This document shows positions 1 to 64,000 of a DNA stretch of 64,000 bases, piece after piece. The first letter of the stretch is position 1, and each line of letters begins with the position of its first letter. The notes beneath the pieces were generated by a model that ran no database searches, had not been told where the DNA came from, and worked only from the letters and a program-made list of their open reading frames with translations. The position numbers and the translations under genes are program-made. The DNA comes from Rhodohalobacter sulfatireducens (GTDB lineage: Bacteria > Bacteroidota > Rhodothermia > Balneolales > Balneolaceae): the NCBI RefSeq assembly GCF_022012475.1, contig NZ_JAKLWS010000005.1:124001-188000 (forward strand). Direction: 5' to 3'.

Positions 1-2
1 AG

Positions 3-44
3 AAAAAGAAAGAACAAAAGAAGAAATCTGACACATCTGAATAA
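3..44 (+). CDS. 3' end of an unidentified gene (partial)
   Basis: The window opens in a short open frame with no start. It reads a Lys/Glu-rich tail (KKKEQKKKSDTSE) ending in TAA at 42-44. Charged tails like this are common at the C-terminus of cytoplasmic proteins. The evidence is only 13 codons of plausible composition, and the other two forward frames also end or run through quickly. Family and function cannot be judged from the window. Confidence 0.3.
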   Translation, partial: KKKEQKKKSDTSE

Positions 45-146
45 GTTTCATCACGGGTAAAACTTGAGAAATTCACCCCCCTCCTGTTTTTTTGATACTT
101 AAATTGTATCATGTTTTGAGAATTTTTAACGAATCCTTCTAACTTC

Positions 147-1517
147 TTGAAAATAAAAGTACCACACACACTTGCACTTCTGTTTTTGTTGATGGTTGCA
201 GCCCTTATACTTACATGGATTGTACCTTCAGGTGAATTTGAAACTACCGTAAATGAAGCCGGACGCGAAGTTGTAGTTCCGGGTTCATTCGAAACTATTC
301 CTGAAAAGGAGTACCTGTCGGTCACAGCTCTTTTTACTGCCATTCCAAGAGCTTTTGCAGACGCACAAGGAATTATTTTCTTTGTACTAATTATCGGTGG
401 CTCATTAGCCGTCATTCGGGAAACAGGCGCGATTGATGCCCTGCTCGGCAAAATACTTAACTCATATGGAAATCAGCCCGGTCCCCTGCTTTTTTTGATG
501 ATGATGGCTTTTGCCGTTGCTTCCGCCACGTTGGGAATGGCAGAGGAATATATCCCCTTTGCAATTATTCTTGTATCGCTATGTATTGCTTTAAATTTGG
601 ATGCAATCACCGCAATAGGCACCATGGTAGTTGGCTATGGAATCGGGTACGGTGTTGCTATCCTCAATCCCTTTACTCTCTTGATTGCACAGGATATTGC
701 AGAACTTCAACCTGCTTCAGGAATGTGGTATCGTTTGATTCTTGCAGTCCCTTTGCTGGCGGTTGGTTTTCATCATGTTTGGTCGTATGCAAAACGGGTC
801 AAAAATGATCCTGAATCAAGCTTGATGAAAGACATTGAGCAGGACGAACATGAAACAATTGAGTATCCCCATATGGATCTGAAAAAAATCATTGTCCTGG
901 GAATGACTCTAATTGCTCTGATTTTTTTAATCGTTGGAATCTGGCAATGGCATTGGTATATCATTGAGTTAGGTGCAATCTTCTTTGCCCTGGCAATTCT
1001 TGCCGGGCTTTTTGGTGGATTGGGGGTCAATAATACAGCTTCCACATTCTCGAAAGGAGCTGCAGAATTGACCGGAACAGCTCTGTTGATTGGCTTTGCC
1101 CGGTGTATCGCCCTTTTGATGGAAGATGGGGAGATCCTGCATACCGTTGTCAATGGCCTGGCCACCCCACTTTCTTATGCCGGTTCAGAAATTGCCGGCG
1201 TTGGCATGCTTGGTGTACAGAGTATTCTGAATTTTTTCATCCCATCCGGCAGCGGACAGGCATTTGTTACCATGCCACTCATGGCCCCTATTGGTGACAT
1301 CGTAGGTGTCTCCCGCCAAGTGGCTGTTTTATGTTTCCAGCTTGGTGATGGTCTCATGAACATGATTGTCCCAACCAATGCCGTTTTGATGGGAATCCTC
1401 GGCCTGGCAAACATCCCCTATGAACGATGGTTTAAGTTTATCTATCCGCTTATCATTAAATTGCTGATGATCTGTGCAATCGCCATCGCCGTAGCTGTTT
1501 GGATTGGGTATTCGTGA
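147..1517 (+). CDS. YfcC/DcuC-family membrane transporter
   Basis: A 456-residue polytopic inner-membrane protein of the C4-dicarboxylate anaerobic carrier/YfcC type (DcuC superfamily). It opens with a hydrophobic helix followed by VPSGEF, which matches the [IV]P[SA]G motif after the first helix in YfcC proteins. Around 11-12 hydrophobic segments follow. A second conserved-looking block, FFIPSGSGQAF near residue 365, resembles the second re-entrant motif of the fold. Family members move dicarboxylates, amino acids or peptide-like anions; the substrate cannot be read here. The start is TTG at 147, which puts the first helix directly after MKIKVPHT. No clear Shine-Dalgarno is visible. The next gene is convergent, so this is probably a single-gene unit. 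Confidence 0.8.
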   Translation: MKIKVPHTLALLFLLMVAALILTWIVPSGEFETTVNEAGREVVVPGSFETIPEKEYLSVTALFTAIPRAFADAQGIIFFVLIIGGSLAVIRETGAIDALLGKILNSYGNQPGPLLFLMMMAFAVASATLGMAEEYIPFAIILVSLCIALNLDAITAIGTMVVGYGIGYGVAILNPFTLLIAQDIAELQPASGMWYRLILAVPLLAVGFHHVWSYAKRVKNDPESSLMKDIEQDEHETIEYPHMDLKKIIVLGMTLIALIFLIVGIWQWHWYIIELGAIFFALAILAGLFGGLGVNNTASTFSKGAAELTGTALLIGFARCIALLMEDGEILHTVVNGLATPLSYAGSEIAGVGMLGVQSILNFFIPSGSGQAFVTMPLMAPIGDIVGVSRQVAVLCFQLGDGLMNMIVPTNAVLMGILGLANIPYERWFKFIYPLIIKLLMICAIAIAVAVWIGYS

Positions 1518-1554
1518 TGCCTACTCTATCCAACTCACCCGGTAACAGTAAAAA

Positions 1555-4500
1555 TCACTGATTATCTTCATCTAGCTGTTCGAGAAGTATTTCGACAGCT
1601 TTTTTGAGTTGAAGATCTTCGCCGGTTCTATAGTCGGGAGTATTATGGACTTCATAATCAGGCACGGCACCGCCGAAGTCCATATTCTTGTCTGTGTTTT
1701 TCACATACCAGCCACGGAATGGCAATCGAATTAATGACCCGTCAATCAATCTTGCTCCGCCTGTTGATATCACCGCTCCAAACGTCTCTACTCCTACAAG
1801 TGATCCAATCCCAAGGTTTTTGTAAGCATGAGAAAAAATCTCTGCATTTGAATAACTGCTTTCATTTGCCAGTGCTATGGATGGTTTGGTCCATGCAGAC
1901 AAAGGCAGACGTTCTGAATAAGGGTAATAATCTCTGAACTCTTGTTTATTTTTACTTAAATCTCCACTTGCGCCTCTTGGAATCGTATATGCATGCTGCT
2001 GAACATTCAGCACTGCCATCAGGTAGTCGGTTGTCCAGCCACCACCATTGTATCGAACATCAATTAAAATTCCCTCTTTCCCATATCCTGATGCCATGAG
2101 TTCGCGTTCAAAGCGTTCAAAACTTGGCATATTCATTCCCCGAATATGAATATATCCTAAACGTCCGTTTGAATATTTTTCAGTTAATGTTCTTCGTTCA
2201 TCGGTCCACTGATCGTATAAATGGTCACTCAGAGAATTTACGGGCCGAATAACAACTTCACTTGTTTCACCATCTCGCTGAATTTCCAACAGCATCTGGT
2301 CTTCAGCTGTGTTGTTGAAGTGTTTATAGAAGTTTTCAGTTTCTGCAACTTTTTTCCCGTTTACTTGAGTGATGATATCTCCGGCAACAAGTTTACTTTG
2401 TTCACGATCTGCAGGACTGTTGGGAATTACATGTAACACTTCCACTCCATTCTCGGCAGGTTGAATTTCTGCGCCAATCAATCCCGTTTGATTTTCTTGT
2501 GTTTCTGCACGGTCATCACCATACATGCCCATATGACTCGCATTCAGTTGTCCCAGCATCAGGTTGAACATATATCTGAAATCTGTAATTGTGGATGCAG
2601 CTAATGAAAGAGGTTCGTACTTTCGCCGAAGTTCTCTGAAGTTCTGTCCGTGAAAATCCGGATCGTAAAATCCATCATTCAATATATTCCAGGCTTCATC
2701 GAACATTTGTTGCTTTTCCTGTTCAAAATCACGTTCCATTTCAGCTTCAAAAGAAACCATCTCTGCTTTATCAGACGAAAGATCAAATTGCGCCAGTTTA
2801 CCGTGACTGATGTAAAAAAGAAATTTACCATCCTCCGAAAGAGCCAGGTCCTCAGGGGAGGTCCCTCCGTTTGTTACTTGTTCTAAATCTTTGCCATCCC
2901 ATTTTACTTTATAAAGTTCCGTCTGATCATTCTCGAGAGAAGTACCGGTGAAATAGATATACTCTCCTTCAGAATCAAATATTGGATCCATCTCATTACC
3001 ACTTGCACGTGTAACCTGCATCAATCGGTTATGGATACCGACCGAATCAATTTCAACAACGATCTCTTCCTCCTCACCATTATCATTATTTTCACTCACC
3101 GGTTCATCAGAATTATCAAAATAGAGGCCTTCTTCCAAATCAGTTTGTGTTTTATCCCAGTCATCTTCGTTCAACCAGGCAAACCAAATGTCGTAGTCCT
3201 GGTTATTTCTCTCACTAACAAATGCAAGTTTCTTTCCATCTTTACTCCAGTGTGGCATGTAATCCGCTTTGGGATGCATACTTATGTTTACGGGTTTGCC
3301 ACTGCCATCTGCCGATCGAATATAAATTTCGCTGTTGAAATAGAGATCCACCTGGCTATACGCAATCCATTTAGAATCCGGGCTCCAGCTTACACCCTCG
3401 GGCAAACTCCACCATTCATCATGTAATATCTGTTGATTTGTAATAGAGCCAGTTTCATCTATATCTGCTAATATAAATTTCGATCCGCTCAGATAGGCTA
3501 TTCTTTTTCCGTCCGGAGAGATCACAGGATTTCGTTCATCGCTATCTGTATCCGTAATTTTTTTTACCTGGTGTTTTAATGTTTCTAACAGCATCGGCTT
3601 GTTCAGATCTGTGGAACGAGCCATATACATATCAGAGTTTCCACCCCTGTCTGATGTAAAAACCATTGTTGAATCATTAATCCATGTAGCATACCGGTCT
3701 CTGTATCCGTGTTCAGATATGTTCCTGGTTTTTGATTTTTCAGGATCATTCTCAGTTACAAAAATTTCTCCATGGATACCCAGTGCTGAATATTTTCCAT
3801 TAGGAGAAACTGCAAATTCAGTTAAATCAGATGATTTTGAAACGGCAACGACCGGATCGAAACGATAATCTTCTGTGTGTTTTAATTCAAGGGTTTCAGA
3901 ATCTCCGTTGAAATCTCTGTAAACCAATCGACCGCCGGCAGAGTATACGATGTCTCCTGAATTAGAAACATCAAAATGTTCTACTCCAAAATTCCTCTCA
4001 TCTGTAATCTGTTCTCTATCGGAGATTTCTCCATCAGTATTCACAATTAATCTGTTCACATTATATCGACCACTTTCTGAACTGATAAACCACAAGGTAT
4101 TATTATCTTGCCAGCGAGGCATATAATCGTTTCCGTCAAAAGATGTAACTTGAACAAACTCTCCTGTTTCTCTATTCACTAACCATATATCCAGGTTTGC
4201 TGAACCACGATAGGCTTCTCTTGAAATTCTGCACGACCCTTCAACAAATGCCAGCCACTTTCCATCCGGCGACATGGTTGCAAATTCTCCGAAAGCATCT
4301 GCGATACGATAAGGTGTTCCACCTCTTTCATTTACAATATAAATTTCAGAATCCCATTCTACTGCATTATAATCGCGTTCTGTAATAAAAATTAGATTTT
4401 CATTGTTCCAATCTGTGAGTAGATCATCACTGCTTCGCCAGGTTTTTCTGTTCACATTACCACCGTCAACAGGTATTGTAAATATATCGTTATTGCCATA

Positions 4501-4758
4501 ACGATCACTATTAAACCCGATCGCATCTCCGGCTTCATTGAATATTGGATTCGACTCATATCCCTCGTGAATGGTAAGTCGTCGAGGTTCTTTTTGGTTG
4601 ATATCCACAATCCAAATATCTCCTTGTAAGCTGTAGCTGATTTTCTCACCACCGGGTGAAATTGTAGGTGTCCTGTAAATCTCTTGCCCAAAACTTTGAA
4701 TATTTGTAATAATCAGGAATAGAAATACTAGTTGAAGTATAAATAGAGTTCTCTTCAT
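1555..4758 (-). CDS. Tricorn-like S41 protease with beta-propeller and PDZ
   Basis: A 1067-residue exported protease resembling archaeal tricorn and its bacterial homologues. Residues 1-24 form a signal peptide ending near SFGQ. Residues ~30-690 carry repeated TolB/WD40-like blades (SPGGEKISY, SPDGKWLAF, SPDGKRIAY, SKDGKKLAFVSER). A catalytic linker follows, then a PDZ domain (~800-880) and a C-terminal S41 domain. The candidate nucleophile is Ser ~970 in NESSYSNAEIF. A histidine in NASHMGMYG and a late glutamate in GEDLQLKKA sit where tricorn has its other catalytic residues. In tricorn the propeller gates peptides to the active site; here the enzyme is probably periplasmic and trims peptides. 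It stands alone, with convergent or divergent neighbours. Confidence 0.9.
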   Translation of the reverse strand: MKRTLFILQLVFLFLIITNIQSFGQEIYRTPTISPGGEKISYSLQGDIWIVDINQKEPRRLTIHEGYESNPIFNEAGDAIGFNSDRYGNNDIFTIPVDGGNVNRKTWRSSDDLLTDWNNENLIFITERDYNAVEWDSEIYIVNERGGTPYRIADAFGEFATMSPDGKWLAFVEGSCRISREAYRGSANLDIWLVNRETGEFVQVTSFDGNDYMPRWQDNNTLWFISSESGRYNVNRLIVNTDGEISDREQITDERNFGVEHFDVSNSGDIVYSAGGRLVYRDFNGDSETLELKHTEDYRFDPVVAVSKSSDLTEFAVSPNGKYSALGIHGEIFVTENDPEKSKTRNISEHGYRDRYATWINDSTMVFTSDRGGNSDMYMARSTDLNKPMLLETLKHQVKKITDTDSDERNPVISPDGKRIAYLSGSKFILADIDETGSITNQQILHDEWWSLPEGVSWSPDSKWIAYSQVDLYFNSEIYIRSADGSGKPVNISMHPKADYMPHWSKDGKKLAFVSERNNQDYDIWFAWLNEDDWDKTQTDLEEGLYFDNSDEPVSENNDNGEEEEIVVEIDSVGIHNRLMQVTRASGNEMDPIFDSEGEYIYFTGTSLENDQTELYKVKWDGKDLEQVTNGGTSPEDLALSEDGKFLFYISHGKLAQFDLSSDKAEMVSFEAEMERDFEQEKQQMFDEAWNILNDGFYDPDFHGQNFRELRRKYEPLSLAASTITDFRYMFNLMLGQLNASHMGMYGDDRAETQENQTGLIGAEIQPAENGVEVLHVIPNSPADREQSKLVAGDIITQVNGKKVAETENFYKHFNNTAEDQMLLEIQRDGETSEVVIRPVNSLSDHLYDQWTDERRTLTEKYSNGRLGYIHIRGMNMPSFERFERELMASGYGKEGILIDVRYNGGGWTTDYLMAVLNVQQHAYTIPRGASGDLSKNKQEFRDYYPYSERLPLSAWTKPSIALANESSYSNAEIFSHAYKNLGIGSLVGVETFGAVISTGGARLIDGSLIRLPFRGWYVKNTDKNMDFGGAVPDYEVHNTPDYRTGEDLQLKKAVEILLEQLDEDNQ

Positions 4759-4901
4759 TGGATGACATTTAAATAAATGAATGAATCGTTAATTAGCAGA
4801 AAGGTACACAGATTCGCCAGATATTAGAAAATTCATACAAACTTGTAATGAAAGAAGGTTCTAAACGTTGTGTAATTTTTAATCTTTGCAACAAAAATCC
4901 A

Positions 4902-5234
4902 TTATTTGAGATTTAAGGACGGATCCCAGAAATGATTCTCAATATCAACTGTATATTCTTCAGTGAATTCTACTCCTTCCTGCTCTAACCGTTCCCTCAT
5001 GGAATCACCGGGGAAATACGCTCTTCCTGTCAACTGCCCTAAACGATTTACAACCCGATGTGCAGGGTAGTTTTCTCCTTCTTTTGATATGAGATTATTC
5101 AATGCATACCCCACCATTCGCGCACCGGACCGAACCCCGAGGTAACCGGCAATGGCTCCGTACGTTGTTACCCTGCCTGGTGGAATCTCGGACACCACAT
5201 CATATACTTTATGATAAAAATCTTCCCGCTTCAT
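4902..5234 (-). CDS. Alkyltransferase-like (ATL) DNA repair protein
   Basis: A 110-residue protein equal to the DNA-binding domain of O6-alkylguanine-DNA alkyltransferases. The family landmarks are present: IPPGRVTTYG (helix and Tyr25), the arginine finger in SGARMVGYAL (Arg39), and the active-site loop. That loop reads YPAHRVV, with Ala58 in place of the alkyl-acceptor cysteine of PCHRV. ATL proteins (E. coli YbaZ, yeast Atl1) bind O6-alkylguanine without repairing it and hand the lesion to nucleotide-excision repair. That role is inferred from family knowledge. uvrC is also in this window but far away. The start ATG at 5234 lies about 57 bp from the divergent amidase start. Confidence 0.9.
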   Translation of the reverse strand: MKREDFYHKVYDVVSEIPPGRVTTYGAIAGYLGVRSGARMVGYALNNLISKEGENYPAHRVVNRLGQLTGRAYFPGDSMRERLEQEGVEFTEEYTVDIENHFWDPSLNLK

Positions 5235-5291
5235 CTGATTTTTCTATATTCTATTTCTGCCTCAAACTTAATATAGACCATAATATTTTTT

Positions 5292-6851
5292 TTGAAAGCC
5301 ATTAAAATCACCACTTTTCTTTTTTTTCTATTCATTTTTAGTTGCAGTCAGCCTAGTACTGTACCTGAGACATTTCAATTCGAAGAGATAACTATAAATG
5401 AACTTCAACAAGGATACGAAAATGGTGATTTCACAATTACTGAGGTTGTTCAGGCCTACCTTGACCGCATTGAACGCATCGATCAAAACGGCCCCGAATT
5501 AAATTCCATGATCTATCTGAATCCAGATGCGATCTCAGTTGCCGAGCAACTCGACCGGGAACTTCAAGATGGAAATACACGCGGATCTCTGCATGGTATT
5601 CCGATCATATTGAAAGACAATATTGATACGGCCAATATGCCAACGACCGCCGGTTCAAGGTTTATGGAAGGCTCCGTTCCACCTGATGATGCTTTCATCG
5701 TTCAAAAACTTCGGGAACAGGGTGCTGTTATTCTCGGTAAAGCAAACCTGAGTGAATGGGCGAATTTTCACAGCGATTTTTCTTCCAGTGGATGGAGTGG
5801 ATTGGGGGGGCAAACGAAGAATCCGTACGACATCACCCGGAATCCGTGCGGATCAAGTGCAGGCTCGGGAGTGGCGGCTTCAGCAAATTTGGCTGCAATT
5901 ACGATAGGTACAGAAACAAATGGCTCCATAGTTTGTCCCTCAAATGCCAATGGAATTGTAGGATTAAAACCAACCGTAGGCTTGTGGAGCCGGGACGGAA
6001 TCATCCCTATCTCCTATCACACAGACAGTGCAGGGCCAATGGTACGAACCGTTCGTGACGCTGCAATCCTGCTGGGTGCATTGGCGGGAACGGATCCGAA
6101 TGATCCTATTACTGAACAAAGTGATGAAAACATGCATGCTGATTACACTCAGTTTTTAAATGAAAATGGAATTGAGGGAAAAAGAATTGGTTTTTATACC
6201 GGCCCCATGGGAAATCACTTTCGGGTAGACACTCTTATGAACCAGGCTGTTGAGTTCTTCGAAGAGCAAGGAGCAACCATCGTAGAAATCGATGAGATAA
6301 CGAAAGAAAATATCGGTGGGGATGCCTTCCAGGTTTTGCTTTATGAATTTAAAGATGGTTTGAACAAATACTTTGAATCACTCGGAGATAGTGCCCCGCT
6401 TTCAAGTATTGAGGAGCTCTCGGAATTGACAAAAGAAACACCCGTTGAGACTGAAAATTTTGACCGCAGTTTAATAACCATGGCAGCTGAAAAAGGAGAT
6501 CTCAACTCAGAGGAATATCAAAACGCTCTCGAACGAATGTTAACTGAGAGCCGAGAAAATGGAATTGATCGCGTAATGAACGAACATGACCTCGATGCCA
6601 TCATCGCTCCTACCGGTTCCCCCGCTTGGAAAACCGACCTGATTCTGGGGGATAATTTTTCGCTTTCATCAAGTTCACCATCCGCACGCGCCGGCTATCC
6701 CATCATAACAGTTCCTATGGGAAATATAGAAGGGCTGCCGGTTGGTCTATCTATATTCGGCAGTGCTTGGAGTGAGCCGGTACTGATTGAAATTGCTTAC
6801 GCTTTTGAACAGGGAACACAACACAGAATTGTTCCGCGGTTTCAGGATTAA
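5292..6851 (+). CDS. Amidase-signature lipoprotein amidase
   Basis: A 519-residue amidase-signature hydrolase. The catalytic Lys-cisSer-Ser triad is visible as Lys108 (PIILKDNID), Ser188 (NPCGSSAGSG) and Ser212 (GTETNGSIV). The family hydrolyses C-N amide bonds in small amides or peptide-like substrates. It resembles stand-alone secreted amidases more than GatA, because it carries an N-terminal export signal with a lipobox-like IFSC (Cys18), suggesting attachment to a membrane. The frame begins at TTG 5292; no upstream ATG gives the same signal peptide. There is no gatB or gatC neighbour. The substrate is unknown. Confidence 0.85.
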   Translation: MKAIKITTFLFFLFIFSCSQPSTVPETFQFEEITINELQQGYENGDFTITEVVQAYLDRIERIDQNGPELNSMIYLNPDAISVAEQLDRELQDGNTRGSLHGIPIILKDNIDTANMPTTAGSRFMEGSVPPDDAFIVQKLREQGAVILGKANLSEWANFHSDFSSSGWSGLGGQTKNPYDITRNPCGSSAGSGVAASANLAAITIGTETNGSIVCPSNANGIVGLKPTVGLWSRDGIIPISYHTDSAGPMVRTVRDAAILLGALAGTDPNDPITEQSDENMHADYTQFLNENGIEGKRIGFYTGPMGNHFRVDTLMNQAVEFFEEQGATIVEIDEITKENIGGDAFQVLLYEFKDGLNKYFESLGDSAPLSSIEELSELTKETPVETENFDRSLITMAAEKGDLNSEEYQNALERMLTESRENGIDRVMNEHDLDAIIAPTGSPAWKTDLILGDNFSLSSSSPSARAGYPIITVPMGNIEGLPVGLSIFGSAWSEPVLIEIAYAFEQGTQHRIVPRFQD

Positions 6852-6877
6852 CACCTTTATTTCAGAATAGTACAGTT

Positions 6878-7285
6878 TTACTCAAGATCAAACTTACGGC
6901 GTTCCTCTTCATACTGCCAGCGCCTGTACTCTTCTGAGGTGTAGGATGTGGTGGAATCTTTCGGGATCCAAACACTGTCAACTTCAGAAATTACAAACGG
7001 GCGAACTAGATAAAATTCGTCTACTGTTTCCAACGCATAGAGAATAGCACCGGCATCATAGGTTCCAATAAGTGTGGAACTTGAATCAGGTTTTTGCCAG
7101 GCACGAGTCTCGCTTTCTACAAAAACTCGTGTCTGATATTCATTTTCATCGAGGTAAAGTTCAACTGGATAGATTACACGATATAAAAAACCAAAAAGTA
7201 TAGCTGCCACAAATAGCACGCCCGACCATATCATTACTTGCCGAAAAGCCTTCTCGTTATTTTTTTCCTTGCTTGTGTCTTCCAT
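6878..7285 (-). CDS. Small single-pass membrane protein, SH3-like exterior
   Basis: A 135-residue protein of unknown function. A charged N-terminus of ~18 residues precedes one hydrophobic segment (~19-40). The soluble part contains a pattern typical of bacterial SH3-like domains: TRAWQKPDSSSTLIGTYDAG, a hydrophobic strand, then DSVWIPKD. The C-terminus is charged (RRWQYEEERRKFDLE). I infer an N-in, C-out membrane-anchored protein. The gene faces the amidase convergently and is divergent from the polyamine operon, so it appears to be a single-gene unit. Confidence 0.6.
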   Translation of the reverse strand: MEDTSKEKNNEKAFRQVMIWSGVLFVAAILFGFLYRVIYPVELYLDENEYQTRVFVESETRAWQKPDSSSTLIGTYDAGAILYALETVDEFYLVRPFVISEVDSVWIPKDSTTSYTSEEYRRWQYEEERRKFDLE

Positions 7286-7481
7286 ATTGGGTGATTAGAT
7301 GATACTCTTTTTTTTAAAATAGTATTTATACAGAAACGTAATTTCGATATTTTAAAAATCAATGTACAATCTGCCAATTGTTTATTATCAAGATGAATTG
7401 ACGTTAAGAGTAATTTGCATCACTTGGTAATATAATGTGTTCAATTTCTACCTGGAACATTAATCAATCCAAAATGCTTTA

Positions 7482-8888
7482 ATGAAAAACAACTATTTCG
7501 AACTGGTTAATCAGACCTACGAATTTCCACAAAACGGCTTCGACCTCAGGAACGGTACACTTAGTTTTCATGATGTAGATCTTATACGATTAATCGAAAA
7601 ATATGGTACCCCATTTCGGCTTACTTACCTGCCAAGTATCCAAAAAAAAATTGAAAAGGCCCGAACTCTTTTCAACAAAGCTATCAAGGAGCATAACTAT
7701 TCAGGAAAATATGAATTTTGTTATTGCACGAAGTGCTGTCATTTTAACCATGTGGTAAGCAAAGCACTCAAAGAAAATGTTTCCCTGGAAACCTCCTCCT
7801 CTTTTGACATCGACCTGATTGAAAACCTCTACAAAAAAGGCAAATTCGAGAAGGAAAGAACCATCGTCCACAATGGCTACAAAACCGACAACTACATCAA
7901 AAAAATCGGTCGGTTGATTAATCAGGGTTTCACCAATTCCATTTCCATATTGGATAATATGCCTGAACTGGAAAAACTAAAAACGATTGATACAGATAAA
8001 AAAATAAAGATTGGTATTCGAATTTGTATCGAGGAGGAACCCCAGACGGCATATTATACATCCAGAATGGGAATTAACAAGCGTGAACTCCTTGAATTTA
8101 TAAGCAATGAAATTATTGGGGATGATCGTTTTGATTTATCCATGATTCACTTTTTTGTGGATTCGGGAATTACAGATAACATGTACTACTGGAATGAGTT
8201 CAAAAAAGCTGTGAACCTTTTCACCAGCATTAAGAAAATCGCCCCCTCAGTTAAGTCACTTAACATTGGTGGTGGATTTCCAATACAAAATAGTCTCAAT
8301 TTCAATTACGACTACGAATATATGGCGCATGAAATTGTTGGTAATATCCAGGAAGCGTGTGCTGATGCAGGAGTAGATGAACCGGATATTTTTACGGAGT
8401 TTGGCAAATATACAGTTGGTGAAAGCGGGGCTGTAATTTTCCAGGTTCTGGAACAAAAGCAACAAAATGATACTGAGTTGTGGTACCTCATTGACAACAG
8501 TTTAATGAATACCATCCCGGACGCCTGGTCCATCAATGAAAAGTTTATTTTGTTGCCACTCAATAAATGGGAGAATCAATATAAGAGAATTAACATCGGG
8601 GGGATCAGCTGCGACCATTCCGACTACTACAATTCTGAAGAACTCAATCAACAGGTACTTTTACCTGCTTACTCCGACAATGATAAGGATCCTCTCTACA
8701 TAGGTTTTTTCCATACCGGAGCCTACCAGGATTCCATCAGCGGATATGGTGGGATTAAACACTGCCTGATTCCATCTCCAAAACATATTGTTGTAGATTT
8801 TGATGAAGATGGAAACATGTACGACTACCTCTACCGTGATGAGCAGGATGTCGATAAAATGCTTGAAATTTTAGGATATCATGACTGA
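7482..8888 (+). CDS. Alanine-racemase-fold arginine decarboxylase (compact type)
   Basis: A 468-residue PLP-dependent fold-III decarboxylase, likely arginine decarboxylase (arginine to agmatine and CO2). The PLP lysine is Lys84 in CYCTKCC. The phosphate-binding GGG is at 263-265, the EPGR-like element is EFGK at 306-309, the catalytic Cys-Asp pair is C377-D378 (GISCDHSD), and the late aromatic motif is HTGAYQ at 411-416. It is shorter than classical ~630-residue SpeA and lacks that enzyme's extra domains. Substrate choice rests on context, because the next gene is an agmatinase that overlaps it by 8 bp. Diaminopimelate or carboxynorspermidine decarboxylase are alternatives, but the agmatinase argues for arginine. 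Confidence 0.82.
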   Translation: MKNNYFELVNQTYEFPQNGFDLRNGTLSFHDVDLIRLIEKYGTPFRLTYLPSIQKKIEKARTLFNKAIKEHNYSGKYEFCYCTKCCHFNHVVSKALKENVSLETSSSFDIDLIENLYKKGKFEKERTIVHNGYKTDNYIKKIGRLINQGFTNSISILDNMPELEKLKTIDTDKKIKIGIRICIEEEPQTAYYTSRMGINKRELLEFISNEIIGDDRFDLSMIHFFVDSGITDNMYYWNEFKKAVNLFTSIKKIAPSVKSLNIGGGFPIQNSLNFNYDYEYMAHEIVGNIQEACADAGVDEPDIFTEFGKYTVGESGAVIFQVLEQKQQNDTELWYLIDNSLMNTIPDAWSINEKFILLPLNKWENQYKRINIGGISCDHSDYYNSEELNQQVLLPAYSDNDKDPLYIGFFHTGAYQDSISGYGGIKHCLIPSPKHIVVDFDEDGNMYDYLYRDEQDVDKMLEILGYHD

Positions 8889-9741
8889 CCACAAACCAAT
8901 TTTTGCAGGGATTCAGGGAGACCATAATCAATATCAAAATTCAGAAATTCTCCTGCAATCAATTCCGTATGATGGTACCAGTACATGGAGAAAGGGAGCT
9001 GATAAAGGGTTTAAAGCATTCTTAGACGCTTCCGAAAATATGGAGATTTACGACATTGAAACCGATAGCGAAGTTTATCAGAAAGGAGTTCATATTCTCG
9101 ATCCCATTTTGGAGGATTCATCGCCAGAAGTTGTGTTTGAGGCCGTCTATCAAAACACAAAGAAGCTTTTAAAAACGGACAAGTTTCTAACCTTTTTTGG
9201 CGGTGAACATTCCATCAGTATTGGCATCATCAAAGCGTTTTATGAAGCCCACCCCGAAATCACCATCTTGCAGTTAGACGCTCACACTGATCTTCGACCG
9301 GAATTTCACGGTTCTGCTTACAATCATGCTTGTGCCGTTCACGATGCTTCTAAAAATGCTAACCTTGTTCAGGTTGGAATTCGAAGTATGGACAGTTCTG
9401 AGCTGCCATATTTAGATCGCCGAAAATGTTATTTCGCCGAAGATATGTATGGCACAACCGACTGGGTTGAGGATTCATTATCGAAAATCACAGGTAAAGT
9501 GTACATCACTCTCGATCTCGATGTTTTCGATCCATCAATCATGCCCTCTACCGGGACTCCCGAACCGGGCGGATTGCTATGGAATACCATGATTCAATAT
9601 CTCAGAAAAGTGTTTGAGCAAAAAAATGTGCTCGGATTCGATATTGTTGAACTTGCACCGATTGAAGGGCTTCAAGGACCCGATTTCCTTGCTGCCAAAC
9701 TATACTACAAAATGTTAAGCTATAAATTCGAGAACTCATGA
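8881..9741 (+). CDS. speB: Agmatinase (ureohydrolase)
   Basis: A 286-residue member of the arginase/agmatinase family, which hydrolyses agmatine to putrescine and urea using a binuclear Mn centre. All expected metal ligands are visible: His110 (GGEHSIS), Asp133/His135/Asp137 (LDAHTD), and Asp212/Asp214 (TLDLDVFDP). Glu228 lies in the TPEPGG loop. The ATG sits inside the end of the decarboxylase gene, and its own stop overlaps the next ATG (ATGA). The three genes are therefore translationally coupled. Arginase or formiminoglutamase activity cannot be excluded by motif alone, but the decarboxylase neighbour favours agmatine. Confidence 0.88.
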   Translation: MTDHKPIFAGIQGDHNQYQNSEILLQSIPYDGTSTWRKGADKGFKAFLDASENMEIYDIETDSEVYQKGVHILDPILEDSSPEVVFEAVYQNTKKLLKTDKFLTFFGGEHSISIGIIKAFYEAHPEITILQLDAHTDLRPEFHGSAYNHACAVHDASKNANLVQVGIRSMDSSELPYLDRRKCYFAEDMYGTTDWVEDSLSKITGKVYITLDLDVFDPSIMPSTGTPEPGGLLWNTMIQYLRKVFEQKNVLGFDIVELAPIEGLQGPDFLAAKLYYKMLSYKFENS

Positions 9742-10712
9742 GTACAAAAGGACCTGTCTCGAATTTTCTCACTCATCACTTTCGTCATTTTAACGCTGCC
9801 TCGCTGGTTGATGCCGCCAAGGCTTATGAGGATCAACTCAATAATGGTGCGAAAATGATGATCACACTCGCCGGTGCCATGAGTTCCGGGGAACTCGGTT
9901 TGTCGCTTGCAGAAATGATACGTCAGGACAAAGTCCATATCATCACCTGTACCGGGGCGAATCTCGAAGAGGATGTGTTTAATCTCGTGGCACACAATCA
10001 TTATAAACGCATTCCTAATTACCGGGATTTGAGCCCCGAAGATGAACAGGAGCTGCTTGATGGACATTTTAATCGCGTAACGGATACATGCATTCCTGAA
10101 GAAGAAGCAATGCGTCGGATTGAAGAACATCTTGTTAAGCGTTGGCTACGGGCAACAAAAGAAAACAAACGCCATCTCCCACACGAGTATTTTTATGATT
10201 TACTACTGAGTGGTGATTTGGAGGATAGCTATCAAATCGATACGGAAGATTCCTGGTTGATGGCTGCCGCAAAAAAAGATATCCCGATTATTGTTCCCGG
10301 CTGGGAGGATTCAACTTGTGGAAACTTCTTTGCATCGCACTGCATTCAGGGTGAAGTTAGCCCGATGGCCATGAAATCAGGGATCGAATATATGATCTAT
10401 CTGACCGATTGGTACAAGAAAAACTCTGAAAAAGGAGTTGGGTTTTTCCAGATAGGCGGTGGTATTGCCGGCGATTTCCCGATCTGTGTAGTCCCAATGA
10501 TGGAGCAGGATCTTGACCTGAAAGATACTCCTCTTTGGTCCTATTTCTGCCAAATCAGCGATTCCACAACCAGCTATGGTTCGTACTCCGGAGCAGTACC
10601 CAACGAAAAAATTACCTGGGGTAAACTGGGCATCGACACACCAAAATTTATCATCGAATCCGACGCCACTATTGTAGCTCCGCTGATTTTTGCGTATTTG
10701 TTGGGGTGGTAA
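9738..10712 (+). CDS. Deoxyhypusine synthase-fold aminobutyltransferase (likely homospermidine synthase)
   Basis: A 324-residue homologue of deoxyhypusine synthase. The family's catalytic lysine is kept in ITWGKLGID (Lys296), and NAD-binding signatures are recognisable (ITLAGAMSSGE; IGGGIAGDF). Eukaryotic and archaeal DHS moves the aminobutyl group of spermidine to eIF5A/aIF5A. Bacteria lack eIF5A, so another amine acceptor is expected. Directly after an arginine decarboxylase and agmatinase, the simplest inference is aminobutyl transfer to putrescine, giving homospermidine. This is not shown by the sequence. The ATG overlaps the agmatinase stop by 4 bp. A perfect 15-bp inverted repeat follows the stop at once and may end the transcript. 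Confidence 0.8.
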   Translation: MSTKGPVSNFLTHHFRHFNAASLVDAAKAYEDQLNNGAKMMITLAGAMSSGELGLSLAEMIRQDKVHIITCTGANLEEDVFNLVAHNHYKRIPNYRDLSPEDEQELLDGHFNRVTDTCIPEEEAMRRIEEHLVKRWLRATKENKRHLPHEYFYDLLLSGDLEDSYQIDTEDSWLMAAAKKDIPIIVPGWEDSTCGNFFASHCIQGEVSPMAMKSGIEYMIYLTDWYKKNSEKGVGFFQIGGGIAGDFPICVVPMMEQDLDLKDTPLWSYFCQISDSTTSYGSYSGAVPNEKITWGKLGIDTPKFIIESDATIVAPLIFAYLLGW

Positions 10713-10720
10713 ACTAATTT

Positions 10721-10753
10721 AGATCCGCGAAGTTTTTGAAACTTCGCGGATCT
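10721..10753. repeat. Perfect 15-bp inverted repeat after the polyamine operon
   Basis: The arms agatccgcgaagttt (10721-10735) and aaacttcgcggatct (10739-10753) are exact reverse complements around a TTG loop. The hairpin starts 8 bp after the stop of the DHS-like gene, so it could end or stabilise the mRNA. No clear T-run follows, so a dispersed intergenic palindrome is equally possible. Confidence 0.75.
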
Positions 10754-10796
10754 CAAGCATCATTTACTTAGCGAAAGTTTGTAACATATGCGATTA

Positions 10797-10820
10797 GGTC
10801 CAAGTTGCAAACTTGCAACC
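10797..10820. repeat. 24-nt hairpin unit
   Basis: A 24-nt imperfect palindrome that begins GGTCCAAGTT and ends AACTTGCAACC. It has the same length and GG...CC frame as the paired hairpins at 16280-16333 and 54843-54895. It lies 38 bp before the GTG start of the fused E1 gene. Confidence 0.5.
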
Positions 10821-10857
10821 AGCCATTTTAATTCAAAGTTGACACTTAGTAACCTGT

Positions 10858-12843
10858 GTGATCCAAACCGATAAAAAAATATCAAAATCCGAAGCTGAAA
10901 AGATTTACAAATCTCTTCTACTACCAAGGCTGATTGAAGAGCGAATGCTGAAGCTTCTCCGGCAAAATAAGATCAGTAAGTGGTTTTCGGGGATTGGGCA
11001 GGAAGCGATCTCAGTCGGTACCGCTCTTACAATCGAACCGAACGATTATATTCTCCCAATGCACCGAAATTTGGGGATTTTCACCACTCGCGGGGTACCT
11101 CTCTATAAACTTTTCTGCCAGCTTTTTGGAAAAGCAAATGGCTTTACAGGCGGACGCGACCGATCTTTTCACTTTGGGTCTACGGATCACAAAATATTTG
11201 GGATGATCTCTCACCTAGCGGCAACGATGCCCGTAGCCGACGGAATTGCGTTGGCTCAAAAATTAAAGGGCTCTGGTCAGGTTGCAGTCAGCTTTTGCGG
11301 TGACGGAGCCACAAGTGAAGGTGATTTTCACGAGGCACTCAATCTCGCCGGAGTCTGGAAACTACCGGTGATATTCATTATCGAAAATAATGGATACGGA
11401 CTCTCCACTCCTGTTTCTGAGCAGTATGCCTGTGAGAATCTTATCGATCGGGCTGACGGATATGGATTGAAAGGAATTCAAATTGATGGAAATGATTATT
11501 TCGCTGTTCAGAATGCTGTTCAAGAAGCACGTAAATCAGCTCTGAATGGGGCTCCGGTTTTGATAGAGGCCGTAACTTTTCGAATGCGTGGCCATGAAGA
11601 AGCTTCAGGCACATTCTATGTACCGGATGAAGAATTAGAAGAATGGCAGGAAAAAGATCCTATTCTGCGCTTTGAAAATTGGCTTAAAGATCAAGGTTAT
11701 TACGATACTAAAGAGTCTTTTGATGAATTTAAATTTGAAATCAATAAAAGTTTTGAAACAGATCTAAAAAATGCCCTTAAAGCGGATGAACCGGTTTTTA
11801 ATGAATCTACTGAAATTAAGCGAGCCGGACTTTCCCATCAGCCTCAATCAGATATTTCCAAAAACTCAAAATCATCAGAAAAACGGTTTATTGATTGCAT
11901 CCAGTTAGCTCAAAAACAGGCGTTGTCTGAAGATGAATCATTCATCTTAATGGGACAGGATGTAGCCGAGTATGGCGGTGTTTTTAAGGTCAGTGAAGGG
12001 TTTGTTGAGGAGTTTGGAAAGGAGCGAATTCGAAATACCCCCATTATTGAATCAGGGGTGATTGGTGCAGCCATTGGGCTTTCGATTGAAGGATTTAAAC
12101 CTATTGTTGAGATACAGTTTGCTGATTTCATTTCATGCGGATTCAACCAAATTGTGAACAATATTTCAAAAAGCCGCTATCGGTGGACACCGGATCTTAA
12201 CATTACAATCCGTGCTCCCCATGGTGGTGGTGTTGGTGCAGGACCGTTTCATTCTCAAAGTCCCGAAGGTTGGTTTATGCAACACCCCGGGTTGAGAGTT
12301 TTGGTACCTTCCTCAGTTGAAGATGCCCAAAATATGCTCTACACAGCTTTGTATGATCCAAACCCGGTTCTCTTTTTTGAGCATAAACGACTCTACCGAA
12401 GCATCCGGTCAATAACATCAGATAAATGCAATATAATTGATATTGAGACAGCGAACACAGTCCGGGAAGGTACTGATATATCCATCATTACCTATGGACT
12501 TGGAGTTCTATGGGCATTAGAGATTGCAGACGAATACGCTGAAAAGAGTGTAAATATTGAAATTCTCGACTTGAGGTCCCTTGCACCCATCGATTGGAAA
12601 ACGGTACTTCAATCTGTTCAAAAAACAGGGAAAGTTTTATTATTACAAGAACCCTCTGAAATTTTAGGCCCGATGAGTGAGATTTCATCCGGAATCATGG
12701 AAAAAGGATTTGAATATTTGGATGCCCCTGTCATGAGATGCTCTTCACTACAGACTCCCATCCCATTCAACAAAAACATGGAAGAGGGTTATTTGGCAAA
12801 AGCCAGGCTCAAAGAGAAACTGGACCAGTTGATTTTGTATTGA
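10858..12843 (+). CDS. Fused alpha-beta E1 of 2-oxoacid dehydrogenase (branched-chain type)
   Basis: A 661-residue thiamine-diphosphate enzyme with both E1 chains in one polypeptide. The alpha half (~1-335) holds the TPP/Mg motif, from GDG at 148-150 to NNGYG at 177-181. The beta half starts near residue 345 (RFIDCIQLAQ) and contains VAEYGGVFKV, RNTPIIESG and IRAPHGGGVGAGPFHSQ, as in E1-beta. It decarboxylates a 2-oxoacid and transfers the acyl group to lipoyl-E2. The alpha half resembles the 2-oxoisovalerate (BkdA) type, but pyruvate or acetoin use is possible. The start is GTG 10858. No E2, E3 or lipoylation gene is adjacent. Confidence 0.87.
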   Translation: MIQTDKKISKSEAEKIYKSLLLPRLIEERMLKLLRQNKISKWFSGIGQEAISVGTALTIEPNDYILPMHRNLGIFTTRGVPLYKLFCQLFGKANGFTGGRDRSFHFGSTDHKIFGMISHLAATMPVADGIALAQKLKGSGQVAVSFCGDGATSEGDFHEALNLAGVWKLPVIFIIENNGYGLSTPVSEQYACENLIDRADGYGLKGIQIDGNDYFAVQNAVQEARKSALNGAPVLIEAVTFRMRGHEEASGTFYVPDEELEEWQEKDPILRFENWLKDQGYYDTKESFDEFKFEINKSFETDLKNALKADEPVFNESTEIKRAGLSHQPQSDISKNSKSSEKRFIDCIQLAQKQALSEDESFILMGQDVAEYGGVFKVSEGFVEEFGKERIRNTPIIESGVIGAAIGLSIEGFKPIVEIQFADFISCGFNQIVNNISKSRYRWTPDLNITIRAPHGGGVGAGPFHSQSPEGWFMQHPGLRVLVPSSVEDAQNMLYTALYDPNPVLFFEHKRLYRSIRSITSDKCNIIDIETANTVREGTDISIITYGLGVLWALEIADEYAEKSVNIEILDLRSLAPIDWKTVLQSVQKTGKVLLLQEPSEILGPMSEISSGIMEKGFEYLDAPVMRCSSLQTPIPFNKNMEEGYLAKARLKEKLDQLILY

Positions 12844-12971
12844 AAAGCTTTTTAAACATGGTATTTCTCGGAGTAGCTTGTATGTTTTTTTGCTTACAGG
12901 ACTTAGATCGGCCGGGTACCGACTTTAAAACTTGTAGAAATCCCATGTTTTCGGATCAAAATAACCGAACT

Positions 12972-12998
12972 CTGCGAGGACCTACCGGACTCTCGCAG
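12972..12998. repeat. Intergenic hairpin between convergent genes
   Basis: ctgcgag (12972-12978) pairs with ctcgcag (12992-12998) around a 13-nt loop. It sits between the E1 gene and the convergent symporter (stop at 13004). It may terminate one or both transcripts, but there is no proper T-run. It resembles other short GC-rich palindromes in this window. Confidence 0.45.
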
Positions 12999-13003
12999 GT
13001 TCT

Positions 13004-14716
13004 TTAGTCCTCTTTAGGATTTTCTTCTTTATCGGAGGCCATCAACCTACGTGGAATTCGAATATCCTCCACCATATCCTGGATATCCTGGGGTGGTTCT
13101 TTCGTAAATTTCATGACTGTCAGTGCAACAATGAAATTCAGGATCATTCCCAGTGTACCGATTCCTTCAGGAGAAATTCCAAACAACCAATTTTCGGCAC
13201 TATTGAGTTCCGGGTTGATGAACGTAAAGTAGATAATGTAAGCAGCCGTAAATGTAATTCCGGCAGCCATTCCGGCTATTGCTCCCTCTTTGTTCATTCG
13301 CTTAAAGAAAATACCCATGAGGATAACGGGGAAGAACGATGAAGCCGCCAAACCGAACGCAAAGGCCACAGTTTGGGCTACAAAACCCGGGGGATTAACC
13401 CCAAAGTAACCGGCAATTAAAACAGTAAAGAACACAGTAACCCGCGCCGCAATCAGTTCTGTTTTCTCACGCATTGTGGGTATGAACGTTCGTTTCAATA
13501 AATCATGTGCAATGGCTGTAGCAAGAACCAGGAGTAGGCCTGCTGCCGTTGAAAGTGCTGCTGCCAATCCGCCTGCTGCAACCAAACCTACAACCCAGTT
13601 TGGCAGATCGGCAATTTCCGGGCTGGCAAGCACCATAATATCCGGATCGATAGAGAGCTCGTTAATTGAGGGATCTGAGTGATATTGTATCAGGCCATCG
13701 TCGTTCGAATCCTCATATTGAAGCAATCCGGTAGCCTCCCAGTTGTGAAACCATTGTGGTGCCTCACTGTATTCTACTTTGTCTATATCATTGATCAAAT
13801 TGGTTTTTACAAAAGCAGCAACGGCAGGAGCTGTACTATACAGAAGTACAATAAAAATAAGTGCATATCCGGCAGATATTCGAGCATCTTTTACCTTTGG
13901 AACCGTAAAAAATCGAATAATTACGTGCGGCAATCCTGCTGTTCCGACCATCAATGCGGCCGTTATAAAGAAAACGTCAATGGGTAATTTTGTACCATCC
14001 GTATATGGCGTAAATCCAAGATCTGTCATCAATCCATCCAAGCGATCCAAAAGATATACGCTGGGTTCGTCTGCCAGTGTACCGCCAAATCCTATTTGTG
14101 GAATGGGGTTCCCTGTCATTAAAATCGAAACAAATATGACGGGAACGAGATAGGCGAAAATCAATACACAGTATTGAGCAACCTGGGTGTAGGTAATACC
14201 TTTCATGCCACCCAATACGGCGTAAAAGAACACGATTATCATTCCAATGATGACGCCCTGGTTAATCCCCACATCCAAAAACCGTGAAAATACAATTCCA
14301 ACGCCCCGCATCTGCCCGGCCACATAGGTGAATGATATAAAGACCGCACAGAGAATGGCTACAACCCGAGCAGTACTGGAATAATACCGGTCACCCACAA
14401 AATCGGGGACAGTAAACTTCCCAAATTTTCGAAGATAAGGTGCCAGCAAGAGAGCTAACAGAACATATCCGCCCGTCCATCCCATCAGGTACACCGATCC
14501 ATCGTATCCAAGAAATGCAATTAAACCGGCCATCGAAATAAATGATGCCGCTGACATCCAATCCGCAGCTGTGGCCAATCCATTGGCTAAGGGGTGAACC
14601 CGCCCCCCTGCTACATAAAAATCACTCGTTGATCCAACACGTGCCCACACAGCAATACCTATGTAAAGCGCAAATGTGATCCCTACGATTATAAATGTCC
14701 AAACTTGTATACTCAT
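13004..14716 (-). CDS. Sodium:solute symporter large subunit (VC2705/ActP-like)
   Basis: A 570-residue SSS-family transporter with about 13 hydrophobic segments. It is like acetate permease ActP and the VC2705 subfamily, shown by FYVAGGRVHPLANGLATAADWMSAASF near the N-terminus and FTYVAGQMRGVGIVFSRFL. These proteins import short-chain carboxylates such as acetate with Na+. A ~50-residue acidic loop (LINDIDKV to ASPEIADLP) interrupts the middle. Its partner is the DUF4212 small protein 40 bp upstream on the same strand, the usual two-gene order for this subfamily. The substrate is inferred; no acs gene is in the window. Confidence 0.88.
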   Translation of the reverse strand: MSIQVWTFIIVGITFALYIGIAVWARVGSTSDFYVAGGRVHPLANGLATAADWMSAASFISMAGLIAFLGYDGSVYLMGWTGGYVLLALLLAPYLRKFGKFTVPDFVGDRYYSSTARVVAILCAVFISFTYVAGQMRGVGIVFSRFLDVGINQGVIIGMIIVFFYAVLGGMKGITYTQVAQYCVLIFAYLVPVIFVSILMTGNPIPQIGFGGTLADEPSVYLLDRLDGLMTDLGFTPYTDGTKLPIDVFFITAALMVGTAGLPHVIIRFFTVPKVKDARISAGYALIFIVLLYSTAPAVAAFVKTNLINDIDKVEYSEAPQWFHNWEATGLLQYEDSNDDGLIQYHSDPSINELSIDPDIMVLASPEIADLPNWVVGLVAAGGLAAALSTAAGLLLVLATAIAHDLLKRTFIPTMREKTELIAARVTVFFTVLIAGYFGVNPPGFVAQTVAFAFGLAASSFFPVILMGIFFKRMNKEGAIAGMAAGITFTAAYIIYFTFINPELNSAENWLFGISPEGIGTLGMILNFIVALTVMKFTKEPPQDIQDMVEDIRIPRRLMASDKEENPKED

Positions 14717-14756
14717 CCGGGATACTCCACCAATTTATTTTCAATTCTGAGGTTCA

Positions 14757-15011
14757 TTATTCTTCATCGAATTCAAACTCTTTATCCAGTTTGTTCATCT
14801 TGTACACATAGACAAAAATTAATATCACAAATACGTACTGAGATCCTTGCTGAGCAAACCAGAAACCTAGTTTAAATCCACCCAGCCGAAATGCATTGAG
14901 CTGGTCTACAAACAGAATTCCAAATCCAAAGGAGACGATAAACCATATCGTTAATAGAATAGCTAAGAGAGTAAGATGTTTTTTCCAGTATTCTTTGGCT
15001 TTATCATTCAT
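14757..15011 (-). CDS. DUF4212 symporter small subunit
   Basis: An 84-residue two-helix protein of the DUF4212 family, which accompanies VC2705-type Na+ symporters. It carries KEYWKKHLTLLAILLTIWF and then GGFKLGFWFAQQGSQYVFV, both characteristic of the family. The frame is open further upstream, but ATG at 15011 gives MNDKAKEYW, the family N-terminus. The added upstream residues are Cys/Arg-rich and not membrane-like. It is first in a two-gene operon with the large subunit and divergent from the universal stress gene, so the ~250-bp gap probably holds both promoters. Confidence 0.87.
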   Translation of the reverse strand: MNDKAKEYWKKHLTLLAILLTIWFIVSFGFGILFVDQLNAFRLGGFKLGFWFAQQGSQYVFVILIFVYVYKMNKLDKEFEFDEE

Positions 15012-15262
15012 AGTATGAACCGAGCAATATTTGTTAGAGCAGTTTCGTCCCCTATCGACCCCAAGATTATAACGATTTCTTTCGTTTCTCAAAAGTGAAG
15101 TTATTTATAGTTTGGTTCTTCATCCATTTTGTAATAAAAGTCCAAAAATTTTCAAGTCTAACAAATGTCTGATATAAAAGACACAGTTATCAGTTATTTC
15201 CCTATTTTCATTTCACTCATCTGTTAATACATTCAGGTAAAGGCTAACTCAATTTCTGCCAC

Positions 15263-16102
15263 ATGATTAAACGAATTCTAATTGCACTCGACCCGGATGA
15301 AGATACACCTATAGCTACTCAATACGCTATAAAACTTGCAAAAAATAACAACGCCTCCGTTACCGGTTTGGCCGTGGTTGATACCAGTAACATATATCCT
15401 ACCGCTATTGTCGGGGACCCTGATGAAACCCATCATGCCAGGAATTTATGGGAAGAACTCACTGAAGAGAGTCGAAATATTGCGAGTAAGCTACTCGACA
15501 AATTCAGCTCAGATGTTGAAAAGGCAGGAGTACGACACTCCGAAATTTCCAAAGAGGGCGCATCCTACGACCGGATCATCGAAGGTATGAAGTACCACGA
15601 CTTACTGGTGGTTGGGCGGGATTCCCATTTCTTTTATAATGAGCCAAAACAAGACACCAAAACTCTTGCGCAGGTGGTAAAGTATGGAGTCTCCCCTACC
15701 CTGATAGTGACCCAACATTTTGATGAAGTCAACAAAGTACTGATTGCGTTTGACGGTAGCCGGCCTGCGGCTCGTTCTCTGAAGAGTTTTGCCCATCTAA
15801 AACCCTTTGGAAGTGATGTGGATATCGAACTACTGCATGTTAAGGATGAGTCAGACACTGGAGACATGAGATTAGAATATGCGTCTGAATATCTTAAAGA
15901 ACATAATTTCGAATCAGTTACACTGAAGACCCTTGATAAAGAAAATACCAGTGAACAAATTTTAGAGCGAAGTCACGAAATTGGAGCTGATGTCATTATA
16001 CTTGGTGCTCATGCCGTCTCTGCTATCAAACGATTGGCATTTGGATCTACCACGCATGATCTCATTACCAAAACAGATAAACCGTTATTTATGACCCCGT
16101 GA
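15263..16102 (+). CDS. Tandem universal stress protein
   Basis: A 279-residue cytoplasmic protein of two UspA domains (~1-145 and ~158-279). Each begins with a beta strand ending in Asp (RILIALDPDED; KVLIAFDGSR). The second domain keeps the ATP-binding signature GAHAVSAIKRLAFGSTTHDL (G-x2-G-x9-G-[ST] type). The first has a weakened version (VVGRDSHFFY), so nucleotide binding may be restricted to one half. USPs support survival under starvation or redox stress. It is divergent from the carboxylate symporter pair, a frequent partnership in related bacteria, though a functional link is inference. Confidence 0.88.
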   Translation: MIKRILIALDPDEDTPIATQYAIKLAKNNNASVTGLAVVDTSNIYPTAIVGDPDETHHARNLWEELTEESRNIASKLLDKFSSDVEKAGVRHSEISKEGASYDRIIEGMKYHDLLVVGRDSHFFYNEPKQDTKTLAQVVKYGVSPTLIVTQHFDEVNKVLIAFDGSRPAARSLKSFAHLKPFGSDVDIELLHVKDESDTGDMRLEYASEYLKEHNFESVTLKTLDKENTSEQILERSHEIGADVIILGAHAVSAIKRLAFGSTTHDLITKTDKPLFMTP

Positions 16103-16187
16103 CTTTCAGTTTAAGTGGTTTTACACGTCTGAATGCTTGAAGAAAGCAATCTGACTGCTCCGCAAACGTCCATTGATATTTCATTCA

Positions 16188-16231
16188 CGGCTCAGGCTAG
16201 CCATGTTACGTAGATCAGCTCGCCTGAGCCG
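16188..16231. repeat. Stem-loop with perfect 10-bp stem
   Basis: cggctcaggc (16188-16197) and gcctgagccg (16222-16231) are perfect complements around a 24-nt loop. It lies in the 337-bp gene-free gap between the universal stress and S9 peptidase genes. A related stretch (ggctaagttacgtc, ~16255) repeats part of the loop. Terminator, RNA structure or repeat remnant are all possible. Confidence 0.55.
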
Positions 16232-16279
16232 ATAGTATTTATTCTTGGTCAAAGTGGGCTAAGTTACGTCTATTTTACT

Positions 16280-16333
16280 GGTGCAAGTCTCCAGACTTGT
16301 ACCCTTTCTGGCGCAAGTCTCCAAACTTGTGCC
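16280..16333. repeat. Tandem pair of 24-nt hairpins
   Basis: Two 24-nt units, 16280-16303 and 16310-16333, are separated by 6 bp. Each is a near-perfect palindrome starting GG(T/C)GCAAGTCT and ending (A)ACTTGT(A/G)CC. The same paired layout recurs at 54843-54895. With the stem-loop just upstream they are all I see in the 16103-16439 gap besides the S9 gene leader. Confidence 0.65.
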
Positions 16334-16439
16334 CCAACTCTCTTCAAAAACCTTTTTTTAACACCTGGATTCGTTCAACCGTGAACCATGTCCATTTTTT
16401 TGATACCTTCCTTCTGAACAGCAAATCAATACCAATTTT

Positions 16440-18473
16440 ATGAAAAAACTTCTGATCCTTCTCCTTGTTCCATTGTTCCTCGCATCTCCTGATCAAAAAG
16501 TTGATGCCCAAAAAACAAATTTCGATTACCTGGATATCTATGACCTTCAATATGTAGATGATCCACAGATTTCTCCCGATGGAAATACAATCATTTATGT
16601 GCGTCACCAGTTCGATGTGATGACCGACCGGCGCTATACGAATTTATGGTCCATCTCATTCAGCGGAGACAATCATAAACCGATTACCTCCGGAAAATTA
16701 GGTTATGGAACACCCGTATGGTCACCCGATGGATCAAGAATTGCTTATACCTCTTCGGAAGATGGTTCAAACCAGGTATTTGTGCGATGGATGGACAGCG
16801 GTGCAACTTCTTCAATCACCAACCTGACTCACAGTCCGGGGAACCTACAATGGTCGCCCGATGGTACTCAATTACTATTCACGATCAATATCCCGGCAGA
16901 ACAACCAAAAATTGCCAATCTTCCGTCTCCACCTGAAGGTGCTGAATGGACAGAAGGTGCCACTGTCATAGATCAAGTTTATTATCAAGCTGATGGAAGT
17001 TTTGACACTCTTGAAGAAAGTTACTCGCACATCTACCTGATTTCAGCTGAAGGGGGTGCTCCCCGAAAATTGACTGATGGAAATTATGATCATTCATCAC
17101 CATCCTGGGCCCCTGATGGCGGAAGCATTCTTTTTACTGCTGACCGATCCGGCAACGCAGACCTCGATCCAAACAATGCCCAGATATATGAGATGAATAT
17201 TGAATCGGGTGAGATGACGCAAATCACGAATAAACGAGGACCGCACGGTAGTCCAAAAATATCACCTGATGGGCAATATATTGCATATACAGGGTACGAA
17301 GACCAATTTGTGGGTTACCAATTGACTGACCTTTACATCATGAATCGTGATGGGTCAAATCTCCAAAAAATTTCCGATGATCTTGATATGGACGTTAGTG
17401 ATATCACTTGGGCCAATGACAGTCGCTCTCTCTATTTCAGATATGATGAAGAGGGAAACAGCAAACTCGGAAATATTCGTTTGAATGGTGACTACGTTAC
17501 GGTGGCATCGAACCTGGGCACATCAAGTATCGGTCGGCCGTATGGCGGCGGAGCGTACTCTGTTGCAGATAACGGGCGTTTTGCAATCTCCCTTGGATCA
17601 CCTGACCGCCCAACTGAACTTGCCGTGGGTCATTTTCCAACCCGAATGGCAATCACACAGCTCACAAATCTGAATGAGCTGTTTACTGAATCAAAAAATC
17701 TTGGAGTAACTACTGAATTTTGGGTTGATTCGTCTGTTGATGACTTCGAAATACATGGATGGATCTTAACTCCACCCGATTTCGATCCAAGTCAGCAGTA
17801 CCCAATGATTCTCGAAATACATGGCGGGCCACATACCAATTATGGTCCGAGATTCACACCGGAGCTTCAACTGATGGCATCCAAGGGATATGTTGTTGTT
17901 TATACCAATCCGCGGGGCAGTACCAGTTACTCAACTGAATTTGCATCCTACATCAATCAAAATTACCCAAGCGAAGATCACAATGACCTGATGGATGCGG
18001 TAGATTATGTTGTCGACCTGGGATACATCGATGAGGACAGATTGTACATCACCGGTGGAAGCGGAGGTGGCGTTCTGAGCTCCTGGGCGATTGGTAAAAC
18101 CGATCGGTTTGCGGCTGCGGTTGTTGCCAAGCCGGTTATCAATTGGTACAGTTTTGTACTGACGGCAGATATGTACCCGTTTTTCGCTAAATACTGGTTT
18201 ACCGAGTATCCATGGGATGATCCCGAGCAATACCTCGAACGCTCCCCGATCTCTTTAGTGGGCAATGTTACTACGCCTACGATGCTGCTTGTTGGTGAGT
18301 ACGACTACCGTACACCGGTAAGTGAGAGTCAGCAATACTACCAAGCCCTTAAGCTCCGGGGAGTGGATGCATCTATGGTTAAAATTTCTGATTCATCACA
18401 CTCCATCGCCTCAACTCCCAGTAATTTGATACGGAAAGTGGCATATATATTGGGGTGGTTTGAGAAATATTAG
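16440..18473 (+). CDS. Secreted S9-family prolyl oligopeptidase-like peptidase
   Basis: A 677-residue serine peptidase. Residues 1-23 form a signal peptide (...FLASPDQKVDA). A beta-propeller of TolB/WD40-like repeats (SPDGNTIIYV, SPDGSRIAYTS, SPDGTQLLFT, SPDGQYIAYTG) runs to ~420, then an alpha/beta-hydrolase domain. The triad is Ser541 (GGSGGG), Asp622 (VGEYDYRTP) and His654 (DSSHS). The oxyanion region HGGPHTNYG is present. It probably cleaves dipeptides or acylated residues from short peptides in the periplasm. It is a single gene with an unknown gene convergent downstream. Confidence 0.9.
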   Translation: MKKLLILLLVPLFLASPDQKVDAQKTNFDYLDIYDLQYVDDPQISPDGNTIIYVRHQFDVMTDRRYTNLWSISFSGDNHKPITSGKLGYGTPVWSPDGSRIAYTSSEDGSNQVFVRWMDSGATSSITNLTHSPGNLQWSPDGTQLLFTINIPAEQPKIANLPSPPEGAEWTEGATVIDQVYYQADGSFDTLEESYSHIYLISAEGGAPRKLTDGNYDHSSPSWAPDGGSILFTADRSGNADLDPNNAQIYEMNIESGEMTQITNKRGPHGSPKISPDGQYIAYTGYEDQFVGYQLTDLYIMNRDGSNLQKISDDLDMDVSDITWANDSRSLYFRYDEEGNSKLGNIRLNGDYVTVASNLGTSSIGRPYGGGAYSVADNGRFAISLGSPDRPTELAVGHFPTRMAITQLTNLNELFTESKNLGVTTEFWVDSSVDDFEIHGWILTPPDFDPSQQYPMILEIHGGPHTNYGPRFTPELQLMASKGYVVVYTNPRGSTSYSTEFASYINQNYPSEDHNDLMDAVDYVVDLGYIDEDRLYITGGSGGGVLSSWAIGKTDRFAAAVVAKPVINWYSFVLTADMYPFFAKYWFTEYPWDDPEQYLERSPISLVGNVTTPTMLLVGEYDYRTPVSESQQYYQALKLRGVDASMVKISDSSHSIASTPSNLIRKVAYILGWFEKY

Positions 18474-18476
18474 TCA

Positions 18477-18690
18477 TGAGTATTGAGCCTTGAGTCGTAA
18501 GGTTGAAGATTTAAGATTTTTTCTGGTTCTGAAGGTCTCCTTCGGGACCTCACTTTGAAGCTCTACTTCTATTCCAATTATCTTTTCATTGGAAGCAGAG
18601 CTTCCGGTCGGCGTACCGAAGCTGGAGCTTCGGTACGAGTTGGTAAAACTATCCCCCTCTCAATAAAAACTACTCGATACTCAATACTCA
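18477..18690. repeat. Inverted pair flanking a composite repeat
   Basis: tgagtattgag (18477-18487) and ctcaatactca (18680-18690) are exact reverse complements. They bracket the two-hairpin composite at 18525-18636, right after the S9 stop and right before the stop of the next, convergent gene. Similar ACTCGATACT/ACTTAATACT words appear between paaB and paaC. Confidence 0.5.
18525..18636. repeat. Composite hairpin repeat, copy A
   Basis: Three palindromes in order: a 25-nt hairpin (18525-18549), a long hairpin whose right arm is attggaagcagagcttcc (18588-18605), and a perfect 11+2+11 palindrome starting GTACCGAAGCT (18613-18636) followed by GAGTTGG. The same order and tail recur at 22752-22857. 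It fills the gap between two convergent genes. Confidence 0.65.
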
Positions 18691-18694
18691 CAAC

Positions 18695-19417
18695 TCAAGA
18701 CTGAGTAATCGTCTGCATCAGTTTTCTTTTTGCTACCGGTAAGATCGTTTGATTAAATGGGAACTCCAGGCTTGTATCGAAAGCATAAGTAGCGGGGTTG
18801 GGTAGTTCTTTTTGCTCGCGAATAAGATCGAGTTTGATGGAACCGGGTGAAAGGTGAGCGCCCCCCTGCCGAAGTGCTTTTAAAAAATGAGTTTTCAATG
18901 ATCGATACTGATCATCCGCACTTTGAAAAATGGAAACCTCAAACCGAAAAAGATTGATTTTCAATTCCTGGTTATCCGGCACAAAAAAGTAGCCCTCATC
19001 TTTGTAGTTTGGCAAAATCCCTACGTGTTCAACAGAAAGTTCTTTCTCCACATATTCATGAATGGCAATCCCCTCATGAATCACCTTATCCATTTTTGGA
19101 AGTGCCCACCGGATCAGATCCTCCACAGCTTTCAAGTCCGTTCCATCTACAAAAACAACGTCGTGTTCAATTGTACGGTTCACCCAGTCGATTTTACTGA
19201 TTCGTTTCGGAAATTTACTTCGAAGATCTTCTAATCGGTCAATCACATCCTGCATAGTTCGTCGAATATCGATCAACATACTCAGGTGAGGATAAACTTT
19301 GTAATATTGAAACTCAGTGGAGATTTTTTTGAGTTCTGCCAGAACAATGTATTGCCGTTTTTCAACATCGTCCCTGATTTTAGTAAATAGGTTGATATTC
19401 AGACGTGATTCTGCCAT
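18695..19417 (-). CDS. Conserved-looking protein of unknown function
   Basis: A 240-residue soluble protein that I do not recognise. It has no signal peptide or membrane segment. The N-terminal half is helical and charged (ELKKISTEFQYYKVYPHLSM, RRTMQDVIDRLEDLRSKFPK), followed by a mixed region (IEHDVVFVDGTDLKAVEDLI). The C-terminal half begins near GYFFVPDNQE and looks beta-rich. Coding is supported by composition, length and a strong Shine-Dalgarno (AGGAGGT on the minus strand) 5 nt before the ATG at 19417. It is convergent with the S9 peptidase and divergent from the deacetylase. No functional call is justified. Confidence 0.72.
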   Translation of the reverse strand: MAESRLNINLFTKIRDDVEKRQYIVLAELKKISTEFQYYKVYPHLSMLIDIRRTMQDVIDRLEDLRSKFPKRISKIDWVNRTIEHDVVFVDGTDLKAVEDLIRWALPKMDKVIHEGIAIHEYVEKELSVEHVGILPNYKDEGYFFVPDNQELKINLFRFEVSIFQSADDQYRSLKTHFLKALRQGGAHLSPGSIKLDLIREQKELPNPATYAFDTSLEFPFNQTILPVAKRKLMQTITQS

Positions 19418-19422
19418 CGTTT

Positions 19423-19429
19423 ACCTCCT
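19423..19429 (-). promoter_or_regulatory. Strong Shine-Dalgarno
   Basis: On the minus strand this reads AGGAGGT, 5 nt before the ATG at 19417. Most genes in this window have weak or no visible Shine-Dalgarno, so this site fixes the start of the unknown 240-residue gene and suggests efficient translation. Confidence 0.7.
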
Positions 19430-19596
19430 GTGATGATTTGATGGGATATTAGCTTATAAACGCTATTTAAAAGCAAGGATTTTGTCAAGCTTAAAAATTT
19501 ATTGGTTTTCTTTATTTGTGAAGTACTAATTGACCTCGACGATTAACTATTTTATCACTCCATTAAATCGACCTAAAATTCAGAGGAAATAATTCA

Positions 19597-20421
19597 TTGA
19601 AATCCGTTATTAATTTTTCTTACACAATACTCCTCTTTTTTTGCCTGATTATTTTTACATCATCTTGCAGTGATTCATCAAAAAAATTAGATACTGAAAT
19701 TGAACCCTGTACTCAATTTGACTGTATCCAGGGCGCTGTCGTTCGCGGAGATTCAACCCGGAAAAATCTCGCTCTCATCTTTTCAGGTGACTCCTTTGCC
19801 GATGGAGGTGATCACATTCAATCTGTTTTGGCTGAATATGATATTAAGGCTTCGTTTTTCTTTACGGGAAATTTCTACAGGAATCCGGAATTCCGGGATC
19901 TGATCATAAATTTGAATGATGACGGGCACTATCTCGGGGCTCATTCCGATCGCCATCTGCTTTACAACGACTGGGAGAAGCGCGACAGCCTGCTGGTGAC
20001 CTATTCTGAGTTTACAGAGGATGTAACAAATAACTACAAGGAGATGGAAAGGTTCGGTATCAAGAAAGAAGCGGCTCAATATTATCTACCGCCCTACGAG
20101 TGGTACAATTCAACCATTGCAAGCTGGACTGATTCTCTCGGCCTACAGCTTATCAATATGACATACGGTACCCTCTCACACGCTGACTATACAATTCCCC
20201 AGATGTCAAATTACAGGGACAGCGATGAAATCTTTGAGAGCATAATAGAATACGAGTCAAAAGATCCAAATGGGCTGAACGGGTTTATGCTCCTGATTCA
20301 CATAGGTACAGATCCTAAACGGACAGATAAGTTTTACAGGAAACTGGAACCCTTAATCACTGAACTGAGATCAAAGCAGTATGAATTTGTTCGTGTGGAC
20401 GAGCTGTTAAAGATCAACTGA
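19597..20421 (+). CDS. Polysaccharide deacetylase-like lipoprotein
   Basis: A 274-residue NodB-fold protein. The TTG start at 19597 is preceded by AGAGGA (19582-19587). A signal peptide ends in TSSC, a lipobox-like site, so it is probably a membrane-anchored lipoprotein. NodB motif 1, normally TFDDG, reads LIFSGDSFADGG. The metal-binding His pair is kept as HSDRH, motif 3 as YYLPPYEWY, and the late motif as LLIHIG. Such enzymes remove N-acetyl groups from cell-surface glycans with a divalent metal. The changed first motif leaves the catalytic base uncertain. An ATP-grasp protein and a GT2 lie just downstream, suggesting a small surface-glycan patch. Confidence 0.8.
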   Translation: MKSVINFSYTILLFFCLIIFTSSCSDSSKKLDTEIEPCTQFDCIQGAVVRGDSTRKNLALIFSGDSFADGGDHIQSVLAEYDIKASFFFTGNFYRNPEFRDLIINLNDDGHYLGAHSDRHLLYNDWEKRDSLLVTYSEFTEDVTNNYKEMERFGIKKEAAQYYLPPYEWYNSTIASWTDSLGLQLINMTYGTLSHADYTIPQMSNYRDSDEIFESIIEYESKDPNGLNGFMLLIHIGTDPKRTDKFYRKLEPLITELRSKQYEFVRVDELLKIN

Positions 20422-20429
20422 ACTGTCAT

Positions 20430-21590
20430 TTATCTTTTCGAGAACACTTCTTTAAGAACTTTATCTGTCATTTCACCAAATAGCGGGCCTTTTACTAATT
20501 GTTGAAATAGAATTCCCTGGCTTTTAAGGTTTGTTTCAATTAAAACCGGGATACCATCTTTGTTAATGCCAAAATCCCAAGAGGCTATATCGCAATAGAG
20601 ATTTTCTTGATGAAGCTTCTTCACTTTCTCTTTCAATTCCCTAAAATTAGGAATGGTAACATTACCAAAAGAAGTATTCGTATAAGGATGCTCGGAATAT
20701 TTCTTAAGGGTTTTATGATAAGCCAACTCATTCAAGGTTCCATCGGCTCCTATTCCACAACAAAACCCTCCTTCATTCATATTATCTAAATAGTGTCCAT
20801 TATTCCCCGCTCTGAATAATTTCGAGATAATCTCAATTTTGTTTCGATTCCTGAAACTTGTCAGTTTTACAGTATTAAGCGAATGTGGATAAACGGCATT
20901 TAAACTTTTATGCTGAGTTATCTTTTCCTGGATAATAAACCCGGAACGATACAAATCGAGTAAGTTTTTAAACGAAATTTTCTTGTCATTCAAGAAGATT
21001 GAACCACTGTTACTCATTAAAATATTTACGTTCCTGCCTGCTCCGCTTTGAACCGAGGGTTTAATGATTACGGGCTCATCCAGATTTAAAATCTTTTCAA
21101 TGATCTCTTTTTGATCCAGTTGCTGATATGAATCATCATAAAATTCACTCCTGATATATCTTGCGACGGTTTTTGGCTGCAAAACAATTGAAAATATCTT
21201 GTTGTACTGATTTTTATCTGAGAATGAATGAGCCATCCTCGCATCATTGAAGTAGGGTTCTATGTATTGGTAAAACAGATATTCAGAAATGTACCGGTGG
21301 TTATCCAATCCATTGTGAGAACAAAAAAACTCGTGCCAATCCGGGTTAATTCTCAAGCCAAATTCTTTATAATATCTTTTTATTTCACTCTTTCTACTCT
21401 TTGAAAGCGATTTTTTTGTGCGGATTGATCGAGTTTTGTAATTATAGATTAATGAGTGAGAACGTTTTTCTACTCTCACGGTATGAGCCCATCTATGATA
21501 ATTTTCCACATATTTTAAGGGGTATAAAAATATGTAGAGAATACACTTATAAGCCCCGAGCGATCGAATCAGATACAGAATTTTTTTCAT
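20430..21590 (-). CDS. Sugar-transfer-associated ATP-grasp protein
   Basis: A 386-residue protein of the ATP-grasp family found in polysaccharide biosynthesis loci. A hydrophobic N-terminal stretch (~10-30) may touch the membrane. The ATP-binding lysine region reads DEPVIIKPSVQSGAGRNV (~172-189). The metal-binding end reads WDFGINKDGIPVLIETNLKS, with Asp, Glu and Asn where ATP-grasp enzymes bind Mg. Members are thought to ligate carboxylates to amines, possibly amino acids to sugar acids; the substrate here is unknown. It is convergent with the deacetylase (8-bp gap) and divergent from the GT2. Confidence 0.78.
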   Translation of the reverse strand: MKKILYLIRSLGAYKCILYIFLYPLKYVENYHRWAHTVRVEKRSHSLIYNYKTRSIRTKKSLSKSRKSEIKRYYKEFGLRINPDWHEFFCSHNGLDNHRYISEYLFYQYIEPYFNDARMAHSFSDKNQYNKIFSIVLQPKTVARYIRSEFYDDSYQQLDQKEIIEKILNLDEPVIIKPSVQSGAGRNVNILMSNSGSIFLNDKKISFKNLLDLYRSGFIIQEKITQHKSLNAVYPHSLNTVKLTSFRNRNKIEIISKLFRAGNNGHYLDNMNEGGFCCGIGADGTLNELAYHKTLKKYSEHPYTNTSFGNVTIPNFRELKEKVKKLHQENLYCDIASWDFGINKDGIPVLIETNLKSQGILFQQLVKGPLFGEMTDKVLKEVFSKR

Positions 21591-21708
21591 CGGTTAGTCA
21601 AATAATTGAATAATCTTATAAACTTTTGCGATATTCAGTTTTGATAAAGCTTGTGGCTATCTAGAACAATATCCCAAAATATCGTTTGTAAAACTATCTA
21701 TTTGATCA

Positions 21709-22692
21709 ATGAGTGAAATCGGTGATTCGACAGAAAAAAAGCCATTGCTATCGGTGATCATCCCGGTTTATAATGTTGAGGATTATGTGAGAGACACCCT
21801 GGACTCGGTTCGAAATCAATCCTATAAAAATGTGGAGTTCATTGTTATAAACGATGGTTCAACGGACTCAAGTGGTGATATCATTGAAGAGTATCGAGCA
21901 AAAGACGATCGCTTCCGAATTTATCATCAGGAAAATGTAGGACTATCTACAACACGAAACCGCGGCCTGCGTAAGGCTCAGGGTGATATTATCTACTTTT
22001 TCGATAGTGATGATGTTCTAATTGAAGGTGCGTTCGAAAAAGTCATTGACCGGATGCAGGACACAGACAGTCAGATAGTTTTTTTTGGCCTTATGCTGAT
22101 CAATAAAGATGGAAAGAAGGCCCGTGGTTATACCGTAAAAAAACGTTCAGATGTAGAAAAACCGATCAAGGGCAAAGTTTTTTTGCAACAGATGATCACA
22201 TCAAAAACGTATGGTGCCGTTGTTCAAAAATATTTTATTCGAAAATCTTTTCTTGAAAAAACCAATTTGACCTTCGAAGACAATCAAATCCACGAAGATG
22301 AATCCTTTACATTGGAGACACTCTGCCTGGCTGATCGAATAACCTCTTTTTCTGAAACGATGATAAAAAAACGCTTAAGAGAACACTCGATCATGTCTAC
22401 TTCAAAAGGGATCAAGAATGTAGAGGGATGGGCAAGAGCTATCGAACGGGTACTTAATTTCATCAATAAGAATGATATTGACGAACGAACCAGGGAAGCA
22501 GTATTGACCCGGTTGAGAACTATTGCACATACAGCCATTCGAACACTCAGAAATTTAGATCACCCCAAAAAGCCAGTTGAACACTACCTGCCTAATGAAA
22601 CGCAGAATAACTTGGGTTTTTTAGTCAAAGCGCATGCAAAATCTACATTTCTCTATAGAGTCTTTAAGTTTATAAATAGAAAGATCGGGTAG
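21709..22692 (+). CDS. Family 2 glycosyltransferase
   Basis: A 327-residue GT-A fold glycosyltransferase. It has the nucleotide-binding N-terminus (LSVIIPVYNVEDYVRDTLDS), the NDGSTDSS motif, NRGLRKAQGDIIYFFDSDD with a DXD-like metal site, and HEDESFT, which resembles the catalytic-base region. It transfers a sugar from a nucleotide donor to a surface glycan. No membrane helix is seen. It sits beside an ATP-grasp and a deacetylase gene, without polymerase or export genes, so it probably decorates a glycan made elsewhere. Confidence 0.88.
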   Translation: MSEIGDSTEKKPLLSVIIPVYNVEDYVRDTLDSVRNQSYKNVEFIVINDGSTDSSGDIIEEYRAKDDRFRIYHQENVGLSTTRNRGLRKAQGDIIYFFDSDDVLIEGAFEKVIDRMQDTDSQIVFFGLMLINKDGKKARGYTVKKRSDVEKPIKGKVFLQQMITSKTYGAVVQKYFIRKSFLEKTNLTFEDNQIHEDESFTLETLCLADRITSFSETMIKKRLREHSIMSTSKGIKNVEGWARAIERVLNFINKNDIDERTREAVLTRLRTIAHTAIRTLRNLDHPKKPVEHYLPNETQNNLGFLVKAHAKSTFLYRVFKFINRKIG

Positions 22693-22751
22693 ATTTACTG
22701 AGAACTAACTGTCTCATTTAATTCGGCGTTGAGAATGAAAGATCTTTTACT

Positions 22752-22857
22752 GGTGCCAAAGCTCTGCTTTGTAACGCTATTCCGGAAGCTCCGCTTCCAT
22801 TATTTTTTAGTTGAAGCAGAGCTTCTAGAGGTCGTTCCGAAGGAGGACCTTCGGAAC
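22752..22857. repeat. Composite hairpin repeat, copy B
   Basis: Same layout as 18525-18636: a first hairpin (22752-22777), a long hairpin (ggaagctccgcttcca, 22784-22799, with its complement at ~22810-22826), and a 24-nt palindrome starting GTTCCGAAGG (22834-22857) followed by GAGTTG. It lies between the convergent GT2 and M49-like genes. Arm sequences differ from copy A with matching changes on both sides, so structure seems conserved. Confidence 0.65.
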
Positions 22858-22914
22858 GAGTTGCAACGAGTTTAATATGCCTCTGCGCCTCCCAGCGCTC
22901 TCAGCGGTTACCCC

Positions 22915-24588
22915 CTACTCAATACCTAACACATCTTTCCCTTGCTCAAACACAATATCCGTAGGAATTCCTGCATTGGCCAGGCGGTCAAGGGAGTTCT
23001 GCAGTTGCGGCATCATCTGGCCGTACTCCTCGACAAAATTAGCCACACCTTCATAATCCCCATCTCCCTGGAAGGTGAGAATTCGATTTGAGAGTGAGTT
23101 TGTTACCTCCTGCATCTGGTCAAATTCTACTCTCCAGGCTTCCTGATCATCATCATACGTGATGGCACCGTTCTCGACGAAATAGTTGAACCGAATGAGG
23201 TTGGCCATCCCGTGAGCACTGCTGGTTCCGAATCGAATGGAACGGAAAATACTGGCAACGAATGTGGTGTAGTTTTCTTCGATACTTCCGTCCGTAACCA
23301 TTCCGTCGTTTCGGAGTTCGTTAATCATGTACAATCCTAACACATCGGCTTTGCCCTCTTCAAGCGCTGATGAGTGTTCCCTCAGAGCTTCCCGTACGGT
23401 TCCGTTTCCGTTGATCGTATTCTTGATTCCCAGCCCGTGAGCCACTTCATGAAACATCGTGTTGCTGAAGAAAGCGTCAAATGTCAGATACTGCCTCTGC
23501 TCTTCCACAATCAGCATATCGGCGATGTCCACCAGAATTTTATCGTACTTGGCACGCATGGCGTTTTTCAACTGGAGGCGTCGCGTTCCTTTTGCGAGCT
23601 GAACTTCTTCATCATTTGGCAGGTTGATCGCAATGGTTTTGGAACCCGCATTGGCATCACCGGCGTAGTAGACCGCATCGTAGGCGTTGAGGTCTGAATC
23701 GCGGCCCGGTTCTTCCTGTTTGTATTCTTCCGGAACCGGCAATCCCTCCTGCAGCTCAGGGAGCACTTCCGCATATCGCGAGAGTCGGTCACTCCATTCC
23801 TGGTCTTTGATCAGCACAAACGTTTCGTGTGCGGCTTTGTACCCATAAAGCTGATCTTCATACGTTTCAATGGGCCCGATCACCACCTCAATCGTGTTCT
23901 CTTTCATATCCAGCCACGCCATATCGCTGGCTTGATAGTCGTCAGTCAACAGCGCTTCGGCCCGTAAATTCAGGTACTCCCTCAAGCCGAGATCTTCCGC
24001 CAGTTCGGCCGCTTCTCTCAATTTCTCGGATGCCAGTTGATGTTGCTCGGCAAACTCCTCGTGATACGGAATGGTCATCAAATTTCCGGATTCATCTCGT
24101 CGAACCAGCGTATACAGATCATCTTTTGTTTCAGAATCCCACGCTTCGAACTCCTCTTTGGTCATATCTGCGGGATAGAAATTAGCGCCGGCCGGTTTGG
24201 GGCCAAATCCGTCGACAAAGGGTTCATCTCCATTCAGGCGATCCCACGGGCCATAATTGATCTCAGCAAATTCTCTTAACTGCTCGCTGTCCAATTGGTC
24301 CATCAACTCACTTTTATCCCCATATGCTTCCATCCAGAACACTTCCTCCATCGCCTGGCCGGCATCGATCAGCAGTGAAATAATCTGCCGCTGGTTGTCG
24401 GAAAGCTGACTCAAATCAGCATTCAGTTCAAACGACGTGTATTGATCGAGACGGTCGTCAATCGTCATCTCATCTGAGGAGGCCGACTCGGACATCTCCC
24501 CCGATTCCTGTCCGCCGCATCCGGTAAGCAGAAGTCCTGTAAATAGTAAAGATAGAATTGAAAAAATGGTTGCCAAGCTTTTCATCAT
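22915..24588 (-). CDS. M49-like (dipeptidyl-peptidase III-type) zinc lipoprotein
   Basis: A 557-residue lipoprotein (signal peptide and LLTGC lipobox, Cys ~24). The zinc site is HEVAHGLG (His380, Glu381, His384) followed by EEGKAD (Glu410-Asp415). This order and ~26-residue spacing resemble M49 peptidases, which have HEXXXH then EECRAE. Here the first motif is the shorter HEXXH. The N-terminal ~340 residues are largely acidic and helical, as in M49. It is probably an exopeptidase acting on short peptides at the cell surface. A divergent NUDIX-associated M49 relative is the alternative. Confidence 0.75.
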   Translation of the reverse strand: MMKSLATIFSILSLLFTGLLLTGCGGQESGEMSESASSDEMTIDDRLDQYTSFELNADLSQLSDNQRQIISLLIDAGQAMEEVFWMEAYGDKSELMDQLDSEQLREFAEINYGPWDRLNGDEPFVDGFGPKPAGANFYPADMTKEEFEAWDSETKDDLYTLVRRDESGNLMTIPYHEEFAEQHQLASEKLREAAELAEDLGLREYLNLRAEALLTDDYQASDMAWLDMKENTIEVVIGPIETYEDQLYGYKAAHETFVLIKDQEWSDRLSRYAEVLPELQEGLPVPEEYKQEEPGRDSDLNAYDAVYYAGDANAGSKTIAINLPNDEEVQLAKGTRRLQLKNAMRAKYDKILVDIADMLIVEEQRQYLTFDAFFSNTMFHEVAHGLGIKNTINGNGTVREALREHSSALEEGKADVLGLYMINELRNDGMVTDGSIEENYTTFVASIFRSIRFGTSSAHGMANLIRFNYFVENGAITYDDDQEAWRVEFDQMQEVTNSLSNRILTFQGDGDYEGVANFVEEYGQMMPQLQNSLDRLANAGIPTDIVFEQGKDVLGIE

Positions 24589-24805
24589 GGTTGGTTGAGT
24601 CTTTTGAAATTTGTGGATTCCTGAAATCTATGAAATTTGATTGGGATGTGCGATTGGGAATTTACTAGAATTTGGTACTCATATTTGTTTTCAACTTGCC
24701 TTATTCAAGAAATTTGCTGTGCTAATTATTATGATTTAATATGTAAATCACTAAGCAAAATCATACCAGTAATAATTCATTGTAATAACAACCTAATCAT
24801 TCATC

Positions 24806-25348
24806 ATGGAAGAGATTAATTGGATTGAATATTTGACAGCTTTTGGTTCAGTAACAACTCCAATCTTAGTTTTATTACTTTCCGCAATAGGTTGGCGGAT
24901 CAGAACTAGACTTGAAAGAAAAATGGAGTTAGAGGATAAACTACGTGATGATAGGATTGAAGCGTACAATAAAATTTTAGAACCATTTATAATTCTATTA
25001 ATGACTGATCAAGCTTGGAAAGCTGACCCTAAAAACAGGAAAAGAGACAAAAATAAATTAGCTCAAGAAAAAATGCTGTCATTAGATTATAAAGAACAAG
25101 CTTTTAAGCTTTCATTAGTTGGCTCCGATTCGGTAGTAAAATCATATAATAATCTAATGCAATATTTTTACAGCATGGACAATACTCAACAAGAGGCAAA
25201 AAATGCTGATCCAAAAATTATGATGTCATTATTAGGAAAATTTCTGCTAGAAATTAGAAAAAGCATGGGAAATCAAGTAACATCATTGGACAATTGGGAC
25301 ATGCTTGAATGGTTTCTGACTGACGCACGAAAATATAGAGATGGTTAA
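24806..25348 (+). CDS. Orphan membrane-anchored protein, AT-rich
   Basis: A 180-residue protein of unknown function. One N-terminal hydrophobic segment (~14-32) precedes a basic stretch (RIRTRLERK) and an entirely alpha-helical, charged cytoplasmic part. No enzymatic motif is visible. The gene and its flanks are clearly more AT-rich than the surrounding genes, which suggests horizontal acquisition. It is followed by ~150 bp without a gene and then the toxin-antitoxin cassette on the other strand. Similar single-helix plus coiled-helix proteins occur in defence or accessory islands, but I cannot assign it to one. Confidence 0.6.
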   Translation: MEEINWIEYLTAFGSVTTPILVLLLSAIGWRIRTRLERKMELEDKLRDDRIEAYNKILEPFIILLMTDQAWKADPKNRKRDKNKLAQEKMLSLDYKEQAFKLSLVGSDSVVKSYNNLMQYFYSMDNTQQEAKNADPKIMMSLLGKFLLEIRKSMGNQVTSLDNWDMLEWFLTDARKYRDG

Positions 25349-25497
25349 CATTATTATTTACTTAACTCACTCTTATTTGATTTTACGGTTAATCCCAAAT
25401 CCTACATATCGCAATTTTCCATTTTAGATCAATAGCTTCAATCAAAATTCTGAGATTCTGAGTCGAGGTCAGGCTGACGGATATCACACCCATCCAT

Positions 25498-25526
25498 AAA
25501 AAAAAGGCAGCCCGTTTCCAGGCTGC
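25498..25526 (-). terminator. Rho-independent terminator of the PIN/antitoxin cassette
   Basis: On the minus strand a GCAGCC/GGCTGC stem (25507-25512 and 25521-25526) is followed by a run of eight U (A-run at 25498-25505). It lies ~65 bp after the stop of the 61-residue gene. It is very similar to the katG terminator at 26316-26343. Confidence 0.85.
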
Positions 25527-25590
25527 TTATTCTTTAGTGATTTAATCCAAAACTTTTGCGAAAAAAAATTTGATTAACAGCTATTTCAGA

Positions 25591-25776
25591 TCAAAATGAT
25601 CTAACTCCTTCTCTTTCCGAGTTTTTAGAATTTTTTAAGAATTGGTCTTTCGCTGCTTTTCCTCTCTTTTTGTACCACTCTAACAACTCTTTGCGAGTCA
25701 AATCTTTCGTCTCTTCATAATTTTTTTCTCGAATTCTCCGAGTCGTTTCAACCGTATCAAAATCTTTATTCTTCAT
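25591..25776 (-). CDS. Probable antitoxin partner of the PIN protein
   Basis: A 61-residue, strongly charged protein. It resembles the short companions of stand-alone PIN toxins, beginning with FDTVETTRRIRE and containing YEETKDLTRKELLEWY, a pattern I recognise from such pairs. It has no visible DNA-binding fold. Its start overlaps the end of the PIN gene by 11 bp, so the order is toxin first, antitoxin second, the reverse of classical vapBC. A terminator follows. The antitoxin role is inferred from pairing and size. Confidence 0.65.
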   Translation of the reverse strand: MKNKDFDTVETTRRIREKNYEETKDLTRKELLEWYKKRGKAAKDQFLKNSKNSEREGVRSF

Positions 25777-26230
25777 AATTTATCACCTCGCGTGGTGAAT
25801 AAATGTCAATGGTTTTGAGCCCACTTTCTAAGTTAACGGCATTAAACAGCCGAATCTTATCATCATGGACAATATGCCGAAAATTCCAGCTACCTAAAAC
25901 ATCTACGTTGGCAAGTGAAGCCAGGGCGATATGTAAAGCATCATCACGGAATTTTGGCGTCAAAATTTCTTTTCTCAAATACTCTTCAGATAACTCAAGC
26001 GCTGATTCTGTGATTTCAAGTATTTCAGGATCATGTTCTATTAACTGTTTTAATATTCCCTTAACCGGATTAGGTGCTCTGCTGATTTCGTCAAATGTCA
26101 ATTCCGATAAGACAGGTAGATAATTTTTCAAACGAAAATCTTTCATCAGTCCGTTCGACCAACTCTTGAATTCTTTATCAAGGCAACCTCCAATCACAGA
26201 AGTATCCAGATATATTCTTGATATTTCCAT
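25766..26230 (-). CDS. PIN-domain toxin-like ribonuclease
   Basis: A 154-residue PIN-domain protein. The acidic residues expected to hold Mg are visible: Asp8-Thr-Ser in IYLDTSVIGG, Glu in ELTFDEIS, and Asp in RDDALHIALA. The C-terminal GSWNFRHIV is typical of the branch paired with a short FDTV-type antitoxin. These proteins cleave RNA and arrest growth when the antitoxin is lost. The gene is first in a two-gene unit and lies between two near-identical terminators, next to an AT-rich orphan. It could also be an inactive relic, but the active-site residues are intact. Confidence 0.8.
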   Translation of the reverse strand: MEISRIYLDTSVIGGCLDKEFKSWSNGLMKDFRLKNYLPVLSELTFDEISRAPNPVKGILKQLIEHDPEILEITESALELSEEYLRKEILTPKFRDDALHIALASLANVDVLGSWNFRHIVHDDKIRLFNAVNLESGLKTIDIYSPREVINYEE

Positions 26231-26315
26231 CTAATCGCGTCAATTAATTTTTGAAAAATCTACTTAAATGTTCTCTCAAACAATTAAGTAAATTATCTCA
26301 ACTCGAGAAAACAAA

Positions 26316-26343
26316 AAAGGCAACCCGTCTCCGAGCTGCCTTT
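26316..26343 (-). terminator. katG terminator (possibly bidirectional)
   Basis: aaaggcaac (26316-26324) pairs with gctgccttt (26335-26343) with one mismatch. On the minus strand it is followed by a U-run (A-run at 26313-26318). It lies ~58 bp after the katG stop and just upstream of the PIN gene. It differs from the terminator at 25498-25526 at only about four positions over the hairpin and tail. Confidence 0.8.
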
Positions 26344-26400
26344 CACCTTAATCAATGATTCTCGCCACAAAAGGTGTGGCAATAACCAATCCAACTCAAC

Positions 26401-28689
<2,289 letters not shown>

Positions 28690-28705
28690 TTATATCAACA
28701 TCATG

Positions 28706-28722
28706 ATTATTATATGAATAAT
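28706..28722 (-). promoter_or_regulatory. Possible Fur/PerR-type operator of katG
   Basis: ATTATT (28706-28711) and AATAAT (28717-28722) form an inverted repeat around five bases, 56 bp before the katG start. The shape and AT content resemble Fur-family boxes, which often control katG. The region is AT-rich, so chance is a real alternative. Confidence 0.3.
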
Positions 28723-28867
28723 TGCCACCAATCTACCAATTGATGTTTACTATCAGTTGTATTTGACTTGGTTATTACATCAACATTAAACAGTGCAGAA
28801 TTCAGGAACTTCTCTGGAACACGAAGAATTGCTTAATCAAAACCCAGGTACCGTAAGGTTTCCATTT

Positions 28868-30409
28868 CTAATCCACTTTCAACGTACCCTCAGGATACTT
28901 TTCATCCAGATCTCTCAAATCGATATTCAGGTCTCCACGCAAATATTTATCAAAGAATGCGAGTGAATACTCGTTGATCAGTTCCGTGGCATAATACGGA
29001 TCCGCATCTCCTGCTTCGTTTATGGACTGAAGAGGTATCAAAAAGGGAATATCACTGAAATTACTGTGGCCAAAACCATTTACTTTTAAATCGTAGATAA
29101 CTGTATCACTCCCATTGTGATAGATCAAATCGTTCGGAGCAAACGTAGCTGAATCCCGAACAGCTTCAATTCTAAGAAATGGATGTGCAAGTGTTGAATC
29201 GATCATATCTGCCCACTGGGCGCCATCCCAGTTAATACCCGCTTTTACTCTTCGATCGGTGAGCATAAGCTGACCGGCAGTTGCCCCACCTGCTGAATGG
29301 CCAAATGCCCCGATCTTATCCAGATTTAATTTGCCGGAAAATCGATTATTGGCTTGTGAGTTCATCCCTTGCAATTCATCGATCACAAATGATAGATCTT
29401 CAGCCCATTTGCGCATCATCTCTGCATTGGGATATAGATCAGATATTTCGCGAATAATATCTCGTTTAACCGAATCGCTGCCAGCAGCCCAAAATTTCTC
29501 TTCGAGTTTTACAATCTGTTCCCAGACATTTTCAAAATTTTTAGATTCATACCGGTAATCAAAAGAAACCTTTCTGCCATCCGGGTAAACCGTTGCCACC
29601 GATTGATAGGGATGATTAACCGCAAAAATTATGTAACCGTGACTGGCAATTTCACCCATAAACGATGAATATGTTGCAGGCGGAACATTATATCCATGAG
29701 AAAAAAGAAGTACCGGAAACGTAGCTTCTTGATCAGATACGTGCAGATTTTCATAAGCAAAGGTTTCAATATGCTTCAGATGGTTCAAAGTAAATGCCGG
29801 TAGTCCATATTTCTTTGCAAAATATTCCGCTTCAAACGGGTGCATATAGTCCATTTGGGTACCACCGGAATTTGAATTATCTGAAGGATACCAGGCACGA
29901 ACCATCAACGTTCGATGATCGTCCGGGTCTTCTGTGATGATCTCCTCCCTGTTGGTATCCTCGAGCATTAAGGTTGTTGTGCCCACCATATATGAGCCTG
30001 TGGGTTCAGGAAGTTCAAAAACCGGAAGTATAGATCCTAAAGCGGCGGATACAATCAATAGAAGAATTGCACCAAATCCGCCAATAAATCGCCCCCATTT
30101 CCGATCCTGAATGGCTGATAATTTACTTGGATGATTCAAGAGCCGAATCGAATTCAAAAGGAAGAGAAAAGTTAGAAAATAAGCCGGAATCATTTGCCAT
30201 CGAACTCCTTCAAACAGTGCATGCAGAAGCAGGAATAGGAGTGCAAGAAAAGGCAAATAGTGAAGAAACTTCGCTCTGTTAGCTGGTTTAAGGAACAGTG
30301 TGCAGGCAGAAGTAGATAGAGAGATCAGAGCACATATTTCAAAAAATTGCATAGCAATATTAGATCTTTGATTGTGAGACCCGGATAGTAAAACCGGGAC
30401 TCGATTCAT
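28868..30409 (-). CDS. PAF-acetylhydrolase-like membrane hydrolase
   Basis: A 513-residue protein with about four N-terminal membrane helices (~20-135) and an alpha/beta-hydrolase domain like platelet-activating-factor acetylhydrolase. The nucleophile is Ser in FGHSAGGATAG, the acid probably Asp in NWDGAQWAD, and the base His in NGFGHSNFSD. HGYNVPPATYSS fits the oxyanion region. It may hydrolyse short or oxidised acyl esters of lipids. The frame opens at 30409; the internal ATG at 30352 (MQFFEICALI) places the first helix directly after the start and is equally plausible. The MotA/ExbB-like gene lies 49 bp upstream on the same strand. Confidence 0.75.
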   Translation of the reverse strand: MNRVPVLLSGSHNQRSNIAMQFFEICALISLSTSACTLFLKPANRAKFLHYLPFLALLFLLLHALFEGVRWQMIPAYFLTFLFLLNSIRLLNHPSKLSAIQDRKWGRFIGGFGAILLLIVSAALGSILPVFELPEPTGSYMVGTTTLMLEDTNREEIITEDPDDHRTLMVRAWYPSDNSNSGGTQMDYMHPFEAEYFAKKYGLPAFTLNHLKHIETFAYENLHVSDQEATFPVLLFSHGYNVPPATYSSFMGEIASHGYIIFAVNHPYQSVATVYPDGRKVSFDYRYESKNFENVWEQIVKLEEKFWAAGSDSVKRDIIREISDLYPNAEMMRKWAEDLSFVIDELQGMNSQANNRFSGKLNLDKIGAFGHSAGGATAGQLMLTDRRVKAGINWDGAQWADMIDSTLAHPFLRIEAVRDSATFAPNDLIYHNGSDTVIYDLKVNGFGHSNFSDIPFLIPLQSINEAGDADPYYATELINEYSLAFFDKYLRGDLNIDLRDLDEKYPEGTLKVD

Positions 30410-30458
30410 TTTTTAAGGAAGCAGGTTGTAGAGACAGTTTGAAAGAAGAGTGGCTGTT

Positions 30459-30818
30459 TTACTCTCTGCCCGTCAATAATTTCAACCCAAAATAGAATAG
30501 CCAGGCGATAACGAAAATAGTCATCCCGTAAAGAGTCGTGATCATTGACACTTTCAACCCGCCGGCCAACAGAGCCGGAGAAACATCCCCAGCAGCCTCA
30601 ATTGCATTAAAGGCTTGATAAAGGCCTAAGAATTGACCAAAGATGCCAAAAATAAATCCAAAAATACCTATCTCTTTCACTAACGAAACTGATTTAGAAC
30701 TGGAACCATCTCTTTTGATTTTAATCAATGAATAGACTGCCGTTGCAATTAATGCAACCAAAATAATTGTTAATATGCCCATAAAAAGCGGGCCGCCGGC
30801 ATAAAATAGATCAAACAT
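30459..30818 (-). CDS. Orphan MotA/TolQ/ExbB-family channel-like protein
   Basis: About 119 residues with three hydrophobic segments. It begins MFDLFYAGGPLFMGILTIIL, then has a conserved-type loop (VKEIGIFGFIFGIFGQFLGLYQAFNAIE), then AGGLKVSMITTLYGMTIFVIAW, which matches the last two helices of ExbB/TolQ-type proton channels. No ExbD/TolR gene is adjacent, and the large cytoplasmic loop is short, so energy transduction cannot be assumed. I chose ATG 30818 because it follows a weak AGG and starts at a hydrophobic helix; the frame extends to 30848. It is divergent from a LytTR regulator. Confidence 0.7.
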   Translation of the reverse strand: MFDLFYAGGPLFMGILTIILVALIATAVYSLIKIKRDGSSSKSVSLVKEIGIFGFIFGIFGQFLGLYQAFNAIEAAGDVSPALLAGGLKVSMITTLYGMTIFVIAWLFYFGLKLLTGRE

Positions 30819-30963
30819 GATTTTTACCTGTTTTAAATTAATGTTCATAAGAAATGTATCTTAAGCAAGCTCTTTTCGGCAAGGTAGAAACCCAACCTAA
30901 AGATGTTATTCGTCGATAAAAGATGGTTTTTTGACATATAATCAGGATTTTTAGTCAAAAAAA

Positions 30964-31731
30964 ATGAAGGCAGGCAAACATATACTTTTTTGGTTTTTAG
31001 CCGGTGCGATACTTGTCGTAGGCTTTGGAAATAGTTATGGTGACTATATTAAGAGCTTCTATTTTGTCACCTTCTTGCTGCCGGTAGCGATGGCTACCTC
31101 ATATTTCTTCAACTATTACCTGGTACCAAAATTCCTACTTGAACAAAACTATGTTCAGTTTACAATTTATACGATATACACCATAATCGTATCACTCTAC
31201 CTGGAGATGGTTGTCGTTACAATTTCATTTGTTGTCCTGGCAAACTACAACTATGACCAACTCGACCCGATGATGACAAACATATTCGTACTCGGGTTTG
31301 CTGTGTATCTTATTGTACTCATAAAGGCCTTCTATCTTCTCTTCCTGCGTGTGAAAAACAATGAATTCAAAGTCCAGCAGCTGGTTGAAGAAAAAGAGGC
31401 GTTGAAAACAGAATTTATTACGGTTCGGGCAGATCGAAAAAATCACCAGGTGAAACTGGATGAGATCACATATATCGAAAGCCTCAGCGACTATGTTAAG
31501 ATTCACTTCAACAATCAAACCCTTACAACAAGGGAAACAATCACTTCTTTTGATAAATCTCTTCCTGAGACCTTTATCCGAATTCACCGCTCATATATCG
31601 TTAATCAAGATCACGTGAGTAATTTCAATTCAACCTCAGTAGATATTGGTGATTTAGAATTGCCAATCAGCCGAACTTATAAATCTGATGCGATTGCTTT
31701 ACTTGAAGGGTCTCACTCCTCAGTCTCGTAA
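30964..31731 (+). CDS. Membrane-embedded LytTR transcription regulator
   Basis: A 255-residue regulator. Four hydrophobic segments occupy ~1-125, then a short coiled linker (VKNNEFKVQQLVEEKEALK), then a LytTR DNA-binding domain (~145-250). Landmarks are LDEITYIESLSDYVKIH, FIRIHRSYIVNQDHV and LELPISRTYK. It has no receiver domain, so it resembles one-component membrane LytTR proteins that sense a membrane or external signal directly. It is divergent from the ExbB-like/PAF-AH-like pair across ~145 bp and may control it. The choline transporter is convergent downstream. Confidence 0.85.
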   Translation: MKAGKHILFWFLAGAILVVGFGNSYGDYIKSFYFVTFLLPVAMATSYFFNYYLVPKFLLEQNYVQFTIYTIYTIIVSLYLEMVVVTISFVVLANYNYDQLDPMMTNIFVLGFAVYLIVLIKAFYLLFLRVKNNEFKVQQLVEEKEALKTEFITVRADRKNHQVKLDEITYIESLSDYVKIHFNNQTLTTRETITSFDKSLPETFIRIHRSYIVNQDHVSNFNSTSVDIGDLELPISRTYKSDAIALLEGSHSSVS

Positions 31732-31737
31732 AAAAGA

Positions 31738-33315
31738 TCAACGCAAAAGTGATCGAATTCTGGAGACAACTATAATTGTCATTAAACCCGATACCATCGC
31801 CAATGTTCGGAAAGGAAACAGGTTTACCCCGTCTTCAATCATAGGGTAAGGCAGTAAAATGGGAATTCCCAAAGTGACATCTCCCCCACCGAATCGAAGA
31901 ACGGCCGCAACCATAAATCCTGCAACTGCACCGGTTGCATTGGCTTTGGGGTCAAACAGTGCACAGACGAGTGCCGGGAAAAGTAAACAATACACAAAAT
32001 CGCTGCAGAGAAACCAAAGTTCATAAACACTTTGAATATTGAGGGCAATCAGCATTGCTGCTATCCCGATGATCCAAATCATTCTCTGGACAAGTTTTCG
32101 AAGTGATTTTGTATCAACATTTGGTTTGAAGAGTGGGCGGTATACGTTCCATCCCGACATGGATGAAGCAGAAAGTATGGATGAATCAGCCGAGGACATT
32201 ACAGCAGCAGCAACTGCACCCAAACCGATAATTCCTGCCCAGGCCGGTGTTAGGTATCGAATCACCCATGGCAAAATTGAAGCTGCATCTGGCGGTGCAG
32301 GAGCCCCAAGAGAACTCCAGTCGGCAACCTGACCCGCAATGCCAATCACAACAGCAGGAACGGCCGCAAGAAGGCACACAAAACCCGCAATGACCGATAA
32401 ACGAACCGCTGTTTTTTCATCACGAGAAGCGAGAACTCTTTGAAAGTACACTTGCCAGGGAATACCGCCGAGGCTAAGTAAAAGAGCATAATCCCACCAG
32501 TTCCAGTAATAGTTCCCGAGCGCTTCTTTGCTGGGCAGAAAACTTGCGGCAGCACCAAACTGTTGTTGATATTGATCCCAGGCCGCCGGCCATCCTCCAA
32601 CTGCATCAAGCGCAAAAGGGAGTGTGAGAGTAAGCCCGACAAAAAGCAGGATAAGTTGTATAAAGTCAGTTAATGCAACCGCCCAGAGTCCTCCAAGGGC
32701 GGTATACGCTATGGTAATTACGGCGGAAAGAACAATTGCCGTTTCTGTATCCAATCCGGCGATGGCACCAAACGTAGTGCCAAGGGCCGTGAGAATTGCT
32801 GCAGTCCAAAATATTTCTCCGGAGAGAGCGGGAAGAAAAAATAGAGCTGATACCCGTTTCCCGAATTTCTCCTCCAGCGGATCCAACATGGTTCGATATC
32901 CCTTACGCCTCATCTTTCGGGCAAAAAACAGTCCACCAATAATCAGGCTCAACGCATATCCCCAGGGAGCTTGCACCCACACCAATCCAGAACTGTAGGT
33001 ATATTCTGCTGTTCCATTAATGTAGCCCCCTCCCACCCAGGTTGCACTCATGGTAAAAATCGCGAGAAAAAGTGGAAGTTGCCGGCCAGCAAGTAGAAAG
33101 CTGTCGGTATCATTATCTTTTCGGAGCTGTGTGGCATAGGCTCCAATCCCAAAGATCAGGGAGTAGAAAACCATCATAGAAAGATAAGCCGGCCAGCTCA
33201 GGGGATTGTCCGTAAAGAAATGGATTCCAAGTCCGCCCACTAACAAAAGCCCAATCAACCATAGTGCCGGACGCAATGCCCCCAGAAATCCGTTTTTCAT
33301 TTTTTCATTATTCAT
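31738..33315 (-). CDS. SLC5A7/CHT1-like sodium-choline symporter
   Basis: A 525-residue SSS-family transporter with ~13 helices. It shares unusually long signatures with animal high-affinity choline transporters: ATWVGGGYINGTAE, APWGYALSLIIGGLFFA, KGYRTMLDPLEEKFGKR, GGIPWQVYFQRVLAS and AAVMSSADSSILSASSM. It should import choline with Na+. The frame opens at 33366, but ATG 33315 (or 33300) leaves a short cytoplasmic N-terminus and avoids overlap with the divergent gene. That gene is phosphatidylcholine synthase, 61 bp away, which supports choline as substrate. Confidence 0.88.
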   Translation of the reverse strand: MNNEKMKNGFLGALRPALWLIGLLLVGGLGIHFFTDNPLSWPAYLSMMVFYSLIFGIGAYATQLRKDNDTDSFLLAGRQLPLFLAIFTMSATWVGGGYINGTAEYTYSSGLVWVQAPWGYALSLIIGGLFFARKMRRKGYRTMLDPLEEKFGKRVSALFFLPALSGEIFWTAAILTALGTTFGAIAGLDTETAIVLSAVITIAYTALGGLWAVALTDFIQLILLFVGLTLTLPFALDAVGGWPAAWDQYQQQFGAAASFLPSKEALGNYYWNWWDYALLLSLGGIPWQVYFQRVLASRDEKTAVRLSVIAGFVCLLAAVPAVVIGIAGQVADWSSLGAPAPPDAASILPWVIRYLTPAWAGIIGLGAVAAAVMSSADSSILSASSMSGWNVYRPLFKPNVDTKSLRKLVQRMIWIIGIAAMLIALNIQSVYELWFLCSDFVYCLLFPALVCALFDPKANATGAVAGFMVAAVLRFGGGDVTLGIPILLPYPMIEDGVNLFPFRTLAMVSGLMTIIVVSRIRSLLR

Positions 33316-33376
33316 TCTTCGGCAAAAAATAGTTATATATGCTGACACTTCTAACAGCAATATCAATCAGATAAAC

Positions 33377-34078
33377 ATGAAGTTGGAACGACTGAAGGCA
33401 TGGCTCGTTCATATTTTTACTGCAAGTGGAGTTATAACCGTATTTATGGCCCTCATTGCAGCTGCTGAAAATGATTTTAGAGCCGCTATGTTGTGGCTCA
33501 TCGCGGCTCAACTGATCGATGGAGTGGATGGCACACTGGCCCGGCGTTACAAAGTTCAGGAGGTACTTCCTAATGTAAGCGGTAAAAGTATCGACTTTGT
33601 GATAGACTTCTGCGGCTATGCAGTTGTACCTGCTTTTATAATTTATCAAGCTCCATTGATGCAAGAATGGATTGATCTGTTTATGGCTCTTCTGATTGTC
33701 TTTACCTCTGCAATTTACTACGGCAGAACCGGAATGATTACTGACGATTATTATTTTAAGGGATTCCCGGTAATGTGGAACATGGCGGCATTCTATTTTA
33801 TTTTCATTTTCAATTTTCCCGCAACTCTCAATGCCATCCTGCTCTTCTTGCTTGCCTTGATGCAGTTCCTGCCAATAAAATTTGCTTACCCGAGTATGAC
33901 GATCCGTTGGAGGCCTTTCACATTAATTTTTACAGCAATTCTTTTGGTTTCCATGACAGGCTTACTCATTTTTTATCCCGACTATCCTGGTTTTTTGTAT
34001 TGGGGTCCTATTGTCAGCCTTGTATACTTTGCTTTTTTTGGATTTGCAGCAACCTTCATTCATGAGGAGGATTTCTAA
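33377..34078 (+). CDS. pcs: Phosphatidylcholine synthase
   Basis: A 233-residue CDP-alcohol phosphotransferase that condenses CDP-diacylglycerol with choline to phosphatidylcholine in one step, in the inner membrane. It has VHIFTASG near the start, the catalytic CDP-AP signature DGVDGTLARRYKVQEVLPN followed by SGKSIDFVIDF, YYFKGFPVMWNM in the middle, and ~8 helices, all in the order of rhizobial Pcs. The frame is open upstream to 33206, but ATG 33377 gives the family N-terminus (MKLERLKAWLVHIFTASG). It is divergent from the CHT-like choline symporter, forming an uptake-and-use module. Confidence 0.93.
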   Translation: MKLERLKAWLVHIFTASGVITVFMALIAAAENDFRAAMLWLIAAQLIDGVDGTLARRYKVQEVLPNVSGKSIDFVIDFCGYAVVPAFIIYQAPLMQEWIDLFMALLIVFTSAIYYGRTGMITDDYYFKGFPVMWNMAAFYFIFIFNFPATLNAILLFLLALMQFLPIKFAYPSMTIRWRPFTLIFTAILLVSMTGLLIFYPDYPGFLYWGPIVSLVYFAFFGFAATFIHEEDF

Positions 34079-34209
34079 TAATTCTCGAAATCCATTTTTA
34101 AAAATCATATTGTCTTTCAATCAAAAAGTATTTGAGTATATCTCCTTTGAAATGATTTGACTATATTATCGTTTAATAAAGTGTATTTATTTAATAGAAA
34201 AGCGCTTTT

Positions 34210-35154
34210 ATGACTGAAGACGAGAAACGGGAAGCATTCCGGGAACGAATTGATAAAGGTGAAAAAATTGAACCTAAAGACTGGATGCCCGAACAATACA
34301 AACAACAGTTAATTCGCATGATGAGCCAGCATGCCCATTCCGAAATTGTAGGCATGCTGCCGGAAGGAAACTGGATTACAAGAGCTCCCTCCCTGAAACG
34401 AAAGATTGTACTGCTTGCAAAAGTTCAGGATGAGGCCGGCCACGGAATGTATCTTTACAGTGCTACTGAAACCTTGGGAGTTCGGCGGCAGGATTTAATC
34501 GAAGATTACCTTTATGGCACTGCCAAGTATTCAAGCATATTCAACTATCCCACGTTAACATTCGCCGATATTTGTGTGATTGGATGGCTCGTCGATGGCG
34601 CAGCGATTGTAAATCAAACCATGTTGGCGAAATCATCTTACGGACCCTATTCGCGAGCAAACATTCGCATTTGCAAGGAGGAAAGTTTTCACAAGAAACA
34701 GGGATATGAAATGCTCGCAAAAATGGCTGATGGGACATCGGACCAGCAAAAAATGGCTCAAGATGCTGTTAACCGTTGGTGGTGGCCAACATTGATGATG
34801 TTCGGTCCTCACGATGAAGATTCTCCAAACAGCGCAGAACTGATCAAGTGGGGAGTGAAAACCAAAACAAATGATGAGCTCCGACAGGATTTTGTGGACA
34901 GAACCGTCATGGAAGCCAAGGCGATTGGCGTTACTCTCCCCGATCCGGAACTTAAATATAACGAGGAAACCGGGCACTGGGAGTTTGGTGAAATTCCATG
35001 GGATGAATTTTGGAGTGTTATAAAGGGCAACGGCCCGATGAATCGTGAACGAATGAAGACGCGCAGAAAAGCCTATGAAGAGGGTGAGTGGGTTCGAGAA
35101 GCGGCAATGGAATATGCAAGAAAAAGGAAATTGAAAGATGAAAAGGCTTCATAA
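34210..35154 (+). CDS. paaA: Phenylacetyl-CoA epoxidase subunit PaaA (catalytic)
   Basis: The 314-residue catalytic subunit of the di-iron multicomponent epoxidase that converts phenylacetyl-CoA to its ring 1,2-epoxide with O2 and NADPH. Iron-ligand motifs are visible: DEAGH in [14 protein letters not shown] and the EESFH box in [38 protein letters not shown] at the start is typical of PaaA. It is the first gene of a cluster running paaA-B-C-D-G-H-I on this strand. The spacers are 100-180 bp, longer than a tight operon, and contain repeats. Confidence 0.96.
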
Positions 35155-35292
35155 AATTCTCTCCTCTTGGGAGAGGAAAGTAAAATAAGCGTTTAGCGAA
35201 TGAACACGGGGTGGGTTAAACCTTTTATCTGTATAAAACCAGATTATTATTCAAATCTAAAATACGCCACCCTAAAAAATAAATTTTCAACA

Positions 35293-35598
35293 ATGTCCGA
35301 AAATTCTAAAAACAAAACTGAATGGCCGCTTTGGGAAGTTTTCTATCAACCCAAAGATGGGAAACCGTTTGAACATGCCGGCAGCATACACGCCGCCGAT
35401 TCAGAGATGGCATTACAAAATGCACGTGATACCTATGCACGGAGAAATGAAGGAATTGCCATTTGGGTAGTTCCATCTGATCAGATTACTGCATCCACCA
35501 CAGAGGACGAGGAACCATTCTTTGATCCGGCTGATGACAAACCCTATCGGCACCCGCAATTTTACAGTACACCGAGAGCGGTTAAAAAGAGGAAATAA
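35293..35598 (+). CDS. paaB: Phenylacetyl-CoA epoxidase subunit PaaB
   Basis: A 101-residue PaaB subunit of the epoxidase complex, thought to bridge PaaA-PaaC units. WPLWEVFYQPKDGKPFEHAG and the later ALQNARDTYARRNEG are family signatures, and the C-terminal half (FFDPADDKPYRHPQFY) fits PaaB. The open frame begins at 35200, but ATG 35293 (MSENSKNKTEWPLWEV) gives the normal length and composition. It starts 138 bp after paaA. Confidence 0.94.
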   Translation: MSENSKNKTEWPLWEVFYQPKDGKPFEHAGSIHAADSEMALQNARDTYARRNEGIAIWVVPSDQITASTTEDEEPFFDPADDKPYRHPQFYSTPRAVKKRK

Positions 35599-35608
35599 AT
35601 GAATAGTA

Positions 35609-35680
35609 AGTAGCAAGAATTGAGTATCAGGACTTTCTCGTCTATCAATAATTGCTACTCGAAACTTAATACTTGTTACT
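35609..35680. repeat. Inverted repeat between paaB and paaC
   Basis: agtagcaagaattgagtat (35609-35627) is an imperfect reverse complement of the segment at 35662-35680. The adjoining DNA repeats ACTCGAAACTTAATACTT and ACTCGATACTTAATACTT in tandem. It sits in the 102-bp spacer before paaC. The words resemble those flanking 18477-18690. It may form a stem-loop within the paa transcript. Confidence 0.5.
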
Positions 35681-35700
35681 CGATACTTAATACTTAACCT

Positions 35701-36489
35701 ATGAGCACCACCGATATCAAACCAAAAACTAAAGTGAAGCTACTCGTTGAAATGATACTTCGGCTGGCAGACGACCGTCTGATTCATGGCCATCGACTTT
35801 CAGAGTGGACAGGCCATGGCCCGGAATTGGAGGAAGATCTTGCACTTGCTAATATGGCCCTCGATATGATTGGGCACGCTGCAGCTCTGTATGGATATGC
35901 CGCTGGGATTGAGGGAAAAGAGGATGAAGATTATTACGCGTATTTCCGCGATGACATCGATTTTAAAAATGTGGCGATGGTAGAGCTTCCCAAAGGCGAC
36001 TTTGCATTTACAATGGCTCGCCAATTTCTATTTAGTGCATACAGTTATTTCCTGTATCAAAAACTGATCGAGACTGTTCAGGATGAACAATTCAACGGGA
36101 TGCTACAGAAACACTTCAAGGAGATAAAATATCATTTGCGACACAGCCGGGAATGGATTTTACGGTTGGGGGATGGAACTGAAGAGAGTCACAAAAGAAT
36201 CCAGGGTGCTTTCGATGAAATCTGGATGTACACCGGAGAACTTTTTGATTTAGATGAGGTGGATCAATCTGCGATTGAACAGGGTTTATTTGTGGATGTT
36301 ACTACTTTCAAAGATGAGTGGAAAAATTTGGTTAATGAAGTATTAGAAGAAGCTACTCTCGATGTTCCTGATGACGATCAATACATGTTTTCAGGAGCGA
36401 GACAGGGCCGGCATACTGAGTATTTAGGCAGATTGCTTGCTGAAATGCAGTTCTTGAGAAGATCATACCCGGATGCAGAGTGGAAGTGA
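35701..36489 (+). CDS. paaC: Phenylacetyl-CoA epoxidase subunit PaaC (structural)
   Basis: A 262-residue non-catalytic partner of PaaA. ADDRLIHGHRLSEWTGHGPELEEDLALANMALDMIGHA and MARQFLFSAYSYFLYQ are characteristic. The metal-ligand set of PaaA is not kept, as expected for the PaaC structural subunit. It pairs with PaaA in the core heterodimers of the complex. It follows paaB by 102 bp and precedes a MITE-like repeat. Confidence 0.95.
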   Translation: MSTTDIKPKTKVKLLVEMILRLADDRLIHGHRLSEWTGHGPELEEDLALANMALDMIGHAAALYGYAAGIEGKEDEDYYAYFRDDIDFKNVAMVELPKGDFAFTMARQFLFSAYSYFLYQKLIETVQDEQFNGMLQKHFKEIKYHLRHSREWILRLGDGTEESHKRIQGAFDEIWMYTGELFDLDEVDQSAIEQGLFVDVTTFKDEWKNLVNEVLEEATLDVPDDDQYMFSGARQGRHTEYLGRLLAEMQFLRRSYPDAEWK

Positions 36490-36491
36490 AA

Positions 36492-36623
36492 GTACAAAGG
36501 GCAGCTTGCCCGTTAATTCAAAATGAAGATCCAACTTACTAACAACTATTAAATGTATTGATGTTCCACTGTTTCTTACAATAAATCACGATTGTCAACT
36601 ACCGAACAAGCTGTCCGGCGTAC
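36492..36623. repeat. MITE-like ~131-bp repeat, copy 1 (before paaD)
   Basis: A 132-bp element beginning GTACAAAGGGCAGCTTGCCC and ending CCGAACAAGCTGTCCGGCGTAC (last 17 bases given here as part of the 36601-36623 end). The first ~41 bp and last ~30 bp closely match 37147-37277 in the same orientation, while the middle differs. The two ends are imperfect inverted repeats of each other (~24 nt), and each end is itself a hairpin. It occupies nearly the whole paaC-paaD spacer and ends 6 bp before the paaD start. Confidence 0.65.
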
Positions 36624-36629
36624 AACTGA

Positions 36630-37142
36630 ATGAACGAAACTGAACCCATATCAAAATCCAAGATCTGGTCGTGCCTTGAAGAAGTCTTCGATCCGGAGAT
36701 CCCCGTGTTAAATATCGTGGAGATGGGCATTGTGCGTGGTATTGAGATGGAATCTGAAATGGTGACCATTAAAATCACCCCAACATATTCCGGCTGCCCT
36801 GCGATGAATGCCATTGAAATGGAGATTCAAAAAAAACTTAATGAAAAAGGGATCGAATCATTCAGAGTTTTGACCGATTATAAAGAAACATGGACAACCG
36901 ATTGGATGACAAACGAGGCAAAACAAAAATTGAAAGAGTACGGCATCGCCCCTCCCGGTAAAACAGATGTCGATTCCGATAATTACCTTATTGGGTTAAA
37001 AAACTCACAAAAAACCGTGCCTTGCCCCTATTGCGATTCCACCGATACAAAACTGCAAAGTGAATTTGGCTCCACGGCCTGTAAAGCACAGTATTATTGC
37101 CATAGTTGTGACCAGCCCTTTGAACATTTTAAATGTATTTAA
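36630..37142 (+). CDS. paaD: Phenylacetyl-CoA epoxidase-associated PaaD
   Basis: A 170-residue protein, normal for PaaD. An N-terminal MIP18/DUF59-like domain (~1-85; EEVFDPEIPVLNIVEMGIV, TPTYSGCPAMNAIE) precedes a cysteine-rich C-terminus: CPYC, CHSC and a late Cys in FKCI. PaaD helps assemble or mature the iron centres of the epoxidase. A short ORF-free stretch surrounds it, because two copies of a 131-bp repeat flank it. The start is ATG 36630. Confidence 0.93.
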   Translation: MNETEPISKSKIWSCLEEVFDPEIPVLNIVEMGIVRGIEMESEMVTIKITPTYSGCPAMNAIEMEIQKKLNEKGIESFRVLTDYKETWTTDWMTNEAKQKLKEYGIAPPGKTDVDSDNYLIGLKNSQKTVPCPYCDSTDTKLQSEFGSTACKAQYYCHSCDQPFEHFKCI

Positions 37143-37146
37143 TACT

Positions 37147-37277
37147 GTACAACGGGTAGCCTGCCCGTTACTTTAAAATGAACAATCCAGTTATTTTTAA
37201 ATTTTTGAGATGAGATTTTTTTTGTTCAAAGCAAATAATCTGCGACTAACAACTGCCGGACAAGCTTTCCGGCGTAC
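37147..37277. repeat. MITE-like ~131-bp repeat, copy 2 (after paaD)
   Basis: A 131-bp element beginning 5 bp after the paaD stop. It starts GTACAACGGGTAGCCTGCCC and ends in a hairpin whose last bases are TTTCCGGCGTAC. Its ends match copy 1 (36492-36623), same orientation, similar length. The start and the reverse complement of the end share GTAC..CGG..AGC.TG.CCG. The A/T-rich centre is not shared with copy 1. Confidence 0.65.
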
Positions 37278-37324
37278 TTATTTCGGTCATACTTACATCT
37301 GCTAAATACTCAACACTTTAATGT

Positions 37325-38110
37325 ATGCCTTTAATATTAACAGAAACCTCAGACCAAATCCTCACCATCACTCTCAACCGGCCCGAGAAATACAACAGCT
37401 TTACCGAACCGATGGCTTTGCAGCTGCAAGAGGCGCTAAAGGAAGCCGAGTCAGAAGAGATTCGGTGTGTGGCACTGAAAGCCAATGGCAAAGCGTTTTG
37501 CGGGGGACAAGATCTGCCTGAAGTAGTTGATCGGGCTGAGAACGAAGATGGCTATGAACTCTCAGATACAGTTCGTACAAGTTACAATCCAATCATCCGC
37601 GCGATTAGACATATGCCAAAACCGGTGATATGTGCCGTTCAAGGTACCGTTGCCGGAGCAGGAGCGAATATTGCATTTGCATGTGATGTTGTAATAGCAT
37701 CAAATGAGGCAGTATTCATCCAGGCATTTAGTAAAATTGGTTTGATTCCAGACAGCGGCGGAACATTCTTTTTGCCTCGATTGATAGGATTCGCCCGCAC
37801 GAATGCACTCTATCTATTGGATGAAAAAATCAGCGCTGACAAAGCGGTTGAGATTGGCTTGATTTATAAGTCCGTGAAAGCAAATCAACTTGATGATGAA
37901 GTTAAATCCATTACTAAAAAATTATCGTCAATGCCTACGAAAGCTTTTGGACTCTATAAAGATGCGATCAATCAAACGTTTGAAAATGATTTGGATCAAC
38001 AACTTTCCCTGGAAGCAGATCTGCAGAGTGAGGCCGGGAAATCAGACGATTACCAGGAGGGTGTGCAGGCTTTTTTGGAGAAACGAAAACCGAGTTTCAA
38101 AGGAACGTAG
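37325..38110 (+). CDS. paaG: Enoyl-CoA hydratase/isomerase, PaaG-like
   Basis: A 261-residue crotonase-fold protein. The oxyanion loops are KAFCGGQDLPEV and VAGAGANIAFACD, with the substrate-side loop SKIGLIPDSGGTFFLPR. In PaaG the enzyme converts the ring epoxide to the oxepin form and later handles enoyl isomerisation. The SGGT..LPR motif and place after paaABCD favour PaaG over PaaF. The start ATG 37325 overlaps an out-of-frame ATG at 37321. The vapBC-like pair follows on the other strand, only 10 bp after the stop. Confidence 0.85.
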   Translation: MPLILTETSDQILTITLNRPEKYNSFTEPMALQLQEALKEAESEEIRCVALKANGKAFCGGQDLPEVVDRAENEDGYELSDTVRTSYNPIIRAIRHMPKPVICAVQGTVAGAGANIAFACDVVIASNEAVFIQAFSKIGLIPDSGGTFFLPRLIGFARTNALYLLDEKISADKAVEIGLIYKSVKANQLDDEVKSITKKLSSMPTKAFGLYKDAINQTFENDLDQQLSLEADLQSEAGKSDDYQEGVQAFLEKRKPSFKGT

Positions 38111-38119
38111 AAAAGTTTT

Positions 38120-38530
38120 TTAGACATACTCAAGATGATGCCCAAATGGGGTGTTTTTCATTCCGTTAAAAAATCGTTTATCCGAAGTAAATATTTTTTG
38201 ATCGAATTCAATTCCAACGGCGAGATAGCAAGCATCGTAGAGAGTGATTGACAATCCTGACGAAAGATCAAATGCTATTTCAGAGATCGTAGAATAGGGA
38301 ATAATTTTAATAGGGAAATTTCGGGTCTCTTCATGCATTTTTTTGGCATCTTCGAGATCAATTAATCGTTGTCGTACTTTCTTCGTAATTATTGCATCCA
38401 TTTCAATGAAGAAAAGATCTGGAGCAATCATATTATTGTGATTTTTTAAAATTTCGACTGCCACTTCGTGCCCTCTTTCAGGCAAAAACCACTTGATTGC
38501 TACACAAGCATCTATCACAGGTATACTCAT
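38120..38530 (-). CDS. vapC: VapC-type PIN toxin
   Basis: A 136-residue PIN-domain ribonuclease. The expected acidic residues are present: Asp7 (VIDACVAIKWF), Glu in FFIEMDAI, Asp in LYDACYLAVG and Asp in FTSDKRFF. VapC toxins cleave initiator tRNA or rRNA when free. The gene start overlaps the antitoxin stop by 4 bp (ATGA). The pair lies on the strand opposite to the paa genes, between paaG and paaH, which is how I know it is an insertion or an unusual neighbour. Confidence 0.88.
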   Translation of the reverse strand: MSIPVIDACVAIKWFLPERGHEVAVEILKNHNNMIAPDLFFIEMDAIITKKVRQRLIDLEDAKKMHEETRNFPIKIIPYSTISEIAFDLSSGLSITLYDACYLAVGIEFDQKIFTSDKRFFNGMKNTPFGHHLEYV

Positions 38531-38763
38531 CGCTCTCTGTCTTCTGAGAGTTCATCACCACTGTCTGGAAATGACTTACCAGATGCTTTGTATTTTACTA
38601 AAATCTCATTAACCCTCTCTCTGGTTTCAGCAAGATCGGGCTTGGCATGAAACTCAACCAACTCCTTAAGCTCTTCCTGTAAGGACCTGTTATTTTTCTT
38701 CGCCCTTTCTTTTAATTTGTTTAGTGTATCCTTGTCGATATTTCTAATTAATACATCTGCCAT
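38527..38763 (-). CDS. vapB: VapB/FitA-like ribbon-helix-helix antitoxin
   Basis: A 78-residue antitoxin. The N-terminus (MADVLIRNIDKDTLNKLKERAKKNN) has the pattern of an Arc/MetJ ribbon-helix-helix DNA-binding domain of the FitA type, followed by RSLQEELKELVEF and an acidic, flexible tail that would wrap the toxin. It is first in the vapBC operon. The tandem TGATATCA sites 22-40 bp upstream of the start are the likely self-regulatory operator. Confidence 0.86.
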   Translation of the reverse strand: MADVLIRNIDKDTLNKLKERAKKNNRSLQEELKELVEFHAKPDLAETRERVNEILVKYKASGKSFPDSGDELSEDRER

Positions 38764-38784
38764 GATTAAAGTTATTTTTTTTTA

Positions 38785-38803
38785 TGATATCATAATGATA
38801 TCA
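38785..38803 (-). promoter_or_regulatory. Putative vapBC operator
   Basis: TGATATCA occurs twice (38785-38792 and 38796-38803), each itself a perfect palindrome, with centres 11 bp apart. It lies 22-40 bp upstream of vapB, over its likely promoter. Tandem palindromes at about one helical turn fit binding by a ribbon-helix-helix antitoxin dimer pair. The same site also lies 80 bp before paaH on the other strand. Confidence 0.6.
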
Positions 38804-38884
38804 ATTGTTTTCCACAATTCCAATATTGGTTTTGATTCCCGTTTGTTTATTTTGAAATATCTTATCAAAAAATAAGAAAACGTT

Positions 38885-40054
38885 TTGGATCATCATTCTA
38901 ACATAGGAGTTGTAGGCGCAGGGACGATGGGCTCCGGAATTGCGCAGATTGCAGCCACATATGGCCATGAAGTATACCTGTTTGATGCTTATAAAGATCA
39001 GCTTAAAAAAGCTGAACAGGAATTTTTGAAAATTTTAAACCGGCAGGTGACAAAAGATCGGATGACTCAAAAAAAGATGGACGATATTCTCCATCGAATT
39101 CACTTTGTTGATCATCTGAAAAATTTCTCTGATTGCGAAATTGTTTTTGAGGCAATTATTGAAAACCTCCAGGCAAAAAAAGATCAATTTGCCAGGCTTG
39201 AGGGAATTGTAAAACGCTCTTGCATCTTGGCAACCAATACCTCTTCCCTTTCCATTGCATCCATATCTTCAGCCCTCAACAAACCCGGCAGATTTCTTGG
39301 AGTTCATTTTTTCAATCCAGCTCCGGTCATGAATCTTGTGGAGATCATCCCAGGAATATCAACTTCCAATCGGGTCGTTGAAAAAGTTCAGAAACTGACC
39401 AAAAGTTGGGAGAAGAAAACGGTTACAGCTAAAGATACTCCGGGGTTTATTGTCAATCGCGTAGCGCGTCCCTTTTATGGAGAAGCTCTGCGTATTTATG
39501 AAGAAGGTATCGCAGATATTGCAACAATCGACTGGGCAATGAAGGAGTGTGGAGAATTTAAAATGGGACCGTTTGAATTGATGGATCTCGTTGGAAACGA
39601 TGTAAATTACGAGGTTACTGAGACAATCTTTAAGGAGTTTTACTACGATCCACGGTTCAAGCCCTCTTTTGTACAGAAACGTCTGGTTGAAGCCGGCAAA
39701 TATGGTAAAAAGACGGGAATTGGTTTTTACAACTATCAAGATCCATCCAAAAACCCAAAGCCAACTAAGGACAAAAAAGTTGGTCAAAATCTGTTGAATC
39801 GCATATTAGCCATGCTTATCAACGAAGCTGCTGATGCTGTTTTTATGAATGTAGCTACGATTGAAGATATCGACCTGGCAATGAAGAACGGTGTTAACTA
39901 CCCGAAAGGACTCCTTGAATGGGCCGATGAAATTGGTCTTAATGTAGTTTTAAACAGAATGGAATTCCTTCAAGCCAAATATGGAGAGGATCGATATCGT
40001 CCCAATCCCCTGCTTAAACAGAAAGTAGCAAATGGAGAACAGTTTTATGAATGA
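38885..40054 (+). CDS. paaH: 3-hydroxyacyl-CoA dehydrogenase, PaaH-like
   Basis: A 389-residue NAD-dependent dehydrogenase that oxidises 3-hydroxyadipyl-CoA in phenylacetate degradation. The N-terminal Rossmann motif is GVVGAGTMGSGIAQ (~8-21), the catalytic histidine is in GVHFFNPAPVM, and NTSSLSIA precedes it. The C-terminal half holds two copies of the usual helical domain (PGFIVNRV; LLNRILAMLINEA). The start is TTG 38885. It lies 121 bp after the vapB start on the opposite strand. paaI overlaps its end. Confidence 0.87.
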   Translation: MDHHSNIGVVGAGTMGSGIAQIAATYGHEVYLFDAYKDQLKKAEQEFLKILNRQVTKDRMTQKKMDDILHRIHFVDHLKNFSDCEIVFEAIIENLQAKKDQFARLEGIVKRSCILATNTSSLSIASISSALNKPGRFLGVHFFNPAPVMNLVEIIPGISTSNRVVEKVQKLTKSWEKKTVTAKDTPGFIVNRVARPFYGEALRIYEEGIADIATIDWAMKECGEFKMGPFELMDLVGNDVNYEVTETIFKEFYYDPRFKPSFVQKRLVEAGKYGKKTGIGFYNYQDPSKNPKPTKDKKVGQNLLNRILAMLINEAADAVFMNVATIEDIDLAMKNGVNYPKGLLEWADEIGLNVVLNRMEFLQAKYGEDRYRPNPLLKQKVANGEQFYE

Positions 40055-40469
40055 TTCTTCTAATACCTCACCCGGGAAGATTGTAAACCATATGCTGGAA
40101 AATGATGCCTTTAGCCAGTGGTTAGGCATTGAATTAATTGAGGTTCAAGAAGGGGCGTGTATTCTTCAGTGTACTTTAAAGCACCAAATGCTGAATGGTT
40201 ATAGTATTGTTCACGGGGGGATTATCTTTTCGCTGGCAGACAGTGCCATCGCTTTCGCTTCTGCATCGTTCGGCCGCTTGACTGTGGCGATAGATCATTC
40301 AATCTCATTTACTAAAGAAGCTGTCTTAGGTGACACTCTTACCGCAAAAGCCGAAACAATATCGATGAGGTTCAAAACCGGTGTTATTCGTGTTGAGATT
40401 ACAAATCAGCATAATGAATTAGTTGCCCTGGTAAAAGGTACTGTCTATCGCAAAAGTGAGGAGTTCTAG
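40047..40469 (+). CDS. paaI: PaaI-type hotdog thioesterase
   Basis: A 140-residue hotdog thioesterase. The signature HGGIIFSLADSA (catalytic Asp/HGG type) is complete, followed by FASASFG and VAIDHSISF. In phenylacetate catabolism PaaI releases CoA from stalled hydroxylated intermediates. Two starts overlap the end of paaH: ATG 40047 (8-bp overlap) and ATG 40032. I prefer 40047 because MNDSSNTSPGKIV is closer to family N-termini. It ends the paa cluster. Confidence 0.86.
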   Translation: MNDSSNTSPGKIVNHMLENDAFSQWLGIELIEVQEGACILQCTLKHQMLNGYSIVHGGIIFSLADSAIAFASASFGRLTVAIDHSISFTKEAVLGDTLTAKAETISMRFKTGVIRVEITNQHNELVALVKGTVYRKSEEF

Positions 40470-40576
40470 CAGTGATTGTTTTATCCATGAAAAGAGTAGG
40501 GTATCAGACAGCTATTTGATAACTTTTAACTCTGGGTAACGTAAAACCATACTAAATTCACATTTTACAGAAGCAG

Positions 40577-41737
40577 ATGGGCTTAAAAAATGAAACAAGG
40601 TCTTCGTACAGCACAAAAGCTTTTTACGAAGAGTATGTAACGGGAATGAACTCCAAACAGCTCGGAAAAGAGTTTCAATCCGATTCCGAACGAATTAAAC
40701 AGCTCTATCATGATGCGCTGCAAGAACAGAATCCCGGTGTGCCGGCTCAGCGAATTCCTGTTGTACAAAAGTTTTTAAGTCTTCTCTCATCCCTCACTAA
40801 ACGCCTAAATCCTGTTCGAAGACTGGTTTTCGGTATTTCAGTGGTAAGTTTTGTAGCTCACTATGTTTTTTCTTTTGTGGGATTATCAGGATTTCTCATC
40901 CACCCCCTATTCTTGCCCCTTTCTTTCGCAGGAATGTTGCTGATTCTTTTAATTGAACTCCTTGAAAAATCTGATGTGCAAAAAGAGCTCGACTTTGCCC
41001 GTGAAATTCAACTCAGCCTGCTGCCCCCGTCAAATGTAAAATCCAACCAACTCGAAATGTACTCCTTTGCAGCTACTGCACAAGAAGTTGGCGGAGATTA
41101 TGTAGATATCGTAGAATCTGAAAACGGGACATATATTTTAATTGCCGATGTTTCAGGTAAAGGAATGAGTGCAGCTCTATATATGGTTCGAATCCAGGCA
41201 CTGGTTCATCTTTTAATCAAAAAAATGGAACCCAGTCCCAAAGAGTTATTTATGGAACTCAATAACTATGTCAAATCCAACAAAAGGGATAAGACATTTG
41301 TAACGGCCTGTGCCGCATACTTTCCACACGATGAAAATCATTTCCATTTTGCCCGGGCCGGTCATAACATTCCACTGGTTTTCAGCAAGAAACATGATGC
41401 AACATTCAGATTAGACACAGACGGGTTTGCACTCGGTATGACCAGTACAAAAGCACTCGGCAAAAAACTCCAAGAAAAGAAATTTCTTTTTGAGCCCGGT
41501 GATAGTTTGCTTTTGTACACAGACGGACTCGTGGAGGCCAGGAATAATCAAAACGAAGAATATGGCGAAGACAGGTTAGATGGAATTTTGTCGATCTATG
41601 GTTCGCTTCACGCAAAAACCATCACTCAAAAAATTCGCTCTTCTATTGAGTTATTTATCGGCGATGAAAAACCTATCGATGATATCACCTTTACGACAAT
41701 TCATAAAAATGAAAAACCTAAAAATTTAAGCGAGTAG
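40577..41737 (+). CDS. SpoIIE/RsbU-type serine phosphatase, membrane-anchored
   Basis: A 386-residue PP2C-like phosphatase. Two hydrophobic segments (~85-135) precede a linker with an FAREIQLSLLPP motif and the phosphatase domain. Metal-binding blocks are EVGGDYVDIV, IADVSGKGMSAAL and the late YTDGLVEARN. Such proteins dephosphorylate anti-anti-sigma factors to switch stress or sigma responses. No RsbV/RsbW gene is adjacent. The last 12 bp overlap the convergent transketolase gene. Confidence 0.88.
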   Translation: MGLKNETRSSYSTKAFYEEYVTGMNSKQLGKEFQSDSERIKQLYHDALQEQNPGVPAQRIPVVQKFLSLLSSLTKRLNPVRRLVFGISVVSFVAHYVFSFVGLSGFLIHPLFLPLSFAGMLLILLIELLEKSDVQKELDFAREIQLSLLPPSNVKSNQLEMYSFAATAQEVGGDYVDIVESENGTYILIADVSGKGMSAALYMVRIQALVHLLIKKMEPSPKELFMELNNYVKSNKRDKTFVTACAAYFPHDENHFHFARAGHNIPLVFSKKHDATFRLDTDGFALGMTSTKALGKKLQEKKFLFEPGDSLLLYTDGLVEARNNQNEEYGEDRLDGILSIYGSLHAKTITQKIRSSIELFIGDEKPIDDITFTTIHKNEKPKNLSE

Positions 41738-43729
41738 GCTCTCAGCATTGTCAATAATTGCATCTACTGTCAACCCAAGCTCTTCATAGGCTTCTTCGTA
41801 GGGCGCAGATGTACCAAATTGGTCTAATCCCATGGCAATACCCTCACTGCCAACCCATCGGTACCAGCCCAATGTAGCCGCTGCTTCAATAGAGATTCGC
41901 TTTTTCACAGACGGTGGCAGGATTTCATTTTGGTACTGGTCAGACTGTTTTTTGAAAATCTCAATACAGGGCATACTCACAACTCTTACTGCTTTACCTG
42001 AGTCTTCCAATTTTTCGGCTGCCTCCAGGGCAAGATGAACTTCCGAGCCTGTTGACATTAATATCAAATCGGGAGTATCTGAATTTTCCTTTTTGAGAAT
42101 ATATGCACCCTTTTCAGTCCCCGATACATCTTCGTATACAGATCTGTCAAGTGTAGGAAGAGATTGACGTGTAAGTACTAAAAGTGAGGGACCGTGTTCT
42201 CTTTCAATAGCAGATTTCCAGCAAATTGCTGTTTCATTCGCATCAGCCGGTCTGTATACATGTACATTAGGGGTGGCTCTTAGCGCTGCAAGATGCTCAA
42301 TTGGTTGGTGAGTAGGGCCATCTTCACCGAGGCCGATACTATCATGCGTAAACACAAAAATCGACGGGATTTCCGATAGTGCCGCAATTCGAATGGACGG
42401 TTTGTTATAATCAGAAAATACCAAAAAGGTACCGCCGTAAGGAATCACGCCGCCGTGAAGAGCCAATCCATTCAATGCAGCCGCCATTCCATGTTCGCGA
42501 ACTCCAAAATGAAAATTTCGTCCCAACCTGTTCTCTGCACTGAATGCCGATTCTTCTTCTAATTCAGTTTTATTACTCCCGGCAAGATCAGCGGATCCTC
42601 CAATCAAATTATGAAGATATTTACCGATCTCATTCAGCACTTTACCGGAAGATTTTCGAGTAGCCATTCCTTTAGGGTCAGCTTCAAATACCGGTAAAAC
42701 TTCATCCCAGTTATCGGGCATCTCTCTGCTGAGGAATTTATTGAAAGAAGCTCCGACTGCTGGATATTGTTTTTTAAATTCAATCAGTTTTTCATTCCAT
42801 TTCTCCTCTAATTTGGAGCCTGCCTCAACGGCTTCTTTCATTTTTTCGTAAACAGCATCAGAAACCTGGAATTTTTTATTAGGATCTAACCCTAACTTCT
42901 CTTTTGTAATTTTTATCTCATCTTCTCCCAATGGGGCCCCGTGTGAAGCTGCTGTCCCCTCTTTGTTTGGGCTGCCAAAGCCAATTTTACTTTTACACTC
43001 AATGAGTGAGGGAGTGTCTGTTGATTGAGCTTTCTTAATTGCTCTCTCAATTTGTTCATGGTCATGTCCGTCAATTACCTGAACATCCCAGCCATACGCC
43101 TCAAACCGTTGTTTTGTGTTATCGGTAAATGCAAGATCCGTTGAACCATCAATGGAAATTTTATTAGAATCATACAGATAGATCAATTTGCTGAGTTTCA
43201 GGTGACCAGCAAGTGAAGCGGATTCATGCGAGATGCCTTCCATCAAATCACCGTCACTGACAATTGCATACGTGTAGTGATCTACTAATTCGAACTGATC
43301 TTTATTAAATGAACCTGCCATAAACTCTTCGGCAATTGCCATTCCAACCCCCGTACCAAATCCCTGTCCTAAAGGTCCTGTAGTTGTTTCAACTCCGGGA
43401 GTCAAACCATACTCCGGGTGTCCCGGTGTGATACTTCCTAATTGTCGAAAATTGATCAGTTCTTCGAGTGGTACATTATACCCGGTAAGGTGTAACAATG
43501 AATAAAGGAGCATAGAACCATGTCCCGCTGAAAGAATGAACCTATCACGATCGAACCACTGTGGATTTTTGGGGTTGTGCTTCAAAAACTTGGTCCAAAG
43601 CACATATGCAACATCAGCCATTCCCATTGGCATCCCGGGATGTCCGGAATTTGCTTGTTGGACAGCATCCATCGCTAATCCACGAATTGTGTTCACACAG
43701 GCTTGATCGATTGAGTTGGTTGTAGACAT
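41726..43729 (-). CDS. tkt: Transketolase
   Basis: A 667-residue thiamine-diphosphate transketolase that moves two-carbon units between sugar phosphates in the pentose phosphate pathway. It shows the N-terminal SGHPGMPMGMADVAYVLW, the TPP motif region VSDGDLMEGISHESASLAGH, and the C-terminal sugar-phosphate region (FTHDSIGLGEDGPTHQPIEH). Length is normal for the family. It is monocistronic, with the terminator at 43815-43845 upstream (belonging to the previous gene). Its stop overlaps the phosphatase gene by 12 bp in convergent orientation. Confidence 0.96.
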   Translation of the reverse strand: MSTTNSIDQACVNTIRGLAMDAVQQANSGHPGMPMGMADVAYVLWTKFLKHNPKNPQWFDRDRFILSAGHGSMLLYSLLHLTGYNVPLEELINFRQLGSITPGHPEYGLTPGVETTTGPLGQGFGTGVGMAIAEEFMAGSFNKDQFELVDHYTYAIVSDGDLMEGISHESASLAGHLKLSKLIYLYDSNKISIDGSTDLAFTDNTKQRFEAYGWDVQVIDGHDHEQIERAIKKAQSTDTPSLIECKSKIGFGSPNKEGTAASHGAPLGEDEIKITKEKLGLDPNKKFQVSDAVYEKMKEAVEAGSKLEEKWNEKLIEFKKQYPAVGASFNKFLSREMPDNWDEVLPVFEADPKGMATRKSSGKVLNEIGKYLHNLIGGSADLAGSNKTELEEESAFSAENRLGRNFHFGVREHGMAAALNGLALHGGVIPYGGTFLVFSDYNKPSIRIAALSEIPSIFVFTHDSIGLGEDGPTHQPIEHLAALRATPNVHVYRPADANETAICWKSAIEREHGPSLLVLTRQSLPTLDRSVYEDVSGTEKGAYILKKENSDTPDLILMSTGSEVHLALEAAEKLEDSGKAVRVVSMPCIEIFKKQSDQYQNEILPPSVKKRISIEAAATLGWYRWVGSEGIAMGLDQFGTSAPYEEAYEELGLTVDAIIDNAESLLA

Positions 43730-43814
43730 GTTTTGGTAAAAAAGATTTTTTGTTAAATAATGTCGGGCAAAAAGATAGGTAAGTTCAGCTCAAGGCAAAA
43801 ATAAATTGCAAAAA

Positions 43815-43845
43815 AAAAGCCATCCCACGAACCAGGATGGCTTTT
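43815..43845 (-). terminator. Terminator of the TPR gene
   Basis: aaaagccatcc (43815-43825) and ggatggctttt (43835-43845) form an 11-bp stem with a 9-nt loop. On the minus strand a run of U follows (A-run from 43810). It lies 17 bp after the TPR gene stop. The symmetric A/T ends also permit use in the other direction. Confidence 0.9.
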
Positions 43846-43862
43846 AAAACTATATTTCAACA

Positions 43863-44894
43863 CTATCTGCCTGAAGCAGTATGCCCTTCACATTTTAATA
43901 CAAATTGTAGTTCGTGGTTAGCTGGTTCGGTAAAGTCTCCATACCTTGCATTTTCATATGCTGAGCACGCAGATTCAATTTCTCCAAGGCCTTTGAGAGC
44001 TGTTCCCAGCTCGAAATAAACTTTAGCTTTGTCAGCAACTCCACCTGTGTGAAGATCCAGGGCTTCTCTTGCATAGGATTCTCCATTAGACCAGTTGGCA
44101 CGTTTATTTGCAATTTCAGCCAATCGATAAGGAATTCGATAGTCTGTATCGTCATACTGCTGTGCCATGTTTAAGAGTTCAATGGCTCTGTTAAACTCTT
44201 TTTGCTCAGACAAGTTTACAGCCCTAAAAATTAATTCGTCCCTTGCTCCATTTCGAGCATTGTTCAGAATTTGTGTGTTATTAGTTTGCTGAGCAGTTTC
44301 GATAGCCACATCATATTGTCCAAGCCATACTTCTACATTAGAGGGGTCCATTCTCTTCATAACAACTGCTTTCTGATATTGTGCAGTGGCATAATTAGAG
44401 TTCATGTCAAGAGCAGTGTTCAAATCATCCAGTGCTTGCTCGTTATTTTCCTGTCTGAAATTTAGTACCGAACGAACATAATAGAGTTGTGGAATTGCAC
44501 CAACAGCCTGCTGTATAACCTGATCATTTCCAAACTCTTCAGCCACTTCCTGTGATTCCCTGAAATATTCAATAGCCGTATCTATTGAACTAATCGTACG
44601 TTCACTTTGAAATTGTTGGTACGCAGAAGAAGCACGGCTGGCGTAAATTCGTGGGAGTCGTTCTTCAATAAGAGTAACAATATCTGTTAAATCGTTTTCT
44701 TGAGCGACACTAAGAGCGTCTCTGTAAAGAGTAATCGCCTGATCAAAATCATTTTGCCCTGCAACTTCCTGAGCCTGGTTATAAAGCTGAATAGCTTCTC
44801 CCCTAGCCTCATCCTGGGCATTTGAAAGTTCTGCGAAACCCAACATGATAACAACTGCCAGGCATTGTGTAAGTATAAGTTTTATAGATTTCAT
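43863..44894 (-). CDS. Secreted TPR-repeat protein
   Basis: A 343-residue protein with a signal peptide (cleavage near SNAQ, ~27) and tetratricopeptide-like repeats over the rest. Repeat landmarks are AIQLYNQAQEVAGQNDFDQAI, ALDDLNTALDMNSNYATAQYQKA, RAIELLNMAQQ and AEIANKRANWSNGESYAREAL. TPR arrays mediate protein binding, here probably in the periplasm. No enzyme motif is present. It is a single gene ending in a clear terminator. Confidence 0.82.
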   Translation of the reverse strand: MKSIKLILTQCLAVVIMLGFAELSNAQDEARGEAIQLYNQAQEVAGQNDFDQAITLYRDALSVAQENDLTDIVTLIEERLPRIYASRASSAYQQFQSERTISSIDTAIEYFRESQEVAEEFGNDQVIQQAVGAIPQLYYVRSVLNFRQENNEQALDDLNTALDMNSNYATAQYQKAVVMKRMDPSNVEVWLGQYDVAIETAQQTNNTQILNNARNGARDELIFRAVNLSEQKEFNRAIELLNMAQQYDDTDYRIPYRLAEIANKRANWSNGESYAREALDLHTGGVADKAKVYFELGTALKGLGEIESACSAYENARYGDFTEPANHELQFVLKCEGHTASGR

Positions 44895-45012
44895 GCTAAA
44901 TATAGTTTGTTTTGTTTCCTTCCGAATAAACGCGATAAACTTAACGAAATTATTTGAACAAAATCATTAATTAAATTCTAAAATATAAACTGCATTCAAT
45001 AAAAAAAGTTTC

Positions 45013-45720
45013 TTAATAAGAAAAATTGGGTTCAGGCTCTTTATCTTTATAAAAATCACAAATATGTCGTACTGCATCATCTACATCATCAGTCAAATAA
45101 AATAACTCCAGATCGTTTTCATGGATATAACCATTCTCTAATAACTGTTTTTTAATCCAGTCAATCAACCCCTGCCAGTATTCCGTTCCGATAAGAACAA
45201 TCGGAATTTTCATAATTTTCTCTGTCTGTATCAATGTAATGGTTTCAAACAGTTCATCGAGTGTTCCAAATCCACCCGGCATTACCATAAATCCCTGAGC
45301 ATATTTAACGAACATCACTTTCCGCACAAAGAAATATTTAAAATTTATAACGTAGTTCGGAGACACATACCGATTTACACCCTGCTCTTTGGGTAGATCG
45401 ATACCAAGGCCAACAGATTTACCATCTTGATTAAATGCACCTTTGTTGGCGGCCTCCATAATTCCGGGTCCGCCACCTGTAATGATGCCAAATCCATTTT
45501 CAGAAATTGCTGTGGCGGCTTTTACAGCAAGTTCATAATACTTAGAACCCGGTTTTACTCTTGCTGATCCAAATATTGAAATACAGGGGCCAACACGTAG
45601 AAGAGTCTCATATCCATCAACAAATTCCCCCATAATTTTAAAAATACTCCACAAACTTCGACTGCTTTCAGATTCAAATCGATCAGCATCTACATCATTA
45701 GAGAAAACTTTAGGTTTCAT
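45013..45720 (-). CDS. LOG-family Rossmann protein
   Basis: A 235-residue member of the LOG (lysine-decarboxylase-like) family, which in several bacteria and plants cleaves nucleoside monophosphates to a free base and ribose 5-phosphate. Both signatures are visible: GGGPGIMEAANKGA and PGGFGTLDELFET. The N-terminus (FSNDVDADRFESESSRSLW) is longer than the shortest LOG proteins. It lies 5 bp after DUF5683 and may be co-transcribed with DUF5683-parB-parA. True substrate unknown. Confidence 0.87.
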   Translation of the reverse strand: MKPKVFSNDVDADRFESESSRSLWSIFKIMGEFVDGYETLLRVGPCISIFGSARVKPGSKYYELAVKAATAISENGFGIITGGGPGIMEAANKGAFNQDGKSVGLGIDLPKEQGVNRYVSPNYVINFKYFFVRKVMFVKYAQGFMVMPGGFGTLDELFETITLIQTEKIMKIPIVLIGTEYWQGLIDWIKKQLLENGYIHENDLELFYLTDDVDDAVRHICDFYKDKEPEPNFSY

Positions 45721-45725
45721 AAAAT

Positions 45726-46364
45726 TTATTTTTTAGAAATTGAAAATTTAACCTTCACCCCGGGACTACCCTCGGCTAAAATTGTGGGTTGAATAGTTGT
45801 TTTGGCACTCAGGTCATCAGATACATCAAAACTACGCATATGTGCATAAATATAGGCATCTAATGCATTTAAGCCGTAAGCCAGCCCAATTATCACAAAC
45901 ATTAAGTCACGACGATTACGAAGATTGTTTCTGTTTGACTGAAGCTGATTTGAATTGACTCCCTCCAGCCGTTCCGGTGTTGGACCAAATTTCAGATCGC
46001 TGTCCTGCCCCTGAATTGCATTGTAGTAGGCCGCCCTGTAATCTTTGTACTGCCCATTTACATATGAGGTATAGACTCCAAGGCCAGTGAACATACCATA
46101 AATTATAGGCACCTTCCATATTTGATCATTTACAACCTGGCCCCATCCAGGTATGATTAATGATTTGTACAGAACGGATTTAGGTGTAGGAAATTCATTG
46201 GACTCTTCGGTCGTATCTGCCTGTGCAATATCTTGAATTGAGTTCTGATAAAGCCTGCTTTCAAGAAGTGTGTAGTCTTGCCGGAGGAGAGATTGTTGTG
46301 CTTCAGAATCAGCGGTAAGAATTAACAGAAATATTAAAGAGAGAAAAAGACTAACCCATTTCAT
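45726..46364 (-). CDS. DUF5683 membrane protein
   Basis: A 212-residue protein of the DUF5683 type common in Bacteroidota near parB. It has a signal peptide (ends near SEAQ), then SVLYKSLIIPGWGQVVNDQIWK, a hydrophobic helix with a Gly-rich stretch (GMFTGLGVYTSYVNGQ), and LMFVIIGLAYGLNALDAYIYA, likely membrane segments. Function is unknown. Its ATG overlaps the parB stop by 14 bp, suggesting coupled translation. Confidence 0.83.
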   Translation of the reverse strand: MKWVSLFLSLIFLLILTADSEAQQSLLRQDYTLLESRLYQNSIQDIAQADTTEESNEFPTPKSVLYKSLIIPGWGQVVNDQIWKVPIIYGMFTGLGVYTSYVNGQYKDYRAAYYNAIQGQDSDLKFGPTPERLEGVNSNQLQSNRNNLRNRRDLMFVIIGLAYGLNALDAYIYAHMRSFDVSDDLSAKTTIQPTILAEGSPGVKVKFSISKK

Positions 46365-47268
46365 CGAAAAGTTGAATCAATCGTTCTAAATCATCATCGG
46401 AGTAGTATTCAATTCGAATTTCTCCCCCTTTTCCTTTTTGTTTGATGTTCACTTTGGTGCTGAACTGATTTCGCAGTCTTTTTGAAACATCATCCAAAAA
46501 TGGATCTCTTTTTTTAACTGCACTCTTCGATGATTTTTGCTCCTTCTTTTTATCGTACGATTTTACAAGCTCTTCCGTCTGCCGGACAGATAGTTCTTTC
46601 TTCTGAATTGTTTCAAGAATCTTCTTCTGATCTTTTTCATTTTTAACATTCACCAACGTACGGGCATGTCCGGTAGTGATGGATTCATCACGCAATGCTG
46701 CCTGTATGAATGCCGGAAGCTGTAAAAGCCTAAGCATATTTGTTACCGTAGAACGATTTTTCCCAACCCTTTCAGCCACTTCACTTTGCGTGTAATCACA
46801 CTCATCAATCAAGCGTTGGTAACCCATAGAAATTTCGAGGGGATTCAGCTCCTCTCGCTGAATATTTTCAATCAAAGCAAAGGCGATGATTTGCTCGTCG
46901 TTGGCTTCGCGAATATAAGCAGATATATTTTCAAGACCTGCAATCTTTGTTGCCCGTAATCGACGTTCGCCGCTAATTAACTCAAATCTTTTTTCACCAA
47001 TATGCCGTACGGTTATTGGCTGGATGAGCCCGTGCTTTTTTATAGAGGTTGCTAACTGTTCTAAAGCTTCCTCGTTAAAATCACTCCTGGGCTGATGGGG
47101 ATTCGGTCGAATATTATCAACCGGAATTTCCAGTACTATATTTACACGCTCTGCCGGCTCAATAGGTACGGCGGTCTTCGTTTTTTGAGAGCTTTCTTGA
47201 TCGCCGGAGTCATCTTCATAATCGGGGAAAAAAGCTCCAAGACCTCTACCTAATACTTTTTTAGACAT
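46351..47268 (-). CDS. parB: ParB chromosome-partitioning protein
   Basis: A 305-residue ParB/Spo0J protein. The N-terminal nuclease-like/CTPase domain has NPHQPRSDFNEEALEQLATS and the GERRLRA box. A helix-turn-helix follows (SQSEVAERVGKNRSTVTNMLRLL), and the C-terminus is lysine-rich and dimer-forming. It spreads from parS sites and works with ParA to segregate chromosomes. The gene follows parA by 6 bp. No parS-like palindrome is evident in this window, so the sites are probably nearer the origin. Confidence 0.95.
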   Translation of the reverse strand: MSKKVLGRGLGAFFPDYEDDSGDQESSQKTKTAVPIEPAERVNIVLEIPVDNIRPNPHQPRSDFNEEALEQLATSIKKHGLIQPITVRHIGEKRFELISGERRLRATKIAGLENISAYIREANDEQIIAFALIENIQREELNPLEISMGYQRLIDECDYTQSEVAERVGKNRSTVTNMLRLLQLPAFIQAALRDESITTGHARTLVNVKNEKDQKKILETIQKKELSVRQTEELVKSYDKKKEQKSSKSAVKKRDPFLDDVSKRLRNQFSTKVNIKQKGKGGEIRIEYYSDDDLERLIQLFDEMG

Positions 47269-47274
47269 AACTCC

Positions 47275-48075
47275 TTACGATTTTGATAACACCGGACTCG
47301 ACTTAAATAACTTTTTATTGTTATGGATTATTTCCCGTGCCAATGATAGATAGTTCTTTGCCCCTGTACTGGAAGCATCATATAGAATTGCCGGTTTACC
47401 GAAACTCGGTGCCTCAGCTAGGCGAATATTTCTGGCTATAATTGTAGAAAATACTCTGTCGTCGAAATATCGTTTAACTTCCTCTGCGACCTGGTTTGAG
47501 AGGCGCGTACGGGTATCGTACATCGTCAATAGAACACCTTCAATTTCAAGCTCTCTGTTTAAGTGTTGCCTTACGATCTTAATTGTATTTAGAAGCTGAC
47601 CCAACCCCTCCAATGCAAAGTACTCGCATTGAACGGGAATCATGACTGAATCCGATGCTGTAAGCGCATTTATTGTCAACAATCCAAGTGAAGGTGGGCA
47701 ATCAAATATAATAAAGTCGTATTTGTCCCGAATATCTTCAACAGCTTTTAAGAGTATACGCTCTCTTTCATTTCTGTCTACCATCTCAATTTCGGCACCT
47801 ACAAGGTTGATGTGAGATGGAACAAGGTCCAGGTAAGGAAGTTCTGTTTCACGAATAGCATCTTCCACATCAATTCCGCCCACCATCACCTCATACACTG
47901 AGTTGGACACATTTTTTGGTTCAATGCCCAATCCACTTGTGGTGTTACTCTGGGGATCGGTATCAATAATCAGAGTAGGATGCTCAATAACAGCAAGGCT
48001 TGCAGCAAGATTGATCGCTGAAGTTGTTTTACCAACCCCGCCTTTCTGGTTGGCAATTGAAATGATTTTTCCCAT
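47275..48075 (-). CDS. parA: ParA/Soj partitioning ATPase
   Basis: A 266-residue deviant-Walker ATPase. The Walker A is KGGVGKTTS (~10-18), and the later landmarks are [13 protein letters not shown] and [11 protein letters not shown]. It forms dynamic ATP-dependent gradients on the nucleoid that move ParB complexes. It is first in the parA-parB-DUF5683(-LOG) operon. The ~170-bp gap to 48247 should hold its promoter. Confidence 0.96.
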
Positions 48076-48246
48076 TCTGTCTCAGGGGTTAATTTATTCT
48101 ATTGGGTATCAATATAAGCCTCACCCTATACCTAACCAAAAGAAGTTATTCACATTTTAAAGTGGAAAACTTATTGCTGATTATCTCTAAGTGATTGATA
48201 AATAGTAATTAATCAGTATTTGAGAATCAGAGATTCTTAGGCCGGG

Positions 48247-48849
48247 TCAATTTCTGCTACCCGTCAACTGAAGTTGCCTCCGGCCCATTTGTTGACCGGC
48301 TGGATTTACAGGAGTCAACTTCTTCAAACTTTCATTCCTGATTGAGTCTGACACCAGCGAGTTATCTGAAGCCGTTTGCCCCTGGAAATAGAACACTTCA
48401 TTGTTGTCTACCCAAGGTTCAAGTCTTTCCCTTTCCTCAGATGGATTGGGCGAATTAGCCGGTTCTGAAAAAAGCTGTGCACCCGTCGCTACAGACGCTG
48501 ATTCTGCTTCCTGATTATTATCATTTTGACCCGTTGGATCCTCTAAAAGGAATATACCGGAGGTGATACCAACCAAAAGGATTGCAGCAGCCGAGTAGAA
48601 AATTGGCTTCCAATAGGGATTACCGGATTCTTGGCTGTTGTTTTTTGCTGAATTGAAAACAGCATCTACAACATGAGCTGGCGGGCTGATTGGCTCAAGT
48701 TGATTTAGATCTTTGGAAATTTTTTTTAAAGACTCAACCTCAATCAAAAGGTCACTGTCATTTTTAAGATCCCTCTCAAATTCCAGTTTTTCAGAGGGAT
48801 CCATTTCATTGTATATGTAAGCTATACTTCTATTTTCCTTGGTACTCAT
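48247..48849 (-). CDS. Anti-sigma-like membrane protein
   Basis: A 200-residue protein. The N-terminus (YNEMDPSEKLEFERDLKNDSDL) resembles the cytoplasmic anti-sigma domain of Bacteroidota ECF partners, without a zinc-binding HxxxCxxC. A single hydrophobic helix (~87-107) precedes a low-complexity, Asn/Glu/Ser/Pro-rich exterior. The start overlaps the ECF sigma gene by 4 bp. It likely holds the sigma factor at the membrane until a signal. Function inferred from position and layout. Confidence 0.75.
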   Translation of the reverse strand: MSTKENRSIAYIYNEMDPSEKLEFERDLKNDSDLLIEVESLKKISKDLNQLEPISPPAHVVDAVFNSAKNNSQESGNPYWKPIFYSAAAILLVGITSGIFLLEDPTGQNDNNQEAESASVATGAQLFSEPANSPNPSEERERLEPWVDNNEVFYFQGQTASDNSLVSDSIRNESLKKLTPVNPAGQQMGRRQLQLTGSRN

Positions 48850-49481
48850 ACACTATTTGATTCCTTCTCACGTTCCTCGTCGAACATTTTACGAAGATTG
48901 ATCAAAGCATATCTCATTCTGCCCAGTGCCGTATTGATTGATACATCCGTTAATTCTGCGATCTCTTTAAACGGCATTTCATAGTAGTGACGCAACATCA
49001 CTACCGTCCGTTGTTCTTCAGGCAAATTCGATATATGCTTCAATAAACTTGACGTCGATTCATCAAGCTCAAGTTTTTCATCCTGAGCCATAGAGTCCTC
49101 GTCCGGTAATCTATCGTAAAAGTCTGTTTTTGACTCTTTGTCATACGAGGATGTAACGTCTACAAATCGTTTTTGTTTTCTGATGTGATCAATTGTTGCA
49201 TTATGAGCAATTCTCATAACCCAGGCGATCCACTTTCCCTGCTCATTATAGGTATCATCCATCTTGGTGATCACCTTCGTGAATGTTTCCTGGAAGATAT
49301 CGTTCGCCGTTTCACGATTTTGTATCATACTGAAAATGTACGAATACACCTTCGCCTGGTGACGATTCATCAACTCTTTAAAAGCAAGTTGATCATCATT
49401 TTCTCTGAACAGATGTACCAATTCGCGATCTTTCATCTGTTCGTAATTTTTCGGTATGTGGTCTGAGTTATTCAGTCTCAT
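48846..49481 (-). CDS. ECF-family RNA polymerase sigma factor
   Basis: A 211-residue sigma-70 family factor with only regions 2 and 4. Region 2 has FKELMNRHQAKVYSYIFSMI, ANDIFQETFTKVITKMD and WIAWVMRIAHNATIDHIRKQ. Region 4 has LPEEQRTVVMLRHYYEMPFKEIAELTDVSINTALGRM. It directs RNA polymerase to stress promoters. It is followed at once by its probable anti-sigma (4-bp overlap). The ~210-bp gap upstream, before uvrC, contains its promoter; I could not identify an autoregulatory motif. Confidence 0.93.
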   Translation of the reverse strand: MRLNNSDHIPKNYEQMKDRELVHLFRENDDQLAFKELMNRHQAKVYSYIFSMIQNRETANDIFQETFTKVITKMDDTYNEQGKWIAWVMRIAHNATIDHIRKQKRFVDVTSSYDKESKTDFYDRLPDEDSMAQDEKLELDESTSSLLKHISNLPEEQRTVVMLRHYYEMPFKEIAELTDVSINTALGRMRYALINLRKMFDEEREKESNSV

Positions 49482-49698
49482 AATTCTCGGATCTATAATA
49501 GTGTTACTTCATTAAAGAAACAATATTGCAGAATGCGCCATTCACTTGCTTAATGAAATCATTTCTGTTTGTTTGTAATACAACACAAAACGTGCCAATA
49601 CCCAGTTCATTGACGATCTTTCATGTCAAACTCACTAGTGTATATTTAATATTACAGTACATATAGGTACTTATCTATAACATTTTCATGTTAAATGA

Positions 49699-51540
49699 TT
49701 ACTCTTTTTCTAACACATTAAAATGTTGATATACAGATTCACCAGTCTTCTTACCAAGAAAATCCTGCAGAGTTTCAAGATTGCTCTCTTTTATCTTTTT
49801 GACTGAACCAAAATGCTTTAACAGCTCCTGTGCTCTCTTTTCTCCAATTCCTTCAATTTCTGTCAATTCTGTTTTGACGGTACGTTTCCCTCTTTTTTGG
49901 CGATGAAAAGTGATTGCAAACCTATGAGCTTCATCCCTGGCTGATTGCAGTAATTTTAAAGCGGGTGATTTTTTAGGAATCATTACCGGGTCAGCTTTTC
50001 CGGGCACATAAATCTCTTCCAAACGTTTTGCCAATCCAGCTATTTCAACGTGGTCCAAAAAACCGATCTCCTGTAAAGCTTCAACTGCGGCATTCAGCTG
50101 ACCTTTTCCACCATCTATTAAAATCAAATCAGGGGGTTGCTGTTTCTCTTTTTTAACACGTAAGTATCTTCGCATTACAATCTCTTTCATAGATGCATAA
50201 TCATCCGCACCTTCAACAGTTTTTATGTTAAACCGCTTGTACTCGCTCTTCCTGGGTTTTGCATCTACAAAACAAACCATTGCTGCAACCGGATCTGACC
50301 CCTGTATATTCGAGTTATCAAAACACTCAATCCTTCTGGGGAGCCTTTCGAGTCGAAGCGACTCTTTTAAATCTTTAACGGCTTGCGGAATTCGACTGCG
50401 CTCTGCTTTCTCTTTCTCAAGCTTTCGTTCTCCCAGTTTCAACTTTGCGTTGGAGATTGCCATCTCAATAAATTGCCTTTTCTCTCCTATTTTGGGAACT
50501 CTCATTGGAACTTTTTTACCGTGTTGCTCCCACAAATATTGACTTAGCGGTTCAATATCCTCGATTTCATCACTCAAATATACTTCATCAGGTATTTCGC
50601 CGGCAAACTGTCCCGTATAATAATCTTCGGCAAAAGACTGCAACATGTCTCCGCGTTCAATCCCCTCTATATTTTTTAGAAATCTGTGGAATTTTCCAAT
50701 CAATTTGCCTTCACGAATTTTAAAAAGGACACCACATGCTTCCATAAGCTCTTCATCCACTTCAATCGCAAAGAGATCTCGATTGACATTCTTGTTATCT
50801 ACGATCTTCATTTTTTTATTGTATTTCTGTAGAGCATGCAGACTATCCCGAAGCCGTGCGGCATCTTCAAACTCCAGGGCATCCGATGCAATCGACATCT
50901 CCTCTTTGATCTCTCTCATCAACTTTTCAGTTCTCCCGGAAAGAAGTCTTTCTACTTTATTCATAGCAGTTTGATATCGCTCCAACTCCCAGTCCCCGGA
51001 ACAGTTTTCGAGGTAATCATCAAAACACGAATGCCACTTTGGCATACCTTTTGACTTGTCGATAAGCTTTGGTGAAACAGCACATGTACAGAGATCAAAC
51101 GTTTTACGAATCGTCTCAAGCATTCGCCTCATATGCCCAACATGATCATATGGGCCAAAGTATTTACTCCCATCTTTAATCACCGTTCGTGTGGGAAAAA
51201 CCCGGGGTCTCTCATTATTCGTTATGCAGATATACGGATAAGATTTATCATCCCGATACATGATGTTATATCGTGGCTGGTGTCGTTTAATCAAGGTATT
51301 CTCGAGAATTAGCGCTTCCGCCTCCGAATCCGTCACAATGACTTCAACATCTTCAATTTTTCTCACCATCACACGAATTCGTCCATCGTGATTGCTTGAA
51401 TCCTGGAAATAGGATCGAACTCGATGTCTTAATCGTTTGGCTTTTCCAACATACAGATGGTTCCCCCGGTCGTCTTTAAACTGGTAAACACCGGGACTCG
51501 TCGGCAGATGAGCAATTTTTTCTTCGAGCGTTATCGACAT
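49699..51540 (-). CDS. uvrC: Excinuclease UvrC
   Basis: A 613-residue UvrC of nucleotide-excision repair, making both incisions around a lesion with UvrAB. It has the N-terminal GIY-YIG nuclease (GVYQFKDDRGNHLYVGKAK), the UVR segment (ALEFEDAARLRDSLHAL), the RNase-H-like C-terminal nuclease (IECFDNSNIQGSDPVAAMV; DLILIDGGKGQLNAA) and the final helix-hairpin-helix (TEIEGIGEKRAQELLKHFG). Length is normal. It stands alone. The ATL protein at 4902-5234 would channel alkylation damage to this pathway if it works like known ATLs. Confidence 0.96.
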   Translation of the reverse strand: MSITLEEKIAHLPTSPGVYQFKDDRGNHLYVGKAKRLRHRVRSYFQDSSNHDGRIRVMVRKIEDVEVIVTDSEAEALILENTLIKRHQPRYNIMYRDDKSYPYICITNNERPRVFPTRTVIKDGSKYFGPYDHVGHMRRMLETIRKTFDLCTCAVSPKLIDKSKGMPKWHSCFDDYLENCSGDWELERYQTAMNKVERLLSGRTEKLMREIKEEMSIASDALEFEDAARLRDSLHALQKYNKKMKIVDNKNVNRDLFAIEVDEELMEACGVLFKIREGKLIGKFHRFLKNIEGIERGDMLQSFAEDYYTGQFAGEIPDEVYLSDEIEDIEPLSQYLWEQHGKKVPMRVPKIGEKRQFIEMAISNAKLKLGERKLEKEKAERSRIPQAVKDLKESLRLERLPRRIECFDNSNIQGSDPVAAMVCFVDAKPRKSEYKRFNIKTVEGADDYASMKEIVMRRYLRVKKEKQQPPDLILIDGGKGQLNAAVEALQEIGFLDHVEIAGLAKRLEEIYVPGKADPVMIPKKSPALKLLQSARDEAHRFAITFHRQKRGKRTVKTELTEIEGIGEKRAQELLKHFGSVKKIKESNLETLQDFLGKKTGESVYQHFNVLEKE

Positions 51541-51620
51541 GAATTCCTTTTGAAATAGTTACAGCAGATCAAACTAACCGTTATCTTAAAACAATATTGC
51601 AATGATAAATAACTGATGAC

Positions 51621-52316
51621 ATGAAAACCACCGGTACCAATCCCGATATCGAGATTCTTTTTGAAGATAACCACTTACTCGCCGTCAATAAACCGGCGGG
51701 ATTACTTTCGCAGGAAGATAATACAGGCGCACCCGATCTGTTAACCTTGTGTAAAAAATATTTGAAGCGGGAATACGACAAAAAAGGGAATGTATTTTTG
51801 GGTCTGCTCCACCGGCTCGACAGGCCCGTAAGCGGAGTCATGCTGTTTGCAAAAACATCAAAAGCTGCATCCAGGTTGAGTGAACAGATTCGAAACCGAT
51901 CCATCAAAAAAAGTTATTATGCTGTGGTTGAAGGTATTTCGCCTCAAAATGGAATGTTACAGGATTATCTTCTTAAGAATAAAAAAACCAATACCGTATC
52001 GGTTGTATCATCAAAAAACAAAGAAGCCAAAAAAGCTGAATTGATTTACCAAAGAGAAGAGGTGGAAAATCGACTATCTCTGTTAAATGTAACCCTTATT
52101 ACAGGCAGGCCGCACCAAATACGGGTCCAGCTTGCACATCAAGGTTATCCAATTTACGGGGATCAAAAATATGGATCAAAGCATTCGGCAAAGTTGTCTC
52201 TCCACGCTTCTGAGTTAACATTTTCTCATCCCACAATGAAGAAAGAGTTGTCAGTACGCACGAAATTACCCAATGGCTTTCCGTGGGATTTTTTTAATAA
52301 TTCCAACAGTGCATAA
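51621..52316 (+). CDS. RluA-family rRNA/tRNA pseudouridine synthase
   Basis: A 231-residue pseudouridine synthase. The catalytic motif HRLDRPVSG (Asp67) and the later TGRPHQIRVQLAHQGYPIYGD are clear. It lacks an N-terminal S4 domain, so it is like RluA/RluC-core or TruC proteins. The exact RNA position modified cannot be told. It is divergent from uvrC across ~80 bp. Confidence 0.9.
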   Translation: MKTTGTNPDIEILFEDNHLLAVNKPAGLLSQEDNTGAPDLLTLCKKYLKREYDKKGNVFLGLLHRLDRPVSGVMLFAKTSKAASRLSEQIRNRSIKKSYYAVVEGISPQNGMLQDYLLKNKKTNTVSVVSSKNKEAKKAELIYQREEVENRLSLLNVTLITGRPHQIRVQLAHQGYPIYGDQKYGSKHSAKLSLHASELTFSHPTMKKELSVRTKLPNGFPWDFFNNSNSA

Positions 52317-52457
52317 ACTATTGATTATTGATAAACTAAACTTATTGTTTCATTCTAAAAAAATTGAATGATTGGTTATCTCACTTTGTTCGACAATAAT
52401 AGATTGACAAAACACTGGAATCGGGTCGGATTACGAAGCAATAAGTATCACTGAACT

Positions 52458-53342
52458 ATGGAAAATTTAGATCGAAAACAAGCACTCATCCTGCTGCATG
52501 CTGTTGCAGATGGTGAAGCCAGTGAAGCAGAAAAGAAAGCATTTTTTGAGTTTATCAAAGATCATCCCGATATCGAAAAAGAGTATCAACAGGTACTTGA
52601 ATTAAAAATGGCACTTACAGATAAATTATCAAAAGAGTGCCCGGAATATCTTCGAAATCGAATTTTAAATGCTCTTAACAGTGAAAAAGAGCAACTTTTA
52701 GATCAAGAGTGTGAAACTTCAGCCTCAGACCAATCTGTATTATCTTCAGTTTTTACAGGTACGTCCGGTAAAATTTTTCGATATCTGTCTGCTGCGGCTG
52801 TTGTTTTGATTTTCTCTTTGATTACTCTCCAAGTACTTGAGAATACTGATATGCAGACGTCAGCAAATGAAATAATCGTGGAGCAGATGGCTGCTGAGCA
52901 TTTTGTAAAGTCCTCCGGTTCCATGATTGAACCGCACTACTCATCATCCTCCGTCTCAGAAGCTGAAACATATCTTTCCAGTGAACATGGAATTGATCTA
53001 ACCATCCCTGAAATAGAGGGTGCGGAGTTTGCCGGTATTGTATTTGCTGACTTTATCGAAGAGTTTAATACTCCAATGCTCGAATACATTCAACCTGAAA
53101 TCGGTGAAACAATTTATGTTTTTGCATTTGATCTAACACAAGTTGAAGAACATTCTATTCTGAAGAGAGACGAAAATGCGGTTCAATCATGCCAAAAATC
53201 AGAAGATTTTTACGTTGCCGAGATTGACGGTTACCACGTTGTTTCATGGCATTGGGATGATGATTGGTACACAGCGATATCAAACCATGATGGTTATGCT
53301 CTTGCTTCATTGGTCGGGCCGCTGAATACTTCCTCGAGGTAG
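52458..53342 (+). CDS. Orphan anti-sigma-like membrane protein
   Basis: A 294-residue protein. The N-terminus ([25 protein letters not shown] ... [12 protein letters not shown]) looks like the anti-sigma/zf-HC2 helical domain without the His-x3-Cys-x2-Cys zinc ligands. A single helix (~112-132; [21 protein letters not shown]) separates it from a periplasmic domain of ~160 residues containing acidic strands ([18 protein letters not shown]) and many aromatics. No sigma gene is adjacent, so the partner would be encoded elsewhere. Function uncertain. Confidence 0.65.
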
Positions 53343-53351
53343 GAAAAGTTC

Positions 53352-54680
53352 TCAATCCCGGTCATCTTTTTCTTCTAATGCTCTTTCAGTCAGATCTCCC
53401 GGTAAATTTTTAGATGCATTTGCACCGAGTTCTCTTAATTTTTCGGCCTGGCCTACAAGATTTCCGGCACCGGTCGATAGTTGTTTCATGGCAGATTCAT
53501 AAGAATCACTCGTCTGGCGAATTCGCTTACCGACATCTTCTAGATTATCGACAAATCCTACAAACTTATCATAGAGTAACCCGCCTCTCTTAGCAATCTC
53601 CATCGCATTCCTGTTTTGATATTCCTGCTTCCAAACGTTTTCGATGGTAGCAAGAGTTGCCAATAAAGTAGTCGGGCTAACAATAATAATATTTTTTTCG
53701 AACGCTTCATTGTAGAGATCAGGATCATTCTGCATCGCTAGCCCAAACGCCGGCTCAATCGGGATAAAGAGTAGAACAAAATCAGGGCTGTTGAATCCAT
53801 GAATCTGTTCGTAGTTCTTTGTATTCAAATTTTTGACATGCCCCCGGAGTGATTGGATATGCTGTTTCAAATATCTCGTCTGTTCATCTAAATCATCCGT
53901 AGAGGAGTACTTTTCATAGGCAGTCAAAGATACTTTAGAATCGATGATAAGTCGTTTCTCATCCGGTAGTTTAACAATCACATCGGGTTGGAGGCGACGG
54001 CCGTCATCCATCGTAGTGCTTTGCTGAGTTTCATACTCAGACCCTTTTCTCAAGCCTGATTTTTCGAGTATTCGTTGAAGTATTACCTCGCCCCAATTCC
54101 CCTGTTTTTTAGTGTCCCCCTTCAGAGCTTTGGTGAGATTTTTGGCTTCCTCGCTCATCTTCTGGTTCATCTCCTGCAGCATCTTTAAATGCTGGTCCAG
54201 AGCACTTCTTCCCTTCAGATCTTCCTTGTGAGTCTCCTCAACTTGTTTTTTAAATTCAGAAATTTTCTCACCCAAAGGCTTTAATATCTGATCGAGCTTC
54301 TCTTTATTCTGCTCAGTGAATTTCTTAGACTTTTCTTCAAGAATCTCATTCGCCAGGTTTTTAAACTCAGTTCTGAACTGTTCCTGGAGTTCTTCCAACT
54401 GACCTTTTTGCTCGGACAACTTCTCCTCAAGATGGGAAAATTCAGCCTGTAATTTGGTAAGCTCTTTTTCGGCTTGATTGGCACGAGCTGTTTCTGCCGA
54501 TAGTTTCGCTTCGGCCTTATCCATTTCAGTCGAGAGTCTCGACTCAGCCTGCTCAGTTGTTTCAGCCAAATTCTCATTTCGCTCCTCAAGCCTGCTCTGT
54601 TTTGATTTTCCGATGAAATAGGCCAGTGCAAAACCAATCACAAAAAATATAAGTCCACTAAGTATTACAGCAATATCCAT
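53352..54680 (-). CDS. rmuC: RmuC-family DNA recombination protein
   Basis: A 442-residue RmuC protein, a membrane-anchored coiled coil with a restriction-endonuclease-like domain that limits inversions at repeats. An N-terminal hydrophobic helix (ILSGLIFFVIGFALAYFIG) leads into ~130 residues of coiled coil (Glu/Lys-rich). The C-terminal domain has GNWGEVILQRILEKSGL, LIIDSKVSLTAYEKY and ETQQSTTMDDGRRLQPDVIV, matching RmuC. It is monocistronic. Confidence 0.92.
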   Translation of the reverse strand: MDIAVILSGLIFFVIGFALAYFIGKSKQSRLEERNENLAETTEQAESRLSTEMDKAEAKLSAETARANQAEKELTKLQAEFSHLEEKLSEQKGQLEELQEQFRTEFKNLANEILEEKSKKFTEQNKEKLDQILKPLGEKISEFKKQVEETHKEDLKGRSALDQHLKMLQEMNQKMSEEAKNLTKALKGDTKKQGNWGEVILQRILEKSGLRKGSEYETQQSTTMDDGRRLQPDVIVKLPDEKRLIIDSKVSLTAYEKYSSTDDLDEQTRYLKQHIQSLRGHVKNLNTKNYEQIHGFNSPDFVLLFIPIEPAFGLAMQNDPDLYNEAFEKNIIIVSPTTLLATLATIENVWKQEYQNRNAMEIAKRGGLLYDKFVGFVDNLEDVGKRIRQTSDSYESAMKQLSTGAGNLVGQAEKLRELGANASKNLPGDLTERALEEKDDRD

Positions 54681-54780
54681 GAATACCGATTGATTCGTTT
54701 TTACTGAACATACAACACAGGAGTGACAATTTCTGTCACCCTCCTACAATAAGCTGATTAGCGGGAAAAATATTTGCGCG

Positions 54781-54842
54781 AGAAGCGGTGCTTCCGGCAT
54801 CCGTTCACGAAGCTGGAGATACGGAAAGATAGAACGAATAAT
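54781..54842. repeat. Degraded composite hairpin repeat, copy C
   Basis: agaagcggtgcttccggcat and acgaagctggagatacgga recall the arms at 18588-18636 (gaagcagagcttccgg then cgaagctggagcttcggta). The palindromes are broken, so it looks like an old copy. It is followed directly by the 24-nt hairpin pair. Together they take most of the 244-bp gap between rmuC and dnaJ. Confidence 0.35.
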
Positions 54843-54895
54843 GGCGCGAGCGTCTCGCTCGTGACCAAAAGGGCACAAACTTGGAAGTTTGCGCC
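54843..54895. repeat. Second tandem pair of 24-nt hairpins
   Basis: Two 24-nt palindromes, 54843-54866 (starts GGCGCGAGCG, ends TCGTGACC) and 54872-54895 (starts GGCACAAACTT, ends TTGCGCC), 5 bp apart. Same unit length, spacing and GG(C/T)RC...YGYCC frame as 16280-16333. It lies 30 bp after the dnaJ stop and may also shape the mRNA end. Confidence 0.6.
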
Positions 54896-54924
54896 ATCTT
54901 CAATCTAGGTCACTCTGCGAAATT

Positions 54925-56088
54925 TTATTGAAAGACGTCTTTTATCTTTGAAAAGAATCCTTTCTCACGTTCCTCTGCACTTTTAGGGTCGAAATGACTT
55001 TCACCACGTATCGCCTCAATATGTTTTTTCTCCTCATCCGTGAGATCTTTAGGTATATATACCTTTAGTTTGATGAATTGATCTCCCGTACCTGAATTAT
55101 TGAGCCCTTGGATACCGCGCTCTTTCATACGGAGGAGTTTTCCGGGTTGAGTTCCCGGTTCAATCTTCACTTTGGCTTTACCCTTCAGTGTAGGCACTTC
55201 TACTTCTGTTCCAAGTATTGCGTCAGGAATACTGATCATTAGATCGTAATAGATATTATTTCCGTCACGCTCAAAATGTTCATGCTCTTTCTCTTCAATA
55301 AGTACGATCAGGTCACCAGGCTCTCCGCCGCGAATTCCGGCATTTCCCTGTCGCCGAAGTGTAATATAATTTCCTTTTGCAACGCCGGAAGGAATATTCA
55401 CCTTCATCTTTTCTTTGCTCTTATACCGTCCCTGGCCGCTACACTTATTGCATTTATTTTTGATGATTTTTCCTTCACCCTGGCAGGTTGGGCACGGCTG
55501 CACATTTACAAACTGGCCAAACATGGTTCGCGATACCTGCCTGATTTCTCCAACCCCATTACATTTCGGGCATGTCTCAAAGTCAGATTCGGTTTCTGCA
55601 CCGGTCCCGTTACAGGAATCACACTTAATATGCTTCTTCACTTTCAGCGTTTTTTCCACACCCTCGGCAATCTCTTCGAGTGTAAGGGAAACGCTCAGCT
55701 TCATGTCAGACCCCGGACGTCCGGTTCCCCGGCGCCTGCGGCTTTGGCCTCGAGACCCTCCGGCTCCTCCAAAAATATCACTGCCAAAAATATCACTGAA
55801 ATGGCTGAAAATATCTTCAAAATTCGCTCCACCGAAATCGGATGCGCCTCCAAATCCACCGCCATTCATTCCGGAATGGCCAAATTGATCATACCGCTTT
55901 CGTTTTTCCGAATCACGGAGTACATCGTATGCTTCAGATGCCTCTTTAAACTTCTTTTCGGCCTCTTCATCACCTTTATTGCGGTCGGGGTGATATTTCA
56001 TGGCCAGTTTTCGATAGGCTTTCTTCAGCTCTTGTTCGCTGGCGTTCTTATCTACACCTAAGACTTCGTAGTAGTCGCGTTTTGACAT
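54925..56088 (-). CDS. dnaJ: Chaperone DnaJ
   Basis: A 387-residue type I DnaJ. The J domain has the HPD motif (KYHPDRNKG) that triggers DnaK ATPase, then a Gly/Phe-rich region, then four CxxCxGxG zinc-finger repeats ([32 protein letters not shown]). The C-terminal substrate-binding domain follows. It lies 10 bp after grpE in a two-gene unit. dnaK is not in the window. Confidence 0.97.
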
Positions 56089-56098
56089 AAATTCGTTT

Positions 56099-56704
56099 TT
56101 ATTCGCTTACAATTACTTTAGCGTGTCGTAACGTCTTGTCCCCTATCCGATAGCCGTTCTCCAGAACCTGTAAGACTGTACCACTCTCAATAGAATCATC
56201 ATCCGGTTTTTGACGAAGCATCGCATCATGAAGGTCCACATCAAATGGCACACCTGTTTCATCAATCCGCTTTACATTGTGTTTCTCCAAGACATCTTCA
56301 AACTTATTTGCGATGAGCTGAACACCATCTACATACGATGAATCAGCTTCATTTTCTTTCATAGCCTGGAGAGTTCTCACCAGATCATCATTGATGGGTA
56401 GAAATGCTTCAAGTGCAGCCTCGCGAGCAGTCTGGAAAATTTGCTCTCTTTCGCGCCGCATTCGTTTACGCATGTTTTCCATTTCGGCAGCTTTGCGAAG
56501 TTGAGAATCCTTCACCTTATTCAACTCTTCCTCGAGTTCTTGAATACGCTTTTGCTGTTCTACAATCAATTCATCGGTATCGTCAAAATCTTGTTCAGGA
56601 AGTACGCCCTCAACTTCATCCGACATTTCTTCAGTTACTTGTTCGGGTTTTTCAGCCATTTCAGTCTGTCCTTCTTCTATATTTTTTTCCGTCTCTAAAC
56701 TCAT
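56099..56704 (-). CDS. grpE: Nucleotide exchange factor GrpE
   Basis: A 201-residue GrpE, the ADP release factor of DnaK. The N-terminal ~60 residues are acidic and low-complexity; a coiled coil follows ([30 protein letters not shown]). The C-terminal beta domain keeps [42 protein letters not shown] and [24 protein letters not shown]. It is first in a grpE-dnaJ pair. A perfect 18-bp palindrome 43-60 bp upstream (56747-56764) may control it. Confidence 0.95.
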
Positions 56705-56746
56705 TACTTGTGTCTAAAATCTTTACAGTTTCTATATATGGCGATC

Positions 56747-56764
56747 AAGGGAAACTTTTCCCTT
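56747..56764 (-). promoter_or_regulatory. Perfect palindrome upstream of grpE
   Basis: aagggaaa (56747-56754), ct, tttccctt (56757-56764) is an exact inverted repeat. It lies ~43-60 bp upstream of the grpE start and has no U-run on either strand, so an operator for the grpE-dnaJ pair fits better than a terminator. It does not match the known CIRCE sequence. Confidence 0.4.
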
Positions 56765-56847
56765 GCATCCAGATCATTATTGCAGCAAATAGCATGCCAC
56801 AAGATTATATCGATCAATGGTGTGACAATCTTTCGCTCAAGGCACCT

Positions 56848-57228
56848 CTATTCTTCGTGGAAAAACTCGATAAGATTTCCATCCGGGTCAGAAGCAAAAA
56901 CAAACCGCCCCTTTTTGCGATTTGCCGGACCACTTAAGATTGTAACTTCATTATCACGTAGATAGGAAGCCATTTCATCTACTTCCTCGTCTGAGTCCAG
57001 GTAAAATCCGAAGTGATCGACCCTAAAATCTCTTGAATTCGGATCGTAGCTGGTTTCAGCTTCTACAATAACAAGCGTGTCTTCCTCTCCAATTTTATAA
57101 ACAGCCATACTCTGTCCCATTTTTCGAATGAGCTCAAAGCCAAGTACTTCTCCGTAAAATTCTTCAGAGCGCTCTATTTCATTTACCCTGATCGTAATAT
57201 GATTAATTCCAGATGGTTTAAAATCCAT
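56848..57228 (-). CDS. VOC/glyoxalase-superfamily protein
   Basis: A 126-residue vicinal-oxygen-chelate fold protein. It opens with GINHITIRVNEIERSEEFYGEVLGFEL, includes FRVDHFGFYLDSDEEV, and ends with ASDPDGNLIEFFHE, the usual second half with a metal-ligand Glu. A His (GINHI) and Glu (IEFF) are in the expected metal positions. It could be a lyase or dioxygenase relative; the substrate is unknown. It is upstream of grpE on the same strand but separated by ~140 bp. Confidence 0.85.
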   Translation of the reverse strand: MDFKPSGINHITIRVNEIERSEEFYGEVLGFELIRKMGQSMAVYKIGEEDTLVIVEAETSYDPNSRDFRVDHFGFYLDSDEEVDEMASYLRDNEVTILSGPANRKKGRFVFASDPDGNLIEFFHEE

Positions 57229-57439
57229 ATGTTTTTCTTAAATGTTAGTTATGAATATTCCAGTAATGCTTAACCAAAATAACACATTTATTGTTTCAAT
57301 TTGGAATGTCTTCTCACTTCTTCACGTAAAATATGCAATCGCTGATATTCAATGAGTTTACAAAGAGAGTGTGCTTTTCAAGAATTTGAAACACCTTCAA
57401 TGTAAATATTCGCTCAGGATCTGCCTGATTAAGCCTGTT

Positions 57440-58759
57440 CTAAAAAAATCGGGTATTAACTATGTTGGCAAAATCTGATCCGAACGTATAAGTAACAGCA
57501 ACAGAGCCTGAAAATTCAAAATCAGTGGCCAATTCTCTTCGTCGAAGCAAAATATCTTCGATTGATGTATCTCCTGCTCGTAGGGTAAGCTGATCCTGAA
57601 TCATTTCCAGTCCAGATGAGATTCGGAGTGATAATCCTTCGACAAGCCTCACAGATACACTTCCAAAAAATTCAATTCTGCGCAAATCAATATCATGAAG
57701 ATAGTGAGAACCAACTATGCCCCCCGCAACCGAACCCCACGGCTGTTGAATATCCACAGATCCTTGCAGCTGATGGTTTAAGAGATGTTGTTCAGTTTTT
57801 CCAAAGATCGTCCGGTCAAAATAATCATACCAGGTGTAACCAATAAGATAACGTAGTGTAACCGCACGGCGTGTTGCTACCGAATAAGGTAAAAAACTGT
57901 ACTCAACTCCAGGATTTACCTCAATCCTATTTCTGGTATTCAGATCATTACGGGTTAAGTAGGTGGCAAAAAGGCCCACCGACCAGTGACGGTCGATACT
58001 CTTAATTGCATAGCTGTCAATTCCATGTCGTTCTACAGTACTGACAACATTTTTTTCACCTTCCTGCTCAATCTCAACATAATCGTAGTTAAAATAGGGT
58101 CTGAACCGAAGTTTCCAGTTATTCGTAATCCTGTCGGCAAAAATTCCCCAACGTGAATCGAACACCTTCTGGTTTGATTCCAGCTCCAGTTCAATCGATC
58201 CTACATAGGCTTCAAAGACCCAAAAATCCCATGGATCATCTTCTGGTGAAGCGGAGGTCACACCGCTTACGTCCGTATCCACTTCGTAAGTTATGGCATT
58301 AAGTAGCGGTGTTTGCGACAGGTAGGGCATTAGAGCAGAACGAATGATGTTATTCAATGAATCCCTTGTTTCACTCCAGGTTTCGTCTCGGTCTGCCGTG
58401 TAACTGAGTTCAATACTTAAATCTGCAAAGCGTTTAAGTCCAATAAATGATATTTCATATTCTGCGCCTCCTCTGCTGAGCCTAGTACGGGTCATAAACA
58501 GATGTATATTTGCCTGCTCGGGGTCTCGAACATAATTAACAAATGTAATCTCCTGGCGAATATGGGCATCGTCACAAAAAGAGCAGTCAATAAAAAGTGA
58601 GGGTAAAGAATTCAGGCTGCCAGGCGTGTTAGTGTTCTCTTCTGTAGTGCCTGATGAGGACTGAGCAAAGACAGAAATGCTAATTGTTAATAATAATGAG
58701 ACCTCAAGGACAAGGATAAAGGCAAGTGCATACTTTCTGGCCAGTAAAGATATCTTCAT
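57440..58759 (-). CDS. Probable outer-membrane beta-barrel protein with N-terminal domain
   Basis: A 439-residue exported protein. A signal peptide (~1-33) precedes an N-terminal region with paired Cys in FIDCSFCDDAHIRQEITFVNYVRD, a conserved-looking segment that I associate with Bacteroidota/related outer-membrane proteins. The rest alternates polar and aromatic residues in short strands (YFNYDYVEIEQ, HWSVGLFATYLTRND, AVTLRYLIGYTWYDYF) and ends in FF, the usual last residue of a beta-barrel. Exact family is not recognised. Confidence 0.6.
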   Translation of the reverse strand: MKISLLARKYALAFILVLEVSLLLTISISVFAQSSSGTTEENTNTPGSLNSLPSLFIDCSFCDDAHIRQEITFVNYVRDPEQANIHLFMTRTRLSRGGAEYEISFIGLKRFADLSIELSYTADRDETWSETRDSLNNIIRSALMPYLSQTPLLNAITYEVDTDVSGVTSASPEDDPWDFWVFEAYVGSIELELESNQKVFDSRWGIFADRITNNWKLRFRPYFNYDYVEIEQEGEKNVVSTVERHGIDSYAIKSIDRHWSVGLFATYLTRNDLNTRNRIEVNPGVEYSFLPYSVATRRAVTLRYLIGYTWYDYFDRTIFGKTEQHLLNHQLQGSVDIQQPWGSVAGGIVGSHYLHDIDLRRIEFFGSVSVRLVEGLSLRISSGLEMIQDQLTLRAGDTSIEDILLRRRELATDFEFSGSVAVTYTFGSDFANIVNTRFF

Positions 58760-58904
58760 AAGTTACTTGTCCGTTTGGAATCAAGATTAGCATATTTGTT
58801 TATCTGTTTATCAATATAAAAGTGTAACATAACGGTTTTTTCTTGTAGATTTTAGCCGCAGGATTTTGCCAGTTGTTAAAATTAGTAAACAAACCCTAAT
58901 TCTT

Positions 58905-59588
58905 TTGTCTACCCTTTTTATTGTTGCCACTCCCATTGGAAATCTCGGAGATTTCAGCTCAAGAGCCGTAGAAATTCTTCAGCAGGTCGATCACATCGGA
59001 TGCGAAGATACTCGGACATCAGGTGTTTTACTTCAGCACTATGAAATCGATAAACCAACATTTTCGTTTCATCAGCATAACGAGCATCAAAAAGTTGAGT
59101 TTTTGGTTGATCTTCTAAACCAGGAAAAAGATGTAGCTCTGATCAGTGATGCCGGAATGCCGGGTATTTCCGATCCGGGGTTTCTTGCCGTTCGTGCTGC
59201 CCATCAAAATGGTCATACCGTCTCTCCTATTCCCGGGCCGAGCGCTTTAACCGCGGCGATTGCTGCAAGTGGATTGCCAAGCGACCGATTTCTGTTTGAA
59301 GGATTTCTCCCGCAGAAAAAAGGACGCCAAACGAAAATAAAAGAGATCGCCGATGCGGAGATCACCACAGTGCTTTATGAAAGTCCGTACCGGGTCGTAA
59401 AGTTAATAAACGGATTGGCTGAATTTTGTAAAGGTTCACGGTGGGTTTGTGTAGCTCGTGAAATCACCAAAAAATTTGAAGAGATCGACCGCGGACAACT
59501 TTCTGAAATTGTGGAGCGTTGGAATGCCAAGTCAAGCATAAAAGGCGAGTTTGTAATCATTATAGCCGGAAAAGATTACGAAGAATAA
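58905..59588 (+). CDS. rsmI: 16S rRNA (cytidine1402-2'-O)-methyltransferase RsmI
   Basis: A ~227-residue SAM-dependent enzyme of the tetrapyrrole-methylase fold that methylates C1402 of 16S rRNA. FIVATPIGNLGDFSSRAVEIL, CEDTRTSG, ISDAGMPGISDPGF and IPGPSALTAAIAASGL are hallmark segments. The frame opens at TTG 58866, but TTG 58905 gives the family start (M)STLFIVATPIGN; the extra 13 residues of the longer version are probably not translated. lnt follows after 8 bp. Confidence 0.92.
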   Translation: MSTLFIVATPIGNLGDFSSRAVEILQQVDHIGCEDTRTSGVLLQHYEIDKPTFSFHQHNEHQKVEFLVDLLNQEKDVALISDAGMPGISDPGFLAVRAAHQNGHTVSPIPGPSALTAAIAASGLPSDRFLFEGFLPQKKGRQTKIKEIADAEITTVLYESPYRVVKLINGLAEFCKGSRWVCVAREITKKFEEIDRGQLSEIVERWNAKSSIKGEFVIIIAGKDYEE

Positions 59589-59596
59589 TCATTCAG

Positions 59597-61162
59597 ATGA
59601 ATCAACTTTCAGAAGAGTTCAATCAAAATACGAGAATTTGGGATCGTCCCTGGGTACTTTCAATAAGTGCTTCTGTACTGTTGTCTCTTTCATTTCCTCC
59701 ATTTAACGCAGCTATTCTTCAAATTCCGGCATTTCTCTGTCTTTTCAGAATCGCTTCAATTTCTGAAACGAAACGTGAGGTTATTCTCTATGCTTATCCG
59801 TCATTTGTACTGTGGAACCTCCTCACTACATATTGGTTGATGATGGCGACCATAGCCGGCGGTATTGCCGCAATTTTAGCCAATGCCGCACTGATGCTGA
59901 TTCCCCTTTTGCTAATACGACGCTTCCAAAACAGTAATCTGAATCCGATCCTATCGTCGTTTATAGCTGCTGCAACCTGGGTTGGATATGAGTTTCTGCA
60001 TCACAATTGGGATCTCTCCTGGCCATGGCTTACACTGGGTAATGCCTGGTCTAACCTGACCGGTGTGATACAATATATCTCATACACGGGTGTGTTGGGC
60101 ATTTCATTTTGGGTAGTTTTCACGTCAGCACTTTTTTATACGTATATCAAATCAAACAATCGAAAACTGCTCATTACATCCGTTTCTGTACTTTTACTCT
60201 TTCCTCTATTCTCCATGTTATCATTATTGACGATGGAATACGCAGATGAAGAAAAGATTGAGGTTACAATCGTTCAACCCAATTCCGATTCATACCAGCG
60301 ATATGGAGGAGAAGCCTCGCTTGATGCCCTGCTTAATAAACTTCTTCGACTTTCGAACGAAGCCAAAACAGAGGAAACAGATGTGATTATCTGGCCGGAA
60401 AATGCTGTTGATTCTTCGTTGAGAGTTACAAGTCCCCAGTTTGATGTGATAAAAGATTCCCTGCAGGCCTGGAATACGAGCTTAATTACAGGACTTGGAT
60501 TGATTGAAATTTACGAGGAGAGTGACGAAAAACCTGAAATAGTTCGTGAATCAACCGGTGGATCTTTCTATAACATCTATAATGCAGCTCTCCATCTAAA
60601 GCCGAATCAACCCACAAAAATCTATCGGAAAGGACGTTTGGTTCCAATCGTAGAGCGATTTCCGTTTGTGACCTACTTTCAGCGTCTCGATCTGTTTAAA
60701 TGGGTGGACTGGGCAACACTGGCAGGATATGGATTGGGTCAGGAGCCGACCCTTTTTCCTGTAAATGAAAATCAAACGCCTGCTCTCATCTGTTATGATT
60801 CGGTTTTCCCGGGTTGGGTGAACCAATTTGCTCAAGAAGGAGCGGGATTTCTAACAATTATCACAAATGATGGATGGTGGGGTGATTCTGCCGGTCATGT
60901 TCAGCATTTTGCTTATGCACGCCTCCGGGCCATTGAACAACGCATGTGGATAGCCCGCTCAGCTAACAATGGAATATCAGGCATCATCTCTCCGGATGGA
61001 AAAGTTCAATTACAGACTGAATATTGGACTGAAGATGCATTCAGCTTCACGATTTACAACTCCAACCATCAAACATTTTACAACAAATTTGGGGACTGGC
61101 TTGGATACTTCTCCTTGATCTCATTCGTTTTAGGGTTGATTGGTGTACGGTTACGGGAATAA
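59597..61162 (+). CDS. lnt: Apolipoprotein N-acyltransferase
   Basis: A 521-residue Lnt that adds the third acyl chain to lipoproteins at the inner membrane. About eight N-terminal helices precede a nitrilase-like domain with the Glu-Lys-Cys triad: Glu in IIWPENAVDSS, Lys in IYRKGRLVPIVERFPF, Cys in ALICYDSVFPG. The frame opens at TTG 59519, but ATG 59597 gives a normal N-terminus and does not overlap rsmI. This enzyme would mature the lipoproteins encoded here (amidase, deacetylase, M49-like). Confidence 0.95.
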   Translation: MNQLSEEFNQNTRIWDRPWVLSISASVLLSLSFPPFNAAILQIPAFLCLFRIASISETKREVILYAYPSFVLWNLLTTYWLMMATIAGGIAAILANAALMLIPLLLIRRFQNSNLNPILSSFIAAATWVGYEFLHHNWDLSWPWLTLGNAWSNLTGVIQYISYTGVLGISFWVVFTSALFYTYIKSNNRKLLITSVSVLLLFPLFSMLSLLTMEYADEEKIEVTIVQPNSDSYQRYGGEASLDALLNKLLRLSNEAKTEETDVIIWPENAVDSSLRVTSPQFDVIKDSLQAWNTSLITGLGLIEIYEESDEKPEIVRESTGGSFYNIYNAALHLKPNQPTKIYRKGRLVPIVERFPFVTYFQRLDLFKWVDWATLAGYGLGQEPTLFPVNENQTPALICYDSVFPGWVNQFAQEGAGFLTIITNDGWWGDSAGHVQHFAYARLRAIEQRMWIARSANNGISGIISPDGKVQLQTEYWTEDAFSFTIYNSNHQTFYNKFGDWLGYFSLISFVLGLIGVRLRE

Positions 61163-61167
61163 TTCAA

Positions 61168-61362
61168 CTGTAACGCGTTTACCAGTGAAGATCCTTCAAG
61201 TGGCGGGGATAGAGTTTTTACCACTCAATAATGTGAATAACCGAGGTGCCCACAACCCTTATAGGAACTTCGCTCCGCTGCGTACTCTTGAAGGTTGCTT
61301 GATTTGAGCCTCCTTGAAGAGTGGCGGGGATAGAGCTCTAACCGGTAAACGCGCTCAACAGT
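61168..61362. repeat. Structured inverted repeat with internal direct repeats
   Basis: The ends ctgtaacgcgtttaccagt (61168-61186) and accggtaaacgcgctcaaca (61341-61360) are imperfect reverse complements. Inside, GGCGGGGATAGAG occurs twice in the same orientation (61202-61214 and 61323-61335), each just after a CTT(C/G)AAG word, and ccttcaag/cttgaagg can also pair. It fills about half of the 436-bp lnt-dsbD gap. A mobile remnant or structured RNA are both possible. Confidence 0.55.
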
Positions 61363-61400
61363 AATTTTTATTCAATACAACACAAATCTTCAAATTTACA

Positions 61401-61416
61401 TTAGAATTGATTCTAA
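61401..61416. promoter_or_regulatory. Possible metal-regulator-type palindrome
   Basis: TTAGAAT TG ATTCTAA is a perfect 7+2+7 inverted repeat, ~180 bp upstream of dsbD. Its shape recalls operators of Fur/DtxR-type metalloregulators. No other copy was noticed in the window. The remaining 61417-61598 region shows no gene that I can support. Confidence 0.35.
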
Positions 61417-61598
61417 AATTAAACAAGAATTTTTGAAGGTGTATCAAAAGATGTAGTAATTTCTGGTTAAATTACTGGATGTTACACTTTTGTTAACCTC
61501 CCGACACGAACGGTTGATGTAAAAAATTGTTTTTAGTTGTAACTAGAGGCACGATTTTAATATTCCAACAGTTACGTGACAAAACGGATCAAATCTTT

Positions 61599-63767
61599 AT
61601 GAAAAATAAATTGGGATTTTTACTACTTCTGCTTTTCATCTCGCTTTTTACTGGAATTCAGCAGTCCGAAGCCTACCAAGTAAAAACGGATCATGCCGAG
61701 GTAAAACTGATCTCTGAACAGTCAGCGATTGTTCCGGGAGAAACGTTTTGGATAGGAATTGAGATGGATATCCAAGAAGGTTGGTATGTCTACTACCGAA
61801 ATCCCGCTGATTCCGGTATGCCACTAACTGTAGAGTGGACGCATGAGGAAGATTTCAACATTTCTGATATAAAATGGCCGTACCCCCAGTGGAAAGACGC
61901 ACCCGGTGGCCTTACCAGTTATGCCTATGAAGACAGTATGCTCTACATGATGGAAGCCACGGCCCCAGAAGGTCTGGACCCGGGAGATAAAACAACCTTA
62001 CAGGTTGCTGCAGATTGGTTGATATGTGAGATGGTCTGTATTCCTGAAAATGCCGATCTCGAACTTACTCTGGATGTTGCAGAGGAACCAACATTTAATG
62101 AAGAGCATCTTACGCTCTTCTCACAAATGCGTGAAAAACTTCCTGCCGATCTCGATTTCTGGGAATCTTTTGCTGAGGTGAATGGAGATACTATCACTCT
62201 GAAATTGACTACAGACGCATTTGAATTGCCTCAGTATGAAAACGTGATATACTTTTCCAACGAAAAAGGTGAAATTGAAAATGGTGCCGATCAGCCCTAC
62301 ACCGTTGAGAACGACACTTTGACAATGAAACTGCAAAAATCGGTGTATAAACCCGATGCAGTAAATCGTGTCTGGGGACTTGTATACAATGAAGAGGGTT
62401 GGGATGAAAGCGGCCGAACCAAAGCAATGACCGTAGATATTAATCTTGGCGGAGAGGAATCCATTGCTTCAACAGCTACTGATCCGGTCCTTTCACAGTC
62501 GTTTTTACTAATTCTCGGTTTTGCCTTCCTTGGCGGGATGATTTTGAATCTCATGCCGTGTGTTTTCCCCATTCTCTCGATTAAAGTGATGAACTTTTTG
62601 CAGGTTTCCGGGGATAATCCTAAGAAAGCGAAAATTCACGGTTGGGTATTTGGAGCCGGTGTTCTTGTTTCCTTTTTAATTCTTGCAGGATCATTACTAT
62701 TGCTTCGAGCAGGTGGACAAGAACTTGGGTGGGGATTTCAATTACAATCACCACCCTTTATTGCATTTTTGACCTTCTTAATGTTCGGCCTTGGCCTAAA
62801 TCTCATGGGCGTCTTTGAGATAGGAAACTCACTAATGAATGTGGCCGGTAGCGCTCAAACCGGCGAAGGATTAAAAGGATCTTTCTTTAGTGGTGTGCTC
62901 GCAACTGTACTTGCCACACCATGTACAGCTCCATTTATGGGAACCGCTCTTGGTGCAGCAATCACTATGCCCGCTTTGTCAGCATTGCTGGTATTCGCCG
63001 TTCTTGGATTCGGAATGGCCGCCCCCTACATCTTACTTTCCTCATTTCCTGCCTTAATGAAGAAGCTCCCTAAACCGGGTGCATGGATGGAAACATTCAA
63101 ACAATTTATGGCTTTTCCCCTGTTCGCTACAGCAATTTGGCTAGCTTGGGTATTTGGTCAGCAGGTGGGTATTGACGGACTCACCAATCTACTGATCGGC
63201 CTGCTTCTTTTGAGTATGGGAATTTGGATTTTGAACCGATGGAAGGCAACCCAAATATCAAATGTATCCAGGATTGTAAGTCGCGCTTTTGTCATTCTTT
63301 TAGTAACGGGTGGATTTTTTATCTCCGCTTCCTCGAATACAAAACAGCAAACGTCCGGAACAACTTCCGCTCAGACAGACCAATATGGAATTGAATGGCA
63401 GTCATATACAGAAGCCAAATTGGAACAACATTTGGCTGAAAACAGAAATGTATTTCTTGATTTCACAGCTGCCTGGTGTATCACTTGCAAGGCAAATGAA
63501 CGTGTGGTGTTTAGTTCTGAAGATGTTAAAGAGAAGTTCAGAGATCTCGATTTTGTGATGATGAAAGCCGATTGGACAAACCGAAACCCGGAAATTACCC
63601 GTGCACTCGAATCCTTTGGAAGAAATGGTGTTCCCCTCTACGTAATCTACAATGAAGATCTTGAGGAGCCGATGATTTTACCAGAGCTTCTCACACCCGG
63701 CATTGTAATGGACGCACTTGATGATTTACCGCAGGACAATCAATCCCTTTCAATGAAAGATTCTTAA
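61599..63767 (+). CDS. dsbD: Thiol:disulfide interchange protein DsbD
   Basis: A 722-residue transmembrane electron-transfer protein that carries reducing power to the periplasm. The N-terminal DsbD-alpha-like domain includes ADWLICEMVCIPE with the redox cysteine pair. The membrane core has NLMPCVFPILSIKV and LATPCTAPFMG, the two channel cysteines. The C-terminal thioredoxin domain has TAAWCITCKANERVV (CxxC). ATG 61599 gives a signal-like N-terminus (MKNKLGFLLLLLF); the open frame begins earlier at 61527. A redoxin gene follows by 45 bp. Confidence 0.94.
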   Translation: MKNKLGFLLLLLFISLFTGIQQSEAYQVKTDHAEVKLISEQSAIVPGETFWIGIEMDIQEGWYVYYRNPADSGMPLTVEWTHEEDFNISDIKWPYPQWKDAPGGLTSYAYEDSMLYMMEATAPEGLDPGDKTTLQVAADWLICEMVCIPENADLELTLDVAEEPTFNEEHLTLFSQMREKLPADLDFWESFAEVNGDTITLKLTTDAFELPQYENVIYFSNEKGEIENGADQPYTVENDTLTMKLQKSVYKPDAVNRVWGLVYNEEGWDESGRTKAMTVDINLGGEESIASTATDPVLSQSFLLILGFAFLGGMILNLMPCVFPILSIKVMNFLQVSGDNPKKAKIHGWVFGAGVLVSFLILAGSLLLLRAGGQELGWGFQLQSPPFIAFLTFLMFGLGLNLMGVFEIGNSLMNVAGSAQTGEGLKGSFFSGVLATVLATPCTAPFMGTALGAAITMPALSALLVFAVLGFGMAAPYILLSSFPALMKKLPKPGAWMETFKQFMAFPLFATAIWLAWVFGQQVGIDGLTNLLIGLLLLSMGIWILNRWKATQISNVSRIVSRAFVILLVTGGFFISASSNTKQQTSGTTSAQTDQYGIEWQSYTEAKLEQHLAENRNVFLDFTAAWCITCKANERVVFSSEDVKEKFRDLDFVMMKADWTNRNPEITRALESFGRNGVPLYVIYNEDLEEPMILPELLTPGIVMDALDDLPQDNQSLSMKDS

Positions 63768-63812
63768 CTCCATTCGAATCTAACCTTCAACTTACAATCA
63801 ACCGCTTGAATC

Positions 63813-64000
63813 ATGAAGAAGTTAATATTACTATTTTCATTGATCTTCGCAGCTACAATGGTCGTTAATTTGACCGGTGAATCTGATGATAAAACAAAAA
63901 CAGATGCAACAGTCGGTGATCAAGCTCCCTCATTTGAAGTAATGGGCGCTGATGGCGCCATCTACAACCTCTCCGATTTCGAAGGACAATATGTAATTCT
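63813..64000 (+). CDS. Exported thioredoxin/peroxiredoxin-family protein (5' part)
   Basis: The first 62 codons of a gene cut by the window edge. A signal peptide (MKKLILLFSLIFAATMVVNL) precedes VGDQAPSFEVMGADGAIYNL and SDFEGQYVI, which is the start of an AhpC/TSA-type redoxin fold. The active-site cysteines lie beyond the window. It follows dsbD by 45 bp, so DsbD is the likely electron donor. Confidence 0.8.
   Translation, partial: MKKLILLFSLIFAATMVVNLTGESDDKTKTDATVGDQAPSFEVMGADGAIYNLSDFEGQYVI

Follow-up and report, generated by a model that had tools for sequence, protein, structure and literature searches.

A predicted CHT-type choline symporter paired divergently with phosphatidylcholine synthase in a Bacteroidota genome, and its probable acquisition by horizontal transfer

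The window, that is the whole stretch of 64,000 nucleotides of Rhodohalobacter sulfatireducens DNA analysed here, carries a gene for a transporter of the choline transporter (CHT, SLC5A7) type directly beside, and divergent from, a gene for phosphatidylcholine synthase (Pcs). Sequence comparison makes it very probable that the two genes form a cassette leading from choline to membrane lipid, which the window's lineage gained whole through horizontal transfer. In the proposed scheme, CHT would take up outside choline by means of the inward Na+ gradient, using two Na+ sites and possibly Cl- as a cofactor, and Pcs, acting in the inner membrane, would combine this choline with CDP-diacylglycerol to make phosphatidylcholine (PC), releasing CMP. 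Being transcribed divergently from a single short region, the two genes may share common control. The cassette would be old in Saprospiraceae-type bacteria and would have reached the window's lineage, which belongs to a different Bacteroidota class, as one piece. Transport by a bacterial CHT (sfCHT of Salimicrobium flavidum) and choline supply to Pcs (by ChoXWV in Brucella) are each established elsewhere; the join between CHT and Pcs appears to be new. Since bacterial CHTs were already known (PMC13220886), any novelty lies in the conserved linkage and not in the CHT family itself. No CHT-type carrier paired with Pcs was found in the literature searched, in which subscription journals and bioRxiv were little covered; a term search of the PMC13220886 text did not find "Pcs", and found "phosphatidylcholine" only in one reference title.

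The transporter gene lies at 31738..33315 on the minus strand and encodes a predicted Na+/choline symporter of 525 amino acids. Its open reading frame was listed with a TTG start at 33366, but the ATG at 33315 is a better start, and the frame ends at 31738. The Pfam family SSF (PF00474) matched residues 90-486 of the long reading frame with an E-value of 1.3e-37. As SSF was matched 16 times in the window genome (one gene, in two pieces, accounting for two of the matches), membership of SSF is ordinary here, but the CHT type is not: CHT was present in 12 of the 217 genomes of the window's class that were searched (at least 80% complete) and in 7/392 genomes sampled from its phylum (completeness of at least 90%). 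When the protein was compared by phmmer with solved structures, sfCHT was matched with an E-value of 6.1e-191 (639 bits) and human CHT1 with 4.7e-117 (395 bits), whereas the best SSF structure other than a CHT, a sodium/glucose cotransporter, reached 1.4e-18 (70 bits). Judged by these scores, the likeness to CHT structures is far beyond chance. The preliminary description had pointed to long SLC5A7-like signatures in the symporter, and both stretches that it quoted, ATWVGGGYINGTAE and SSADSSILSASSM, were indeed present and aligned letter for letter with human CHT1.

Residues with known roles in CHTs (taken from passages of PMC11589582 and also PMC13220886) were then located in the alignment. 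The aromatic choline cage is complete, being made of W93, Y98, Y120, W170, W287 and W434, which are equivalent to W62, Y67, Y91, W141, W254 and W406 of the human protein. The Na2 site (A91, V94, A371, S374, S375) and the Na3 site (D217, D377, S378) are kept, as are the glycines of the Cl- loop in alignment with both human CHT1 and sfCHT. Identity to sfCHT is 58% (294/503 aligned residues) and to human CHT1 47% (221/469); with all the checked sites kept as well, the protein is a member of the known CHT family. It shares the choline, Na2, Na3 and exit-path residues of sfCHT except for the exit-path serine (S307 in sfCHT, S263 in human CHT1), which is replaced by Ala. The human residues S243 and Y407, which are related to the action of HC-3, are Tyr and Phe in the window protein. 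Five of the cage positions (W62, Y91, W141, W254 and W406, in human numbering) were invariant in 101/101 rows of bacterial CHTs, while the Y67 position was Tyr in 76 and Phe in 25; a single row had Ala at four Na+-site positions. These counts cover distinct CHT sequences, those below 480 amino acids being left out, and the window protein may appear twice among them.

The second gene, at 33377..34078 on the plus strand, encodes a predicted Pcs of 233 amino acids; it was listed from a TTG at 33206, with the ATG at 33377 as the better start and the end at 34078. Its five top NCBIfam matches were all Pcs models, with E-values from 2.1e-52 to 1.1e-39, the next match being at 1.8e-12. The best family match is thus Pcs, and not PssA or the archaeal serine/inositol synthases. 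The protein stayed under the curated cut-offs of all five models, which look lineage-specific judging by their names: the best one, NF045884 (E-value 2.1e-52), gave 178 bits against a cut-off of 350, and this cut-off was passed by 0/28 genomes of the genus, 0/35 of the locus set and 0/199 of the Saprospiraceae-type family described below. The Pfam family of CDP-alcohol phosphatidyltransferases (PF01066) was matched with an E-value of 1.2e-5, and the motif DGX2ARX8PX3GX3DX3D, given for Pcs in section 8 of PMC7867332, is complete at residues 51-77. Among 42 Pcs rows the strict motif was missing in one (G018). Identity to the annotated pcs product of Sinorhizobium meliloti was 40.5%. Pcs proteins of Legionella and Pseudomonas were also among the search matches and were left out of the comparison. 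A phmmer search for Pcs relatives among solved structures (E-value up to 1) found none, its 9 weak matches being antibody chains and a polymerase-like protein.

The two genes are separated by exactly 61 bases (33316..33376) from ATG to ATG, as had been described, and this arrangement recurs widely. A genome collection holding 84,980 species by its description yielded 225 confirmed CHT relatives. Within the best 80 of these 225, Pcs was found in the fetched flanks of 43/80 loci, many flanks ending at contig ends, and a count by eye gave 30 loci, out of 79 with a CHT tag, in which a divergent Pcs lies directly next to CHT. Named bearers of the cassette include Phaeodactylibacter xiamenensis (L017) and Neolewinella lacunae (L078). 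Co-occurrence was analysed in the 199 genomes of f32, a Saprospiraceae-type family that holds Neolewinella, Aureispira and Flavilitoribacter and was recognised by identical positions recurring in genomes behind named loci. CHT was present in 65 of these genomes, Pcs in 73 and both in 64 (Fisher 5.1e-41), with Pcs alone in 9, CHT alone in one and neither gene in 125; Pcs thus accompanied CHT in 64/65 genomes, versus 9/134 genomes devoid of CHT. The two genes were on one contig in 49 of the 64 co-occurring pairs and on different contigs in 15. They were less than 1 kb apart in 40 pairs, all 40 divergent, and within 5 kb in 8 more (seven divergent, one in the same direction), the last pair being 12 kb apart. 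An eye count by genus gave 41 genera with both genes, one with CHT only, 4 with Pcs only and 65 with neither; relatedness was adjusted for by this table alone, so that the counts are not fully corrected for common descent. The lone genome of the family with CHT and no Pcs (G611) has betB, betA and CHT in a row, both enzymes scoring above their curated cut-offs. For the 9 genomes of the family that have Pcs and lack CHT, the stretches around Pcs showed no recognisable CHT, BCCT or bet gene; in one of these stretches (L202) no Pcs-like reading frame was recognised either. The conserved divergent linkage and the co-occurrence, together with the intact choline and ion sites and the Pcs motif, strongly support, as a prediction from comparative genomics, the two-gene module for choline uptake and lipid synthesis that the preliminary description had proposed.

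In the window's own genus, CHT was detected in 8/28 genomes and Pcs in 12/28, Pcs being present in all 8 genomes with CHT versus 4 of the 20 others. The divergent cassette occurs in three of them, the window genome, G025 and G027. The other five (G023, G011, G021, G006 and G010) have a CHT that is about 63-65% identical to that of the window and a Pcs of a different type, which is found on another contig and forms a separate clade in the Pcs tree; no Pcs was seen near CHT in the short stretches fetched from these five genomes. In G023 and G011, betA directly follows CHT. In G021 and G006, and likewise on the upstream side in G023, CHT adjoins outer-membrane genes of the SusC/SusD type and phosphoesterase genes. 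Pfam recognised SusD, a TonB-dependent receptor and a metallophosphoesterase beside the CHT of G021, and a fragment of type I phosphodiesterase beside that of G006 (just under the cut-off in G023), the remaining labels of this kind in the three genomes being assigned by likeness. These betA and SusC/SusD-type neighbours indicate that CHT is not tied to PC synthesis in every genome. The second-type Pcs, in the stretches read from G023 and G021, is about 33% identical to the window Pcs and lies near genes which we take to be uppS, bamA, skp and rnhB. No Pcs-like reading frame was found at the corresponding site in the window genome, G025 or G027, nor in the Pcs-free genomes G001 and G024. Loss of a native Pcs from the window genome thus accounts for the data no better than two independent gains would.

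Phylogenies of both proteins, which the preliminary description had called for, agree in placing the window pair with Saprospiraceae-type pairs. In the CHT tree, the window protein groups with those of G027, G025, GSL.Bin30 and Phaeodactylibacter (100/99), inside the Pcs-linked CHTs of Saprospiraceae type and apart from the other CHTs of its own genus; a clade uniting the CHTs of the genus was rejected (p-AU 1.07e-35). The locus L048, left out of the first CHT tree because its extraction gave 4 amino acids, was restored in a later one. The Pcs tree shows the same grouping; here the genus clade was rejected more weakly (p-AU 0.029), and long branches meet elsewhere in the tree. The clades submitted to the AU tests had been picked once part of the data had been looked at. 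The search of the window's class matched CHT only in groups f1, f2 and f5, and the f32 genomes are of the same phylum, which puts the Saprospiraceae-type family outside the window's class. Nesting of the pair among Saprospiraceae pairs, apart from its own genus, makes transfer from another class the probable origin of the cassette. The reverse, a move from the window's class into Saprospiraceae, or a gain by both from a third source, appears unlikely; the direction is deduced from nesting only, and contigs of metagenome-assembled genomes such as GSL.Bin30 can be mis-binned, but both trees nest the three genomes of the window's lineage inside a wide Saprospiraceae-type diversity. Moreover, G660 and G661, both of the window's order, contain a second, separately placed CHT-Pcs cassette, as would be expected from repeated import: its CHT clusters with that of the Saprospiraceae row L036, and L036 is also the best match by score for its Pcs. 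Transfer of the whole unit also fits the spacer, in which a block, AAAAAATAGTTATATATG, is kept in G025 and G027 and has one change in GSL.Bin30 (17/18 bases shared). The preliminary description had considered the origin of Pcs in this lineage worth testing. Its immediate source looks to be Saprospiraceae-type Bacteroidota, in a Pcs tree with only two proteobacterial rows.

Across lineages, CHT often adjoins either Pcs or genes of betaine synthesis. The symporter of the window might therefore mainly supply choline for glycine betaine, or for carbon and nitrogen, the nearness of Pcs being incidental. In the passages of PMC13220886 that bear on this point, the physiological role of prokaryotic CHTs is called unclear, and osmoadaptation and the supply of carbon and nitrogen are suggested. 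Contexts were compared in a set of 33 genomes, those of 33 of the 80 loci, to which G091 and G202 were added (G202 appears to be the same as G432). A betB-type aldehyde dehydrogenase adjoins CHT in 10/10 betaine-context loci (called by NCBIfam for L089 only, and by clustering or tblastn for the rest), and 8 of these 10 genomes have a betA match above the curated cut-off; the oxidoreductase next to CHT in the two loci of Algoriphagus aquimarinus shares only about 32% identity with betA. Echinicola and Arenibacter are among the strains with a betaine context. In Priestia megaterium, a plasmid has betB and a gene for an iron alcohol dehydrogenase facing CHT, and a search of plasmids at an E-value of 1e-60 found CHT in one record. 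The betA genes next to CHT in G023 and G011 bring this context into the window's own genus. On the other hand, betA (TIGR01810, E-value 1e-100), the only choline oxidase searched for, had no match in the window genome, G025 or G027, all of which have a separate BCCT carrier, and this makes it less likely that the window's organism turns choline mainly into betaine. Pcs was found in none of the 10 betaine-context genomes and was missing from 2 of the 23 other CHT genomes (the 12 Pcs-free genomes include G437 and G440, whose CHT loci show no betaine genes, although betA is partly matched in G440). Together with the always divergent pairs within 1 kb in 40 of the 64 f32 genomes, these data render a betaine or nutritional role with incidental Pcs improbable for the window. 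Parsimony on the CHT tree gave 2 context changes among 39 labelled rows, several forks being unresolved, so the partnership of CHT looks old and seldom switched. Some CHT loci show neither Pcs nor betaine genes, partly through contig ends, and on one Chitinophagales contig (L073) the genes for Pcs, CHT and a GMC oxidoreductase follow one another.

The solutes carried by SSF proteins are many, and the substrate of the window CHT is deduced from its sequence; it is nevertheless very improbable that it carries another quaternary amine or organic cation (betaine, carnitine or ethanolamine derivatives) and that Pcs uses a choline analogue, given the complete cage, the 58% identity to a proven choline transporter and the fact that, whether the context is Pcs or betaine, the linked enzymes use choline or the product of its oxidation. 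By comparison, the five invariant cage residues do not occur together in any of 8 SSF paralogues from the same genome, where most cage positions differ, the W141 position being Trp in 0/8 and the W254 position in 5/8.

A predicted choline-to-PC cassette of this kind can be set against four known systems. The first, sfCHT (PDB 9RWS/9RWT; Sci Adv 2026, PMC13220886), is a proven Na+-dependent, HC-3-sensitive choline transporter, and the Discussion of that paper opens with choline as, in general, a component of prokaryotic membranes. Human CHT1 shares the aromatic cage, both Na+ sites and the Cl- loop with the window protein but feeds neuronal acetylcholine synthesis rather than a lipid synthase, and differs at the S243 and Y407 positions already mentioned. 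In Brucella, as described in PMC8371380, the ChoXWV importer supplies choline to Pcs, which makes PC from it and CDP-diacylglycerol; the importer there is encoded by three genes in operons of their own, whereas a CHT-family symporter lies directly beside Pcs in the window. Finally, the choline-to-betaine modules (betAB or gbsAB plus a carrier) have the same type of CHT as their linked carrier in other genomes, the linked enzyme in the window being Pcs, with no betA match at 1e-100. PC is abundant in eukaryotes and rare in prokaryotes (PMC8371380). It has been reported in Fodinibius (PMC12260241), and Balneolaceae, the family of the window's genus, are split into PC makers and PG makers (PMC5167729), both of which agree with the presence of the cassette in the window's lineage. 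The cassette might help to explain genetically why only some Balneolaceae make PC, and might also serve as a natural bacterial system for work on the CHT mechanism. More generally, the linkage suggests a specific role for a large branch of CHTs, namely the supply of choline for PC.

The suggestion that the pair may illuminate the ancestry of eukaryotic high-affinity choline transport fared less well. In the CHT tree, which contains one animal sequence and few rows from outside Bacteroidota, human CHT1 does not group with the window's lineage; it joins the CHTs of Salimicrobium and Priestia (100/100, three rows) on a long branch of 2.93. Salimicrobium flavidum, the host of sfCHT, belongs to Bacillota, a phylum other than that of the window. 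Placement of human CHT1 outside all bacterial CHTs, that is bacterial monophyly, was not rejected (p-AU 0.259). Because of this result and the long human branch, we make no claim on animal ancestry. It is possible, though doubtful, that bacterial CHTs are exchangeable importers travelling with Pcs or with BetAB/GbsAB, and that animal CHT1 arose from within them, nearest to Bacillota, by an ancient transfer.

The 61-bp divergent intergenic region (33316..33376) is a candidate shared control region. No sigma-70-like promoter was found in 33200-33500, and the window contained no tRNA and no Rfam family over its gathering score. Across 48 CHT-Pcs intergenic regions no general regulatory motif emerged, while TAnnTTTG was weakly enriched (19 of 48 regions, versus a mean of 10.5 and a maximum of 16 after shuffling). 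The commonest 8-mers, TGGAGTGT and its complement, present in 16 regions, were rejected as a regulatory motif, as they seem to belong to the beginning of the Pcs reading frame. On the other side of CHT, a gene for a LytTR-domain protein (30964..31731, plus strand; Pfam LytTR, E-value 5.6e-18) converges on the 3' end of CHT with a gap of 6 bp. This neighbour was not found in the other annotated CHT stretches (L170-L174, L017 and L018). It is kept in G025 and G027 with 78-82% identity, and its product is a possible candidate regulator.

The PAF-acetylhydrolase-like gene lying near the lipid cassette (28868-30409, minus strand; Pfam PF03403) stays next to the cassette in both of the other cassette-bearing members of the genus, G025 and G027. 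Directly after Pcs, on the plus strand, comes a phenylacetate degradation cluster (34210-38110), in which PaaA was identified by NCBIfam and, judged by position, the other genes presumably include PaaB, PaaC, PaaD and an enoyl-CoA hydratase-like gene. This cluster adjoins the cassette in G027 and does not in G025. In G027, the N-terminal ~24 residues of CHT are found in a different frame (L010, the CHT locus of this genome, 3005-3076); this change is a frameshift or an assembly error.

In three genus members without the cassette (G021, G006 and G023; loci L170, L171 and L173), CHT adjoins SusC/SusD-type, metallophosphoesterase and type I phosphodiesterase-like genes, Pfam assignments covering only part of these genes. 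Together with CHT, they perhaps form a system that releases choline from phosphodiesters and then takes it up.

Tandem pairs of Pcs-like genes were observed in two CHT-free genomes of a Saprospiraceae-type family (L204, 5612-7071; L209, 5242-6674). The tandem copies are clearly distinct, at about 43% versus 61% to one reference.

The window also encodes a second SSF symporter (13004-14716, minus strand), of a subfamily other than CHT, which lacks at least W141 of the CHT cage (human CHT1 numbering), a position kept in none of the eight SSF paralogues of the window genome. Two short minus-strand ORFs (25766-26230 and 38120-38530) are putative PIN-type toxin genes, judged by likeness.
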